This document shows positions 1 through 34,244 of a DNA stretch of 34,244 nucleotides, piece by piece. The stretch lies in IMG/VR virus record IMGVR_UViG_3300009155_000018, positions 1 through 34,244 of that record, one strand, 5' to 3'. The notes under the pieces were generated by a model. That model had not been told where the DNA came from, ran no database searches, and saw only the letters and a list, made by a program, of their open reading frames with translations. Source of the stretch: a virus. Positions within the stretch are counted from its first letter, which is position 1, and each line of letters opens with the position of its first letter. Position numbers and translations under genes: made by a program.

Positions 1-106
1 CCACCAATTGCACCTGAACCAGTATACACAGCACCTGAACCAGTATACACAGCACCTGAACCAGTATACACAGCACCTGAACCAGTATACACAGCACCTG
101 AACCAG
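1..106. repeat. Terminal direct repeat (circular contig overlap), copy 1
   Basis: Bases 1-106 are identical to 34139-34244: a 22-nt lead-in beginning CCACCAATTGCACC, then four 21-nt units. Both copies are in the same codon phase of one long reading frame. Overlapping them closes the contig into a circle of about 34.1 kb without breaking the frame. Because the overlap lies wholly in tandem repeats, it could also reflect assembly collapse, so the true repeat number is uncertain. A physical terminal repeat is less likely because it lies inside a gene. Confidence 0.85.
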
Positions 107-1848
107 TATACACAGCACCTGAACCAGTATACACAGCACCTGAACCAGTGGCACCCATTAGTGAAGTGCCACAAGCACCGGCTAATATTACATCAACTGG
201 TATCAGTGACAGTGCTCCTGGCACCATATACAACGGTCCCAATGGACCAGAAGTTGTGTTGGATTCAGGCAAAACAGTCAATTTAGAAGAATTACAAACA
301 GCAGTAAATTCAGGTCAGCCCATTAGCATTGATGGACAAATGACCACTGGTGGATCAGTCACAGTAGAACCTGCACCACCTGAATTTAACAATATGGAAA
401 CGCCATATCGTGTTGAAATGTCAGGATCCGCAGGCACAGCAGAATCACCTGCTTCGGCCATCAAAGAGTTTATGACTCCTGGCACAGATTTGGCCACCAT
501 AGAACAAATTGATACCGGTGCGGCCACTTGGAATCCTGCGGCCAATGCTTGGGAAGTGGTCAAATCAGTTGTGCCTGAAATTGCGGGCGAGTTGCCTGAA
601 GTTGTGATTACCGCTACTAGAGAATTAGGACTAACCGCATCTCAAATTGCGGCCCTGGGCGGTGTTGCGGCTGCCACTGTGGCTGTGGCTGCTATGGGTT
701 CAGGCGGTGCGGCTGCGGCAGCCAATACAACATTAGCGGCTCCAACAGCTCCGGTTCAACCACAGCCACCAGTAACACAGCCACCAGTAACACAGCCATC
801 ACCTGTTGTGGAACCACCAACACCAGTGGAACCACCGGCAACACAACCACCTGTTGTGGAACCAGTTCCACCTGTTGTTTCACCCACTACTACACCACCT
901 GTAGCACAACCACCAGTTACTACACCTCCTGTAGTTGAACCAGTGCCACCTGTAGCACAACCACCAGTTACTACACCTCCTGTGGTTGAACCAGTGCCAC
1001 CAGGTCCTACACCAGTAGAACCACCTGTTACTACACCACCAGTTACTACACCTCCTGTAGTTGAACCAGTGCCACCTGTAGCACAACCACCTGTAGTTGA
1101 ACCAGTGCCACCTGTAGCACAACCACCTGTAGCACAACCACCAGTTACTACACCTCCTGTGGTTGAACCACCATTGACTCCTCCTGTGGAACAAGTTATT
1201 CCGCCAAGTCAACCAATTCCCGAAGTAGTTGTGCCAGACGCACCTGTGCCACCTCCTGCAGATGGATTGCCACCTGTTGAAGATGCAGTGCCAACACCAA
1301 ATCCCAATTATACCAATCCACCTACACCCACCTTGCCTGAAGCCATTGTTGACTATGGCAAAGCTGTGGTAGAAGGCATGAGTGCCAGTGACTTGGCCAA
1401 AATTGCCGCTGGTTGGATTTTGATCAATGGAGTTTTGACTCCACCTAAGCCTACTACTCCGCCCCGAAGAGAGTATGGACCAATACCGCCCACTGATTGG
1501 GGCAGTGCGGCCACCTTGGTCAATCCCGGACAAAATCCTGGCTGGTTTGCTGGTGGATTTCCAACACCAGCCTATCAGACAACCAATCCTTATCAGGCAC
1601 AGTTTTACTGGGGTCAGCAGCCGTATGTGGGACCCAACCAACCCAGAGAAACCTACAATCAAATACCGGCCGCAGCCGGCACACAAGGATTTGGTTTACA
1701 AGCTGGACCAAGTCAATATGATATAAATCAACTGTTGGCACAAATCAATTCAACACCACTGGATCCTAATTTTGTAGGCTACAGTCAATATCCAACACAG
1801 GGCTATGTGCCACCAGGACCAGTGGCGCCCACAGGCTTTAAGCCTTAA
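1..1848 (+). CDS. Giant repeat-rich virion/ejection protein, C-terminal part (continues from 31337..34244)
   Basis: The frame is open from base 1, so this is the 3' part of the gene that starts at 31337. Joined through the terminal overlap, the product is about 1549 residues. Visible in order are the PEPVYTA heptad repeats, a non-repetitive stretch, a hydrophobic Ala/Gly-rich segment (bases about 640-740, a possible membrane-inserting helix), a long Pro-rich region built from PPVTTPPVVEPVPP-type units (751-1185), and a Pro/Gly/Tyr/Gln-rich tail. It sits directly before the putative ejection proteins, one with a transglycosylase domain. That position, its size and its low-complexity composition suggest a protein carried in the virion and delivered at infection. 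No family is recognised. A separate initiation at the ATG at 148 is possible in principle, but the frame is open upstream with the same repeats. Confidence 0.8.
   Translation, partial: PPIAPEPVYTAPEPVYTAPEPVYTAPEPVYTAPEPVYTAPEPVYTAPEPVAPISEVPQAPANITSTGISDSAPGTIYNGPNGPEVVLDSGKTVNLEELQTAVNSGQPISIDGQMTTGGSVTVEPAPPEFNNMETPYRVEMSGSAGTAESPASAIKEFMTPGTDLATIEQIDTGAATWNPAANAWEVVKSVVPEIAGELPEVVITATRELGLTASQIAALGGVAAATVAVAAMGSGGAAAAANTTLAAPTAPVQPQPPVTQPPVTQPSPVVEPPTPVEPPATQPPVVEPVPPVVSPTTTPPVAQPPVTTPPVVEPVPPVAQPPVTTPPVVEPVPPGPTPVEPPVTTPPVTTPPVVEPVPPVAQPPVVEPVPPVAQPPVAQPPVTTPPVVEPPLTPPVEQVIPPSQPIPEVVVPDAPVPPPADGLPPVEDAVPTPNPNYTNPPTPTLPEAIVDYGKAVVEGMSASDLAKIAAGWILINGVLTPPKPTTPPRREYGPIPPTDWGSAATLVNPGQNPGWFAGGFPTPAYQTTNPYQAQFYWGQQPYVGPNQPRETYNQIPAAAGTQGFGLQAGPSQYDINQLLAQINSTPLDPNFVGYSQYPTQGYVPPGPVAPTGFKP
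23..148 (+). repeat. Six tandem 21-bp units encoding the heptad VYTAPEP
   Basis: Six identical 21-bp units (TATACACAGCACCTGAACCAG) run from 23 to 148. Each encodes a Pro/Glu/Tyr heptad. The array ends at GTGGCACCC, where the protein continues with a unique sequence. The same unit is present in two four-copy blocks at the other end of the window. Perfect identity between units suggests recent slippage expansion. Confidence 0.95.
751..1185 (+). repeat. Proline-rich minisatellite inside the giant protein gene
   Basis: Imperfect repeats of short modules encode PPVTTPP, PVVEPVPP and PPVAQ in shuffled order. Several stretches are nearly identical at the DNA level, for example around 900-960, 955-1010 and 1040-1100. 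The encoded chain would be an extended polyproline-type linker. The region is liable to slippage and misassembly. Confidence 0.85.
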
Positions 1849-1873
1849 CTAACTAGGAATACTATGAACGCAA

Positions 1874-1879
1874 TAAATA
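1874..1879 (+). promoter_or_regulatory. TAAATA late-type motif before the 1905 gene
   Basis: TAAATA lies in an AT-rich gap, 25 nt before the ATG at 1905. Downstream is AGGAG at about 1893, a good ribosome site. This spacing equals that of the motif before the minus-strand gene starting at 8498 (25 nt). It belongs to the class II motif set. Promoter function is inferred. Confidence 0.45.
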
Positions 1880-1904
1880 TACAATATATTACAGGAGACA
1901 CAAC

Positions 1905-2669
1905 ATGTGTTCATTAGGAAAATCAGGCGGAGGCGGAACTGTGGTTCAAACGCCAGAAATCACTCCGGAACAACGGGCACAAATTCAAGCACAGAATGAA
2001 TTTTTTACCGGCACAATTGCTCCCACATACAAACAAGCAGTCAAAGGTGCCACAGATCTTTATAACCTAGGTGCTCCTGGTGTAACACAAGCCGCACAGA
2101 ATTTGGCCGGCACAGCAGGCAAAGCACAACAGACCCTGGGATCCACAGGTGAAAGTGCCTTACGCACAGGTATATCAGGATTAGAAAGTCTGTTCAGCAG
2201 TGATTACGAACAGAATCAAATTCGCAATGCCTTGATGCCAGCGCAACAACAATACATGCAAAACTTGGCCGCACAACAGGCACAGTTTGGTGGTGCTGGC
2301 AATTTGGGATCAGCACGTAGTGCCTTGGCACAAACAGCCCTGGCTGGACAAACACAAGCCTCACAGCAAAAGGCCGCAGCCGACATTCAAGCACAAATTG
2401 CAGCACAACGTGCAGGCGTAGGCCAAACCTTGGCAAGTTTGGGTCAAGGTGGAATTGGACAGGCATTAGGTGCAGCCGGACAAGGTGTCAGTGCCGCAAT
2501 GACTCCACAGCAATTGTATAATCAATATGCATCGGTGATATTTGGCACACCAGCCGGCAGTTACACTCCGGACTTCCGTGGCACACAAGGCAGCACCCAA
2601 GTCAGCAACCAATCAGGCTATCAAATGGGCCTTGGTGGTGCTTTTGGCAGTTTAGCTAAACCATTCTAA
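1905..2669 (+). CDS. Putative virion ejection/injection protein, Ala-Gln-Gly-rich
   Basis: 254 residues. It starts MCSLGKSGGGG; the Cys-Gly-rich N-terminus is followed by long Ala/Gln-rich predicted helices (residues about 20-190). The C-terminal stretch includes YASVIFGTPAGSYTPDF, which I recall from uncharacterised virion-associated proteins of uncultured podoviruses. AGGAG before the ATG supports the start. It lies between the giant repeat protein and the transglycosylase-bearing protein, the place where podoviruses encode proteins ejected with the DNA (compare P22 gp7/gp20/gp16 or T7 gp14-16). No catalytic motif is visible. A virion protein is likely; the ejection role is inferred from composition and position. 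Confidence 0.7.
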   Translation: MCSLGKSGGGGTVVQTPEITPEQRAQIQAQNEFFTGTIAPTYKQAVKGATDLYNLGAPGVTQAAQNLAGTAGKAQQTLGSTGESALRTGISGLESLFSSDYEQNQIRNALMPAQQQYMQNLAAQQAQFGGAGNLGSARSALAQTALAGQTQASQQKAAADIQAQIAAQRAGVGQTLASLGQGGIGQALGAAGQGVSAAMTPQQLYNQYASVIFGTPAGSYTPDFRGTQGSTQVSNQSGYQMGLGGAFGSLAKPF

Positions 2670-2680
2670 GGTAAACAAAT

Positions 2681-5443
2681 ATGGCAATAGATGCAATGGG
2701 CAATTACACCGTGGCGGATGATACTGCAATAATAGATGCGGCCACCGCGGAAGAAGAACTGCGTCGTCGACGTGAAGAAGAACTACGTCGACAACAACAA
2801 GAAGCGGCTCGTAATCAACCAGTAACCCAAAAAATAACTTACAATCCAGATGGCACTCAAAAGATGACCATCACTGGAACTCCACAGGCCTTGAGTGCAG
2901 GTCAACCCAACACACCCACTGTGAGTGGTCCAGTCCGACCAGACGATATTTACAATCGTATGATTCAAGCAGAATCAGGTGGGCGCCAATTCAACGCACA
3001 AGGTGGTGTGCTGACCAGTCCAAAGGGTGCCATGGGTGTAGGCCAAGTCATGCCCAGCACAGCCATGCAACCTGGCTATGGTGTCAAGAACATATTTGAC
3101 ATGGCTACTGAACGCGGCATACCAGTGGCCACACGTGATGAAGCCACAGCTCGACAACTGTTGGGTATCGAAGGATTAAATCGTGATTTTGGTCAAGCCT
3201 ACTTCAATGGTATGCAAAATCGATTTGGTGCAGGCAATCCAGCCGCTGTTGCAGCCTACAATGCCGGACCAGGTCGTGTGGGTCAAAACGTGCAGGCCAA
3301 TGCGGGTCAGATGAATGTGGCACAATTGCCACAAGAAACACAAGGCTATTTGCCAAAAGTATTTGGGCCAGCTGTGCCACAAACAACCACAGCTCCTTGG
3401 GCAGCCGATTTGTCCGCAGCTCAAGGCAATCCAGACCGATTAACGGCCATTGTAAATGGATCGTATCCTGACAATGTAAAAGCCACAGCACAAGCACAAT
3501 TGACCGAATTACAACGTCAACCCGCACCTGCACCCGCACCTGCACCCGCAGCGCAAGGTTCTGTGCAAATTGATGATCAGGGCAATAGACTTGTTACCAC
3601 ACCCACTGGTGAAACATTTGCTGTGGGTCCCGACAACCGCCCCTTGCCTGCACGTGGTGTGGCAGTGGAACAAATGGGTGCGTTTGGACAAGACTTTGTT
3701 AAAAACCAAAAAAATCCACAAGCTCTATTGGCCATTGCCGATGACAACTCAGGCAAATATACAGCATTTGAACGCAAATTAGCCAAGGATCAAGTTTACG
3801 AAACTGTTCGAAATCAACGAGTAAATGAACAGGCACAGGAACTAATTACCAAGGCTAAAGATTCAGGTGATGGTCGCGCACTGGCTAAAATTCTACAAGA
3901 TCGCAGTGAAGGCGTAACTGCTGGCCGTGTTGCTCAGGCATTCTTGTTCAACTTGATTGGTTTTCAATCTGGTGCCAGAGATGTTGTGAACAAAATGGGC
4001 ATCAATGACACTTATGAAACTACCACAGACAAAGATGGCAATGCTGTTGTGATTAGAAAAGCCCCAGATGGCCTGCCAAAGTCTGGTATAACTGCTGATG
4101 GTAAGGAAATTCCAACTGACCAATTAATTCAGTATTTGGGTGGAACAGGCAAAGATTTTGATATTGTAGGTGGCACGTTTGTAAATGATAAAACTGGAGA
4201 GGTTGGAACAGTATATCGTAGCAAAACCAATCCCAACCAACAATTTGTTCAAACTGATACTGGACGCAAACCTCTCACAGGATTTAGGCCACAGACTAGT
4301 TCTGGCACAGCATCTGATCAACGAAACAAATTAATACAAGACATGAACATCAAGTTGCAAGGCAAAACGGCTGAGCAGCAAATGACTATCCAACAAGATT
4401 ACAACAAGTTGTTGGTTGGTCAAGGTCTTGCACCATTGCAACCCAATGATACTCCATTGGTTGCTCCGCAGATTGGTGGTGGTCAACCAGCAGCCGTGCC
4501 AGCAACCGGTGGTCAACCAGCAGCCGCGCCAGCAACCGGTGGTCAACCAGCAACAGGCGGTGCAGTTGCTCCAACTCCTTTAACAGCGCCAGCAGCGCCA
4601 GCAGCGGTGCCTGCACAACGGCCAACAGCAACAGCACTTGCTGCCGGTGCAGAAGCAGCCAAAACACCAGTGCTGGTTCGTAGAGAAGATGAACAAGCAT
4701 ATGTCAAGTTCAAGAACGATGATATTTTGCCCAAAGCAGATGCTGGCAATCGATTGGCTGGCATTCGCAGAGATCAAATTTCTGGCCCAGATGGTGTGCT
4801 GAACAATCCAGAGATTGCTGGTTTGTTGTCCGGCACCGGCAGTCAGGCTCGCGAATTCCAAAACATATTCCGAGATATTGTGGGTGGTAGTTTTGACAAG
4901 GTTGATGATATGAGTGCTCGTATCAAACAGTCCGGTCTGGATGACCGCATGAAACAAGTGTTGCAGATTCAACTACAACGCCAGCGTGAAGTTACTCCGC
5001 TGTTGATTCGTGAAGTTGCTCCTGTAGGCGCCATCACTGACTTTGAGCAGCGTATGGCCAAAGAAGCCGGCATTGATGTGTTGCGTCAGGGCCTGTATGC
5101 TTCGCTGACCAATCTCACACGCAGCCAGTTCCAAAGCGACATGGCCGCATACAAGTCTGTGTTTGCTGAACGCAATCCAGAACTACGCACACGAGCAGAA
5201 TTTGATCGTGCATGGAACGCTGAAAAGAGCCGATTGGATGCTTCATATCGTAAAGTATACGAAGATCGTGCAAAATATTTGGGTCAATACAATCGCGATG
5301 GTCGAAACAACAATGCTACAATTGTAGCGTTTAGAGATCACTACCCAGTGCCGACATTTGATCAAAGCACAGGACAGTTTGTTTTTGGTGGCTATAGTCG
5401 CAACGCAGAGCGTCCACCATTGAGTTCATTTGAAAGACGATAA
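2681..5443 (+). CDS. Large virion protein with N-terminal lytic transglycosylase (SLT) domain
   Basis: 920 residues. After a charged Arg/Glu-rich stretch (about 24-45), residues 86-230 form a goose-type lytic transglycosylase domain: the catalytic Glu in QAESGG (E98), then GAMGVGQVMP (116-125) and AAYNAGPGRV (191-200), all hallmark positions of the SLT family. The rest is long, helical and Ala/Gln-rich. It has a Pro/Ala/Gly linker (about 595-660) with three copies of a GGQPA-containing repeat. In podoviruses such proteins (T7 gp16 type) are internal core proteins that cut peptidoglycan locally during DNA entry. The ATG at 2681 follows the previous stop by 11 nt. No separate endolysin is recognised in the window, so a second role in lysis cannot be excluded. 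Confidence 0.88.
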   Translation: MAIDAMGNYTVADDTAIIDAATAEEELRRRREEELRRQQQEAARNQPVTQKITYNPDGTQKMTITGTPQALSAGQPNTPTVSGPVRPDDIYNRMIQAESGGRQFNAQGGVLTSPKGAMGVGQVMPSTAMQPGYGVKNIFDMATERGIPVATRDEATARQLLGIEGLNRDFGQAYFNGMQNRFGAGNPAAVAAYNAGPGRVGQNVQANAGQMNVAQLPQETQGYLPKVFGPAVPQTTTAPWAADLSAAQGNPDRLTAIVNGSYPDNVKATAQAQLTELQRQPAPAPAPAPAAQGSVQIDDQGNRLVTTPTGETFAVGPDNRPLPARGVAVEQMGAFGQDFVKNQKNPQALLAIADDNSGKYTAFERKLAKDQVYETVRNQRVNEQAQELITKAKDSGDGRALAKILQDRSEGVTAGRVAQAFLFNLIGFQSGARDVVNKMGINDTYETTTDKDGNAVVIRKAPDGLPKSGITADGKEIPTDQLIQYLGGTGKDFDIVGGTFVNDKTGEVGTVYRSKTNPNQQFVQTDTGRKPLTGFRPQTSSGTASDQRNKLIQDMNIKLQGKTAEQQMTIQQDYNKLLVGQGLAPLQPNDTPLVAPQIGGGQPAAVPATGGQPAAAPATGGQPATGGAVAPTPLTAPAAPAAVPAQRPTATALAAGAEAAKTPVLVRREDEQAYVKFKNDDILPKADAGNRLAGIRRDQISGPDGVLNNPEIAGLLSGTGSQAREFQNIFRDIVGGSFDKVDDMSARIKQSGLDDRMKQVLQIQLQRQREVTPLLIREVAPVGAITDFEQRMAKEAGIDVLRQGLYASLTNLTRSQFQSDMAAYKSVFAERNPELRTRAEFDRAWNAEKSRLDASYRKVYEDRAKYLGQYNRDGRNNNATIVAFRDHYPVPTFDQSTGQFVFGGYSRNAERPPLSSFERR

Positions 5444-5444
5444 T

Positions 5445-6206
5445 ATGGCCATTGATAGAGAAAAAGCACGAGCGGCAGGTTATACAGACGAAGAAATTGA
5501 TGCCTACGAAGCACAACAGGCACCGACACCGGGTCCTGTTGGTGCGGCACCTCCTCCTCCTCCTCCGCCCAGTGCTGATCAAGGCCAGGCCAGCAGCACA
5601 TCATTGGGTGAGATGGCCACCACCGCTGGGTTGGCGGTTGCACCTTATGCTGGTGGAGCAGCATTGGCAGGAGCAGGCTTATACGGAGCCAGTATGGCCA
5701 AACAAGGTTTCAACGCCATGAAAGCCGCATCCGAAGCAAGAACAGCACAGGCCAATGCACAAATGGCACAGGCACAAGGATTGCAACAAAGATTTGATCA
5801 ACGCTTGGCCGCCCAGGCTGCTCGTGCCGCTCCTGCACCTGCCGCATCACCAATACTGGATGCTCGCGGTCAACCCATGCGACCTGCCATGGGTCCAGTA
5901 GCACCTGCCGCTCCTGCCGCAATGCCACCTGCTGCTCCTGCACAGGCACCCAGTGTCTTGCAACGTGGCGCAGAAATTGCTCAACGTATGCGTGAAATTG
6001 CCGCAAGCAAAGTGGCACCGGTTGCTGAAGCTGTGGCACCATATGCCCGAGCAGCAGGTGGCATTGCCGCAATGGCCATGCCGGGCAATGTGGGACAAAA
6101 TTATCCGTTTCCACAAAAAGGACCCATGCGCGGTCAGGAAATCAATCCAGCAACTGGTCGTCCTTGGACACCAGCAGAATTACAACAGTATAACCAGGCC
6201 TATTAA
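5445..6206 (+). CDS. Ala/Pro-rich putative virion protein
   Basis: 253 residues from the ATG at 5445, one base after the preceding stop. A TTG 15 nt upstream overlaps the previous gene and is less likely. The N-terminus (IDREKARAAGYTDEEIDAYEA) resembles a short helical docking segment. It is followed by a Pro run (residues about 37-45), a Gly/Ala hydrophobic segment (about 60-85) that could enter a membrane, an Ala/Gln-rich helix and a Pro/Ala-rich half. Composition matches the two genes upstream, suggesting a third virion or ejection component. No family is recognised. Confidence 0.7.
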   Translation: MAIDREKARAAGYTDEEIDAYEAQQAPTPGPVGAAPPPPPPPSADQGQASSTSLGEMATTAGLAVAPYAGGAALAGAGLYGASMAKQGFNAMKAASEARTAQANAQMAQAQGLQQRFDQRLAAQAARAAPAPAASPILDARGQPMRPAMGPVAPAAPAAMPPAAPAQAPSVLQRGAEIAQRMREIAASKVAPVAEAVAPYARAAGGIAAMAMPGNVGQNYPFPQKGPMRGQEINPATGRPWTPAELQQYNQAY

Positions 6207-6208
6207 AC

Positions 6209-6640
6209 ATGACCACTGTAGAATCACTAACACAACTGTTTCGAGACAACTTTGTGGCCTACTTTCGTAGCCATGCAGCACATGCCAATGTGACTGGACG
6301 CAACTTTCGCAGTGACCACAAGTTGCTACAAGGCATATATGAACGCAGACAAGAGCAGATTGACCGCATAGGCGAAATCTTACGCAGCATGGGTGAATAC
6401 ATGCCGTGTGACATATTCGAAGTGGTCACTGAAAGCCGTATGCCCACCACAGCCATAGAAGGCACAGCAGATGAATTGCTGGCACAGGTGCAGACCGATT
6501 TGGAAATGCTGTTGGATGATTTTAAGCAACTGATTGAAACAGCCACAGACGAAGGGCTGGAAGAAATCAGCAACTACGCACAAGACCAAGCACTAGACAT
6601 AGAAAAGAGCTTGTGGATGTTGCGAGTGACCTTGGAGTGA
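6209..6640 (+). CDS. Dps-like ferritin-fold protein
   Basis: 143 residues, all predicted helix. The N-terminal half matches the Dps (ferritin-like) pattern: H25 in AHANVTGRNF, H37 in SDHKLL, D52 and E56 in QIDRIGE. Spacings of 12, 15 and 4 residues equal those between the E. coli Dps ferroxidase ligands H51, H63, D78 and E82. The E. coli D67 position is Gln here (Q41), and the Trp after the first His is Ala. Dps proteins oxidise and store iron as dodecamers and protect DNA. Related short Dps-like proteins occur in other uncultured phages. It begins two bases after the preceding stop, within the virion/ejection run, so it is probably made late and could be packaged. Iron chemistry is inferred from residues only. 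Confidence 0.8.
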   Translation: MTTVESLTQLFRDNFVAYFRSHAAHANVTGRNFRSDHKLLQGIYERRQEQIDRIGEILRSMGEYMPCDIFEVVTESRMPTTAIEGTADELLAQVQTDLEMLLDDFKQLIETATDEGLEEISNYAQDQALDIEKSLWMLRVTLE

Positions 6641-6642
6641 TC

Positions 6643-6909
6643 ATGAAGGAACTCTCTGTGATTGAAAATCTTGCGGCTGAAAAGACCAACCTAGAGTTGC
6701 ACGTGGATCTATGTGCCGAACGCTACGGTCAACTGATCAGAAAGTTTGACGAAGTGGATGATCGTTTGGATCAACTGACCGTGATGGTCAGTGACATCAA
6801 ACAGTCAGTAGAAAACATTACAACCACAACCCAGGCCACCTATCTCAAGTGGGCAGGCTTTATTATTGTGACCTTGTTGGGCCTGGTCATACATTTTGTG
6901 GTTAAATAA
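6643..6909 (+). CDS. Small coiled-coil protein with C-terminal membrane segment (XhlA/holin-accessory-like)
   Basis: 88 residues from the ATG at 6643, two bases after the previous stop. An upstream GTG at 6613 would overlap the Dps-like gene by 28 bases. Residues 1-65 are charged and heptad-like. Residues about 70-87 form one hydrophobic helix ending in a short cytoplasm-like VVK tail. A soluble coiled coil followed by one C-terminal membrane span is the plan of haemolysin XhlA-type holin partners and of some spanin or ejection proteins. It closes the plus-strand virion run, a common place for lysis genes. A lysis role is plausible but not shown. Confidence 0.6.
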   Translation: MKELSVIENLAAEKTNLELHVDLCAERYGQLIRKFDEVDDRLDQLTVMVSDIKQSVENITTTTQATYLKWAGFIIVTLLGLVIHFVVK

Positions 6910-6916
6910 ATCAGTT

Positions 6917-6959
6917 AAGCCTGCTGGACCCTATCAAGAACTGGATGATTTTCAGGCTT
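6917..6959. other. Weak inverted repeat between convergent genes
   Basis: AAGCCTG (6917-6923) and CAGGCTT (6953-6959) can pair as a 7-bp stem around a 29-nt loop, followed by TTTCTAA. It sits between the end of the plus-strand run (6909) and the end of the minus-strand GNAT-like gene (7005). It may act as a weak terminator for the plus strand, but the long loop and short T run make this uncertain. Confidence 0.3.
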
Positions 6960-7004
6960 TCTAATCCAGGCATCAACGAATTGGCATGCGTAGCTTGTGT
7001 CGGG

Positions 7005-7700
7005 TCACTTTTTATAACTTGCCAGCGTGGGTTCTGAACCCATAGCCACAATCTGCGGTTCGGGTGTGGTCTGATAATATTCACCTGCTGTGGGTGGTGC
7101 ATACGTGCCGTGTGCTACCACTGTGTGCGGATCAACTGGAATGTCCACAGCAAAAGTTGCAGTGCTGAGTCGCTTGTAGGCACTGCTGCCTTTGATGGTA
7201 TAACCTGCTTGTTCGTGCAGGCGCAAAAACGCATCATGTTTGGCACGTATGGTGGCCGACACAATGATTTTGATACCACAAGCCGCGGCCCAAACTTCCC
7301 ACATGCGGATCTGCTGTGCCAACAAGAACAGCTTTTTTCTATTGCTGATGTGCGGAGCCACTTGACTCATTCTAATCACAATACATTCTTCAGTGGACCA
7401 AGGCACATACTGACCGCGTTCGGCCCAGGTGTAAGCAATGATCTCACCGGTGTCCACATCAGCGGCCAGGCTAAACAATTCTTTTTTGGGATTGTAAAAC
7501 TGATTCACAATGCTGAGCAACATGTTACGACCCAGTTCAATTAGATCAATGGTGTAGATGTCATCTACTTCGTGTCCAATCTGTTCAAAGCTGAGTCGAA
7601 CCAAAGCATCCACATCTGATCCAGCAGCCGGACGCCAACGCCATGAGTCTGCTGTGGTATGACTATACTGTTCTAAATCTGAATTTTTAACCTGTTTCAT
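7005..7700 (-). CDS. GNAT-like acetyltransferase (tentative)
   Basis: 231 residues, read leftward from the ATG at 7700. An AGGAG ribosome site lies 8-12 nt upstream, and ATG and TGA overlap by four bases with the gene before it. The middle resembles a GNAT fold: an N-terminal WRPA..SDVDALVRL segment, then a strand-turn-strand around DTGEIIAYTWA (about 83-93), a basic region NRKKLFLLAQQIRMWE (about 120-135) and a C-terminal HDAFLRLHEQAGYTIKG block (155-171) typical of the last GNAT strand-helix pair. The canonical acetyl-CoA loop (Q/RxxGxG/A) is not clear. The substrate is unknown. It is the last gene of a four-gene leftward cluster. Confidence 0.6.
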   Translation of the reverse strand: MKQVKNSDLEQYSHTTADSWRWRPAAGSDVDALVRLSFEQIGHEVDDIYTIDLIELGRNMLLSIVNQFYNPKKELFSLAADVDTGEIIAYTWAERGQYVPWSTEECIVIRMSQVAPHISNRKKLFLLAQQIRMWEVWAAACGIKIIVSATIRAKHDAFLRLHEQAGYTIKGSSAYKRLSTATFAVDIPVDPHTVVAHGTYAPPTAGEYYQTTPEPQIVAMGSEPTLASYKK

Positions 7701-8131
7701 TCTGTGTCTCCTGAACTGGATTGAGGGCGATTTCGTCGACGCTTTTGTGCTGTGCTGGACCAACCTTGGGCTCGAGCCAGACCCTGCAGGCGGGCATGTG
7801 CTTCTCTGGTGATGATGGCCACATTGTCTGCTGTCCAGGGCAGACTCCAGTCCAAGCGACTCATGCAATAAGTGCCCCGTTCACGACCACGATTAGCCCA
7901 TTGTCCCGAATCGGTCCAGATCTGTTTCCATGTGTCAAAGTCAATGGTCCAACCTTCTTCACGCCACTGTGCTTGATTGCGCTGTTGTAGCCAAGTCAAA
8001 TACTGTCGATGTTCCACAGGATCAGGTCCTGTTTTCCACAGTTGAGGTCTGGGTCCGGCAGTGTGTGGTCTGGGCACGCCGTAGCAACTGAGTCGCCGAC
8101 CCCGGTTGCTGTTGTGATTAGGTCCGGGCAT
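7697..8131 (-). CDS. Small basic protein with an HNH-like C-terminal motif
   Basis: 144 residues from the ATG at 8131. AGGAGGT 6-7 nt upstream decides this start over a longer upstream frame. The segment CMSRLDWSLPWTADNVAIIT (about residues 106-125) resembles the end of HNH endonuclease domains, where a pattern like DR-D-(N/G)-xY-xPxN(V/C)-xxxT is typical. The upstream Cys/His and catalytic His residues of an active HNH site are not evident. The N-terminus is rich in Arg, Pro and Gly; the C-terminus is Arg-rich. It may be a DNA- or RNA-binding relative of HNH proteins. ATGA coupling to the next gene suggests co-translation. Confidence 0.55.
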   Translation of the reverse strand: MPGPNHNSNRGRRLSCYGVPRPHTAGPRPQLWKTGPDPVEHRQYLTWLQQRNQAQWREEGWTIDFDTWKQIWTDSGQWANRGRERGTYCMSRLDWSLPWTADNVAIITREAHARLQGLARAQGWSSTAQKRRRNRPQSSSGDTE

Positions 8132-8498
8132 CCGAACCTCCTGAATCAAACAACTGTCCAAACTGTGTAGCGGTGCGCAGGGCAAGATCTGCCGAAATCA
8201 GTTGCAGGGCTTCGTCGTGATCTCTACAGCGATACACCAGTCTAGCTCTGCTGTCGGCGCTGGCCACAGCAGCACCTTCTCTAGTGCGCCTGTCAGTTCT
8301 TTTAAGATCTGAATACACACCCCAGCTGTCATCCGCATGACATACCTGATCCCAGCCCGATCGTTTAAAATTCTTGAATGTGTTGTCACAGGTCATTTCC
8401 CATTCGGTGCCGTCATCAATACAGTAGAATGTGAGTCGCCACATGGTAGTGCCGTTTTTGCCTGGTTGTTGGTCCTGTCGAAATAAGATGTATTCCAT
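8118..8498 (-). CDS. Hypothetical small protein
   Basis: 126 residues from the ATG at 8498. AAAGG about nine bases upstream gives a usable ribosome site. The N-terminus (MEYILFRQDQQPGKNGTTMW) looks like a beta-hairpin, followed by an acidic and aromatic middle and a helical Ala/Asp/Arg-rich C-terminus. It overlaps the next leftward gene by 14 bases. No family is recognised. A TAAATA motif at 8524-8529 (minus strand) lies 25 nt before its start, so it may begin a late leftward transcript. Confidence 0.6.
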   Translation of the reverse strand: MEYILFRQDQQPGKNGTTMWRLTFYCIDDGTEWEMTCDNTFKNFKRSGWDQVCHADDSWGVYSDLKRTDRRTREGAAVASADSRARLVYRCRDHDEALQLISADLALRTATQFGQLFDSGGSDART

Positions 8499-8523
8499 AC
8501 TATGCCTTTCTTGTCTATACTGT

Positions 8524-8529
8524 TATTTA
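8524..8529 (-). promoter_or_regulatory. CTAAATAA late-type motif before the 8498 gene
   Basis: On the minus strand the sequence reads GTGCTAAATAACAG. TAAATA ends 25 nt before the ATG at 8498, the same spacing as at 1905. It is one of seven sites with the longer form CTAAATA. Promoter function is inferred from recurrence and position. Confidence 0.5.
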
Positions 8530-8553
8530 GCACAATGATAAATTAAAGGAGAT

Positions 8554-8748
8554 TTATCGTCTTAATTTGGGATTGCGACGTTGTAATTCCACAGCAAACA
8601 TTGTGGCCATACCACGATCACGCCAATTGATCACACACCATCGCAAATAATTTTCAGGAAGATCCTTAAGGAAAAAACCCTTATACTTGCCATATGGCAT
8701 CTTGGTCAGTTGGTATTCTTGATATTTCATAAGTTGATAATAACACAT
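8554..8748 (-). CDS. DUF3820-like small protein
   Basis: 64 residues from the ATG at 8748. A second ATG at 8730 would give 58 residues. Neither has a clear Shine-Dalgarno. The core (KMPYGKYKGFFLKDLPENYL, then RWCV) matches the DUF3820 pattern MPFGKYKG-x-L-x-x-(L/V)P-xxYL-xW, found in small bacterial and phage proteins and at the ends of some exonucleases. Function is unknown. It is first in the leftward cluster. Its 5' leader contains two stable hairpins, and a CTAAATAA motif lies 59 nt upstream. Confidence 0.7.
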   Translation of the reverse strand: MCYYQLMKYQEYQLTKMPYGKYKGFFLKDLPENYLRWCVINWRDRGMATMFAVELQRRNPKLRR

Positions 8749-8752
8749 TCGG

Positions 8753-8793
8753 AGATCTCTTGCGAGATCTATTGAGCAACTTCGTAGCTCAAT
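8753..8793. promoter_or_regulatory. Two tandem hairpins in the leader of the DUF3820-like gene
   Basis: AGATCTC (8753-8759) pairs with GAGATCT (8764-8770) around TTGC. Directly adjacent, ATTGAGC (8771-8777) pairs with GCTCAAT (8787-8793) around nine bases. On the plus strand they are followed by a T-rich run (8794-8812), so they may stop rightward transcription. On the minus strand they lie in the 5' leader of the 8748 gene and could control its translation. Confidence 0.5.
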
Positions 8794-8807
8794 TGTTTTC
8801 TTTTTAT

Positions 8808-8813
8808 TATTTA
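8808..8813 (-). promoter_or_regulatory. CTAAATAA late-type motif before the 8748 gene
   Basis: The minus strand reads ATCTCTAAATAATAAAAAG. TAAATA ends 59 nt before the ATG at 8748, leaving a leader with two hairpins. Compare 61 nt at the 14075 gene, which also has a hairpin in its leader. Confidence 0.45.
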
Positions 8814-8844
8814 GAGATCATTTGACAGATAGATTGATCAGAGT

Positions 8845-8865
8845 GCCACTATCCGAAATAGTGGC
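8845..8865. other. Perfect 8-bp stem-loop
   Basis: GCCACTAT (8845-8852) pairs perfectly with ATAGTGGC (8858-8865) around CCGAA. There is no T run on either side, so it is not an ordinary terminator. It may be a protein-binding site or part of a structured RNA. Confidence 0.55.
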
Positions 8866-8900
8866 GCATCTTTGACGAGTGAGTTGCTCGGTCGTTGCCA

Positions 8901-8957
8901 GCAGGTGTTTGCAAGTATTCGAAGTATTGCTTGGGCTCAACGCTTGCCCGGACCTGC
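8901..8957 (+). other. Predicted branched RNA/DNA fold
   Basis: GCAGGT (8901-8906) can pair with ACCTGC (8952-8957), enclosing two hairpins: CAAGTA with TGCTTG (8912-8917/8928-8933, one G-U pair) and GGGC with GCCC (8933-8936/8946-8949, the first G shared with the previous stem). GATTTTTAAG follows. The arrangement resembles a small three-way junction. The pairing was found by eye and no family is recognised. Confidence 0.35.
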
Positions 8958-9092
8958 CGCGATTTTTAAGAGAACATCTCAGTGGCTGTTTGTTCTCATA
9001 GCAATAGTAATCTTCTAACCATTCCGATCACGCAAATCGTCATCCGTTCGTCAGGGTTCTCAACTAATGGGACTATTCTTTCAGGCTACTCT

Positions 9093-9215
9093 TCAGTAGT
9101 GCGCAAAAGCCACTGTGTAGATATCAGCGAATTGGTTGCCGTCACACATCAGAACGGATTCACCAGCACAATTGTTATTCGGCGTGCCAACCTTGTCTAC
9201 ATAATCGATCTCCAC
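9093..9215 (-). CDS. Possible 40-residue protein with GTG start (tentative)
   Basis: A leftward frame starts with GTG at 9215, three bases after a CTAAATAA motif, and runs 40 codons to TGA. The product (MEIDYVDKVGTPNNNCAGES..., ending VAFAHY) is acidic and compositionally protein-like. There is no Shine-Dalgarno, as at other genes directly behind this motif. It could equally be chance in a structured region. Confidence 0.25.
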   Translation of the reverse strand: MEIDYVDKVGTPNNNCAGESVLMCDGNQFADIYTVAFAHY

Positions 9216-9218
9216 TGT

Positions 9219-9224
9219 TATTTA
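9219..9224 (-). promoter_or_regulatory. CTAAATAA late-type motif, leftward, inside the intergenic region
   Basis: The minus strand reads TTGACTAAATAACAGTGG. No large gene follows for 470 bases leftward. If active, it would transcribe the hairpin-rich region 9215-8815 as a leader or a non-coding RNA. Confidence 0.4.
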
Positions 9225-9232
9225 GTCAAGTC

Positions 9233-9264
9233 AAAAAAAAGCACTATATTTCTATAGTGCTTTT
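9233..9264. terminator. Bidirectional intrinsic terminator
   Basis: A perfect 8-bp stem GCACTATA/TATAGTGC (9241-9248/9253-9260) with loop TTTC is flanked by eight A's on the left and TTTT on the right. Read leftward, the hairpin is followed by eight U's, a strong terminator. Read rightward there are only four U's, so it is weaker. Confidence 0.85.
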
Positions 9265-9352
9265 CCCGCCGTTCGGTTTTGAAGTTGGAGACTTAAATGT
9301 AGATAGGCTGTGTGCATGGCACCTTGATTAACTAGAAAAAGGATCTCCTGCA
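9233..9352 (-). ncRNA. Candidate small leftward RNA between a late-type motif and a terminator
   Basis: A minus-strand CTAAATAC motif (9359-9364) and a strong U8 terminator (9241-9260 stem, tail to 9233) bracket a transcript of roughly 115-120 nt. GTGTGCA (9355-9349) can pair with TGCACAC (9316-9310), although the 5' arm may begin before the transcript start. A 21-codon frame (ATG at 9317, TAG at 9252) lies inside with AAGGT too close to the start codon. A non-coding RNA seems likelier than a peptide gene, but both are unproven. Confidence 0.35.
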
Positions 9353-9358
9353 CACAAG

Positions 9359-9364
9359 TATTTA
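9359..9364 (-). promoter_or_regulatory. CTAAATAC late-type motif, leftward
   Basis: The minus strand reads CGTGCTAAATACTTGTG. It is similar to the site at 8524-8529 (GTGCTAAATAAC). It lies about 115 bp upstream of a strong leftward terminator with no sizeable gene between, hence the small-RNA suggestion. Confidence 0.4.
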
Positions 9365-9373
9365 GCACGGCGT

Positions 9374-9401
9374 GTGTTGTTGTAAAAAAACAACACTTTT
9401 T
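9374..9401 (+). terminator. Intrinsic terminator upstream of the first early promoter
   Basis: GTGTTGTT (9374-9381) pairs with AACAACAC (9389-9396) around GTAAAAA and is followed by TTTTT (9397-9401). It lies eight bases before the -35 of promoter P1. It would insulate the early unit from upstream rightward transcription. Confidence 0.7.
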
Positions 9402-9408
9402 CGGACGG

Positions 9409-9437
9409 TTGACCAGGAATAACCCTTTTGTTATACT
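9409..9437 (+). promoter_or_regulatory. Early promoter P1 (sigma-70 type, extended -10)
   Basis: -35 TTGACC (9409-9414), 17-nt spacer, -10 TATACT (9432-9437) preceded by TGT, an extended -10. Start of transcription is expected near 9444, followed by TTGGAG and the ATG at 9467. It is one of four sites with the same architecture in the window. Confidence 0.88.
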
Positions 9438-9466
9438 GTTAACACTTAAACAACTTGGAGTAGCAA

Positions 9467-9940
9467 ATGGTCGCAGTGACAGTCAAAGGTCGTAGTGGTG
9501 TTAAGTTTTATATGGTATCTAATACTAATACTAACAATACTAACACAACCGCAAGTGCGCCCAGTTCGTGGGCAATCTGCAAACGATTTAAATTGAATCC
9601 CAACACCTTGAGTGATCAGCCCTACAATCCAGACTTCTATCGTGAGATGATCAGATCTGGCAGTATTGAAGGTGCCAAAATCCAAAACTGGGACCCTGCA
9701 GACGGTGTGGGTATTCGCACCATCCAGACCATGCTACACCTACAGACCAACTACAATGCTTTGCTGATGCGTGGTTTCTATCGCCAGCCGTTGACAGTGG
9801 TAGAATCCGCTTTGCGCAACTGGTATGAGGAGATTGCTCGTGATTTTCCAGCCTACGCTCGTTTTTGCACCGCAGAATATCACCGCCACATTCGTCGTTA
9901 TGAACAGGGCTTGGGACACAATTTTAAATTTGTTGCGTAA
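9467..9940 (+). CDS. Putative early protein, unknown, 157 residues
   Basis: 157 residues from the ATG at 9467; GGAG eight bases upstream supports the start. A variable Asn/Thr-rich stretch (residues about 18-30) precedes a basic, aromatic-rich helical body (IRTIQTMLHLQTNYNALLM, then RNWYEEIARDFPAYARF). It is the largest product of the early block and the first gene behind P1. Early phage proteins of this size often alter host functions or drive replication or transcription switching. Because no replication or sigma gene is recognised elsewhere, this is the first candidate for such a role. No family is recognised. Confidence 0.75.
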   Translation: MVAVTVKGRSGVKFYMVSNTNTNNTNTTASAPSSWAICKRFKLNPNTLSDQPYNPDFYREMIRSGSIEGAKIQNWDPADGVGIRTIQTMLHLQTNYNALLMRGFYRQPLTVVESALRNWYEEIARDFPAYARFCTAEYHRHIRRYEQGLGHNFKFVA

Positions 9941-9957
9941 ACACAACACTGGGCCCG

Positions 9958-9986
9958 TTGACACAAAATGGCCCATTTGTTATACT
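9958..9986 (+). promoter_or_regulatory. Early promoter P2 (sigma-70 type, extended -10)
   Basis: -35 TTGACA (9958-9963, consensus), 17-nt spacer, -10 TATACT (9981-9986) with TGT before it. It drives the coupled genes from 10021. The spacer shares ATGGCCCATTTGT with no other promoter, so only the core elements are conserved. Confidence 0.9.
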
Positions 9987-10020
9987 ATACACTTATTAAC
10001 AACGCTTCAAGGAGCATGAG

Positions 10021-10260
10021 ATGACACACACAGACTACATGGCAGAGTTTCCGCAATATGTTTTGAGTTTTTACGGTGCCAACGGCCTGTATGATTACAA
10101 CTTTACCCTGGACGAAATCCAAAAGGCCATTGAGATCCGTCGGGCACATCCAACTCTGGCTCACATTCCTTTTGATGCTGATAGTTTTGATCGCGAATAT
10201 GTTCGCGACATTGTGTTTAAAATGCGTGATCCCAACGCTGACACAGAATACAATGTTTAA
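10021..10260 (+). CDS. Putative early protein, unknown, 79 residues
   Basis: 79 residues, acidic and Tyr-rich (YMAEFPQYVLSFYGANGLYDY at the N-terminus), with a C-terminal half of alternating charge. AAGGAG lies 12-13 nt before the ATG at 10021, a slightly long spacing. It is first behind promoter P2. No family is recognised. Confidence 0.72.
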   Translation: MTHTDYMAEFPQYVLSFYGANGLYDYNFTLDEIQKAIEIRRAHPTLAHIPFDADSFDREYVRDIVFKMRDPNADTEYNV

Positions 10261-10272
10261 GAAGGCCGCAGA

Positions 10273-10461
10273 ATGAAATACACTATTTTTGGTCAATATC
10301 ACAAGCGTATAGAGACTGTGAAATTTAGCACACTGAAAGAACTTGCCCAGTATCTCAACCAGGAGTATACGGTTGAAGACCTATGTTGCGTAGAAGACGC
10401 AGATGGGTTTGGATACAATGCTGTTGATTTGGTAGATGAAGAATTGGAGGCCGCAGAATGA
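10273..10461 (+). CDS. Putative early protein, unknown, 62 residues, ends ELEAAE
   Basis: 62 residues, strongly acidic at the C-terminus (EDADGFGYNAVDLVDEELEAAE). AAGG before the ATG serves as ribosome site and belongs to the shared GGCCGCAGAATGAA junction. The N-terminal MKYTIFGQYHKRIETVKFST is a likely beta-hairpin. Its last four bases overlap the next start (ATGA). No family is recognised. Confidence 0.7.
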   Translation: MKYTIFGQYHKRIETVKFSTLKELAQYLNQEYTVEDLCCVEDADGFGYNAVDLVDEELEAAE

Positions 10462-10651
10462 ACGAATTACAATTTTTAATTGTTAAAAGCAATCAATATC
10501 TTGACGAACTTGCTCAAGAAAATGATTACGCAGATTGGGTATCATATTGTCAAGCACAAGAATTGGATAATGACTTTAAACAAGTATGCTTTGACAATGC
10601 TACAGATTGGGCCAAAGAACTTTGGAATGAATTGGAGGCCGCAGAATGAAC
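10441..10651 (+). repeat. Duplicated stop/ribosome-site/start junction (23 bp, two perfect copies)
   Basis: The same 23 bases occur at 10441-10463 and 10629-10651. Each encodes the end of one gene (ELEAAE, stop), carries GGAGG as ribosome site and contains the overlapping ATGA of the next gene. A third, shorter relative (GGCCGCAGAATGAA, 14 bases) lies at 10264-10277. The junction seems to have been copied as a unit. Confidence 0.9.
10458..10649 (+). CDS. Putative early protein, unknown, 63 residues, ends ELEAAE
   Basis: 63 residues, acidic and helical (DELAQENDYADWVSYCQAQE). It begins in the ATGA overlap with the previous gene, and GGAGG upstream lies within that gene. It shares only its last residues (ELEAAE) with the neighbour, because of the duplicated junction. 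The bodies are not obviously homologous. No family is recognised. Confidence 0.7.
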   Translation: MNELQFLIVKSNQYLDELAQENDYADWVSYCQAQELDNDFKQVCFDNATDWAKELWNELEAAE

Positions 10652-10837
10652 TTTGAACAACTGAAACTACAAATGCACATGCGACGCCTTTACGAACAAC
10701 AGGGTGTTATGGCGGCAGAACTGATGATTGTGGATGCTTTTCTGCGCGAGCAAGCCAGGCATGACAGAATTCGACAACTTCAACAGGACGCAGATAATCA
10801 CGCTCGCCCAGCAGGATCCAAACACCCGTGCGTCTAG
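10646..10837 (+). CDS. Putative early protein, unknown, 63 residues
   Basis: 63 residues, helical and Gln/Arg-rich (MHMRRLYEQQGVMAAELMIV, then REQARHDRIRQLQQDADNHA). Its start lies in the second duplicated ATGA junction with GGAGG upstream. It is the last gene of the coupled trio behind P2. An opposite-strand frame overlaps it but lacks the coupling signals. No family is recognised. Confidence 0.65.
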   Translation: MNFEQLKLQMHMRRLYEQQGVMAAELMIVDAFLREQARHDRIRQLQQDADNHARPAGSKHPCV

Positions 10838-10889
10838 ACCAAACTTGACGGCGTAGTTTCAAAGGTTTGGGTTTTCTTGCAGGCATGGT

Positions 10890-10895
10890 TAAATA
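10890..10895 (+). promoter_or_regulatory. TAAATA late-type motif before the 10918 gene
   Basis: The context is ATGGTTAAATAGTTATC. The motif lies 22 nt before the ATG at 10918, close to the 21 nt seen at the portal gene. GGTTA (10887-10891) can pair with TAACC (10902-10906), so the motif partly overlaps a small hairpin. Confidence 0.4.
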
Positions 10896-10917
10896 GTTAT
10901 CTAACCCAGGAAACCCT

Positions 10918-11070
10918 ATGGCCCATTTGGACATGCCCGCATTGATTGAACGATTGCGAACCAATCAACCCTTGAGCGTGATAGAACGTGAGTTTTTGGC
11001 ACAGGTATGCGAACGCATGTATAGCACAACCGAACTGGATTACCTGACCCAAAGGACAACTATACAATGA
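10918..11070 (+). CDS. Small protein, unknown, 50 residues
   Basis: 50 residues (MAHLDMPALIERLRTNQPLS..., ending LTQRTTIQ). AGGAA lies eight bases before the ATG. Amphipathic helices are likely. Its stop overlaps the next ATG (ATGA). It is too short for family recognition. The clear ribosome site and coupling support it as real. Confidence 0.6.
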   Translation: MAHLDMPALIERLRTNQPLSVIEREFLAQVCERMYSTTELDYLTQRTTIQ

Positions 11071-11162
11071 ATTTGAATCAAGAACCCCACAACGGACCTG
11101 GTCCGGTGCGTGTGCCCAACCGCAAACGATATCCCAATCCCAATCCTTTACCACAACGGTAA
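11067..11162 (+). CDS. Very small basic Pro/Asn-rich protein, 31 residues
   Basis: 31 residues (MNLNQEPHNGPGPVRVPNRK..., ending NPNPLPQR), unstructured and basic. It starts inside the ATGA overlap with the previous gene and ends 14 bases before the -35 of P3. The coupling supports translation. Function is unknown. Confidence 0.45.
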   Translation: MNLNQEPHNGPGPVRVPNRKRYPNPNPLPQR

Positions 11163-11176
11163 TTTTGCCGAACTGA

Positions 11177-11205
11177 TTGACTGTGCCGCCACGACCTGTT
11201 ATACT
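11177..11205 (+). promoter_or_regulatory. Early promoter P3 (sigma-70 type, extended -10)
   Basis: -35 TTGACT (11177-11182), 17-nt spacer, -10 TATACT (11200-11205) with TGT before it. It drives the single gene at 11242, which ends in tandem terminators. Confidence 0.87.
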
Positions 11206-11241
11206 ATAAGCATAGTTTAACTTAAAGAGGAGGCAAAAACT

Positions 11242-11445
11242 ATGAAAACATTTACAGGCGCAGAACACGAAGCATTAGAAGGTCTAAGCTCAATTGTTGA
11301 AATTGCCAATGCAATCAGTGAGTTGGATATGAATCCAAAAGATCATTATGATGGAATGACAACTCCAGATCACTTGTATAATATAAGTTATCATTTAGGA
11401 GAGATTGCAGAAGTTTTACAAAAGATAGAAGCAAAAATGAAATAA
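11242..11445 (+). CDS. Putative early protein, unknown, 67 residues
   Basis: 67 residues, acidic and helical (MKTFTGAEHEALEGLSSIVE..., then HLYNISYHLGEIAEVLQKIE). A strong AGGAGG lies 8-9 nt before the ATG, and promoter P3 lies just upstream, so high expression is expected. It forms a one-gene unit closed by terminators. Size, charge and strong early expression fit a host-interaction or anti-defence protein, but that is only inferred. No family is recognised. Confidence 0.75.
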   Translation: MKTFTGAEHEALEGLSSIVEIANAISELDMNPKDHYDGMTTPDHLYNISYHLGEIAEVLQKIEAKMK

Positions 11446-11448
11446 GCA

Positions 11449-11473
11449 GGGCCCGAAAGGGCCTTGTTGTTGA
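11449..11473 (+). terminator. Intrinsic terminator after the early block (first)
   Basis: GGCCC (11450-11454) and GGGCC (11459-11463) pair around a GAAA tetraloop, followed by TTGTTGTTG. The stem is short but GC-rich. The T run is interrupted, so it is weaker than the next terminator. Confidence 0.65.
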
Positions 11474-11477
11474 GATT

Positions 11478-11536
11478 AAAACCTCAAGCCTCCTCAGACT
11501 AAAAGGTTTTGGCCCACCTCCGAAGTGGGCTTTTTT
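11478..11536 (+). terminator. Intrinsic terminator after the early block (second, strong), with upstream hairpin
   Basis: GCCCAC (11512-11517) and GTGGGC (11525-11530) pair around seven bases and are followed by TTTTTT. Directly before it, AAAACCT (11478-11484) pairs with AGGTTTT (11504-11510). Together with the previous hairpin these close the early region and separate it from the late block. Confidence 0.88.
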
Positions 11537-11570
11537 GTATCGATTCGAGCCGCTCACGGAATCTTTATCA

Positions 11571-11576
11571 TAAATA
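11571..11576 (+). promoter_or_regulatory. TAAATA late-type motif, 6 nt before the 11583 start
   Basis: The context is ATCATAAATATCCTATATG. Only six bases separate TAAATA from the ATG and no Shine-Dalgarno fits. If TAAATA acts as a -10 element, the mRNA would begin at or beside the ATG. This is the first gene after the terminators, so a promoter is required here. Confidence 0.5.
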
Positions 11577-11582
11577 TCCTAT

Positions 11583-11942
11583 ATGAAAACAGATGCCAAG
11601 CCACGCTACCGCACACCCGCACCCACACGCGGTGGTGCCCGACCCGGTGCAGGCCGCCCCAAGGGTAGCACCACCAAGGTCACCTTGGAAGACCTTGTGG
11701 GTCACATTGAACACCATGTGGGCCGCAGCTTTGCAGAACAAGTGGCCATCAGCTATGCCGCAGCAATCAATCGTGCAGACCATGCCGGCGTAAGAGACTA
11801 TGAGAAGATCTTGCTGGCCAAAATGGTGTCAGACAAGACCGAAGTGGCGGTGGTCGAAAGTGAGGACCTGGTCACAGCACGTCAAACAGCATTCCAAGAA
11901 GCCCTGGCTAAACTGGCCAGTTTGAACGAATCAACTAAATAA
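11583..11942 (+). CDS. Putative terminase small subunit or DNA-binding packaging protein
   Basis: 119 residues. The N-terminus GGARPGAGRPKGST (17-30) is the basic AT-hook-like leader common at the start of phage small terminases and related DNA-binding proteins. Helical segments follow (LEDLVGHIEHHVGRSFAEQV and further). It opens the late rightward block. Terminase large subunit lies 3.5 kb downstream rather than adjacent, so the assignment is tentative. The 14881 gene next to it is the alternative. No ribosome site is visible; TAAATA lies six bases before the ATG. Confidence 0.55.
   Translation: MKTDAKPRYRTPAPTRGGARPGAGRPKGSTTKVTLEDLVGHIEHHVGRSFAEQVAISYAAAINRADHAGVRDYEKILLAKMVSDKTEVAVVESEDLVTARQTAFQEALAKLASLNESTK
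11936..11941 (+). promoter_or_regulatory. CTAAATAA late-type motif, 8 nt before the 11950 start
   Basis: The context is CAACTAAATAATAACATTATG. It overlaps the last codons and stop of the preceding gene (Thr-Lys-stop). The same CAACTAAATAA 11-mer recurs before the portal gene (17091) and the 22248 gene, where it is non-coding. That argues against explaining it as a simple stop-codon context. Confidence 0.45.
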
Positions 11943-11949
11943 TAACATT

Positions 11950-12138
11950 ATGCCACTAGACAAAAGCAAAAGCAAACGGGCCTTCCAAAAGAACATTTCG
12001 ACTGAAGTGGCCGCAGGTAAGCCTGTAAAACAAGCTGTGGCCATTGCGTATGCGGTGGCAGGTAAGAAAAAGAAAATGGGCGAGAAGATCAGTCGCACCA
12101 TGAAACAAGACAGCAAGTCCAAAGGAAAAACAAAATGA
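11950..12138 (+). CDS. Small basic Lys-rich protein (SKSKxAF-KN family)
   Basis: 62 residues. SKSKRAFQKNISTEVAAGKP followed by KQAVAIAYAV matches a widespread small phage/bacterial family (pattern SKSKEAFSKN-x-xxExxAGKPxKQAxAIAY) of unknown function. The C-terminal half is Lys-rich (KKKKMGEKISRTMKQDSKSK). There is no Shine-Dalgarno; CTAAATAA is eight bases upstream. Its stop overlaps the next ATG (ATGA). Nucleic-acid binding is plausible from charge. Confidence 0.75.
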   Translation: MPLDKSKSKRAFQKNISTEVAAGKPVKQAVAIAYAVAGKKKKMGEKISRTMKQDSKSKGKTK

Positions 12139-12539
12139 AAAAATCAATGACCACAGCTAGAACAGCGTCATGGCAGTATGATTCAGCAGACTATGCCGAC
12201 GGCATGAGCAACAAGGACCATCCTAGTTACAAGGCCTTGACCAAATACGCAGGCAATCCAAGCAAGCAACCAAGCGGATCACCAGACCATATCGACAAAG
12301 GACGTGGTCCAACAAAGGGCAACATGGGCTGTGGTGATGTAGGACCTGCATGTCCTCCATACAGTGCAGTGCCTGCTGTGCCTGCTCAAGGTTCAGTGCG
12401 TGATTCGATCAACCGTGGCGGCCAAGTCCGCACACCAGGTGGCACAAGAAATTGGATGCCTAGTTCAGGTCAGAATTACCGAGGCAATCCCGATTCAATC
12501 AATTCTGGACGTGGTCCAACCAAAGGGAATCAACAATAA
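12135..12539 (+). CDS. Gly/Pro/Asn-rich small protein with duplicated GRGPTKGN motif
   Basis: 134 residues, low complexity and probably disordered. Two similar blocks, AGNPSKQPSGSPDHIDKGRG and RGNPDSINSGRGPTKGN, carry the motif GRGPTKGN, once in the middle and once at the very C-terminus. A related KRGPTTGN occurs in the 13690 gene. It lies in the late block among virion-type genes. A structural or assembly-associated peptide is likely, but no family is known to me. Confidence 0.65.
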   Translation: MKKSMTTARTASWQYDSADYADGMSNKDHPSYKALTKYAGNPSKQPSGSPDHIDKGRGPTKGNMGCGDVGPACPPYSAVPAVPAQGSVRDSINRGGQVRTPGGTRNWMPSSGQNYRGNPDSINSGRGPTKGNQQ

Positions 12540-12904
12540 TGTCAACTGTGTTTAGACCTCTTGGTCCTACTACCTTTCTCAGTGCCAACACCGCCGGTGT
12601 GCAGGCCAACATTGTGAGTTCAGGTGCAGTGACCTCAACCTACTTGAAAATTGACAACATCAACAATGCCAATGTGGATGCATTTGTAAACTTTGGCACA
12701 GCCAATACTACCACAGCCACCATTGCCAATGCCACCTCAACTGGCAACAGCGTGGTAGTGCAACACAATGACACCATATATCTTGCCACAGCCAGCGGCT
12801 TTAACCAGTCTCCTGCAAACCAATTGTTTGTGGCCGGTATCACAAGTTCCGGCACAGCCAACTTGTATATCACACCAGTAGCAATCATTTCGTCAGGAAA
12901 CTAA
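12539..12904 (+). CDS. Putative small beta-rich virion protein
   Basis: 121 residues rich in Thr, Ser, Asn and Val with alternating beta strands and no Cys. Its start overlaps the previous stop by one base (TAATG). Composition and length resemble the 26804 product (109 residues). Both look like one beta-sandwich domain, as in head decoration or fibre-tip proteins. No catalytic residues are visible. Position before packaging genes and capsid favours a head-surface role, which is inferred. Confidence 0.6.
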   Translation: MSTVFRPLGPTTFLSANTAGVQANIVSSGAVTSTYLKIDNINNANVDAFVNFGTANTTTATIANATSTGNSVVVQHNDTIYLATASGFNQSPANQLFVAGITSSGTANLYITPVAIISSGN

Positions 12905-12905
12905 T

Positions 12906-13679
12906 ATGCCAACAACCATTACTCCTGCTGTAGAAACGGTCATCAACACAGGCAGTCAAAACCTGTTCACCATCAACACAGTCACAACCATTCCTGCAGT
13001 GCAACCCACAGATGTGCAGATCACTGACACCGCTGGCACATTCAGTAGTGACACTTTCCGCAGTTACAATGTGGGTGACACCGTTACCATTTCGGGCACC
13101 ATTGGCGGCAACGTGACCATCACAGGCTACACCGATCCAACCACTTACTACATCATTGACACAGACCAAAGCAGCACATTCCAATTGAGCGCCACCCCTG
13201 GCGGAGCCAACATTGTGACCACAAGTGGTCCTGCTACCGGATTGAGTTTTGCCGCAAGTGGCACAGTGTTTCCTGCACAAACCGGCGCTGTGTATTATTC
13301 CACAACAGCAAGTCCACAGACAGTGACCTACAGTGCCATTACAGCCAATGTGGGCAATGCCATTACAGCCAACACCACCACTGGTGTGTTTAACTTGAGT
13401 GCCAACGTGGCCAACATAGCCTATCAACTCAACGGCTTTGTCAACGTCACGTCAACACCGGCTCGTTACGGTTGGATCAACACAGCCACTGGTGCTGCCA
13501 TTGGTCCTCAAGCCCTTGCTGGCACACCCTTGATGACCACCTACTTGAAGCCCACAGCCAATGCAGTGTCAGTGGCACTTCAAGTCAGCACCGTCGACGG
13601 ATCAGCTTTTGCTTATCCCACACAGATACAGGGCGCGGCTGCCACAGTATCCGAATTATCAGGCTACACAGTAGCGTAA
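12906..13679 (+). CDS. Putative beta-domain virion surface protein (head fibre/decoration-like)
   Basis: 257 residues, Thr/Ser/Ala-rich. The segment from about 50 to 115 (VGDTVTISGTIGG, TDPTTYYIIDTDQSSTFQLS, ATPGG) matches a small beta domain often found in phage fibre and structural proteins, usually ending FTLSATPGG. The C-terminal half looks like a second beta domain of trimeric-fibre type. The start is one base after the previous stop. It could be a head fibre or decoration protein, since it lies on the capsid side of the genome. Confidence 0.62.
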   Translation: MPTTITPAVETVINTGSQNLFTINTVTTIPAVQPTDVQITDTAGTFSSDTFRSYNVGDTVTISGTIGGNVTITGYTDPTTYYIIDTDQSSTFQLSATPGGANIVTTSGPATGLSFAASGTVFPAQTGAVYYSTTASPQTVTYSAITANVGNAITANTTTGVFNLSANVANIAYQLNGFVNVTSTPARYGWINTATGAAIGPQALAGTPLMTTYLKPTANAVSVALQVSTVDGSAFAYPTQIQGAAATVSELSGYTVA

Positions 13680-13689
13680 GGAAAACACA

Positions 13690-14010
13690 ATGGCAACTAC
13701 AAAAAACATGCAAAGCAGACCCATCAACCAAAAGCGTGGTCCTACCACAGGCAATGGTGACAATGGCACCAAGCGTCAAGACTTTATAAAGGCCAAACAG
13801 GACGGTGGCAATGAGCGCACTGCCCTGGCAGACTTTGTGATGGACGCAGTGGCCAACCGTGGCGAACTGACCAAGCCTTCGATCAATCCAGGTGTAGAGA
13901 ACCTCAGTCCCAACAGTGGTAAGACTTCAGGCATCAGTCGTAACCCCACAGCTGGTGGCACCTTGTATAATGTCAAGAGTCGCACACCTGGCAAGATCAC
14001 CCGTCGATAA
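13690..14010 (+). CDS. Small hydrophilic protein with KRGPTTGN motif
   Basis: 106 residues, basic and polar, probably partly disordered. AGGAAA lies before the ATG. PINQKRGPTTGNGDNG near the N-terminus echoes the GRGPTKGN motif of the 12135 product. The middle (TALADFVMDAVANRGELTKP) is helical. The C-terminus SRTPGKITRR is basic. It ends the run that starts at 11583. No family is recognised. Confidence 0.65.
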   Translation: MATTKNMQSRPINQKRGPTTGNGDNGTKRQDFIKAKQDGGNERTALADFVMDAVANRGELTKPSINPGVENLSPNSGKTSGISRNPTAGGTLYNVKSRTPGKITRR

Positions 14011-14045
14011 ATAGTAGTCCACTGATGGGGAAGGTCCCTGTCAGT
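14008..14045 (+). promoter_or_regulatory. TAAATA motif followed by a leader hairpin
   Basis: TAAATA (14008-14013) overlaps the stop of the previous gene and lies 61 nt before the ATG at 14075. The leader holds an interrupted stem, ACTGA-T-GGG (14021-14029) with CCC-TG-TCAGT (14036-14045), followed by TTGTAG. It may be a partial terminator or a leader structure controlling the packaging genes. Confidence 0.4.
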
Positions 14046-14074
14046 TTGTAGCAATAGAATAGAAAGGTATTGAA

Positions 14075-14884
14075 ATGAAACGAACAACTCCCACCCCTAA
14101 AGAACCCACCCCTGCCACTGAAACCAATCCATGGAATGAACAGCCTGTGGATCCAGATCAAGTCCGCACAGTGAAACAACAGGTGGCTGAAACCATTGTT
14201 AAAACCAGCACCGAAACCGAGTATGACCTGGAAGGCTTGATGAATGACTTTCCCACAGCCACTGAACTGGAACGCTTTGTGTATGACCAGACCGGCTTGA
14301 CCTTGAATCTCAAAGGTCGCGCACAGAAATTAAAATATCAAGTGGCCATGGATGTGCTGAATGGTGAAACAGTGGATGAGAAATTTACCTCAGGAGAGAA
14401 CCCCTACATTGATAGAGCTGAACTGGTGCCAGTGGAAGACCTAAAACCAGTGCCGGTCCGTGATGCGACCTTGCCGGCTGAATCAGAATTACAAAACCAA
14501 TTTTACTCACCGTTTATTCCACATCCAGATACGGACTATCGTGCCAGAGGCCGTAAGGTTCACACTGTGTTTCGCAAGTATAAGAACGGTATGATCTCAT
14601 ACGAAGTGTTGGGACCTATTGAACCGCGTCCCATTGGTGAGAAAATGGACAAGTTTGGCAAGATGCGCCCTGAGCTGATGAGCTGGGTTGATCCCCGGAC
14701 CGGTGAACAAGTGGTGGTGCGTCGAGATGGCACCATGACTCCACAGGGTCGTAACCTTCGTGCGCTAATGCAGAAGATGCGAGTCAACAACACCAATCAC
14801 TGGCAAATGTGGGTTGACAGAGAGTTTGTCAACATGGAAGGTGGCGAATTGCGTAATCCTTGGGATTTAGGCAACGAACAATGA
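14075..14884 (+). CDS. Conserved-type podovirus protein upstream of terminase, unknown
   Basis: 269 residues. A Pro/Thr-rich N-terminus precedes an acidic helical region (about 40-105) and a compact C-terminal part (about 135-265) containing TVFRKYKNGMISYEVLGPIE and WVDPRTGEQVVVRRDGT. AAAGG lies before the ATG. It is the first of three tightly packed genes ending with terminase large subunit, so a packaging or head-assembly role is likely. Its stop overlaps the next ATG. I do not recognise the family. Confidence 0.68.
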   Translation: MKRTTPTPKEPTPATETNPWNEQPVDPDQVRTVKQQVAETIVKTSTETEYDLEGLMNDFPTATELERFVYDQTGLTLNLKGRAQKLKYQVAMDVLNGETVDEKFTSGENPYIDRAELVPVEDLKPVPVRDATLPAESELQNQFYSPFIPHPDTDYRARGRKVHTVFRKYKNGMISYEVLGPIEPRPIGEKMDKFGKMRPELMSWVDPRTGEQVVVRRDGTMTPQGRNLRALMQKMRVNNTNHWQMWVDREFVNMEGGELRNPWDLGNEQ

Positions 14885-15147
14885 TGCGTGATCCTGAGGC
14901 ATATCAACGTGCAGAATCGGCTCGTGCAGCAGATGTTAGGATCGAACAAAAGGTCATGGCTGCACACAGAGAAGCATTCCACCACAAGTTTCCTGGACAA
15001 GTTGAACACTGTATGCGGCTCATTGCTGAACGCCTACAAACAGGCCTACGCAAGGATCAACCTGTGGAACTGATGGCACAAGAAATTGAGAGCCTGGCCT
15101 CTGCACTGAATCTTATATACTCTATACACTGTGATCTGAAGGATTGA
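14881..15147 (+). CDS. Small helical protein next to terminase large subunit (small-terminase candidate)
   Basis: 88 residues from the ATG at 14881 (ATGA overlap with the previous stop). A second ATG at 14884 is equally possible. It is all helical and His/Arg/Glu-rich (AESARAADVRIEQKVMAAHR..., ending IYSIHCDLKD). It ends one base before the large terminase gene, the usual place of the small subunit, but it lacks a clear DNA-binding motif. The 11583 gene is the rival candidate. Confidence 0.6.
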   Translation: MMRDPEAYQRAESARAADVRIEQKVMAAHREAFHHKFPGQVEHCMRLIAERLQTGLRKDQPVELMAQEIESLASALNLIYSIHCDLKD

Positions 15148-15148
15148 C

Positions 15149-16756
15149 ATGCTGGACTCTGGTGTGTTGATGCGCCGTGCCTTGCGATACAGTTTGGAAA
15201 GCAATGACCTCAAGCTGGAAAGTTTAGGCATGATGGATTCGGTCACGCAGGATCAATTCCAACAGCTGAGCATTGCAGTGGCCAATGATATGCAGTATAA
15301 CCAGCTGCGATATTTTAGGCCGTTTGATCATCAACGGCGATTCTTTGAAACAGCCGATAGTGATCGTAGAGGCATACTGGCAGCCAACCGAATTGGCAAA
15401 ACAGTCAGCACCTGCTACGAAACAGCCATGCATCTCACAGGTCTGTATCCCGAGTGGTGGACCGGACACAGATTTGATCATCCCATCACAGCCATGGTGG
15501 CCGGTGAAGGTTGGAGTCAGGTGGCCATGGTGTTGCAAAATGAACTGTTAGGCACTCAAGATGTCAAGATTCGCGATGCCATTGGAACTGGTGCTATTCC
15601 CCGTGATTCGATCATTACGGACACCATGCGATCGGATGGTGCCAACTGTATGGGCGTTGAGATCAGGCATCCCAAAGGCAAAAGTTACTTGTTGTTTGCC
15701 AACTACACACAAGAAGTTAGACAAATGCAAGGATTCAAACTGAACCTGGCCGTGTTTGATGAACAACCACCCGACGACTTCTTCAGTGAAATTGTGACCA
15801 GAACTGCCACCACACAGGGCAAGATCCTGTGCAGTTTTACACCACTCAAAGGTCTCAACGGCCTGGTATCAAAGTTCTGGAATCGAGAAGCGGGCTATGA
15901 CTTTATCCGAGTGGCTTGGTCAGATGTGCCGGAATATGATCCATGGGGTGAACCATTCTTGTTGAAAGAAACCCGTGCTCAGCTAGAGCGTGATTACTTG
16001 CCACACGAGCGTGAAGCTCGTATTGCCGGCAAACCTGTGATGGGTCAAGGTGCTGTGTTTCAAATCCGTAACTGGCCTGTCTACAAGACCGGTGACTACA
16101 ACTTTAGAGAAATGAACAACATCCACAGGATCATAGCCTTGGACCTGGGCCTGGTAAACGATCGAACTGTTATTAGCCTAATGTATTGGAATCCCTTAGA
16201 GCGTGAAGCTTGGTTGCACAGACAGATCTGTGTAAGTGGCATTGAAGAAGCCAATCCAACCAATTACATCAACCATCTCATGCGGCCTGAAGTGTTTGGC
16301 ACACCCATTGTGTTGCCTCCAGATGGCGGCACACAGGGCCGTTATACCATGTCAGCGTTATCCATAAGAGAGTTATTTGAACAGTATGAACTCAATGTGC
16401 ATGCCAAACCCATAATGAATCCTCCGGATGATCAAGGCAGAACCACCAATCACAAAAGTTTTGGCATCAACATCATGCGTCAAATGCTGGAAGCCGGCAC
16501 TTTCCATGTGAATGAAAATTGTGTGGATTTCCTACGCGAAGCACAAAACTACTATGTGGATCCACAGGGCAGATTTTCGGATCCAGATGACACCATAGAC
16601 TCAGCCCGTTATGCCCTATTGGGTTGCCTGAACAACATAGCCGAACCGTGGGATAACCGAACTCCCCGTGAGCGCATGGCCGCACAGCGTAGCCGTTATG
16701 TGCAGAAAACTCAGCCCAATTCAGAATGGAAACGAGTATTTGACCCCGGCAACTAA
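15149..16756 (+). CDS. terL: Terminase large subunit
   Basis: 535 residues; AAGGA before the ATG. ATPase motifs: Walker A ILAANRIGKT (76-85) and Walker B LAVFDEQPP (200-208, D204/E205). The RNase H-like nuclease domain starts at IIALDLGLVNDRT (D332), has PPDGGT (D392) and ends with the acidic DPDDTIDSARYAL (about 478-490). This is the motor that pumps DNA into the procapsid and cuts it. The length is normal for the family and all key acidic residues are present, so it should be active. The final codons contain the -35 of promoter P4. The motif style (ANRxGKT) fits podoviral and P22-like terminases. Confidence 0.95.
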   Translation: MLDSGVLMRRALRYSLESNDLKLESLGMMDSVTQDQFQQLSIAVANDMQYNQLRYFRPFDHQRRFFETADSDRRGILAANRIGKTVSTCYETAMHLTGLYPEWWTGHRFDHPITAMVAGEGWSQVAMVLQNELLGTQDVKIRDAIGTGAIPRDSIITDTMRSDGANCMGVEIRHPKGKSYLLFANYTQEVRQMQGFKLNLAVFDEQPPDDFFSEIVTRTATTQGKILCSFTPLKGLNGLVSKFWNREAGYDFIRVAWSDVPEYDPWGEPFLLKETRAQLERDYLPHEREARIAGKPVMGQGAVFQIRNWPVYKTGDYNFREMNNIHRIIALDLGLVNDRTVISLMYWNPLEREAWLHRQICVSGIEEANPTNYINHLMRPEVFGTPIVLPPDGGTQGRYTMSALSIRELFEQYELNVHAKPIMNPPDDQGRTTNHKSFGINIMRQMLEAGTFHVNENCVDFLREAQNYYVDPQGRFSDPDDTIDSARYALLGCLNNIAEPWDNRTPRERMAAQRSRYVQKTQPNSEWKRVFDPGN

Positions 16757-16768
16757 TTGTGTTATACT
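16740..16768 (+). promoter_or_regulatory. Early-type promoter P4 embedded in the end of terL
   Basis: -35 TTGACC (16740-16745) encodes part of the terL C-terminus. The 17-nt spacer spans the terL stop. The -10 TATACT (16763-16768) is preceded by TGT. Transcription would begin at about 16775, exactly the ATG of the secreted protein, so the mRNA is likely leaderless. The same architecture as P1-P3 in a late region marks a moron-type unit. Confidence 0.85.
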
Positions 16769-16774
16769 GTGTGT

Positions 16775-17071
16775 ATGCGTATAATTATTTTAGCCCTGTT
16801 GTTTGTGAGTTACGCGGCCTGGGGTTTTCAGGGTTCGGGCTCGGATCTGGCTCAACCGCCGGAACCGGTGTTTGTTCGCACCCGATTGATCACTGGAGAA
16901 GCTGCCACGGCAGCGGCCAGTGTGCAACAGGCTCTGCTCAAGGCCCGAGTTGAAGCACAAGCAGTCACACACTTGAGTCTGCGTGTGACCAACTGGGCTG
17001 TGGCTCAAACCGAACGGCGTGGCGACATTTATCGATCACAGGTCTGGGTCACAGTCAAAAGCATTCACTAA
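16775..17071 (+). CDS. Secreted/periplasmic small protein with its own promoter (moron candidate)
   Basis: 98 residues from the ATG at 16775. The upstream in-frame GTG at 16757 would place the -10 box inside the gene. Residues 1-17 (MRIIILALLFVSYAAWG) are a typical Sec signal peptide with a cleavage site after AWG, leaving about 80 residues. The mature part begins Gly/Ser/Pro-rich and continues with a helix (ASVQQALLKARVEAQAVTHL) and strands (VTNWAVAQTERRGDIYRSQV). There is no ribosome site. It separates terL from portal and carries promoter P4. Secreted phage morons often block superinfection or alter the envelope; that role is inferred. No lipobox Cys is present. Confidence 0.75.
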   Translation: MRIIILALLFVSYAAWGFQGSGSDLAQPPEPVFVRTRLITGEAATAAASVQQALLKARVEAQAVTHLSLRVTNWAVAQTERRGDIYRSQVWVTVKSIH

Positions 17072-17085
17072 GCTGTCACAATTGT

Positions 17086-17117
17086 AGGATCCAACTAAAT
17101 AACTGATACAGGATCCT
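17086..17117 (+). promoter_or_regulatory. CTAAATAA motif in the loop of a hairpin before the portal gene
   Basis: AGGATCC (17086-17092) and GGATCCT (17111-17117) form a perfect 7-bp inverted repeat. TAAATA (17096-17101) lies in the loop. AGGA at 17110-17113 is also the ribosome site for the ATG at 17123. A transcript starting upstream (for example from P4) could fold this stem and hide the ribosome site. One starting at the TAAATA element would lack the 5' arm and leave it free. Confidence 0.5.
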
Positions 17118-17122
17118 TATTA

Positions 17123-19402
17123 ATGTTAGATATCAAACATAAAGTCTTAATGCAACTAAATCAAAACAACTCTACTCTGAGTCGTTTTGTGCGACTTAAA
17201 GGGCAACTAGACACCAAGTGTGCAGCTTACCTGCGTTACCTGGGCACAAAAAATGCTGTCAACAGAGCCAGTGATTATCACTATCTATGTTTGGCAGTGA
17301 ATGAATCAACGGCACCAGTCAACGGTATCGATTACATACACCCAGTGGTCAAACCCTGCGTGGACTATGTGACAGCAGTGATCGCCAAGGGTCTGGCACC
17401 ACAAGGCGAAATCAACTTTAACTTTGTTCCCGACACCGAGGAAGATGATGTGGCCGCACGTCAAGCTACCGACATGGTCAGCCGTGTGTTGAACGAAGAA
17501 AATGATCCACACTTTATCTTACAGCGTTGGATCATGGACGCATGTATGCACAAAAACGGCATGCTGATGGTGTTGCCCAAGCGTGAACAAATTGTGCGCT
17601 ATGTGGAAAGCACTGGCACAGCAGATCAACTGCGAGCATTTGAAGCACAGGCCCAAGAGTCAGGTCTTACTGTGCTACGCCAAAGCCGTAGAAAACAAAA
17701 TGTAGACATGGCTCAAGTCATGCAAGAAATACAGGCCAACATGGGCGGAGTTGAACAAGCTCACGCACAAGGCATGATAGATGAACATTTGGCCCAGTTG
17801 GGCACAGCCATTGATTCCGATGAATCAGTAGGCGAAATGGATCAAGACACAGAAGGCTTGATCGAAGCTCAAGAAGATTCAATCAGTCAAGCCATTGCCC
17901 GCAACACAATCTACACGGCCAAATACAAATTGACAGGCTGGAGCTTGCATGTCAAGTTCCGCAACATTGCACAACACTACTGGATCTGTGATCCCACTGT
18001 GCAAGAAATGAAAGACCAAGCGTTCTGCGGATTTTACGATCCAATGAGTATCCAGGAAGCTGTGCAACTGTATCCAGAAATACAAAACCACATGGAAGAG
18101 TTCCGTGAGTTTGCCGAATACAATCAAAACGGTGCTTACCAAGCCGGTTCAGTGTTGAACAACTTGGCCATCCATGCCAGAGATTCAGTGCCGGTCATGG
18201 GCATACCTGTTGAGTCCGGTGTAGGCTCAGATCCAGATTCAAGACAAATTACAATTTTAACTGTTTGGGACCGCTACGACATTGACGGCGATGGCGAATT
18301 GGAACTGATTGAAATAGTATTCTCCGGTAACTACATTATCAGTGCCAAGGAAGTGGAGTTCATTCCAGTGGCCAACATGTGTCCCAAGCCATTGCCTGGC
18401 AACTTCTATGGATTTAGCATTGCGGAAAGTGTAATTCCCATGCAGGAATACATGACTAGTGGTCATCGTGCAGAGATCTTACTGGGCTTGCTGACAGCAA
18501 CACCACGTCTAGGTGTCAAACCAGACAAGGTGGACTTTGAAATGCTACAAGATGGCGAAGCAGCCATCTTTATCTTGGATCCCAAATTTGATCCAGCCAC
18601 TGACGTGTATCCATTACCGCCTCCCGGTGGCAACTTGGGCTTTATTGACAATGCAATGACCCGTATGCAACAGGACACACAGGCCATTATTGGCATGACC
18701 ACACCGCAAGACGTGTTCAATCCTGAAGTTATGGCAGCAGGTAACTCGGGTGCCAAGCTACAAATGGCACTGGGCCCTAACCAAATCATACAAGACAACG
18801 CTGTGCGTAATGCCGCTGATGGACTCAAAGAAGCCATTTGGTTGGTATGGCGCACCTTAATACAATACGGTGATGACTACAGTGTTAAAAAACTGGCAGC
18901 CATGTATCACCCTGACAAAAAGCCTGTATACCTAGACTATGCAGCCTGGGATGACATGAACTTTTGTGATCGCAAGCTGATGCATATTGAATTGGCCCTG
19001 GGCATGATGAGTGAAGAGAACCAATTACAGCGTCAACAGATCATTGTGCAAACACAAACACAATTATACGCCGCTGTTCAAGCCATGGCCACTCAAGGCA
19101 CCCTGACTCCAGAAATGTTCAAGAAGATTAAAAAGCCCTATGCTGATACACTTTATGTGTTGGGCGTAAAAGACTGTGATACATACTTGCCAACCGATGA
19201 AGAAGTCAAGACCATGATTGAACAAGGACAAAAAGCTGCCGCTGGCAAAGAGCCAACACCAGCCGAGAAGAAAGATCTTTCAGTTGCAGAACTTAATGCA
19301 GCCCGGGCCACACAGGTCAAGGCCGAATTGGAAGGCACAGATGCTGAAAGTCAATTGGACTTTATGGCCATGGCACAAGGCAATCCGAAAGTTTATAACT
19401 GA
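17123..19402 (+). CDS. Portal protein (podovirus, P22/SU10-like)
   Basis: 759 residues, the usual size for large podovirus portals. The N-terminal helices (YLRYLGTKNAVNRASDYHYL), the IHPVVKPCVDYVTAV segment, a central long helical/coiled region (about 190-260) and the C-terminal EVMAAGNSGAKLQMALGPNQ block followed by a long helix fit portal clip, wing and barrel parts. Twelve copies would form the ring at the capsid vertex through which DNA is packaged and ejected. It follows terL (with the moron between) and precedes the scaffold and major capsid genes, the standard order. Identification rests on size, order and general resemblance rather than on one diagnostic motif. Confidence 0.88.
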   Translation: MLDIKHKVLMQLNQNNSTLSRFVRLKGQLDTKCAAYLRYLGTKNAVNRASDYHYLCLAVNESTAPVNGIDYIHPVVKPCVDYVTAVIAKGLAPQGEINFNFVPDTEEDDVAARQATDMVSRVLNEENDPHFILQRWIMDACMHKNGMLMVLPKREQIVRYVESTGTADQLRAFEAQAQESGLTVLRQSRRKQNVDMAQVMQEIQANMGGVEQAHAQGMIDEHLAQLGTAIDSDESVGEMDQDTEGLIEAQEDSISQAIARNTIYTAKYKLTGWSLHVKFRNIAQHYWICDPTVQEMKDQAFCGFYDPMSIQEAVQLYPEIQNHMEEFREFAEYNQNGAYQAGSVLNNLAIHARDSVPVMGIPVESGVGSDPDSRQITILTVWDRYDIDGDGELELIEIVFSGNYIISAKEVEFIPVANMCPKPLPGNFYGFSIAESVIPMQEYMTSGHRAEILLGLLTATPRLGVKPDKVDFEMLQDGEAAIFILDPKFDPATDVYPLPPPGGNLGFIDNAMTRMQQDTQAIIGMTTPQDVFNPEVMAAGNSGAKLQMALGPNQIIQDNAVRNAADGLKEAIWLVWRTLIQYGDDYSVKKLAAMYHPDKKPVYLDYAAWDDMNFCDRKLMHIELALGMMSEENQLQRQQIIVQTQTQLYAAVQAMATQGTLTPEMFKKIKKPYADTLYVLGVKDCDTYLPTDEEVKTMIEQGQKAAAGKEPTPAEKKDLSVAELNAARATQVKAELEGTDAESQLDFMAMAQGNPKVYN

Positions 19403-19767
19403 TGCTGACACAAGAAACCATTGATGCGTTTAACACACGCTTGACTGTGAATTTAAACACAATCAAGACCATGAAAGCCAGTGAGCTGGATCGTGTCAAA
19501 AGTCAAGGCTCCAATGCTGAAGCCCTGTTGAAAAATCGAGACTTGGCCATGTTTATACATCAGCACAAGTTTGAAATAGCAGATGCCCTTACAGCTATCA
19601 CAGGGCACACAGAAGAAAATAACAATCAGCGAGTGGCACTTTCCAACCAACTTGCTGGTATTGACGGTTTTGTAGCTTCGCTCCAACGAGCGGTGTATAT
19701 GAAAAATCGCGTGGTAACTCTGCAAACAGAACCCGCGCCTAACTCTAAAGGAACAGAAGTCTTATGA
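19402..19767 (+). CDS. Small helical protein between portal and scaffold, unknown
   Basis: 121 residues, helical (TIDAFNTRLTVNLNTIKTMK..., NRDLAMFIHQHKFEIADALT). Its ATG overlaps the portal stop (TGATG) and its end overlaps the scaffold start by four bases, so it is translationally coupled on both sides. Such small genes between portal and scaffold are common in podoviruses and usually uncharacterised. A head-assembly role is inferred from position. Confidence 0.68.
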   Translation: MLTQETIDAFNTRLTVNLNTIKTMKASELDRVKSQGSNAEALLKNRDLAMFIHQHKFEIADALTAITGHTEENNNQRVALSNQLAGIDGFVASLQRAVYMKNRVVTLQTEPAPNSKGTEVL

Positions 19768-20948
19768 CGGATAATCTCATGCCTAACACTGAATCCAGTG
19801 CGGCCAATGAAAACACTGCGGTGCTTGGTTTAGACCAAATAGCCGCGAAGATGGACGCTATGAAAGCAATGACACAGCGTAACCAAATTCGTGCTACTGA
19901 CCAACCCGTGACAGGTGAAACTGCTGAGGCAAATGCAGAATCCCCTGTGGCACCCGACGGCAGCGATGCCCAGCCAGAAGTCGCAGAACTAGACTCCGAT
20001 GATCTAGACAGCATTGTGGAACCAGAAGTCCCTGAAGGTCAAGAACCTGAGGTAAACTCTGCAGACACAAACTCCAGCCAAGATGACTTAATTGATTTTA
20101 TTGAATTCGCAGAAACTAATCCGAACGCCAAGTTCAAGTTTATGCGTAACGGTAAAGAAGTAGTGATCGACGCCAAGAAAGCTGCCAGCATCCTAGGACA
20201 AGGTGGAGCGATTCACGAAGAAGCAAGACAATTGAAAATTGAACGGAGTGAATTTGAGGAATACTCAAAGGGCACTAGAGAGCGTCAAGAAGGTTTACTC
20301 TTGGCCATGGAATTCACAGTGCAACCCAGACTACAAGCGGCCTATGATGAAATTGTTAAAACACAAAATTATCAGACCACATTCCAACAACAGTTGGCTC
20401 AAACCCAGGATCCAGGTCAACAGGCCAGAATCCAAGCCAGTATGGCTCAGAACGAGCGTTACATACAGCAACAGAGCCAAATTATACAGCAAATAAAACC
20501 TGCTGTAGAACAGTTCAAGGATATTCGTCGTCAACAGGTGGCCGAAGTTTTGGATCGTAACCGCAAGGCATTCACAGACAAGGAGTTGAAAAACGAATAT
20601 GTCTACAATGAACTGCGTGACAAGATCACAAAGATTTGGCCCCAAGCACAAGGTGAAATCATGCCGGGCATAAAGAACCTGGACTTGATCAGCAGTGACG
20701 AAGGGCTGTTGGCTCTAGTCCGTGATGGTCTCAAGTTCCGTGATCGTAGCACAACCCGGCAGGCCGGCACCAGTGTCGCATCCTTGACTGGTCGTAAAAC
20801 GTCCACTCCCAACACTCGCAGTCAAGAAGATTCAATCAATAGCCTTCGTGAAAAAGCCAAGAAAGGCGGCAAAGAAGGAATTCAAGCCGCAGACAACCTA
20901 CTCATGCAACAGCTAAGTAAGATTAGAAATGCAAGAGGCGGTCGTTGA
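19764..20948 (+). CDS. Scaffolding protein
   Basis: 394 residues. An acidic, Pro/Glu/Asp-rich N-terminal third (about 50-115) is followed by NAKFKFMRNGKEVVIDAKKA, long Gln/Glu-rich coiled-coil helices (about 150-270) and a basic Lys/Arg-rich C-terminus (SLREKAKKGGKEG, ending ARGGR). Acidic disordered start, coiled-coil middle and basic capsid-binding tail placed directly before the major capsid gene are the standard features of phage scaffold proteins, which guide procapsid assembly and then leave. No protease motif (Ser-His) is evident. Confidence 0.85.
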   Translation: MTDNLMPNTESSAANENTAVLGLDQIAAKMDAMKAMTQRNQIRATDQPVTGETAEANAESPVAPDGSDAQPEVAELDSDDLDSIVEPEVPEGQEPEVNSADTNSSQDDLIDFIEFAETNPNAKFKFMRNGKEVVIDAKKAASILGQGGAIHEEARQLKIERSEFEEYSKGTRERQEGLLLAMEFTVQPRLQAAYDEIVKTQNYQTTFQQQLAQTQDPGQQARIQASMAQNERYIQQQSQIIQQIKPAVEQFKDIRRQQVAEVLDRNRKAFTDKELKNEYVYNELRDKITKIWPQAQGEIMPGIKNLDLISSDEGLLALVRDGLKFRDRSTTRQAGTSVASLTGRKTSTPNTRSQEDSINSLREKAKKGGKEGIQAADNLLMQQLSKIRNARGGR

Positions 20949-20981
20949 GATTTAGCCTAACTTATATTCAAGGAGAATAAC

Positions 20982-22157
20982 ATGGCAGAAATTACAACAA
21001 GTCAAATTGGTAACGGCACTACAGCGTATGGCGCTGACATCGTTGTCAAAGACTTAGATCTAGACGTATCCAATCGTGTAAAAGACGATACACCTGTGTT
21101 GAACATGTGTATGACCAAAAAGCGCAAAGTTAACTCAACTTTGCCCCTGTGGACAGACGACATCTATCGTTTGCCTGATGTTCAAGCCTGGCAAGAAGGT
21201 GCACCTGTGAGCACAGCCAATGCAGAAAGCAACAGCCGTTTCAACTTGGCCAACTACACACAGATTTTTGCAACCACTGTTGCAGCTTCTGGCACAGCCC
21301 GTGCAGTAATGCAGTCGGGTGGTGATCCTCAGGCCTACCAAGAAGTAAAACAGTTGATTGAACTCATGTTTGACGTGGAACAACAGTTGGTTCGCGCAGA
21401 CCAGATCGGCACCCAATACGGTGGCCAAGCTGGAACAGCAACCAGTGCCTATGGCAACACAGCACAATACACTGGTCGTCGTATGGGATCATTGAGCAGC
21501 TTCGCAGGCACTCAGTCATTCAACACCACAGCTGCCAATTCAACCATTGGTATCACAACCAACGTGAACAACGCTTCCAGCGACAGTTCAACCCCAACTG
21601 CCAACACTTTTACAGTAAACAGCAATGGCACAACATACTACACTGGCACATTCACAAACCAGTTGTTCAGCCCAATCATCTACAAACAGTTGGTGACCAC
21701 TGCTGAAGAGCGTTACAATGCTAAGATCCGCACTATTGTGGCTCCTACAAGTTTACGCACAATGTTGAGTGATACATTCCCAACTTCAAGAACCATCAAC
21801 CGTGTAAATTCTGAGCGTGGCGACACAATTCAGACTTACGAAGGCGACTTCAATTACACATATGAAATTTTTGATAGCTGGATTATGGATCAAGCTGGTG
21901 TTAGCAACAGCATCTACTTCTTGAACGAAGAAGTGTTACAGTGGGGCAGCTTGCGTGACCTCGGACCCAACAATGAAGTGTTCAGTAACGCTGATGCGTC
22001 ACTTGATCAATTTATTATGGAAGGCACTTTGATAGTTCGCAACCCAGCTGGTGTGGGCATGTTAAACAACATCTCTACATCAGGTGCGAATGTAACTACA
22101 GCTCGTCCAAGTGCTTTGGTCCAAAGAACCAACGCAGGATCTGGCGACACTTACTAA
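20982..22157 (+). CDS. Major capsid protein (SU10-like major head protein family)
   Basis: 391 residues. AAGGAG lies before the ATG, the strongest ribosome site of the block. The block RFNLANYTQIFATTVAASGT (about 86-105), then QEVKQLIELMFDVEQQLVRA, is characteristic of the SU10 major head protein family (formerly DUF5309), which has the HK97 fold. The region from about 195 to 225 (Ser/Thr/Asn-rich) may be a surface loop. NPAGVGMLNN near the end is also typical of capsid proteins. A strong terminator 23 bases after the stop and a 5' ribosome site fit very high late expression. Confidence 0.92.
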   Translation: MAEITTSQIGNGTTAYGADIVVKDLDLDVSNRVKDDTPVLNMCMTKKRKVNSTLPLWTDDIYRLPDVQAWQEGAPVSTANAESNSRFNLANYTQIFATTVAASGTARAVMQSGGDPQAYQEVKQLIELMFDVEQQLVRADQIGTQYGGQAGTATSAYGNTAQYTGRRMGSLSSFAGTQSFNTTAANSTIGITTNVNNASSDSSTPTANTFTVNSNGTTYYTGTFTNQLFSPIIYKQLVTTAEERYNAKIRTIVAPTSLRTMLSDTFPTSRTINRVNSERGDTIQTYEGDFNYTYEIFDSWIMDQAGVSNSIYFLNEEVLQWGSLRDLGPNNEVFSNADASLDQFIMEGTLIVRNPAGVGMLNNISTSGANVTTARPSALVQRTNAGSGDTY

Positions 22158-22179
22158 TCGCAAGATTGGTAATTGCAAC

Positions 22180-22203
22180 ACAAAAGGCCTTCGGGCCTTT
22201 TGT
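22180..22203 (+). terminator. Intrinsic terminator after the major capsid gene
   Basis: ACAAAAGGCC (22180-22189) and GGCCTTTTGT (22194-22203) form a perfect 10-bp stem with a TTCG tetraloop, followed by TGTTTGT. The T tract is partly inside the stem (TTTT). It ends the packaging/head block. Confidence 0.9.
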
Positions 22204-22236
22204 TGTTTGTATAAACCCTGTATTCACCAGCCCAAC

Positions 22237-22242
22237 TAAATA
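22237..22242 (+). promoter_or_regulatory. CTAAATAA late-type motif, 5 nt before the 22248 start
   Basis: The context is CCCAACTAAATAAGACTATG. It is non-coding, 34 bases after a strong terminator, and is the first possible start for the tail block. No Shine-Dalgarno is visible before the ATG. It is the cleanest example that the motif acts as a promoter giving a leaderless mRNA. Confidence 0.6.
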
Positions 22243-22247
22243 AGACT

Positions 22248-22838
22248 ATGAGCCTAGATTCCAACAAACCCGAAATTATTGACGTATCACAAGCAGATTA
22301 TGACTACAATTACCTGCGCCAAGACGCAGGTGGCATGATTACCCCGCACAATGGTGTTGCAGACCGCTTGTTGGGTAAAAATGACCGGCTATACCGTGAA
22401 ATGAAGGGTGATTGGAAACGCACCGGGTGGAATGGCAGTCGCAATATCAAAACAACCACAGGACGACAGGACGGCAAATTCTACATCACCAGAGAACAGC
22501 AAAATGCCGAATACATTGCCCTGTGCTGTGCCGACTATCGCAAGAAAGCCGAATCGGGTTGGCACGATCCACTAGCACCAATCATGCCTGACGGTAAATT
22601 GGGCTACAAATGGATGGACTTGCCCGATGTGGTAGCTATTCGTATCAGTGATCAATATTTTGGTGGCATGCCCTGGAGTGTGTTGAAAAATGACCGAACA
22701 TTAAAAGCACAATTTTATCGAGTTGTGCAACAGGAATATCCCGAATATATTTGTTATCCAGGTGGTCGATTGCCTATTCCAATTGAAGTAGCATATCCAG
22801 CTCGATCTGGAGAAACAAAATTCTTTAAAGGACTCTAA
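22248..22838 (+). CDS. Putative virion-assembly protein, unknown
   Basis: 196 residues. The sequence is Tyr/Trp/Arg-rich and hydrophilic (YLRQDAGGMITPHNGVADRL, DKWKR-like basic patches, WHDPLAPIMPDGKLGYKWMD). I do not recognise the family. It is the first gene after the capsid terminator and lies one gene before the adaptor, so it probably takes part in head completion or tail assembly. No ribosome site; CTAAATAA lies five bases upstream of the ATG. Confidence 0.65.
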   Translation: MSLDSNKPEIIDVSQADYDYNYLRQDAGGMITPHNGVADRLLGKNDRLYREMKGDWKRTGWNGSRNIKTTTGRQDGKFYITREQQNAEYIALCCADYRKKAESGWHDPLAPIMPDGKLGYKWMDLPDVVAIRISDQYFGGMPWSVLKNDRTLKAQFYRVVQQEYPEYICYPGGRLPIPIEVAYPARSGETKFFKGL

Positions 22839-22840
22839 CA

Positions 22841-23824
22841 ATGAGTTTTATTATACCCGACGCTGACTCACTTGTAAACTATCTCCAAGACTTTACCGGC
22901 AGCACCAACGACACAGAAATCAAGCAGTGTATATTCCAGGCTGAATTGGCCATGCGTAACATTGAATTACCAGCCTTGAGAACAGATCCATATGAAACAT
23001 TTGGCACAGTTGGTGAGGATCAATTGATGCCTATTCCTAGTGATATGAACAAGCCAATCTTGTTTTTCAATCAAGGCAACACAGGTCAATCCAACGACAC
23101 AGGTCCTTGGATTGTTTACGATCGTATTGGTGACAGAGATATCATTACACAGGGCTTGATTGCTCAATTGTATTTGACACCGGTCAATGTGCCACAGGTC
23201 ATACGTGGCAAGTTCAGTGAAGTGGGACAGAACTATCAATTCTTGCCGTATCTGGGCGAAGGCGCCATTTTAAATCTGTATTACTATCGTGCATGGGATC
23301 TGTTGTTTACACCCACTACAGACAGCACCTTGATCAGTGCCACAGGCACAGTGGGCTCAATCACTGGTGCTGGTCCATGGTCGGCAACCATAACTGGCAT
23401 GAGCGATGTGACCGGACTGGTGGTCGGAGACACAGTGACTGCCACAGCCGGCACAGGTTCATTGACCACTGGCGGTGTAGCAGTGATCACCGGCATACCC
23501 AGTGCCACCAGTATTGTCTGCACAGTGACCGGAGGCGGCATACCCACAGCAGGCACTGTTACCAATGTTAGCCGTAGCACAACAGAAACTGTTCAGTCAA
23601 ATCCAGTGTTGCAAACCTGGCCCGAAGGCTATATCTACGGCAGCCTGGTTGAATACTATGTAAAACGACACAGTGCCGAAGATGCAGCCGTGTATAAAGC
23701 CAAATGGGATGAAGCTTGGCGCACAGTGACATATCAAAACAGTCTAGGTAAATGGTCCGGCGGACATACTCGAATAACCAGTATATTCCAGCCCAGACGT
23801 GATCGTCAATACGCTGTAAAATAA
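22841..23824 (+). CDS. Head-tail adaptor protein with an inserted beta domain
   Basis: 327 residues; AAGGA before the ATG. The N-terminal part (residues about 1-160) and the C-terminal WPEGYIYGSLVEYYVKRHSA helix region (about 260-300) match podoviral adaptor proteins that sit under the portal, where a pattern like P-x-x-Y/L-x-YG(A/S)L-x-E recurs. Between them, residues about 165-245 form a Thr/Gly/Val-rich beta stretch (SGTVGSITGAGPW-like, VVGDTVTATAGTGSLTTGG) that the adaptor fold does not need. This looks like an inserted immunoglobulin-like or other surface domain. It is followed by the fibre gene. Confidence 0.75.
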   Translation: MSFIIPDADSLVNYLQDFTGSTNDTEIKQCIFQAELAMRNIELPALRTDPYETFGTVGEDQLMPIPSDMNKPILFFNQGNTGQSNDTGPWIVYDRIGDRDIITQGLIAQLYLTPVNVPQVIRGKFSEVGQNYQFLPYLGEGAILNLYYYRAWDLLFTPTTDSTLISATGTVGSITGAGPWSATITGMSDVTGLVVGDTVTATAGTGSLTTGGVAVITGIPSATSIVCTVTGGGIPTAGTVTNVSRSTTETVQSNPVLQTWPEGYIYGSLVEYYVKRHSAEDAAVYKAKWDEAWRTVTYQNSLGKWSGGHTRITSIFQPRRDRQYAVK

Positions 23825-23835
23825 CAAGGACAACT

Positions 23836-26796
23836 ATGGCAGGCAATTCTACCGGACTGTATGGCACATCATCAACAGGCAATGTGACCGTTCCAGCAAA
23901 CAACAACACAGGTTTGTATAACACAAATCCTAGTCCGATTCCAGTCAACACCAATATTGTCACTTCAGGCAACATCACCGCTGGTGGATACATCAGCGCA
24001 GTGGGCAACATTGTGACTTCGGGTTATTTTATTGGCAACGGCAGCCAACTGACCGGTTTGCCAGCCACTTATTCAAATGCCAATGTGGCCACATTCATGG
24101 CCAATTTTGGTTCAAATACCATATCAACCACTGGCAACATCACCAGTGGTTATGTGCTTGGCAACGGTAGCCAATTGACCGGTTTGCCGGCCACATATAG
24201 CAATGCCAATGTGGCCACATTCATGGCCAATTTTGGCAGCAACACTGTATCAACCACTGGCAACATTACAGCAGGCTATTTCATTGGCAACGGCAGTCAA
24301 TTAAGCAATATTTCAGCTGCCAACATTGTTGGCGGTTATGGCAACGCCAACGTGGCCAATTACTTGCCTGTGTTTGGCGGCAATGTCAATGCAACCACTG
24401 TGTTTGCTCAAGGCATGCAAATACAAGGTTATGACTATGTGCAAATGCAATACAGCAATAGTGTGGCACTGCCTGTAACACCCTATGACATAGGTGTAGG
24501 ATCTTGGTTCTATTTGGATGCTGGCGGCGGTGTATTTCAAAGCAATACCACTGGCACACTCAAAACAATAGTGCTGGGCAATGATGCTAGTATTAGTGCC
24601 AATGGCAATGTCACAGCTCCGTATTATTTTGGTAATGGATCACAACTAACAGGCCTGCCTGATGCTTACAGCAATGCCAATGTGGCTACATTTTTGGCCA
24701 ACTTTGGATCAAATTCAATATCAACTTCTGGCAATATTTCTGCAGGCAACATAACAACCTCAGGCAACGTAACTATTTTAGGCAACTTGTTCAGTGATGA
24801 CATTACTTCAACCAATGTAATTGTGTATGGTGATCAAGTTATCACAGGTAACTTGACTGTGCAGGGCAATACCACAACCATCAATAGTAATGTAATCACT
24901 ACCAATGACAAAACAATCACAGTGGCCAACAATCAAACCACTGGTGCCAATGTGGATGGATCAGGTCTAGATGCAGGTGGTGGCACTCCAATTGCCACCT
25001 GGCGTTATAACGATTTGACCACCAGTTGGCAAAGCAACATTGCAATTACACCCAGTTCAAATGCCACAGTGAATTTAGGTGGCCCAAGCAATTATTGGGC
25101 AGGCATATATGGTCAAACAGGACAATTTGCTGGCAATGTAACCGGTGCTAATTTTGTTGGCGGTGGACAGTATCTATCAAACCTGACAGGTGCCAATGTC
25201 TCGGGCACAGTGGCCAATGCTCTTGTGGCAGGCACTGTTTACACCAATGCACAGCCAAACATAACCAGCGTAGGCACACTCACAAGTTTGACCAGCTCTG
25301 GTAATATCAGCACCACTGGCAATGTCACAGGTGGCAACATAATTGGCAATTTAGTTACCAATTTGGTTGCAAATACACAAGTTGCTTTCAGCAACAGTGG
25401 TGTGTTAACAGGCAATTCAAATTTTTACTACAATCAATACACTAATATACTCACTGTCAACGGCGGAAAGATAGAAGCCGGTAATTTTGATGCAGGCTCT
25501 GGTCTGATTCAATCTCTGACTGCCAATCTAATCAATATCAACAGTGCCCAGATCAATGTCAGTAGTGCTCTGGGTAACGGCACAGTAAGTGCCGCAGGCA
25601 ATATAACCGCTGGCAATTTACGCACCACAGGTTTGGTAAGTGCAACCGGCAATGTGTTGGGTGGTAATTTAATTTCTAGCGGATTACTCAGTGCTGTTAC
25701 TGGCCTTCAAACAGGCGGTAATATATCAGGTGGCAATGTAAACACTCCTGGCACTGTAAGTGGCACTATTATTACCGCTAGTGGCAATGTAACAGGTGGT
25801 AACATCTTAACAGGTGGATTGATCAGTGCCACAGGCAATGTCACAGGTGCTTACATATTTGGTAATGGATCACAATTAACTGGATTACCAGCTACCTATT
25901 CAAACGCCAATGTGGCCTCATTCTTGGCGGCATTTGGTTCAAACACTATATCAACCACAGGCAATGTCACAGCAGGTTATTTCACTGGCAATGGTTCATT
26001 ATTGACTAACCTAACAGGTGCCAATGTCACTGGCACTGTGGCCAATGCCACCTATGCCACCTCTGCAGGCACAGCTACTTCAGCTACAACCGCAGGCACA
26101 GTGACCACAGCGGCACAGCCCAACATAACCAGCGTGGGCACGTTGACTGTGGTCAATACCTCGGGCAATGTCAGTGCTGTGGGCAATATCACTGGTGCCT
26201 ATTATTTTGGTAATGGCAGCCAACTCACAGGTATCACTGCCAACTCAACATACAGCAATGCCAACGTGGCCACATTCTTGGCTGCGTTTGGATCAAACAC
26301 CATCAGCACCACTGGCACTATTACCAGTGGTAATATCACAGGCAGTAATTTATTAACAGGTGGTTTGATCAGTGCCACAGGTAATATTACTAGTGCTGGC
26401 AATATTAGCGGTGCCAATTTAATTGTCACAGGTGCGGTAGTTGACGTGGCAGGTGACTTGGCCTTGACAGCCAGCACTTCAAATGCCAACATTGTTTTTA
26501 CTACCAGTGGCACAGGAATTGTCAGTGCCACTGGCAACATTACTAGTGCTGGTAACGTTAGTGCCAGTTACTTCTTGGGCAATGTGGCCTGTGCCACAGG
26601 TAGAACCAACAGTTTCTCAACTGTAACAGCAGGTGGCACAAACCTATTGGCCAACACAGCCACATCAACTTTGACCATCACGGCTGGAACCAACATAACT
26701 ATTACTGGTAATGCCACAAGCAACACAATTACCATTAATTCAACCGCCGCAGGTGGTGGTGACACAATAAGTCCATTCTTGTTAATGGGAGGATAA
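23836..26796 (+). CDS. Long repetitive tail fibre protein
   Basis: 986 residues of Asn/Thr/Gly/Ser-rich beta repeats with almost no Lys, Arg or Cys. A 42-residue unit (GNGSQLTGLPATYSNANVAT, then F-ANFGSNTISTTGNI) occurs in tandem at the N-terminus and dispersed later. The related QPNITSVGTLT block occurs twice. Such repeats form long trimeric beta-helical or beta-prism fibre shafts. AAGGA precedes the ATG. The C-terminus (ITGNATSNTITINSTAAGGG..., ending FLLMGG) lacks a chaperone domain. The following small genes are candidate fibre-tip or assembly proteins. It should be the host-contacting fibre or its shaft. Confidence 0.87.
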   Translation: MAGNSTGLYGTSSTGNVTVPANNNTGLYNTNPSPIPVNTNIVTSGNITAGGYISAVGNIVTSGYFIGNGSQLTGLPATYSNANVATFMANFGSNTISTTGNITSGYVLGNGSQLTGLPATYSNANVATFMANFGSNTVSTTGNITAGYFIGNGSQLSNISAANIVGGYGNANVANYLPVFGGNVNATTVFAQGMQIQGYDYVQMQYSNSVALPVTPYDIGVGSWFYLDAGGGVFQSNTTGTLKTIVLGNDASISANGNVTAPYYFGNGSQLTGLPDAYSNANVATFLANFGSNSISTSGNISAGNITTSGNVTILGNLFSDDITSTNVIVYGDQVITGNLTVQGNTTTINSNVITTNDKTITVANNQTTGANVDGSGLDAGGGTPIATWRYNDLTTSWQSNIAITPSSNATVNLGGPSNYWAGIYGQTGQFAGNVTGANFVGGGQYLSNLTGANVSGTVANALVAGTVYTNAQPNITSVGTLTSLTSSGNISTTGNVTGGNIIGNLVTNLVANTQVAFSNSGVLTGNSNFYYNQYTNILTVNGGKIEAGNFDAGSGLIQSLTANLININSAQINVSSALGNGTVSAAGNITAGNLRTTGLVSATGNVLGGNLISSGLLSAVTGLQTGGNISGGNVNTPGTVSGTIITASGNVTGGNILTGGLISATGNVTGAYIFGNGSQLTGLPATYSNANVASFLAAFGSNTISTTGNVTAGYFTGNGSLLTNLTGANVTGTVANATYATSAGTATSATTAGTVTTAAQPNITSVGTLTVVNTSGNVSAVGNITGAYYFGNGSQLTGITANSTYSNANVATFLAAFGSNTISTTGTITSGNITGSNLLTGGLISATGNITSAGNISGANLIVTGAVVDVAGDLALTASTSNANIVFTTSGTGIVSATGNITSAGNVSASYFLGNVACATGRTNSFSTVTAGGTNLLANTATSTLTITAGTNITITGNATSNTITINSTAAGGGDTISPFLLMGG
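24034..26320 (+). repeat. 126-bp tandem and dispersed repeats in the tail fibre gene
   Basis: Units starting GGCAACGG(C/T)AG or GGTAATGGATC begin at 24034, 24160 and 24286 (exact 126-bp spacing), at 24631, at 25861 and 25987 (again 126 bp apart), and at 26209. The unit encodes 42 residues. The third and the 25987 copies diverge after GNGS. The order suggests tandem growth followed by scattering. Confidence 0.88.
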
Positions 26797-26803
26797 GGAA
26801 AAC

Positions 26804-27133
26804 ATGACAACAGTATACAAAGTATTAGGCCAAAGCGCCCCTGCTGCCAACACAGCAACTACCTTATACACAGTGCCCAGTTCAAACTCAGCTGTGTGTA
26901 GCAGTATGACAATCTGCAATGGTGGAGTTGGCAATGCCAATGTGAGTGTGCAAGTGGCAGTGGCCAATGCAGCCAGTGCAACCAGTCAATACATTGTGAA
27001 CAACAACAACCTGGTGACCAATGACACACTGTTTCTGACCCTGGGTGTTACACTGGCAGCCACTGACACTGTGCGAGTTACAGCCAACATTGCCAATGTG
27101 GCATTTCAACTTTACGGCAGCGAGATTTATTAA
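26804..27133 (+). CDS. Small beta-rich putative tail-tip protein
   Basis: 109 residues with AAGGA before the ATG. Regular beta strands (NANVSVQVAVANAASATSQY, then TLGVTLAATDTVRVTANIAN) suggest a single jelly-roll or Ig-like domain. It resembles the 12539 product in length and composition. It lies between the long fibre and the Gly-rich protein, so it is probably a fibre-associated virion component. Its stop overlaps the next ATG by one base. Confidence 0.65.
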   Translation: MTTVYKVLGQSAPAANTATTLYTVPSSNSAVCSSMTICNGGVGNANVSVQVAVANAASATSQYIVNNNNLVTNDTLFLTLGVTLAATDTVRVTANIANVAFQLYGSEIY

Positions 27134-28110
27134 TGAGTATACGTCTGGCCAGCAACAGCACTATTAACAAGGCTCTGGATAGACTCAGCAACTTGGTCAG
27201 TAGTCAACCATTGCCTTCCAGTGGCATATCAGCCACTGGCGGAACCAAGACTGTGGTGGGTGCCAACACGATTCATACCTTCACCTCAAGTGGAAATTTG
27301 GTAGTAAGCAGTGTAGGCTCATCCGGTTTGATATCAATCTTGGTAGTAGGTGGCGGTGGTGGCGGTGGCACACGCGGAGGTGGTGGAGGTGGAGCAGGTG
27401 GTTTGATCTACAAAGCAGCCAACGTAACTGTGCAAGCAGCCACCTACACCTGCACAGTGGGCCTAGGCGGAACAGGCAGCGCCGCACAAACAGGCACCAA
27501 TGCGGCCGCAGGATCAAGCGGTGGCAACAGTGTGTTCAGTGGCACAGGTGTCACTACCCTGACCGCTGTGGGCGGTGGAGGTGGTGGCGCAATTGGTGGC
27601 AACGGAAGTTTTGCAGCTTCATCAGGTGGTTCAGGAGGCGGCGCAGCTACTCCTGGCACAAATGGAGCAACAAATACAGGTGGTGCAGGCACATCAGGTC
27701 AAGGTTTTGCAGGTGGTAATGCTACTCAACAAAATCCTGGTGGTGCATCAGGTTATGGTGGTGGTGGTGGCGGTGGTGCAAACAACACACCTTCAACAGC
27801 CATTCCAGCCTCAACTATTGCAGGTAATGGTGGTAATGGCTTGTCTTATTCAATATCAGGCGCCAGTGTAACTTATGCAGGTGGCGGCGGTGGAGCCAGT
27901 TATACCTACACAGGCACAGGTGGCACAGGTGGTGGTGGCGCAGCAGGCACAGCACAATCAAAAACAGTGGGTGGTTCAAATGGCAACACTAACTCAGGTG
28001 GTGGTGGTGGTGGATCTAGTTGGAATGACACTGGTGGCGGCACTACCAGTCCCACCGCAGGTTCTGGTGCTGATGGTATCATCATAATCAGCTACCCAAC
28101 CAATGGATAA
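27133..28110 (+). CDS. Glycine-rich tail-tip/adhesin-type protein
   Basis: 325 residues. After a short N-terminal part, residues about 70-315 are dominated by Gly runs (ILVVGGGGGGGTRGGGGGGA and many others) separated by short beta segments. The C-terminus GADGIIIISYP matches the end of the glycine-rich domain seen in many phage tail and bacterial surface proteins (usually G-GG-IVIIRYP). Polyglycine-II helical bundles of this kind form receptor-binding tips in some T4-like phages. It follows the fibre shaft and a beta-domain protein, so a receptor-binding tip is a good guess. Confidence 0.75.
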   Translation: MSIRLASNSTINKALDRLSNLVSSQPLPSSGISATGGTKTVVGANTIHTFTSSGNLVVSSVGSSGLISILVVGGGGGGGTRGGGGGGAGGLIYKAANVTVQAATYTCTVGLGGTGSAAQTGTNAAAGSSGGNSVFSGTGVTTLTAVGGGGGGAIGGNGSFAASSGGSGGGAATPGTNGATNTGGAGTSGQGFAGGNATQQNPGGASGYGGGGGGGANNTPSTAIPASTIAGNGGNGLSYSISGASVTYAGGGGGASYTYTGTGGTGGGGAAGTAQSKTVGGSNGNTNSGGGGGGSSWNDTGGGTTSPTAGSGADGIIIISYPTNG

Positions 28111-28113
28111 TAT

Positions 28114-28425
28114 ATGGCAAATTACGCTTTTGTAAGAGATGGTCGTGTTGTAGATGCTATTGTGGCAGAACAAGAGTTTGTTGACGCTTTAGCTGAAACA
28201 GGTCCGGGCATGTGGATCCTAATTGATTCCAATGTTCGTGCAGGTATAGGTTATTATTATGATGCTGAACAAAATGCATTCTATCTGCCTCGTCCTTGGG
28301 ACACTTGGATCTTGAACACAGATACCTGGGTATGGGAACCACCTGTGGCATACCCTACTGATGGTAACTTGTATCGTTGGGATCCTGCCGCCAATGCGTG
28401 GATCAGTTGGAACTACGGCGAATAA
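28114..28425 (+). CDS. Small fibre-associated/assembly-type protein
   Basis: 103 residues, Trp/Tyr-rich and acidic. Start (MANYAFVRDGRVVDAIVAEQ) and middle (IGYYYDAEQNAFYLPRPWDTW) follow a pattern common in small proteins next to tail fibres of marine and freshwater phages (x-YA-V-DG-VVN-I-A, then Y-x-F-x-PRP-x-W). These are often annotated as fibre assembly or unknown. The end WDPAANAWISWNYGE is similar. It follows the Gly-rich gene by three bases. Fibre-related on context and resemblance. Confidence 0.7.
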   Translation: MANYAFVRDGRVVDAIVAEQEFVDALAETGPGMWILIDSNVRAGIGYYYDAEQNAFYLPRPWDTWILNTDTWVWEPPVAYPTDGNLYRWDPAANAWISWNYGE

Positions 28426-28465
28426 TTCTAATTGCTCAGGCAATGACTTAACATGAGAAAAAAGT

Positions 28466-30388
28466 ATGGCACAACGATTTGATGAAGTAAGAATACCATT
28501 TGCAAAGATGACGTTTACACCGGATGTGCCCAGCACGGCCTTGGGTCCCAACGAATACAACTCTGGACAAAATGTAGAAACCGATGTGCGTGGTATTCGT
28601 AGTGTAGCCGGTGATCAAGAATTTTTTAACACTATCACAGGCACACCCACTTATGTCAGTTCAGGTTTTAGACAAAATGGCACATTCTGGTTCATAGTGG
28701 CCACAACCGAAGGCTATTGGTATGCTCGTTCTGACACAGTCGCTTGGTATGATATCACTCCCGGTGGTGTGCCTTTTACTGGTTATGCACAAAATACCAA
28801 TATCACAGAAGCTTGGAACGGAAATATTGTCTTTTTCAATGACAGTTTAAATCCACCTATGTTTTTGCCAGACACACCTGGCGCCACATTAATACCATAT
28901 TCCAACGCACAATCAGCCACATTCAACAACATTGCATATTCAGGCACACCTGGCATACAAACAATGACTTTTGTGACTACCCAAACTACTGTTTATGCAG
29001 CCGGTGAACAAATTGTCATTACCGATGTAAACAATTTTTACAATGGCACATTTACAGTTGCTCCAGGCAGCACCACCGCATATCTCAATTACTATGCTGT
29101 CCCGGGCGGTGCTTATCCAGCTGGAACAATAGGCACAGTCAGTCCCATATATCAATGGAACTACAATCCCAACTGGAAAGAATATTATGCAGGTTGGATG
29201 CGATTATACAACACTCCCAACGTGGGTTCGATCCTGGTAGCAGGCAATTTAACAGTGACATTGTTAGATGACACTGTTGAAAATTATCCTGTTACTGTGC
29301 AATGGTCACAAGCGTTTGGTCTAAACCAAGCGCCCATCAGTTGGGTGCCTACCATTGTCAACGTGGCCAACCAGTTGGAAGTTCCGCTTCGTGGTCCTTG
29401 TGTGGATGCGTTTCCATCCAACGGACAATTGTTCTTGTGTAGCTACTGGGACACAGTGGTGTTCTCGCCAATCAACTATTCAACAACTAGTGCACCTATC
29501 TTGGGTGTGCGATTATACAATCAAGGTCGTGGCCTGCTCAGTAGCAATACCTGGGCCAACACAGACAAATTGGTCTATGGTATTGATGCCCGAGATATCT
29601 GGGTATTTGATGGCAATGATTTTACTGGCATTGGCAATCAACGTGTGAAGAATTGGTTTTATGATCAATTGTCACCAGAATATTATGATCGTGTGTTTAT
29701 GGAAACCAACACACAAAAGAATCAAATAGAAATTTATTATCCAGACAGTTCGGCCATAGGCGGTGTGCCCAACAAAATGTTGGCCTATCGTTATGATCTT
29801 GACTGTTGGAATGCACCTAGAAATGTCTCAAGTGCCACCATGGGTTGTGAAGCTCCTATTTACACCTTGACTGGCAACACCTGGCAACCCAATTATGGTA
29901 GCAGAACTGTTGTTTATGCCCAGGGACAAACCAATACAAAATTGGTGCAAAAAGACATTGGTTACGGTTTTATTGCATCAAATGCCAATCCCAATGGCAA
30001 CATAACCAGCACCTTTCGCAGAGACAATATCAAATTGCTCAAAGACTACAGTGGCAAACTGTTGGTGCATAGAATATTGCCCGAAGTGGTCAACATTGGT
30101 GCTGTGCCATTTTCATCTTCGGATGAAATAGCAATTATACCCAGTCCTGGCAATATTACCATTACCATACAAGGATCAAATTCAGTAGGATCGACTCCTG
30201 TGGCCAAACCACCAATTACCATACCTATTGATGCCACTGGCAACACCAACGTTTACAATCCCTGGGCACAGATCAATCAAAATGCATTTCGTGTCAACAG
30301 CATATTGTTAAGCAACACCGGCAATTCAGATGTATGGATGTGTAGTGCCACCACATGGCAATACACACAAGTTGAGGATGATCGTTAA
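28466..30388 (+). CDS. Tail nozzle protein (podovirus tubular-protein-B-like)
   Basis: 640 residues, beta-rich. Conserved landmarks of this podovirus family are visible: TEAWNGNIVFFNDSLNPPMF (about 113-132), RLYNTPNVGSILVAGNLTVT (about 249-268), WSQAFGLNQAPISW (about 283-296), LFLCSYWDTVVFSPINY (about 326-342), GRGLLS, YGIDARDIWVFDG (about 374-386) and YRYDLDCWNAPR (about 458-469). Such proteins form the hexameric nozzle under the adaptor ring (T7 gp12/P22 gp10 position). A short ATTGC/GCAAT hairpin (28431-28444) lies in the gap before it and no good ribosome site is visible. Confidence 0.82.
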   Translation: MAQRFDEVRIPFAKMTFTPDVPSTALGPNEYNSGQNVETDVRGIRSVAGDQEFFNTITGTPTYVSSGFRQNGTFWFIVATTEGYWYARSDTVAWYDITPGGVPFTGYAQNTNITEAWNGNIVFFNDSLNPPMFLPDTPGATLIPYSNAQSATFNNIAYSGTPGIQTMTFVTTQTTVYAAGEQIVITDVNNFYNGTFTVAPGSTTAYLNYYAVPGGAYPAGTIGTVSPIYQWNYNPNWKEYYAGWMRLYNTPNVGSILVAGNLTVTLLDDTVENYPVTVQWSQAFGLNQAPISWVPTIVNVANQLEVPLRGPCVDAFPSNGQLFLCSYWDTVVFSPINYSTTSAPILGVRLYNQGRGLLSSNTWANTDKLVYGIDARDIWVFDGNDFTGIGNQRVKNWFYDQLSPEYYDRVFMETNTQKNQIEIYYPDSSAIGGVPNKMLAYRYDLDCWNAPRNVSSATMGCEAPIYTLTGNTWQPNYGSRTVVYAQGQTNTKLVQKDIGYGFIASNANPNGNITSTFRRDNIKLLKDYSGKLLVHRILPEVVNIGAVPFSSSDEIAIIPSPGNITITIQGSNSVGSTPVAKPPITIPIDATGNTNVYNPWAQINQNAFRVNSILLSNTGNSDVWMCSATTWQYTQVEDDR

Positions 30389-31320
30389 TGCAATTTCCTA
30401 TTCAATCTGGCAATGAACAAGACATTCTAGATGGTTTAAATTATGTGTTGTCTGGACCGGCAAGTCTAGGACAAAGTTTTGATGGCACAGTGGGTTCTGA
30501 AACTGTGTATCTGACCGGCAACTTTCGTAAGCCTTACACACAACCTACCACAGCTAACTTGTATGTGCCTGAAATTGATTTGAGTCAAGCAGAAATGCTG
30601 GATTCAAGAACATTCAAATATACTTTTACCACAACACAAGCCGCGCCACCATTCAGCAACGGTAATGGTTTGAGTATTTTTGGATTTACCAATGATATCT
30701 ACAACACCTATCCATCCAGTAATCCCAACAGAAATGAAAACTTATCACAAGTTGGTGTGGTAGAATGCACAGTGGACTATGTGATTGTGGTAAGTGTTGT
30801 GCCAATCACAGTTCAAGCCCCTGAAATAAGTGCTGCCAAAGTATTTTATTACAGCACCAGTATTGATGTAACAGATCCATTAAATGATGACAACTTTGTG
30901 CAAACTGATGGTGATGTGCGTGTGAATGTAACAGGCGGCGGTGAACGTGTGGTGTTAGGCGGCCAGACAGAATTAATGTTGAACTACGTTTGCACCACTC
31001 CTGTGACATTTTATCTTGTGGTAGAACTGGATCGTTATTATGGTTTTAACAACAATGATCCTACCAACCCAGATTATTTGTTTAACTTTGATATCACTTT
31101 GGCTTATAAAATCTATCCTTATAGTGTGACCGCAGGCACAGGAACAATAGGACCAATCAGCACATATTTTACTTCAGTGTTGGATAATCCGCCAAAAGGA
31201 TTGTGGCGTTACTTTATCAACATTGGTTTTGGTTCTGATGCTGCCACTATACCAGAATTCCAAATTACCGAAGCCACAGTGGCATTGCGAATGCTCACGG
31301 CTCAGGTGCTCAAACAATAA
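30388..31320 (+). CDS. Virion protein paired with the nozzle gene, unknown
   Basis: 310 residues, beta-rich with many Tyr, Asn and Thr (VDYVIVVSVVPITVQAPEIS, YVCTTPVTFYLVVELDRYYG). Its ATG overlaps the nozzle stop by one base (TAATG), indicating coupled translation and probably a shared structure. Length and position match a second tail component between nozzle and internal proteins in related podoviruses. I do not recognise a named family. Confidence 0.7.
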   Translation: MQFPIQSGNEQDILDGLNYVLSGPASLGQSFDGTVGSETVYLTGNFRKPYTQPTTANLYVPEIDLSQAEMLDSRTFKYTFTTTQAAPPFSNGNGLSIFGFTNDIYNTYPSSNPNRNENLSQVGVVECTVDYVIVVSVVPITVQAPEISAAKVFYYSTSIDVTDPLNDDNFVQTDGDVRVNVTGGGERVVLGGQTELMLNYVCTTPVTFYLVVELDRYYGFNNNDPTNPDYLFNFDITLAYKIYPYSVTAGTGTIGPISTYFTSVLDNPPKGLWRYFINIGFGSDAATIPEFQITEATVALRMLTAQVLKQ

Positions 31321-31325
31321 CCTGG

Positions 31326-31331
31326 TAAATA
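31326..31331 (+). promoter_or_regulatory. TAAATA late-type motif, 5 nt before the 31337 start
   Basis: The context is CTGGTAAATATTAATATGG. It lies between the stop of the previous gene (31320) and the ATG at 31337, with no Shine-Dalgarno. The spacing equals that at 22248 (5 nt). Confidence 0.5.
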
Positions 31332-31336
31332 TTAAT

Positions 31337-34244
31337 ATGGCACTAACCGGACAACAACTTTACGCCTTGCAGGCAGATTATAACAAGCAATTGGCCGCGG
31401 CCAAAACGCAGGCTGAATTCAATGCAATTTTAACCAAAGCCAAAACAGCCGGTGTTACACTAGATACAAAAATCAAAGCAGATACACAGGCCGCAATTAG
31501 TCGAGCAGAAACAGAAGCTAGAACAGCCACAGCCAAAGCTGCCGCTGACAAAGCCATTGCTGAAAAGGCTGCTGCCGCCAAGGCTGCCACAGACAAGGCC
31601 TTGGCTGAACAGGCAAAAAAACAATATGATGCTATTGCAGCTACCACGGCCAAACTCAAAACTGAATCTACAACTCAATTAAAAAATGCCACTACTAGTC
31701 AACAAATAAACGACATATTGGCCAAAGCCAAAGCTGGTGGTGCTGTGCTGGATCCTGCCACTGTCACTATGGCTACAGATCGTGCTAAAGTATTAGATTT
31801 TAACACCAATTTAAGCAAAGCAACCAGCATTAAAGAAATTGATGCATTGGTTGCCAAAGCCAACGCAGACAAAGTTGGATATAGTGTGCAATCCATTGCC
31901 ACGGCTAAAGAGCCATTCATTCAACAAAGTTTACAAAAATATCAACAACAATTAAGTGCCGCCACTTCAATCCGAGATGTCAATGCTATTGCCAACCAGG
32001 CCAGTGCTGAACTTGGTAGATCATTAGATCCGGCCAGCATTACAAAACAAACACAAAGCATTATACAAGGATACACAGATCAGATCAAATCAGCCAAGAC
32101 TATAGATGAATTGACATCATTGCAACAAAAATTGCAAAGTGATGGTGCCAATCTAGATTCTAAATTGTTTGCTAGTGCCAAAACTAATCTTGATGCGGCC
32201 ACCGCTGCCGCACAAAAACAACTTGCAGACCAACAGGCACAGATCAAGGCCGCACAGGCCGCGGCAACTAATCAAATTAGAACTAATTTTATCAACAATG
32301 TAATAAACAAAGGCACGGCCACACAACAGCAAATTGATGAATATACCAAAGCTGTAACAGCGGCCGGTGGAACTCCTGAAGCAGGTCTTGTGACTCGAGC
32401 TCAGGGATTTATTGATAGTGCGGCCAAAGCAGAAATTGCTAATAAACAATCAGCTGTTAGAACTAATTTTATCAACAATGTAATAAACAAAGGCACGGCC
32501 ACACAACAGCAAATTGATGACTATAAAAAAGCCATAACTGATCTTGGTGGAACTCCTGACGCAGGTCTTGTGACTCAAGCACAAGGAATTATTACTGCCG
32601 CGGCTACGGCTGCCAAAAATGCACAATTACAAGAATTTAAAAATGAAATCACACGAGGCTCTAATGCCGCATCATTGACCAAAGCACAAGTAGCTGACAT
32701 TGCGGCTCGTGCTGAAAAAGCCGGAACACCATTGGATCCCACTTATCTTAAAGATGCCAATGATCGAGCTCAAGGGTTTTTGGCTGACAATTATTCACAA
32801 CAAATATACAATGCCGGCTCGCAAAAAGAAGTTGATGACATTTTAGCCAAAGCCAAAACTGATGGTGTCACAGTTAATGCTGGCATACTTGCCAATACTA
32901 CCAAAAACATAGCAACCAGAGTTGCTTATCAAAATGATATTGCTAAATTTGTCACTGATCAACAGACCATGCCTGGCATGCCCAAGACAACTTATGGTCC
33001 AAATGGTGCAACATTGTATTCAATACCACCCGACGCTACTTCAGGCCACAAGGGCGGTTGGTATAGTTTTGACAGTGGCAACAACACCTGGAGAGAACTG
33101 GGCAAGGATGGCAAACAAACAGGCAAAATTATTACTCAAACTGAGCTTGATAAACAGGCCAATGATGTAGGTTATAACCTGGCCATGAAAGCCGGTGATA
33201 TACGCACAGCCAACACTTATGCCAGTCTATCAAAAGATCCAGCCAAATTTGAAGCAACATTACCAAAAGTAGTCACAGCTGAATATGCCAAAGCACAATT
33301 GGTCAATCAAAATGGACTTGCAGATCCAAGTTTGGCCTTGTCATACGGCAATTATAGCCACAATCCACAAGAAACTTATGTGCCACGAACTGGACCAGAC
33401 GGCACTGATTATATCTATCAACCAGCAAACATAGTTACAGGAGCACCGGGTCAGTGGCTCAAATCCACCAGTAATCAAAATGTCAGTAATACTTTAAAAA
33501 ATTATGTTCCTGTAGGGCAACCTAATGCTGTTCCAGTAAGCTATAAAAATCAAGTGGCAGCCATTGACCAATCGATCAATCAAAACTACGCCACAGCCAA
33601 ACAAATCAGTAGTGACATAAATCGCAAATATGCAGAACAAAAAGCAACTCTTTTTAGTAACAGTGGTGGTGATGACATATTTGCACAATTTGACAAACTG
33701 GTCAATAACACTATTGGTTGGAAAACTATTGCCACAATTGCAGGAAGTTATCTTGGTGGCCCATTGGGTGCCGCTATTGCCAATGCCACTGTGGGTGCAG
33801 TCAAGGGCGAAAGTATTGAACAAATAGTCAAAGGTGCTGCATTAAGTTATGCCATATCCTATGGCACACAAGCATTAGGTCAAGCCCTTAATGAAACCGT
33901 GGCTGCAGGTGTTGAAACTGGCGGCATTGATCCAATTGATGCAAGTGAATTTGACACAGGTGTTGAACAAATACAAAATCCTTCACCTGAAGTGCCCACA
34001 GGACCAGAAATCCCAGGACCAGTGGCACCACCAATTGCACCTGAACCAGTATACACAGCACCTGAACCAGTATACACAGCACCTGAACCAGTATACACAG
34101 CACCTGAACCAGTATACACAGCACCTGAACCAGTGGCACCACCAATTGCACCTGAACCAGTATACACAGCACCTGAACCAGTATACACAGCACCTGAACC
34201 AGTATACACAGCACCTGAACCAGTATACACAGCACCTGAACCAG
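31337..34244 (+). CDS. Giant repeat-rich virion/ejection protein, N-terminal part (continues at 1..1848)
   Basis: The frame runs from the ATG at 31337 to the end of the window without a stop; the rest is at 1..1848. Residues about 1-550 hold roughly nine degenerate repeats of 60-70 residues, each with a core like NDILAKAKAGGAVLDPA or DDILAKAKTDGVTVNAG within Ala/Gln-rich helices. A mixed region follows with a small beta motif (KGGWYSFDSGNNTWRELGKD, about 574-593). Then comes a Gly/Ala hydrophobic segment (TIATIAGSYLGGPLGAAIAN, about 797-816), a likely membrane-active helix, and the PEPVYTA repeats. Large helical proteins with membrane-active parts after the tail genes are typical podovirus internal or ejection proteins. 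A fibre or tape-like role is less likely. Confidence 0.8.
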   Translation, partial: MALTGQQLYALQADYNKQLAAAKTQAEFNAILTKAKTAGVTLDTKIKADTQAAISRAETEARTATAKAAADKAIAEKAAAAKAATDKALAEQAKKQYDAIAATTAKLKTESTTQLKNATTSQQINDILAKAKAGGAVLDPATVTMATDRAKVLDFNTNLSKATSIKEIDALVAKANADKVGYSVQSIATAKEPFIQQSLQKYQQQLSAATSIRDVNAIANQASAELGRSLDPASITKQTQSIIQGYTDQIKSAKTIDELTSLQQKLQSDGANLDSKLFASAKTNLDAATAAAQKQLADQQAQIKAAQAAATNQIRTNFINNVINKGTATQQQIDEYTKAVTAAGGTPEAGLVTRAQGFIDSAAKAEIANKQSAVRTNFINNVINKGTATQQQIDDYKKAITDLGGTPDAGLVTQAQGIITAAATAAKNAQLQEFKNEITRGSNAASLTKAQVADIAARAEKAGTPLDPTYLKDANDRAQGFLADNYSQQIYNAGSQKEVDDILAKAKTDGVTVNAGILANTTKNIATRVAYQNDIAKFVTDQQTMPGMPKTTYGPNGATLYSIPPDATSGHKGGWYSFDSGNNTWRELGKDGKQTGKIITQTELDKQANDVGYNLAMKAGDIRTANTYASLSKDPAKFEATLPKVVTAEYAKAQLVNQNGLADPSLALSYGNYSHNPQETYVPRTGPDGTDYIYQPANIVTGAPGQWLKSTSNQNVSNTLKNYVPVGQPNAVPVSYKNQVAAIDQSINQNYATAKQISSDINRKYAEQKATLFSNSGGDDIFAQFDKLVNNTIGWKTIATIAGSYLGGPLGAAIANATVGAVKGESIEQIVKGAALSYAISYGTQALGQALNETVAAGVETGGIDPIDASEFDTGVEQIQNPSPEVPTGPEIPGPVAPPIAPEPVYTAPEPVYTAPEPVYTAPEPVYTAPEPVAPPIAPEPVYTAPEPVYTAPEPVYTAPEPVYTAPEP
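32277..32520 (+). repeat. Recent 180-bp duplication inside the giant protein gene
   Basis: A 64-base stretch at 32277-32340 recurs identically at 32457-32520, a 180-bp (60-residue) spacing. The rest of each unit is similar but diverged (for example GGTGGAACTCCTGA and GCAGGTCTTGTGACTC are shared). The unit is two copies of the degenerate AKAK-type module, one copied more recently. Confidence 0.92.
34028..34244 (+). repeat. Higher-order 111-bp repeat of PEPVYTA units at the contig end (includes terminal repeat copy 2)
   Basis: A block of a 22-nt lead-in, four 21-bp units (34050-34133) and five linking bases recurs with a period of 111 bp (34028 and 34139). The second block runs off the window end after four units (34161-34244). 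It is identical to bases 1-106, where the array continues to six units. The exact number of units and blocks at the join cannot be fixed from this assembly. Confidence 0.92.

Follow-up and report, generated by a model that had tools for sequence, protein, structure and literature searches.

Introduction

To our knowledge, Dps genes of phages have so far been seen as occasional accessory genes that aid the oxidative stress tolerance of the host. Increased tolerance of oxidative stress was proposed for the Dps of gut phages of the 'Gratiaviridae' (PMC8008677), and a role in oxidative stress tolerance was likewise proposed for the Dps of Lactobacillus phages (PMC6669764). Both are phage groups other than the one described here, and in the Lactobacillus phages the Dps gene is located near genes of DNA metabolism. 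Among the Dps-type proteins of bacteria the nearest to the present one is HP-NAP, whose ferroxidase centre combines H25 and H37 from one subunit with D52 and E56 from a second; H22 forms a salt bridge with D52, E41 and Y44 lie near the site, and W26 shifts upon metal binding (PMC4192664). The short helix of HP-NAP comprises residues 69-75.

Here we describe a gene for a Dps-type protein that is found at the end of, or next to last in, a putative ejection operon throughout a lineage of phages.

Results

The window, by which we mean the whole stretch of 34,244 nucleotides that was analysed (IMG/VR record IMGVR_UViG_3300009155_000018), carries on its plus strand, at 6209..6640, a gene that runs from ATG to TGA and encodes a protein of 143 amino acids. 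The earlier note had read this gene as encoding a Dps-like protein of the ferroxidase type and had called for a profile search, in which Pfam Ferritin (PF00210, residues 6-142, 48.2 bits against a cut-off of 24.5 bits, E=1.4e-12), the phage family phrog_3636 (E=6e-26) and HP-NAP (1ji4, residues 1-141, E=6.5e-15) were all matched. Compared with PDB sequences, a profile of the phage Dps family matched CAIP (E=1.7e-21) and HP-NAP (E=1.8e-20). The top phmmer match, the repeat protein 7rdr, was discarded as a many-copies artefact of about 9 bits per repeat. The NCBIfam equivalog for Dps of the E. coli type, PRK09448, scored 27 bits and remained below its cut-off of 114 bits, and judged by its sequence the product is a member of the Dps family and not an orthologue of E. 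coli Dps. The likeness to E. coli Dps on which the original description relied holds as far as the Dps type is concerned, whereas the nearest match is HP-NAP, in which the ligands carry identical residue numbers.

All four of the proposed ligands, H25, H37, D52 and E56, are present at the 12/15/4 spacing, as are H22 and Y44 of the second shell, while Ala26 occupies the position of HP-NAP Trp26. The replacement of E. coli D67 by Gln had also been described correctly, Gln41 being the residue at that position. We rejected the loss of D67 as a mark of lost activity, as HP-NAP too is without Asp there (Glu41). The pattern H-x11-H-x14-D-x3-E occurs once in the six-frame ORFs of at least 60 amino acids of the window, compared to 0.02 occurrences expected from shuffles. 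A chance motif was rejected on this figure and on the E-values of PF00210, phrog_3636 and HP-NAP, which are independent of the motif.

An AlphaFold model of the protein, built from 54 window and IMG/VR sequences (pLDDT 97.4, pTM 0.90), has helices at residues 3-27, 33-60, 69-74, 87-114 and 118-142, of which four are long and the short one, 69-74, is the BC helix of Dps proteins. The four-helix arrangement of Dps is seen in the model, with the short helix present in the BC loop and a fifth, C-terminal helix absent. A fold other than the ferritin four-helix bundle had been set beforehand as the outcome that would speak against the assignment; the predicted fold is such a bundle and superposes on Dps structures across all 143 residues (Z of about 22, 1.2-1.6 Å). 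The best Foldseek match of the model is apo HP-NAP (3t9j, TM 0.93, 1.6 Å), and the best VIA matches are Streptococcus Dpr, Listeria Dps, TpF1 and HP-NAP, with Z values of 21-22.6 over 141-143 residues. Because the ligands are in identical, gap-free register with those of HP-NAP, they would be expected to converge across the two-fold dimer interface of a 12-mer shell. From the matches and the model taken together, we regard the product of 6209..6640 as a genuine homologue of the Dps-type dodecameric ferritins, and the fold, the ligands and their invariance across the family strongly support the Dps-like, ferroxidase-type identity that was first suggested.

Relatives of the gene were found at 78 IMG/VR loci with 48-100% identity, and members from records selected by their terminase extend this range down to about 36%; the proteins of the family are about 143-165 amino acids long. 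H25, N27, H37, Y44, D52, E56 and W136 are invariant in all 77 non-redundant sequences, and H22 is kept in 76 of them. Position 41 is Gln in 52 sequences, Glu in 16, Gly in eight and Lys in one, and never Asp, and position 26, that of HP-NAP Trp26, is Val in 46, Ala in 12, Ile in 10, Leu in five and Phe in four. Because these two positions are occupied by such residues, the rate of the site or its oxidant may differ.

In a set of 64 sequences all members are strongly acidic, having a pI of 4.3-4.7 and a net charge of -12 to -21 per subunit, and none has a basic Lys/Arg-rich tail at the N- or C-terminus. These properties bear on the idea of a classical Dps that protects phage or host DNA by coating or condensing it, an idea suggested by the annotation of phrog_3636 as 'DNA binding protein' and by the basic tails that mediate DNA binding in several Dps proteins. 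As the present proteins are strongly acidic and the basic tail is absent, they are unlikely to bind DNA nonspecifically in the manner of E. coli Dps; protection of DNA through binding is, on the same sequence features, also unlikely, and we consider a classical DNA-protecting Dps highly improbable.

The median dN/dS among pairs that are 80-98% identical is 0.10, and the distances between Dps sequences correlate with those between terminases (r=0.78), a value that none of 999 permutations reached. The low dN/dS and the correlation with the terminase indicate that the Dps gene is functional and is inherited along with the phage backbone. Among 24 records picked through terminase similarity, independently of Dps, the gene is present in all 14 that are at least 25 kb long, and the nine records without Dps are fragments of 13-24 kb. 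Dps is a core gene of this phage lineage. The nearest GenBank outgroup, MW202484, whose terminase and capsid show 49.5% and 57.9% identity, is without Dps, the best match at maximum sensitivity having E=0.3. Since the gene is found in all relatives of at least 25 kb and is missing from the outgroup, the phages probably acquired it at the base of the lineage, or close to it, and have retained it since. Regarding a bacterial origin or a close copy in a host, a profile scan of genome contigs, which reaches only relatives that share short peptides, gave no confirmed relative, and no tRNA genes that might point to a host were found in the window.

The three genes upstream of Dps, all on the plus strand, encode a small protein, an SLT protein and an Ala/Pro-rich protein, a combination typical of ejection clusters in podophages, and an ejection role is suggested for them on these grounds. 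The first (1905..2669) encodes a putative small ejection protein of 254 amino acids that has no family match and keeps its place in the gene order in most relatives. It is followed by a gene for a putative ejection protein of 920 amino acids (2681..5443) with an N-terminal SLT lytic transglycosylase domain (Pfam SLT PF01464, E=4.5e-7) and phrog matches to endolysin, virion and tape-measure families. The third gene (5430..6206) encodes an Ala/Pro/Gln-rich putative ejection (internal virion) protein of 258 amino acids, again with no family match, which varies in sequence and length between relatives; its stop codon lies 2 nt ahead of the Dps ATG. The order of the ejection cluster and Dps is the same in relatives: at 88 of 88 scorable loci an upstream ORF of 88-1085 amino acids ends between -26 and +50 nt from the Dps start, the commonest gaps being -4, +1 and +8. 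The place inside an ejection-protein cluster that the earlier note had assigned to the gene is therefore conserved in every testable relative. At one locus beyond the 88 (L023), a short Lys-rich frame at about 1523-1920 runs into the Dps start, and at another (L056) a small Lys-rich frame is found upstream of 6001; at both loci the frame separates the ejection-type gene from Dps.

Conceivably, iron chemistry no longer plays a part and the phages retain the Dps fold for a structural function in the ejection machinery, either as a scaffold or as an assembly factor; the location of the gene in the ejection operon might suggest this, as might the fact that neither the otherwise conserved Trp26 nor an Asp at position 41 is preserved. 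Yet the four ligands together with H22 and Y44 are kept in 76-77 of 77 sequences despite drift to about 36% identity, and Dps remains constant next to an upstream ejection protein that ranges from 88 to 1085 amino acids, which does not suggest a tight mutual fit. As the metal site is invariant, a purely structural role is unlikely, and we give it little credence.

Downstream, the gene had been described as adjoining a membrane protein, which is true of the window but of only a minority of relatives. The gene in question (6643..6909, plus strand) starts 2 nt past Dps and encodes an XhlA/holin-like coiled-coil protein of 88 amino acids with a C-terminal transmembrane helix (phrog_1193, E=3.3e-5, a match obtained with a longer reading from 6613). 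In relatives without it, Dps closes the operon and faces a convergent gene. This convergent neighbour (7005..7700, minus strand), which lies opposite Dps in nearly all relatives, is predicted to encode a GNAT-fold acetyltransferase-like protein; its model adopts the GNAT acetyltransferase fold (Foldseek E=5.6e-8), the C-terminal tail of the window's copy being of low confidence, and no convincing Pfam match was found among 19 members of the family. Near the Dps gene no promoter or terminator signals rose above shuffles, and the order of the genes suggests that Dps belongs to a late transcript. The two ends of the window carry the same 21-bp repeat, CCTGAACCAGTATACACAGCA, in six copies at 13-138 and in eight at 34040-34234. 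As both ends fall in the same repeat, the contig probably represents a circular map that was broken within a repeat-bearing, proline-rich gene.

Discussion

Based on our data we lean, with modest confidence, towards a ferroxidase cage that is made late, does not bind DNA and clears Fe2+ and peroxide from the infected cell as virions assemble. Encoded last or next to last in the ejection operon, the Dps-type protein would be made late and would be expected to form a dodecamer, with each metal site shared between two subunits, one contributing H25 and H37 and its partner D52 and E56. The acidic shell would admit Fe2+, which would be oxidised at the ferroxidase sites and then stored in the form of a ferric mineral. 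The oxidant in known Dps proteins is mainly H2O2. During virion assembly and DNA packaging the dying cell would thereby be rid of both Fenton reagents, the DNA itself being left unbound. What speaks against this reading is that the pore residues are only partly acidic, the equivalent of HP-NAP D126 in pore I being Gln (Gln125) in 75 of the 77 sequences, whereas that of D127 is Asp or Glu in 76. In addition, a role confined to the cytosol would not require the fixed linkage to ejection genes, where other phages have linkage to metabolic genes.

The same linkage leads to another possibility, which seems to us doubtful and yet deserves serious attention, namely that the Dps cage is made together with the ejection proteins and is a component of the virion, in the head or with the internal proteins, where it would guard the packaged DNA against environmental iron and peroxide or from where it would reach a new host. 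Packaging is favoured by the position of the gene in the ejection operon, which is constant throughout the lineage, with intergenic gaps close to zero, and Dps was detected by mass spectrometry in purified particles of the podophages SU10 (CDS67, 35.8% coverage, 6 peptides; PMC4281155) and Privateer (QIN94861; PMC7881722). However, a sigma factor and DNA polymerase were likewise present in the particle preparations of SU10, which makes carry-over possible (PMC4281155), and the ejection proteins of SU10 are gp20-24 and not Dps (PMC9509320). Dps-fold domains are also found inside longer phage proteins annotated as prohead protease, and the BFVD entries A0A6J7XDU5, A0A6J7WPK9 and A0A6J7WIS1, longer proteins of uncultured phages that are named 'Prohead protease' and contain such domains, may represent Dps fused to a head maturation protease and would then be relevant to packaging. 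In contrast, none of the sequences of the present phage family is fused to a virion protein or carries an extra tail or targeting peptide. The acidic surface speaks against binding to packaged DNA, and a cage of about 9 nm would need to be disassembled in order to traverse the tail, its intact passage through a short tail being hard to picture. We regard it as rather unlikely that short-tailed-type phages of an entire lineage package a Dps-type ferroxidase together with the ejection proteins, as a defence against iron and peroxide or as an iron load, and possibly deliver subunits to the next host.

For the Vi01-like phage Sajous1 a ferritin-like protein, gp217, has been reported from the virion proteome, and its gene shares a putative operon with that of a tail completion protein (PMC10892097).

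In the lineage described here Dps is a core gene of every sufficiently complete relative, it is under strong purifying selection, its ligands are fixed and it is located behind the putative ejection proteins. The lineage therefore lends itself well to finding out whether phages control iron at a late stage of infection, as the late-made cage that we favour would do, or have a ferritin inside their particles, an issue already brought up by the mass spectrometry of SU10 and Privateer virions.

HP-NAP and the bacterial Dps proteins CAIP, TpF1, Listeria Dps and Dpr have the same full-length fold as the predicted phage protein (Z of about 22, TM 0.93). The phage proteins and HP-NAP have H25, H37, D52 and E56 under the same residue numbers, H22 and Y44 in common and a residue other than Asp at position 41, and yet they are only about 30% identical; the phage protein is more acidic (pI 4.5 compared to 5.6), Trp26 is replaced by small or aliphatic residues, and the surface features of HP-NAP that are linked to neutrophil activation are not apparent. 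Unlike the bacterial cages, the protein is phage-borne and encoded in an ejection operon. Sequence relatives are also found in phages of the phrog_3636 type, such as Synechococcus phage S-EIV1 (31.8% identity) and Cronobacter phage GAP52 (28% identity), which have the same ligands; the membership of these two, of Salmonella phage 7-11 and of the kuraviruses (SU10) in this family is deduced from shared annotation. Their Dps genes are placed differently, as that of S-EIV1 adjoins a sulfate adenylyltransferase gene and not ejection genes, that of GAP52 is found among the genes of dCTP deaminase, thioredoxin and NrdD and not behind ejection proteins, and that of SU10 is located among the middle genes (PMC4281155). 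We found no report of Dps in the present lineage in the openly accessible literature. Dps proteins of phages are already known, and what is new is the fixed position of the gene in the ejection operon across an entire phage lineage.

Follow-up and report, generated by a model that had tools for sequence, protein, structure and literature searches.

Why would a phage carry a small gene with its own promoter between its terminase and portal genes, and what could the product do? The question is raised by a virus record of 34,244 bases, which was analysed over its whole length and is referred to here as the window. A preliminary description of this DNA had read the locus as a moron, in which a secreted protein is expressed from an early promoter among late packaging and head genes and may, as is common for such units, exclude competing phages or change the host surface. 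The small open reading frame (ORF) between terL and portal is present as described, with an ATG at 16775, a stop at 17071 and a product of 98 amino acids. The features of the locus are collected in Table 1.

Table 1. Features of the terL–portal region of the window.
Feature	Coordinates	Strand	Basis or remark
terL (large terminase)	15149–16756	+	PHROG phrog_2 terminase large subunit, E 9e-23
Promoter TTGACC-17-TATACT, extended −10 (TGT before hexamer)	16740–16768	+	same arrangement in all five family members
Six-nucleotide gap from −10 to ATG (leaderless configuration)	16769–16774	+	TGT before ATG in five of five members
98-aa ORF, apparently exported SHS2-fold protein	16775–17071	+	family of five, structural model, dN/dS
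Predicted signal peptide, about residues 1–17, possible AWG cleavage site	16775–16825	+	hydropathy; model helix 2–16, then low-confidence linker
Mature beta-alpha-beta-beta domain, residues 33–97	16871–17065	+	AlphaFold2 pLDDT; dodecin Z 9.0, FlgT Z 7.2
GGATCC inverted repeat around CTAAATA	17086–17117	+	arms 17086–17092 and 17111–17117; without U-run
CTAAATA motif upstream of portal, kept downstream of insert	17095–17101	+	TAAATA in 87 of 93 junctions; alignment
Portal gene	17123–19402	+	phrog_1216, E 4.2e-31

The scan of 40 window ORFs with PHROGs revealed no integrase or repressor family, and a terL scan of genome contigs for a host gave five candidates, none of which was confirmed. At the far end of the window, a long frame on the + strand (31337–34243, 969 codons) continues without a stop to the end of the window and has no PHROG match; a large gene is apparently cut off at the end of the record.

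To place the insertion in context, the loci of relatives were collected from IMG/VR using the best 80 of 244 terL matches and the best 80 of 226 portal matches, which yielded 93 distinct terL–portal junctions. Forty-two of these are 60 bp or shorter and are regarded as empty, one is 148 bp, and 50 are at least 150 bp, with a maximum of 2,677 bp. The closest relatives lack the gene: among the matches listed, the nearest empty junctions (L084, L005 and L006) are flanked by terL and portal genes that are 89–90% and 84–86% identical to those of the window, respectively. In an alignment of filled and empty sites, the insert lies after the terL stop and ahead of the stretch that runs up to CTAAATA upstream of portal. 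Conservation in all relatives, which the preliminary description had named as evidence against an inserted unit, is not observed, since homologues of the gene (hereafter the cargo gene) occupy only 5 of the 93 distinct junctions, the window included. The empty and otherwise filled junctions rule out a gene common to the whole phage group and, by this comparison, the terL–portal junction is a cargo site. It is a defined and recurrent one in a little-studied phage group from environmental metagenomes, and its filled and empty states offer a clean natural comparison. In the literature search, which covered titles and abstract openings with subscription papers mostly outside its scope, neither the protein family nor a terL–portal cargo site was found.

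Several other junctions deserve mention in their own right. The other fillings appear varied, and those in L034, L052, L096, L101, L122 and L135 include long ORFs and small paired-cysteine ORFs, often with a start directly after the terL stop; some of the long ORFs in junction fillings contain motifs that we take to be DNA-methyltransferase-like. In the 554-bp gap of the L063 junction, the end of terL and the start of portal are present a second time, suggesting either a local duplication or an error of assembly. One contig (3300002091_000037, 54,495 bases) contains two terL loci, L065 and L076, in its first 14 kb and last 23 kb, and may therefore join two phage genomes.

The four other members of the cargo family are divergent and fall into short (L085 and L018, 95 aa each) and long (L083, 127 aa; L093, 134 aa) proteins. 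They were identified in a phmmer search of the window and 152 loci, translated in six frames to give 17,563 segments. In that search, the window protein detects L085 (E 5.6e-14) and L018 (E 4.7e-7), and its direct matches to the long members are weak (L093, E 0.025; L083, E 4.3). Homology to the latter is carried by L085 and L018, which connect to L093 (L085–L093, E 2.5e-4) and L083 (L018–L083, E 1.9e-5); the two long members match each other at E 4.9e-39. In the roughly 1.6 Mb of related loci covered by this search, no member lies outside the junction. Scans of viral contigs with single members or alignments as queries gave no further members, and tblastn with the window protein and L093 found no match in 50,697 phage records. 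A search of genome contigs with two short peptide patterns returned 110 candidate stretches, none of which was confirmed as a bacterial homologue. No family in Pfam, PHROGs, NCBIfam or PADLOC is significant or reaches its curated cut-off, and PDB sequence profiles gave no convincing match (best E 0.013, to a tape-measure domain, and E 2.4). L085/L018 have a dN/dS ratio of 0.15 and L083/L093 one of 0.11, the synonymous sites being near saturation; as judged from these ratios, the ORF is under purifying selection. Five homologues and purifying selection together speak against an incidental ORF.

The cargo does not follow the genes that flank it. A core tree was built from terL and portal with FastTree for 83 of the 93 rows; ten with short flanks, the member L018 among them, were dropped. 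The tree pairs the window with L083, L085 with the empty L005, and L093 with the empty L090, whereas the nearest cargo proteins are those of the window and L085 (41% identity) and those of L083 and L093 (54%). This disagreement indicates that the cassettes move or are replaced. Presence and absence require at least three changes on the core tree, and the cassettes, by this reckoning, are exchanged or lost several times; we claim patchiness rather than gain or loss because the tree comes from FastTree only and covers 83 of 93 rows.

The promoter of the cargo gene comprises a −35 element TTGACC (16740–16745), a 17-nt spacer and an extended −10 element TGTTATACT with the hexamer TATACT at 16763–16768, and in sequence is a strong sigma-70-type promoter. 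It overlaps the end of terL as previously noted: with the terL ORF running to 16756, the −35 element is contained in its final codons. TTTGAC in the terL tail is also found in relatives without the cargo gene. Four sites in the window (9409, 9958, 11177 and 16740), all on the + strand, fit the strict motif TTGAC-N18-TATANT, compared with a mean of 0.063 sites and never four in 300 dinucleotide shuffles, which rules out a chance promoter at 16740. At the three sister promoters (9409, 9958 and 11177), the next ATG is located 29–36 nt downstream and is preceded by an SD-like (Shine-Dalgarno-like) sequence. These promoters share the extended −10 element TGTTATACT and precede genes without assigned function. 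The cargo promoter may be an early one, as proposed in the preliminary description.

Only six nucleotides separate the −10 element of the cargo promoter from the ATG, so the expected transcription start coincides with the A of this codon or lies no more than about 2 nt from it; the sequence anatomy thereby agrees with the earlier proposal that the transcript begins at the ATG itself. On inspection of the sequence, the ATG at 16775 has no Shine-Dalgarno-like purine run in front of it. The arrangement is shared by all five members, in which TTGAC[ACG], 17 nt, TATA[ACG]T, six nucleotides and ATG follow one another with TGT directly before the ATG, and the spacing is conserved although the proteins are only 27–64% identical. 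The −35 element falls in the terL tail (TTTGAC) in the window, L085 and L018, overlaps the terL stop in L083 and lies just behind it in L093. A start at the upstream in-frame TTG at 16757 was rejected, because the ATG alone is found at a constant position across the five members. With the ATG at the predicted transcription start in all of them and no Shine-Dalgarno sequence before it in the window, the cargo gene very probably lacks a messenger leader.

Among the loci examined, the spacing is also specific to the cargo genes. The related loci and the window, with the annotated record L153 left out, contain 26 distinct strict promoters, and an ATG at a distance of 6 nt is found for five, exactly the five family genes. 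One of the remaining 21 has an ATG at distance 0 (an 8-codon ORF), and the next ATG of the other twenty is 20–114 nt away. Taken together, the promoter, its spacing and the junction comparison make a leaderless, self-promoted, exchangeable cassette a well-supported prediction. Such an arrangement would be a simple means of expressing cargo that lies among late genes without placing it under their control.

A scan of IMG/VR contigs for TTGAC-N18-TATANT-NNN-TGTATG extended this observation to at least 120 stretches (L156–L275). An ORF of at least 40 aa begins at 101 of 127 seed sites in these loci, compared with 626 of 2,396 random ATGs. The 188 other strict promoters in the same loci have a bimodal distance to the ORF, with a sharp peak of 20 promoters at exactly 6 nt and a broad second mode around 21–34 nt; for 52 of these promoters, no ORF of this size follows within 70 nt. 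At the thresholds used, no homologue of the cargo family, terL or portal was detected in the first 80 of the loci. Because so many seed sites open an ORF and the peak at 6 nt is sharp, the spacing of six nucleotides marks, as far as sequence can tell, a real class of promoter–ATG fusion. With this peak in other environmental phages, the generality of leaderless phage genes can be tested directly.

Downstream of the cargo gene, the CTAAATA motif that precedes portal is retained. In 87 of the 93 junctions, the final 60 bp ahead of portal contain TAAATA, usually as CTAAATA; it mostly lies 25–34 nt before the portal start and is reminiscent of the T4-type late promoter TATAAATA. In L084 and L085, GGATCCTGTA and TACAGGATCC form an inverted repeat whose loop contains the motif. 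The hairpin formed by the GGATCC repeat is weak in the window (z −0.9; −4.4 in L084 and −4.5 in L085) and is not an intrinsic terminator because it lacks a U-run. A scan for the intrinsic type found no terminator-like site on the + strand of 17071–17123.

These results bear on the name given to the unit. A moron, as defined in the available text of PMC4378225 for lambdoid and Mu-like phages, includes a terminator. The cargo unit is present here but missing from this junction in close relatives, is patchy and has its own predicted promoter, a strict one in five of five members; the terminator part of the definition was not found between the gene and portal, and we therefore call the unit moron-like. 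It resembles the lambdoid and Mu-like morons as a single unit between adjacent conserved genes that carries its own promoter and is patchily distributed and exchanged. In contrast to those morons, it has no intrinsic terminator that could be found, places its −35 element in or beside the end of the upstream gene, has a leaderless start and occupies the terL/portal site. In the window, the G+C content by codon position is a little higher in the cargo gene (0.63/0.49/0.53) than in terL (0.55/0.40/0.51) and portal (0.57/0.35/0.47).

Of the 32 window ORFs examined, the cargo protein alone combines a charged N-terminus with a strongly hydrophobic core of 11 residues behind it, with a mean Kyte-Doolittle value of 2.87 against 1.52 for the next highest ORF, and all five members share the charged N-terminus and hydrophobic core. 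The Sec signal peptide had been described as clear; its prediction here draws on hydropathy and on the N-terminal helix of the structural model, and on both the product is apparently exported. AlphaFold2, supplied with the five-member alignment, gave a model with a mean pLDDT of 83.7 and block means of 90–98 over residues 31–98. It contains helix 2–16, a low-confidence linker, strand 34–43, helix 46–62 and strands 69–82 and 85–96, and shows a separate globular domain behind the N-terminal helix. This bears on the alternative named in the preliminary description, in which the product is a virion component or its N-terminus anchors a structural protein in the membrane.

In a VIA-align comparison of the model, dodecins ranked first (Z 9.0, rmsd 2.1, 58 residues), with lower scores for FlgT (3w1e; Z 7.2, rmsd 2.9, 61 residues), an LPHT ring chain (8z5n; Z 6.5) and HP1454 (4kzs; Z 6.1), where values below 8 may mean only a common arrangement, the SHS2-like fold being small and common. 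The L093 model is weaker (mean pLDDT 66.9, low confidence in the insert; dodecin Z 7.3, FlgT Z 6.8). Foldseek alone returned no match below E 0.001 for the window model in the structure and viral libraries; the first and third matches in the viral structure library are a phage 'Lipoprotein' (E 0.019) and an 'LPP20 lipoprotein' (E 0.044), both weak. The mature domain, confidently modelled, has the SHS2-like beta-alpha-beta-beta arrangement of the FlgT_N/LPP20 fold, and its predicted SHS2/dodecin/FlgT-like fold, for which the matches are modest, adds information beyond the earlier reading. The sequence tests for the individual families gave a different picture. For FlgT_N (PF16548), the window protein has no match and L093 reaches 16.2 bits against a gathering cut-off of 28.8 (E 0.016). 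For LPP20 (PF02169), L093 reaches 14.8 bits against 25.9 (E 0.041) and the other four members have no match; the window protein has no dodecin match in Pfam up to E 10. We therefore assign the cargo protein to none of the FlgT_N, LPP20 and dodecin families. L083 and L093 carry an insert after the helix, which the window protein, L085 and L018 lack. According to the available text of PMC12222027, FlgP, dodecin, Lpp20 and FlgT share the SHS2-like fold, and the formation of rings is associated with an insertion that separates the helix from the second strand.

How could such a unit work? We lean, at slightly less than even chances, towards an exchangeable moron-like cassette at the terL–portal site that expresses, from a leaderless message, a Sec-exported SHS2 domain acting on the envelope. 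The host RNA polymerase would transcribe the cargo gene outside the late programme, and the leaderless mRNA would be translated from its 5′-terminal AUG, an ability assumed for the host. Read-through from terL late in infection would yield little cargo protein, because the ATG lacks a ribosome-binding site, and expression would thus be uncoupled from the late genes. Sec, likewise assumed to act on the protein in this host, would export the product with loss of the signal peptide, and the mature protein would fold in the periplasm as a minimal SHS2 (dodecin/FlgT-N-like) domain. The likeliest role, itself open to considerable doubt, is that the domain binds an envelope component, probably an outer-membrane-associated assembly of the same fold or a receptor complex, and alters the surface, the simplest benefit being to limit adsorption or DNA entry of rival phages. 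Superinfection exclusion or a surface change, as the preliminary description suggested, is plausible; PADLOC gave no match for the cargo protein, which does not rule out an exclusion role. Envelope proteins of phages that exclude superinfection include Llp of T5 and Cor of phi80 and N15, and the cargo protein may be likened to these as a small, phage-encoded and apparently exported product that could act on the host surface.

The strongest competitor, unlikely but less so than the others, is a captured host envelope gene of FlgT_N/LPP20 type that is kept for a favourable change in host physiology (such as motility or envelope stability) and not for blocking other phages. The apparent export, the resemblance to FlgT (Z 7.2) and HP1454 (Z 6.1), the matches of L093 to FlgT_N and LPP20 below cut-off, and the report of the fold in FlgP, Lpp20, dodecin and FlgT in the available text of PMC12222027 are consistent with such an origin. 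However, the two peptide patterns found no close bacterial homologue, and the window member lacks the insert that the same text links to ring formation. In likeness to FlgT_N, LPP20 and FlgP proteins, the family is apparently exported and adopts a beta-alpha-beta-beta fold, and its two longer members carry a post-helix insert; unlike them, it falls below the Pfam cut-offs and consists of one short domain, without the insert in the window protein, L085 and L018. A more specific and distinctly improbable proposal is that a stripped-down ring-building fold (SHS2/FlgT-N), made from the leaderless message ahead of the late transcript and independently of it, caps or poisons outer-membrane rings of the host from the periplasm, the short members, without the insert tied to ring formation, stopping assembly and the long ones serving as competing subunits. 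Whichever of these envelope roles applies, the cargo proteins form an unnamed family whose role can be tested.

A lysis or late-envelope helper, for example a periplasmic partner of lysis proteins that by chance lies beside the packaging genes, has little probability. It would suit a small, apparently exported phage protein in a window whose scanned ORFs include no recognised lysis gene save a transglycosylase domain in a 920-aa protein, but most relatives lack the cargo or carry another in its place, whereas a phage would normally retain its lysis functions. The gene also has its own sigma-70-type promoter rather than the CTAAATA motif, and the window protein has no cysteine and hence no lipobox. 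Still less credible is a periplasmic dodecin-like binder of a ligand or flavin: dodecins are the top matches among solved structures and give the highest structural Z, but the cargo protein has no sequence match to them in Pfam and is apparently exported, whereas the dodecins known so far are cytosolic. Just as remote is a promoter that serves mainly portal and the head genes downstream, with the small ORF incidental, since the transcript may run on for want of a terminator found before portal, yet no promoter scoring at least 10/12 occurs in the 42 empty junctions, all of which have portal, and the ORF is under apparent purifying selection, homologous in five contigs and has its ATG at +7 in five of five.

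The cassette reading also finds a partial counterpart in lambda. The lambda repressor cI is cytosolic. Its mRNA is leaderless according to the available text of PMC9031893, and the cargo gene, with its predicted leaderless message, resembles cI in this respect, but unlike cI it encodes an apparently secreted protein and stands among structural genes.

A cluster of the motif found before portal also occurs elsewhere in the window. On the minus strand, four CTAAATA copies (9365, 9225, 8814 and 8530) span about 0.85 kb at 8530–9365, and the first strict promoter of the + strand follows shortly after.
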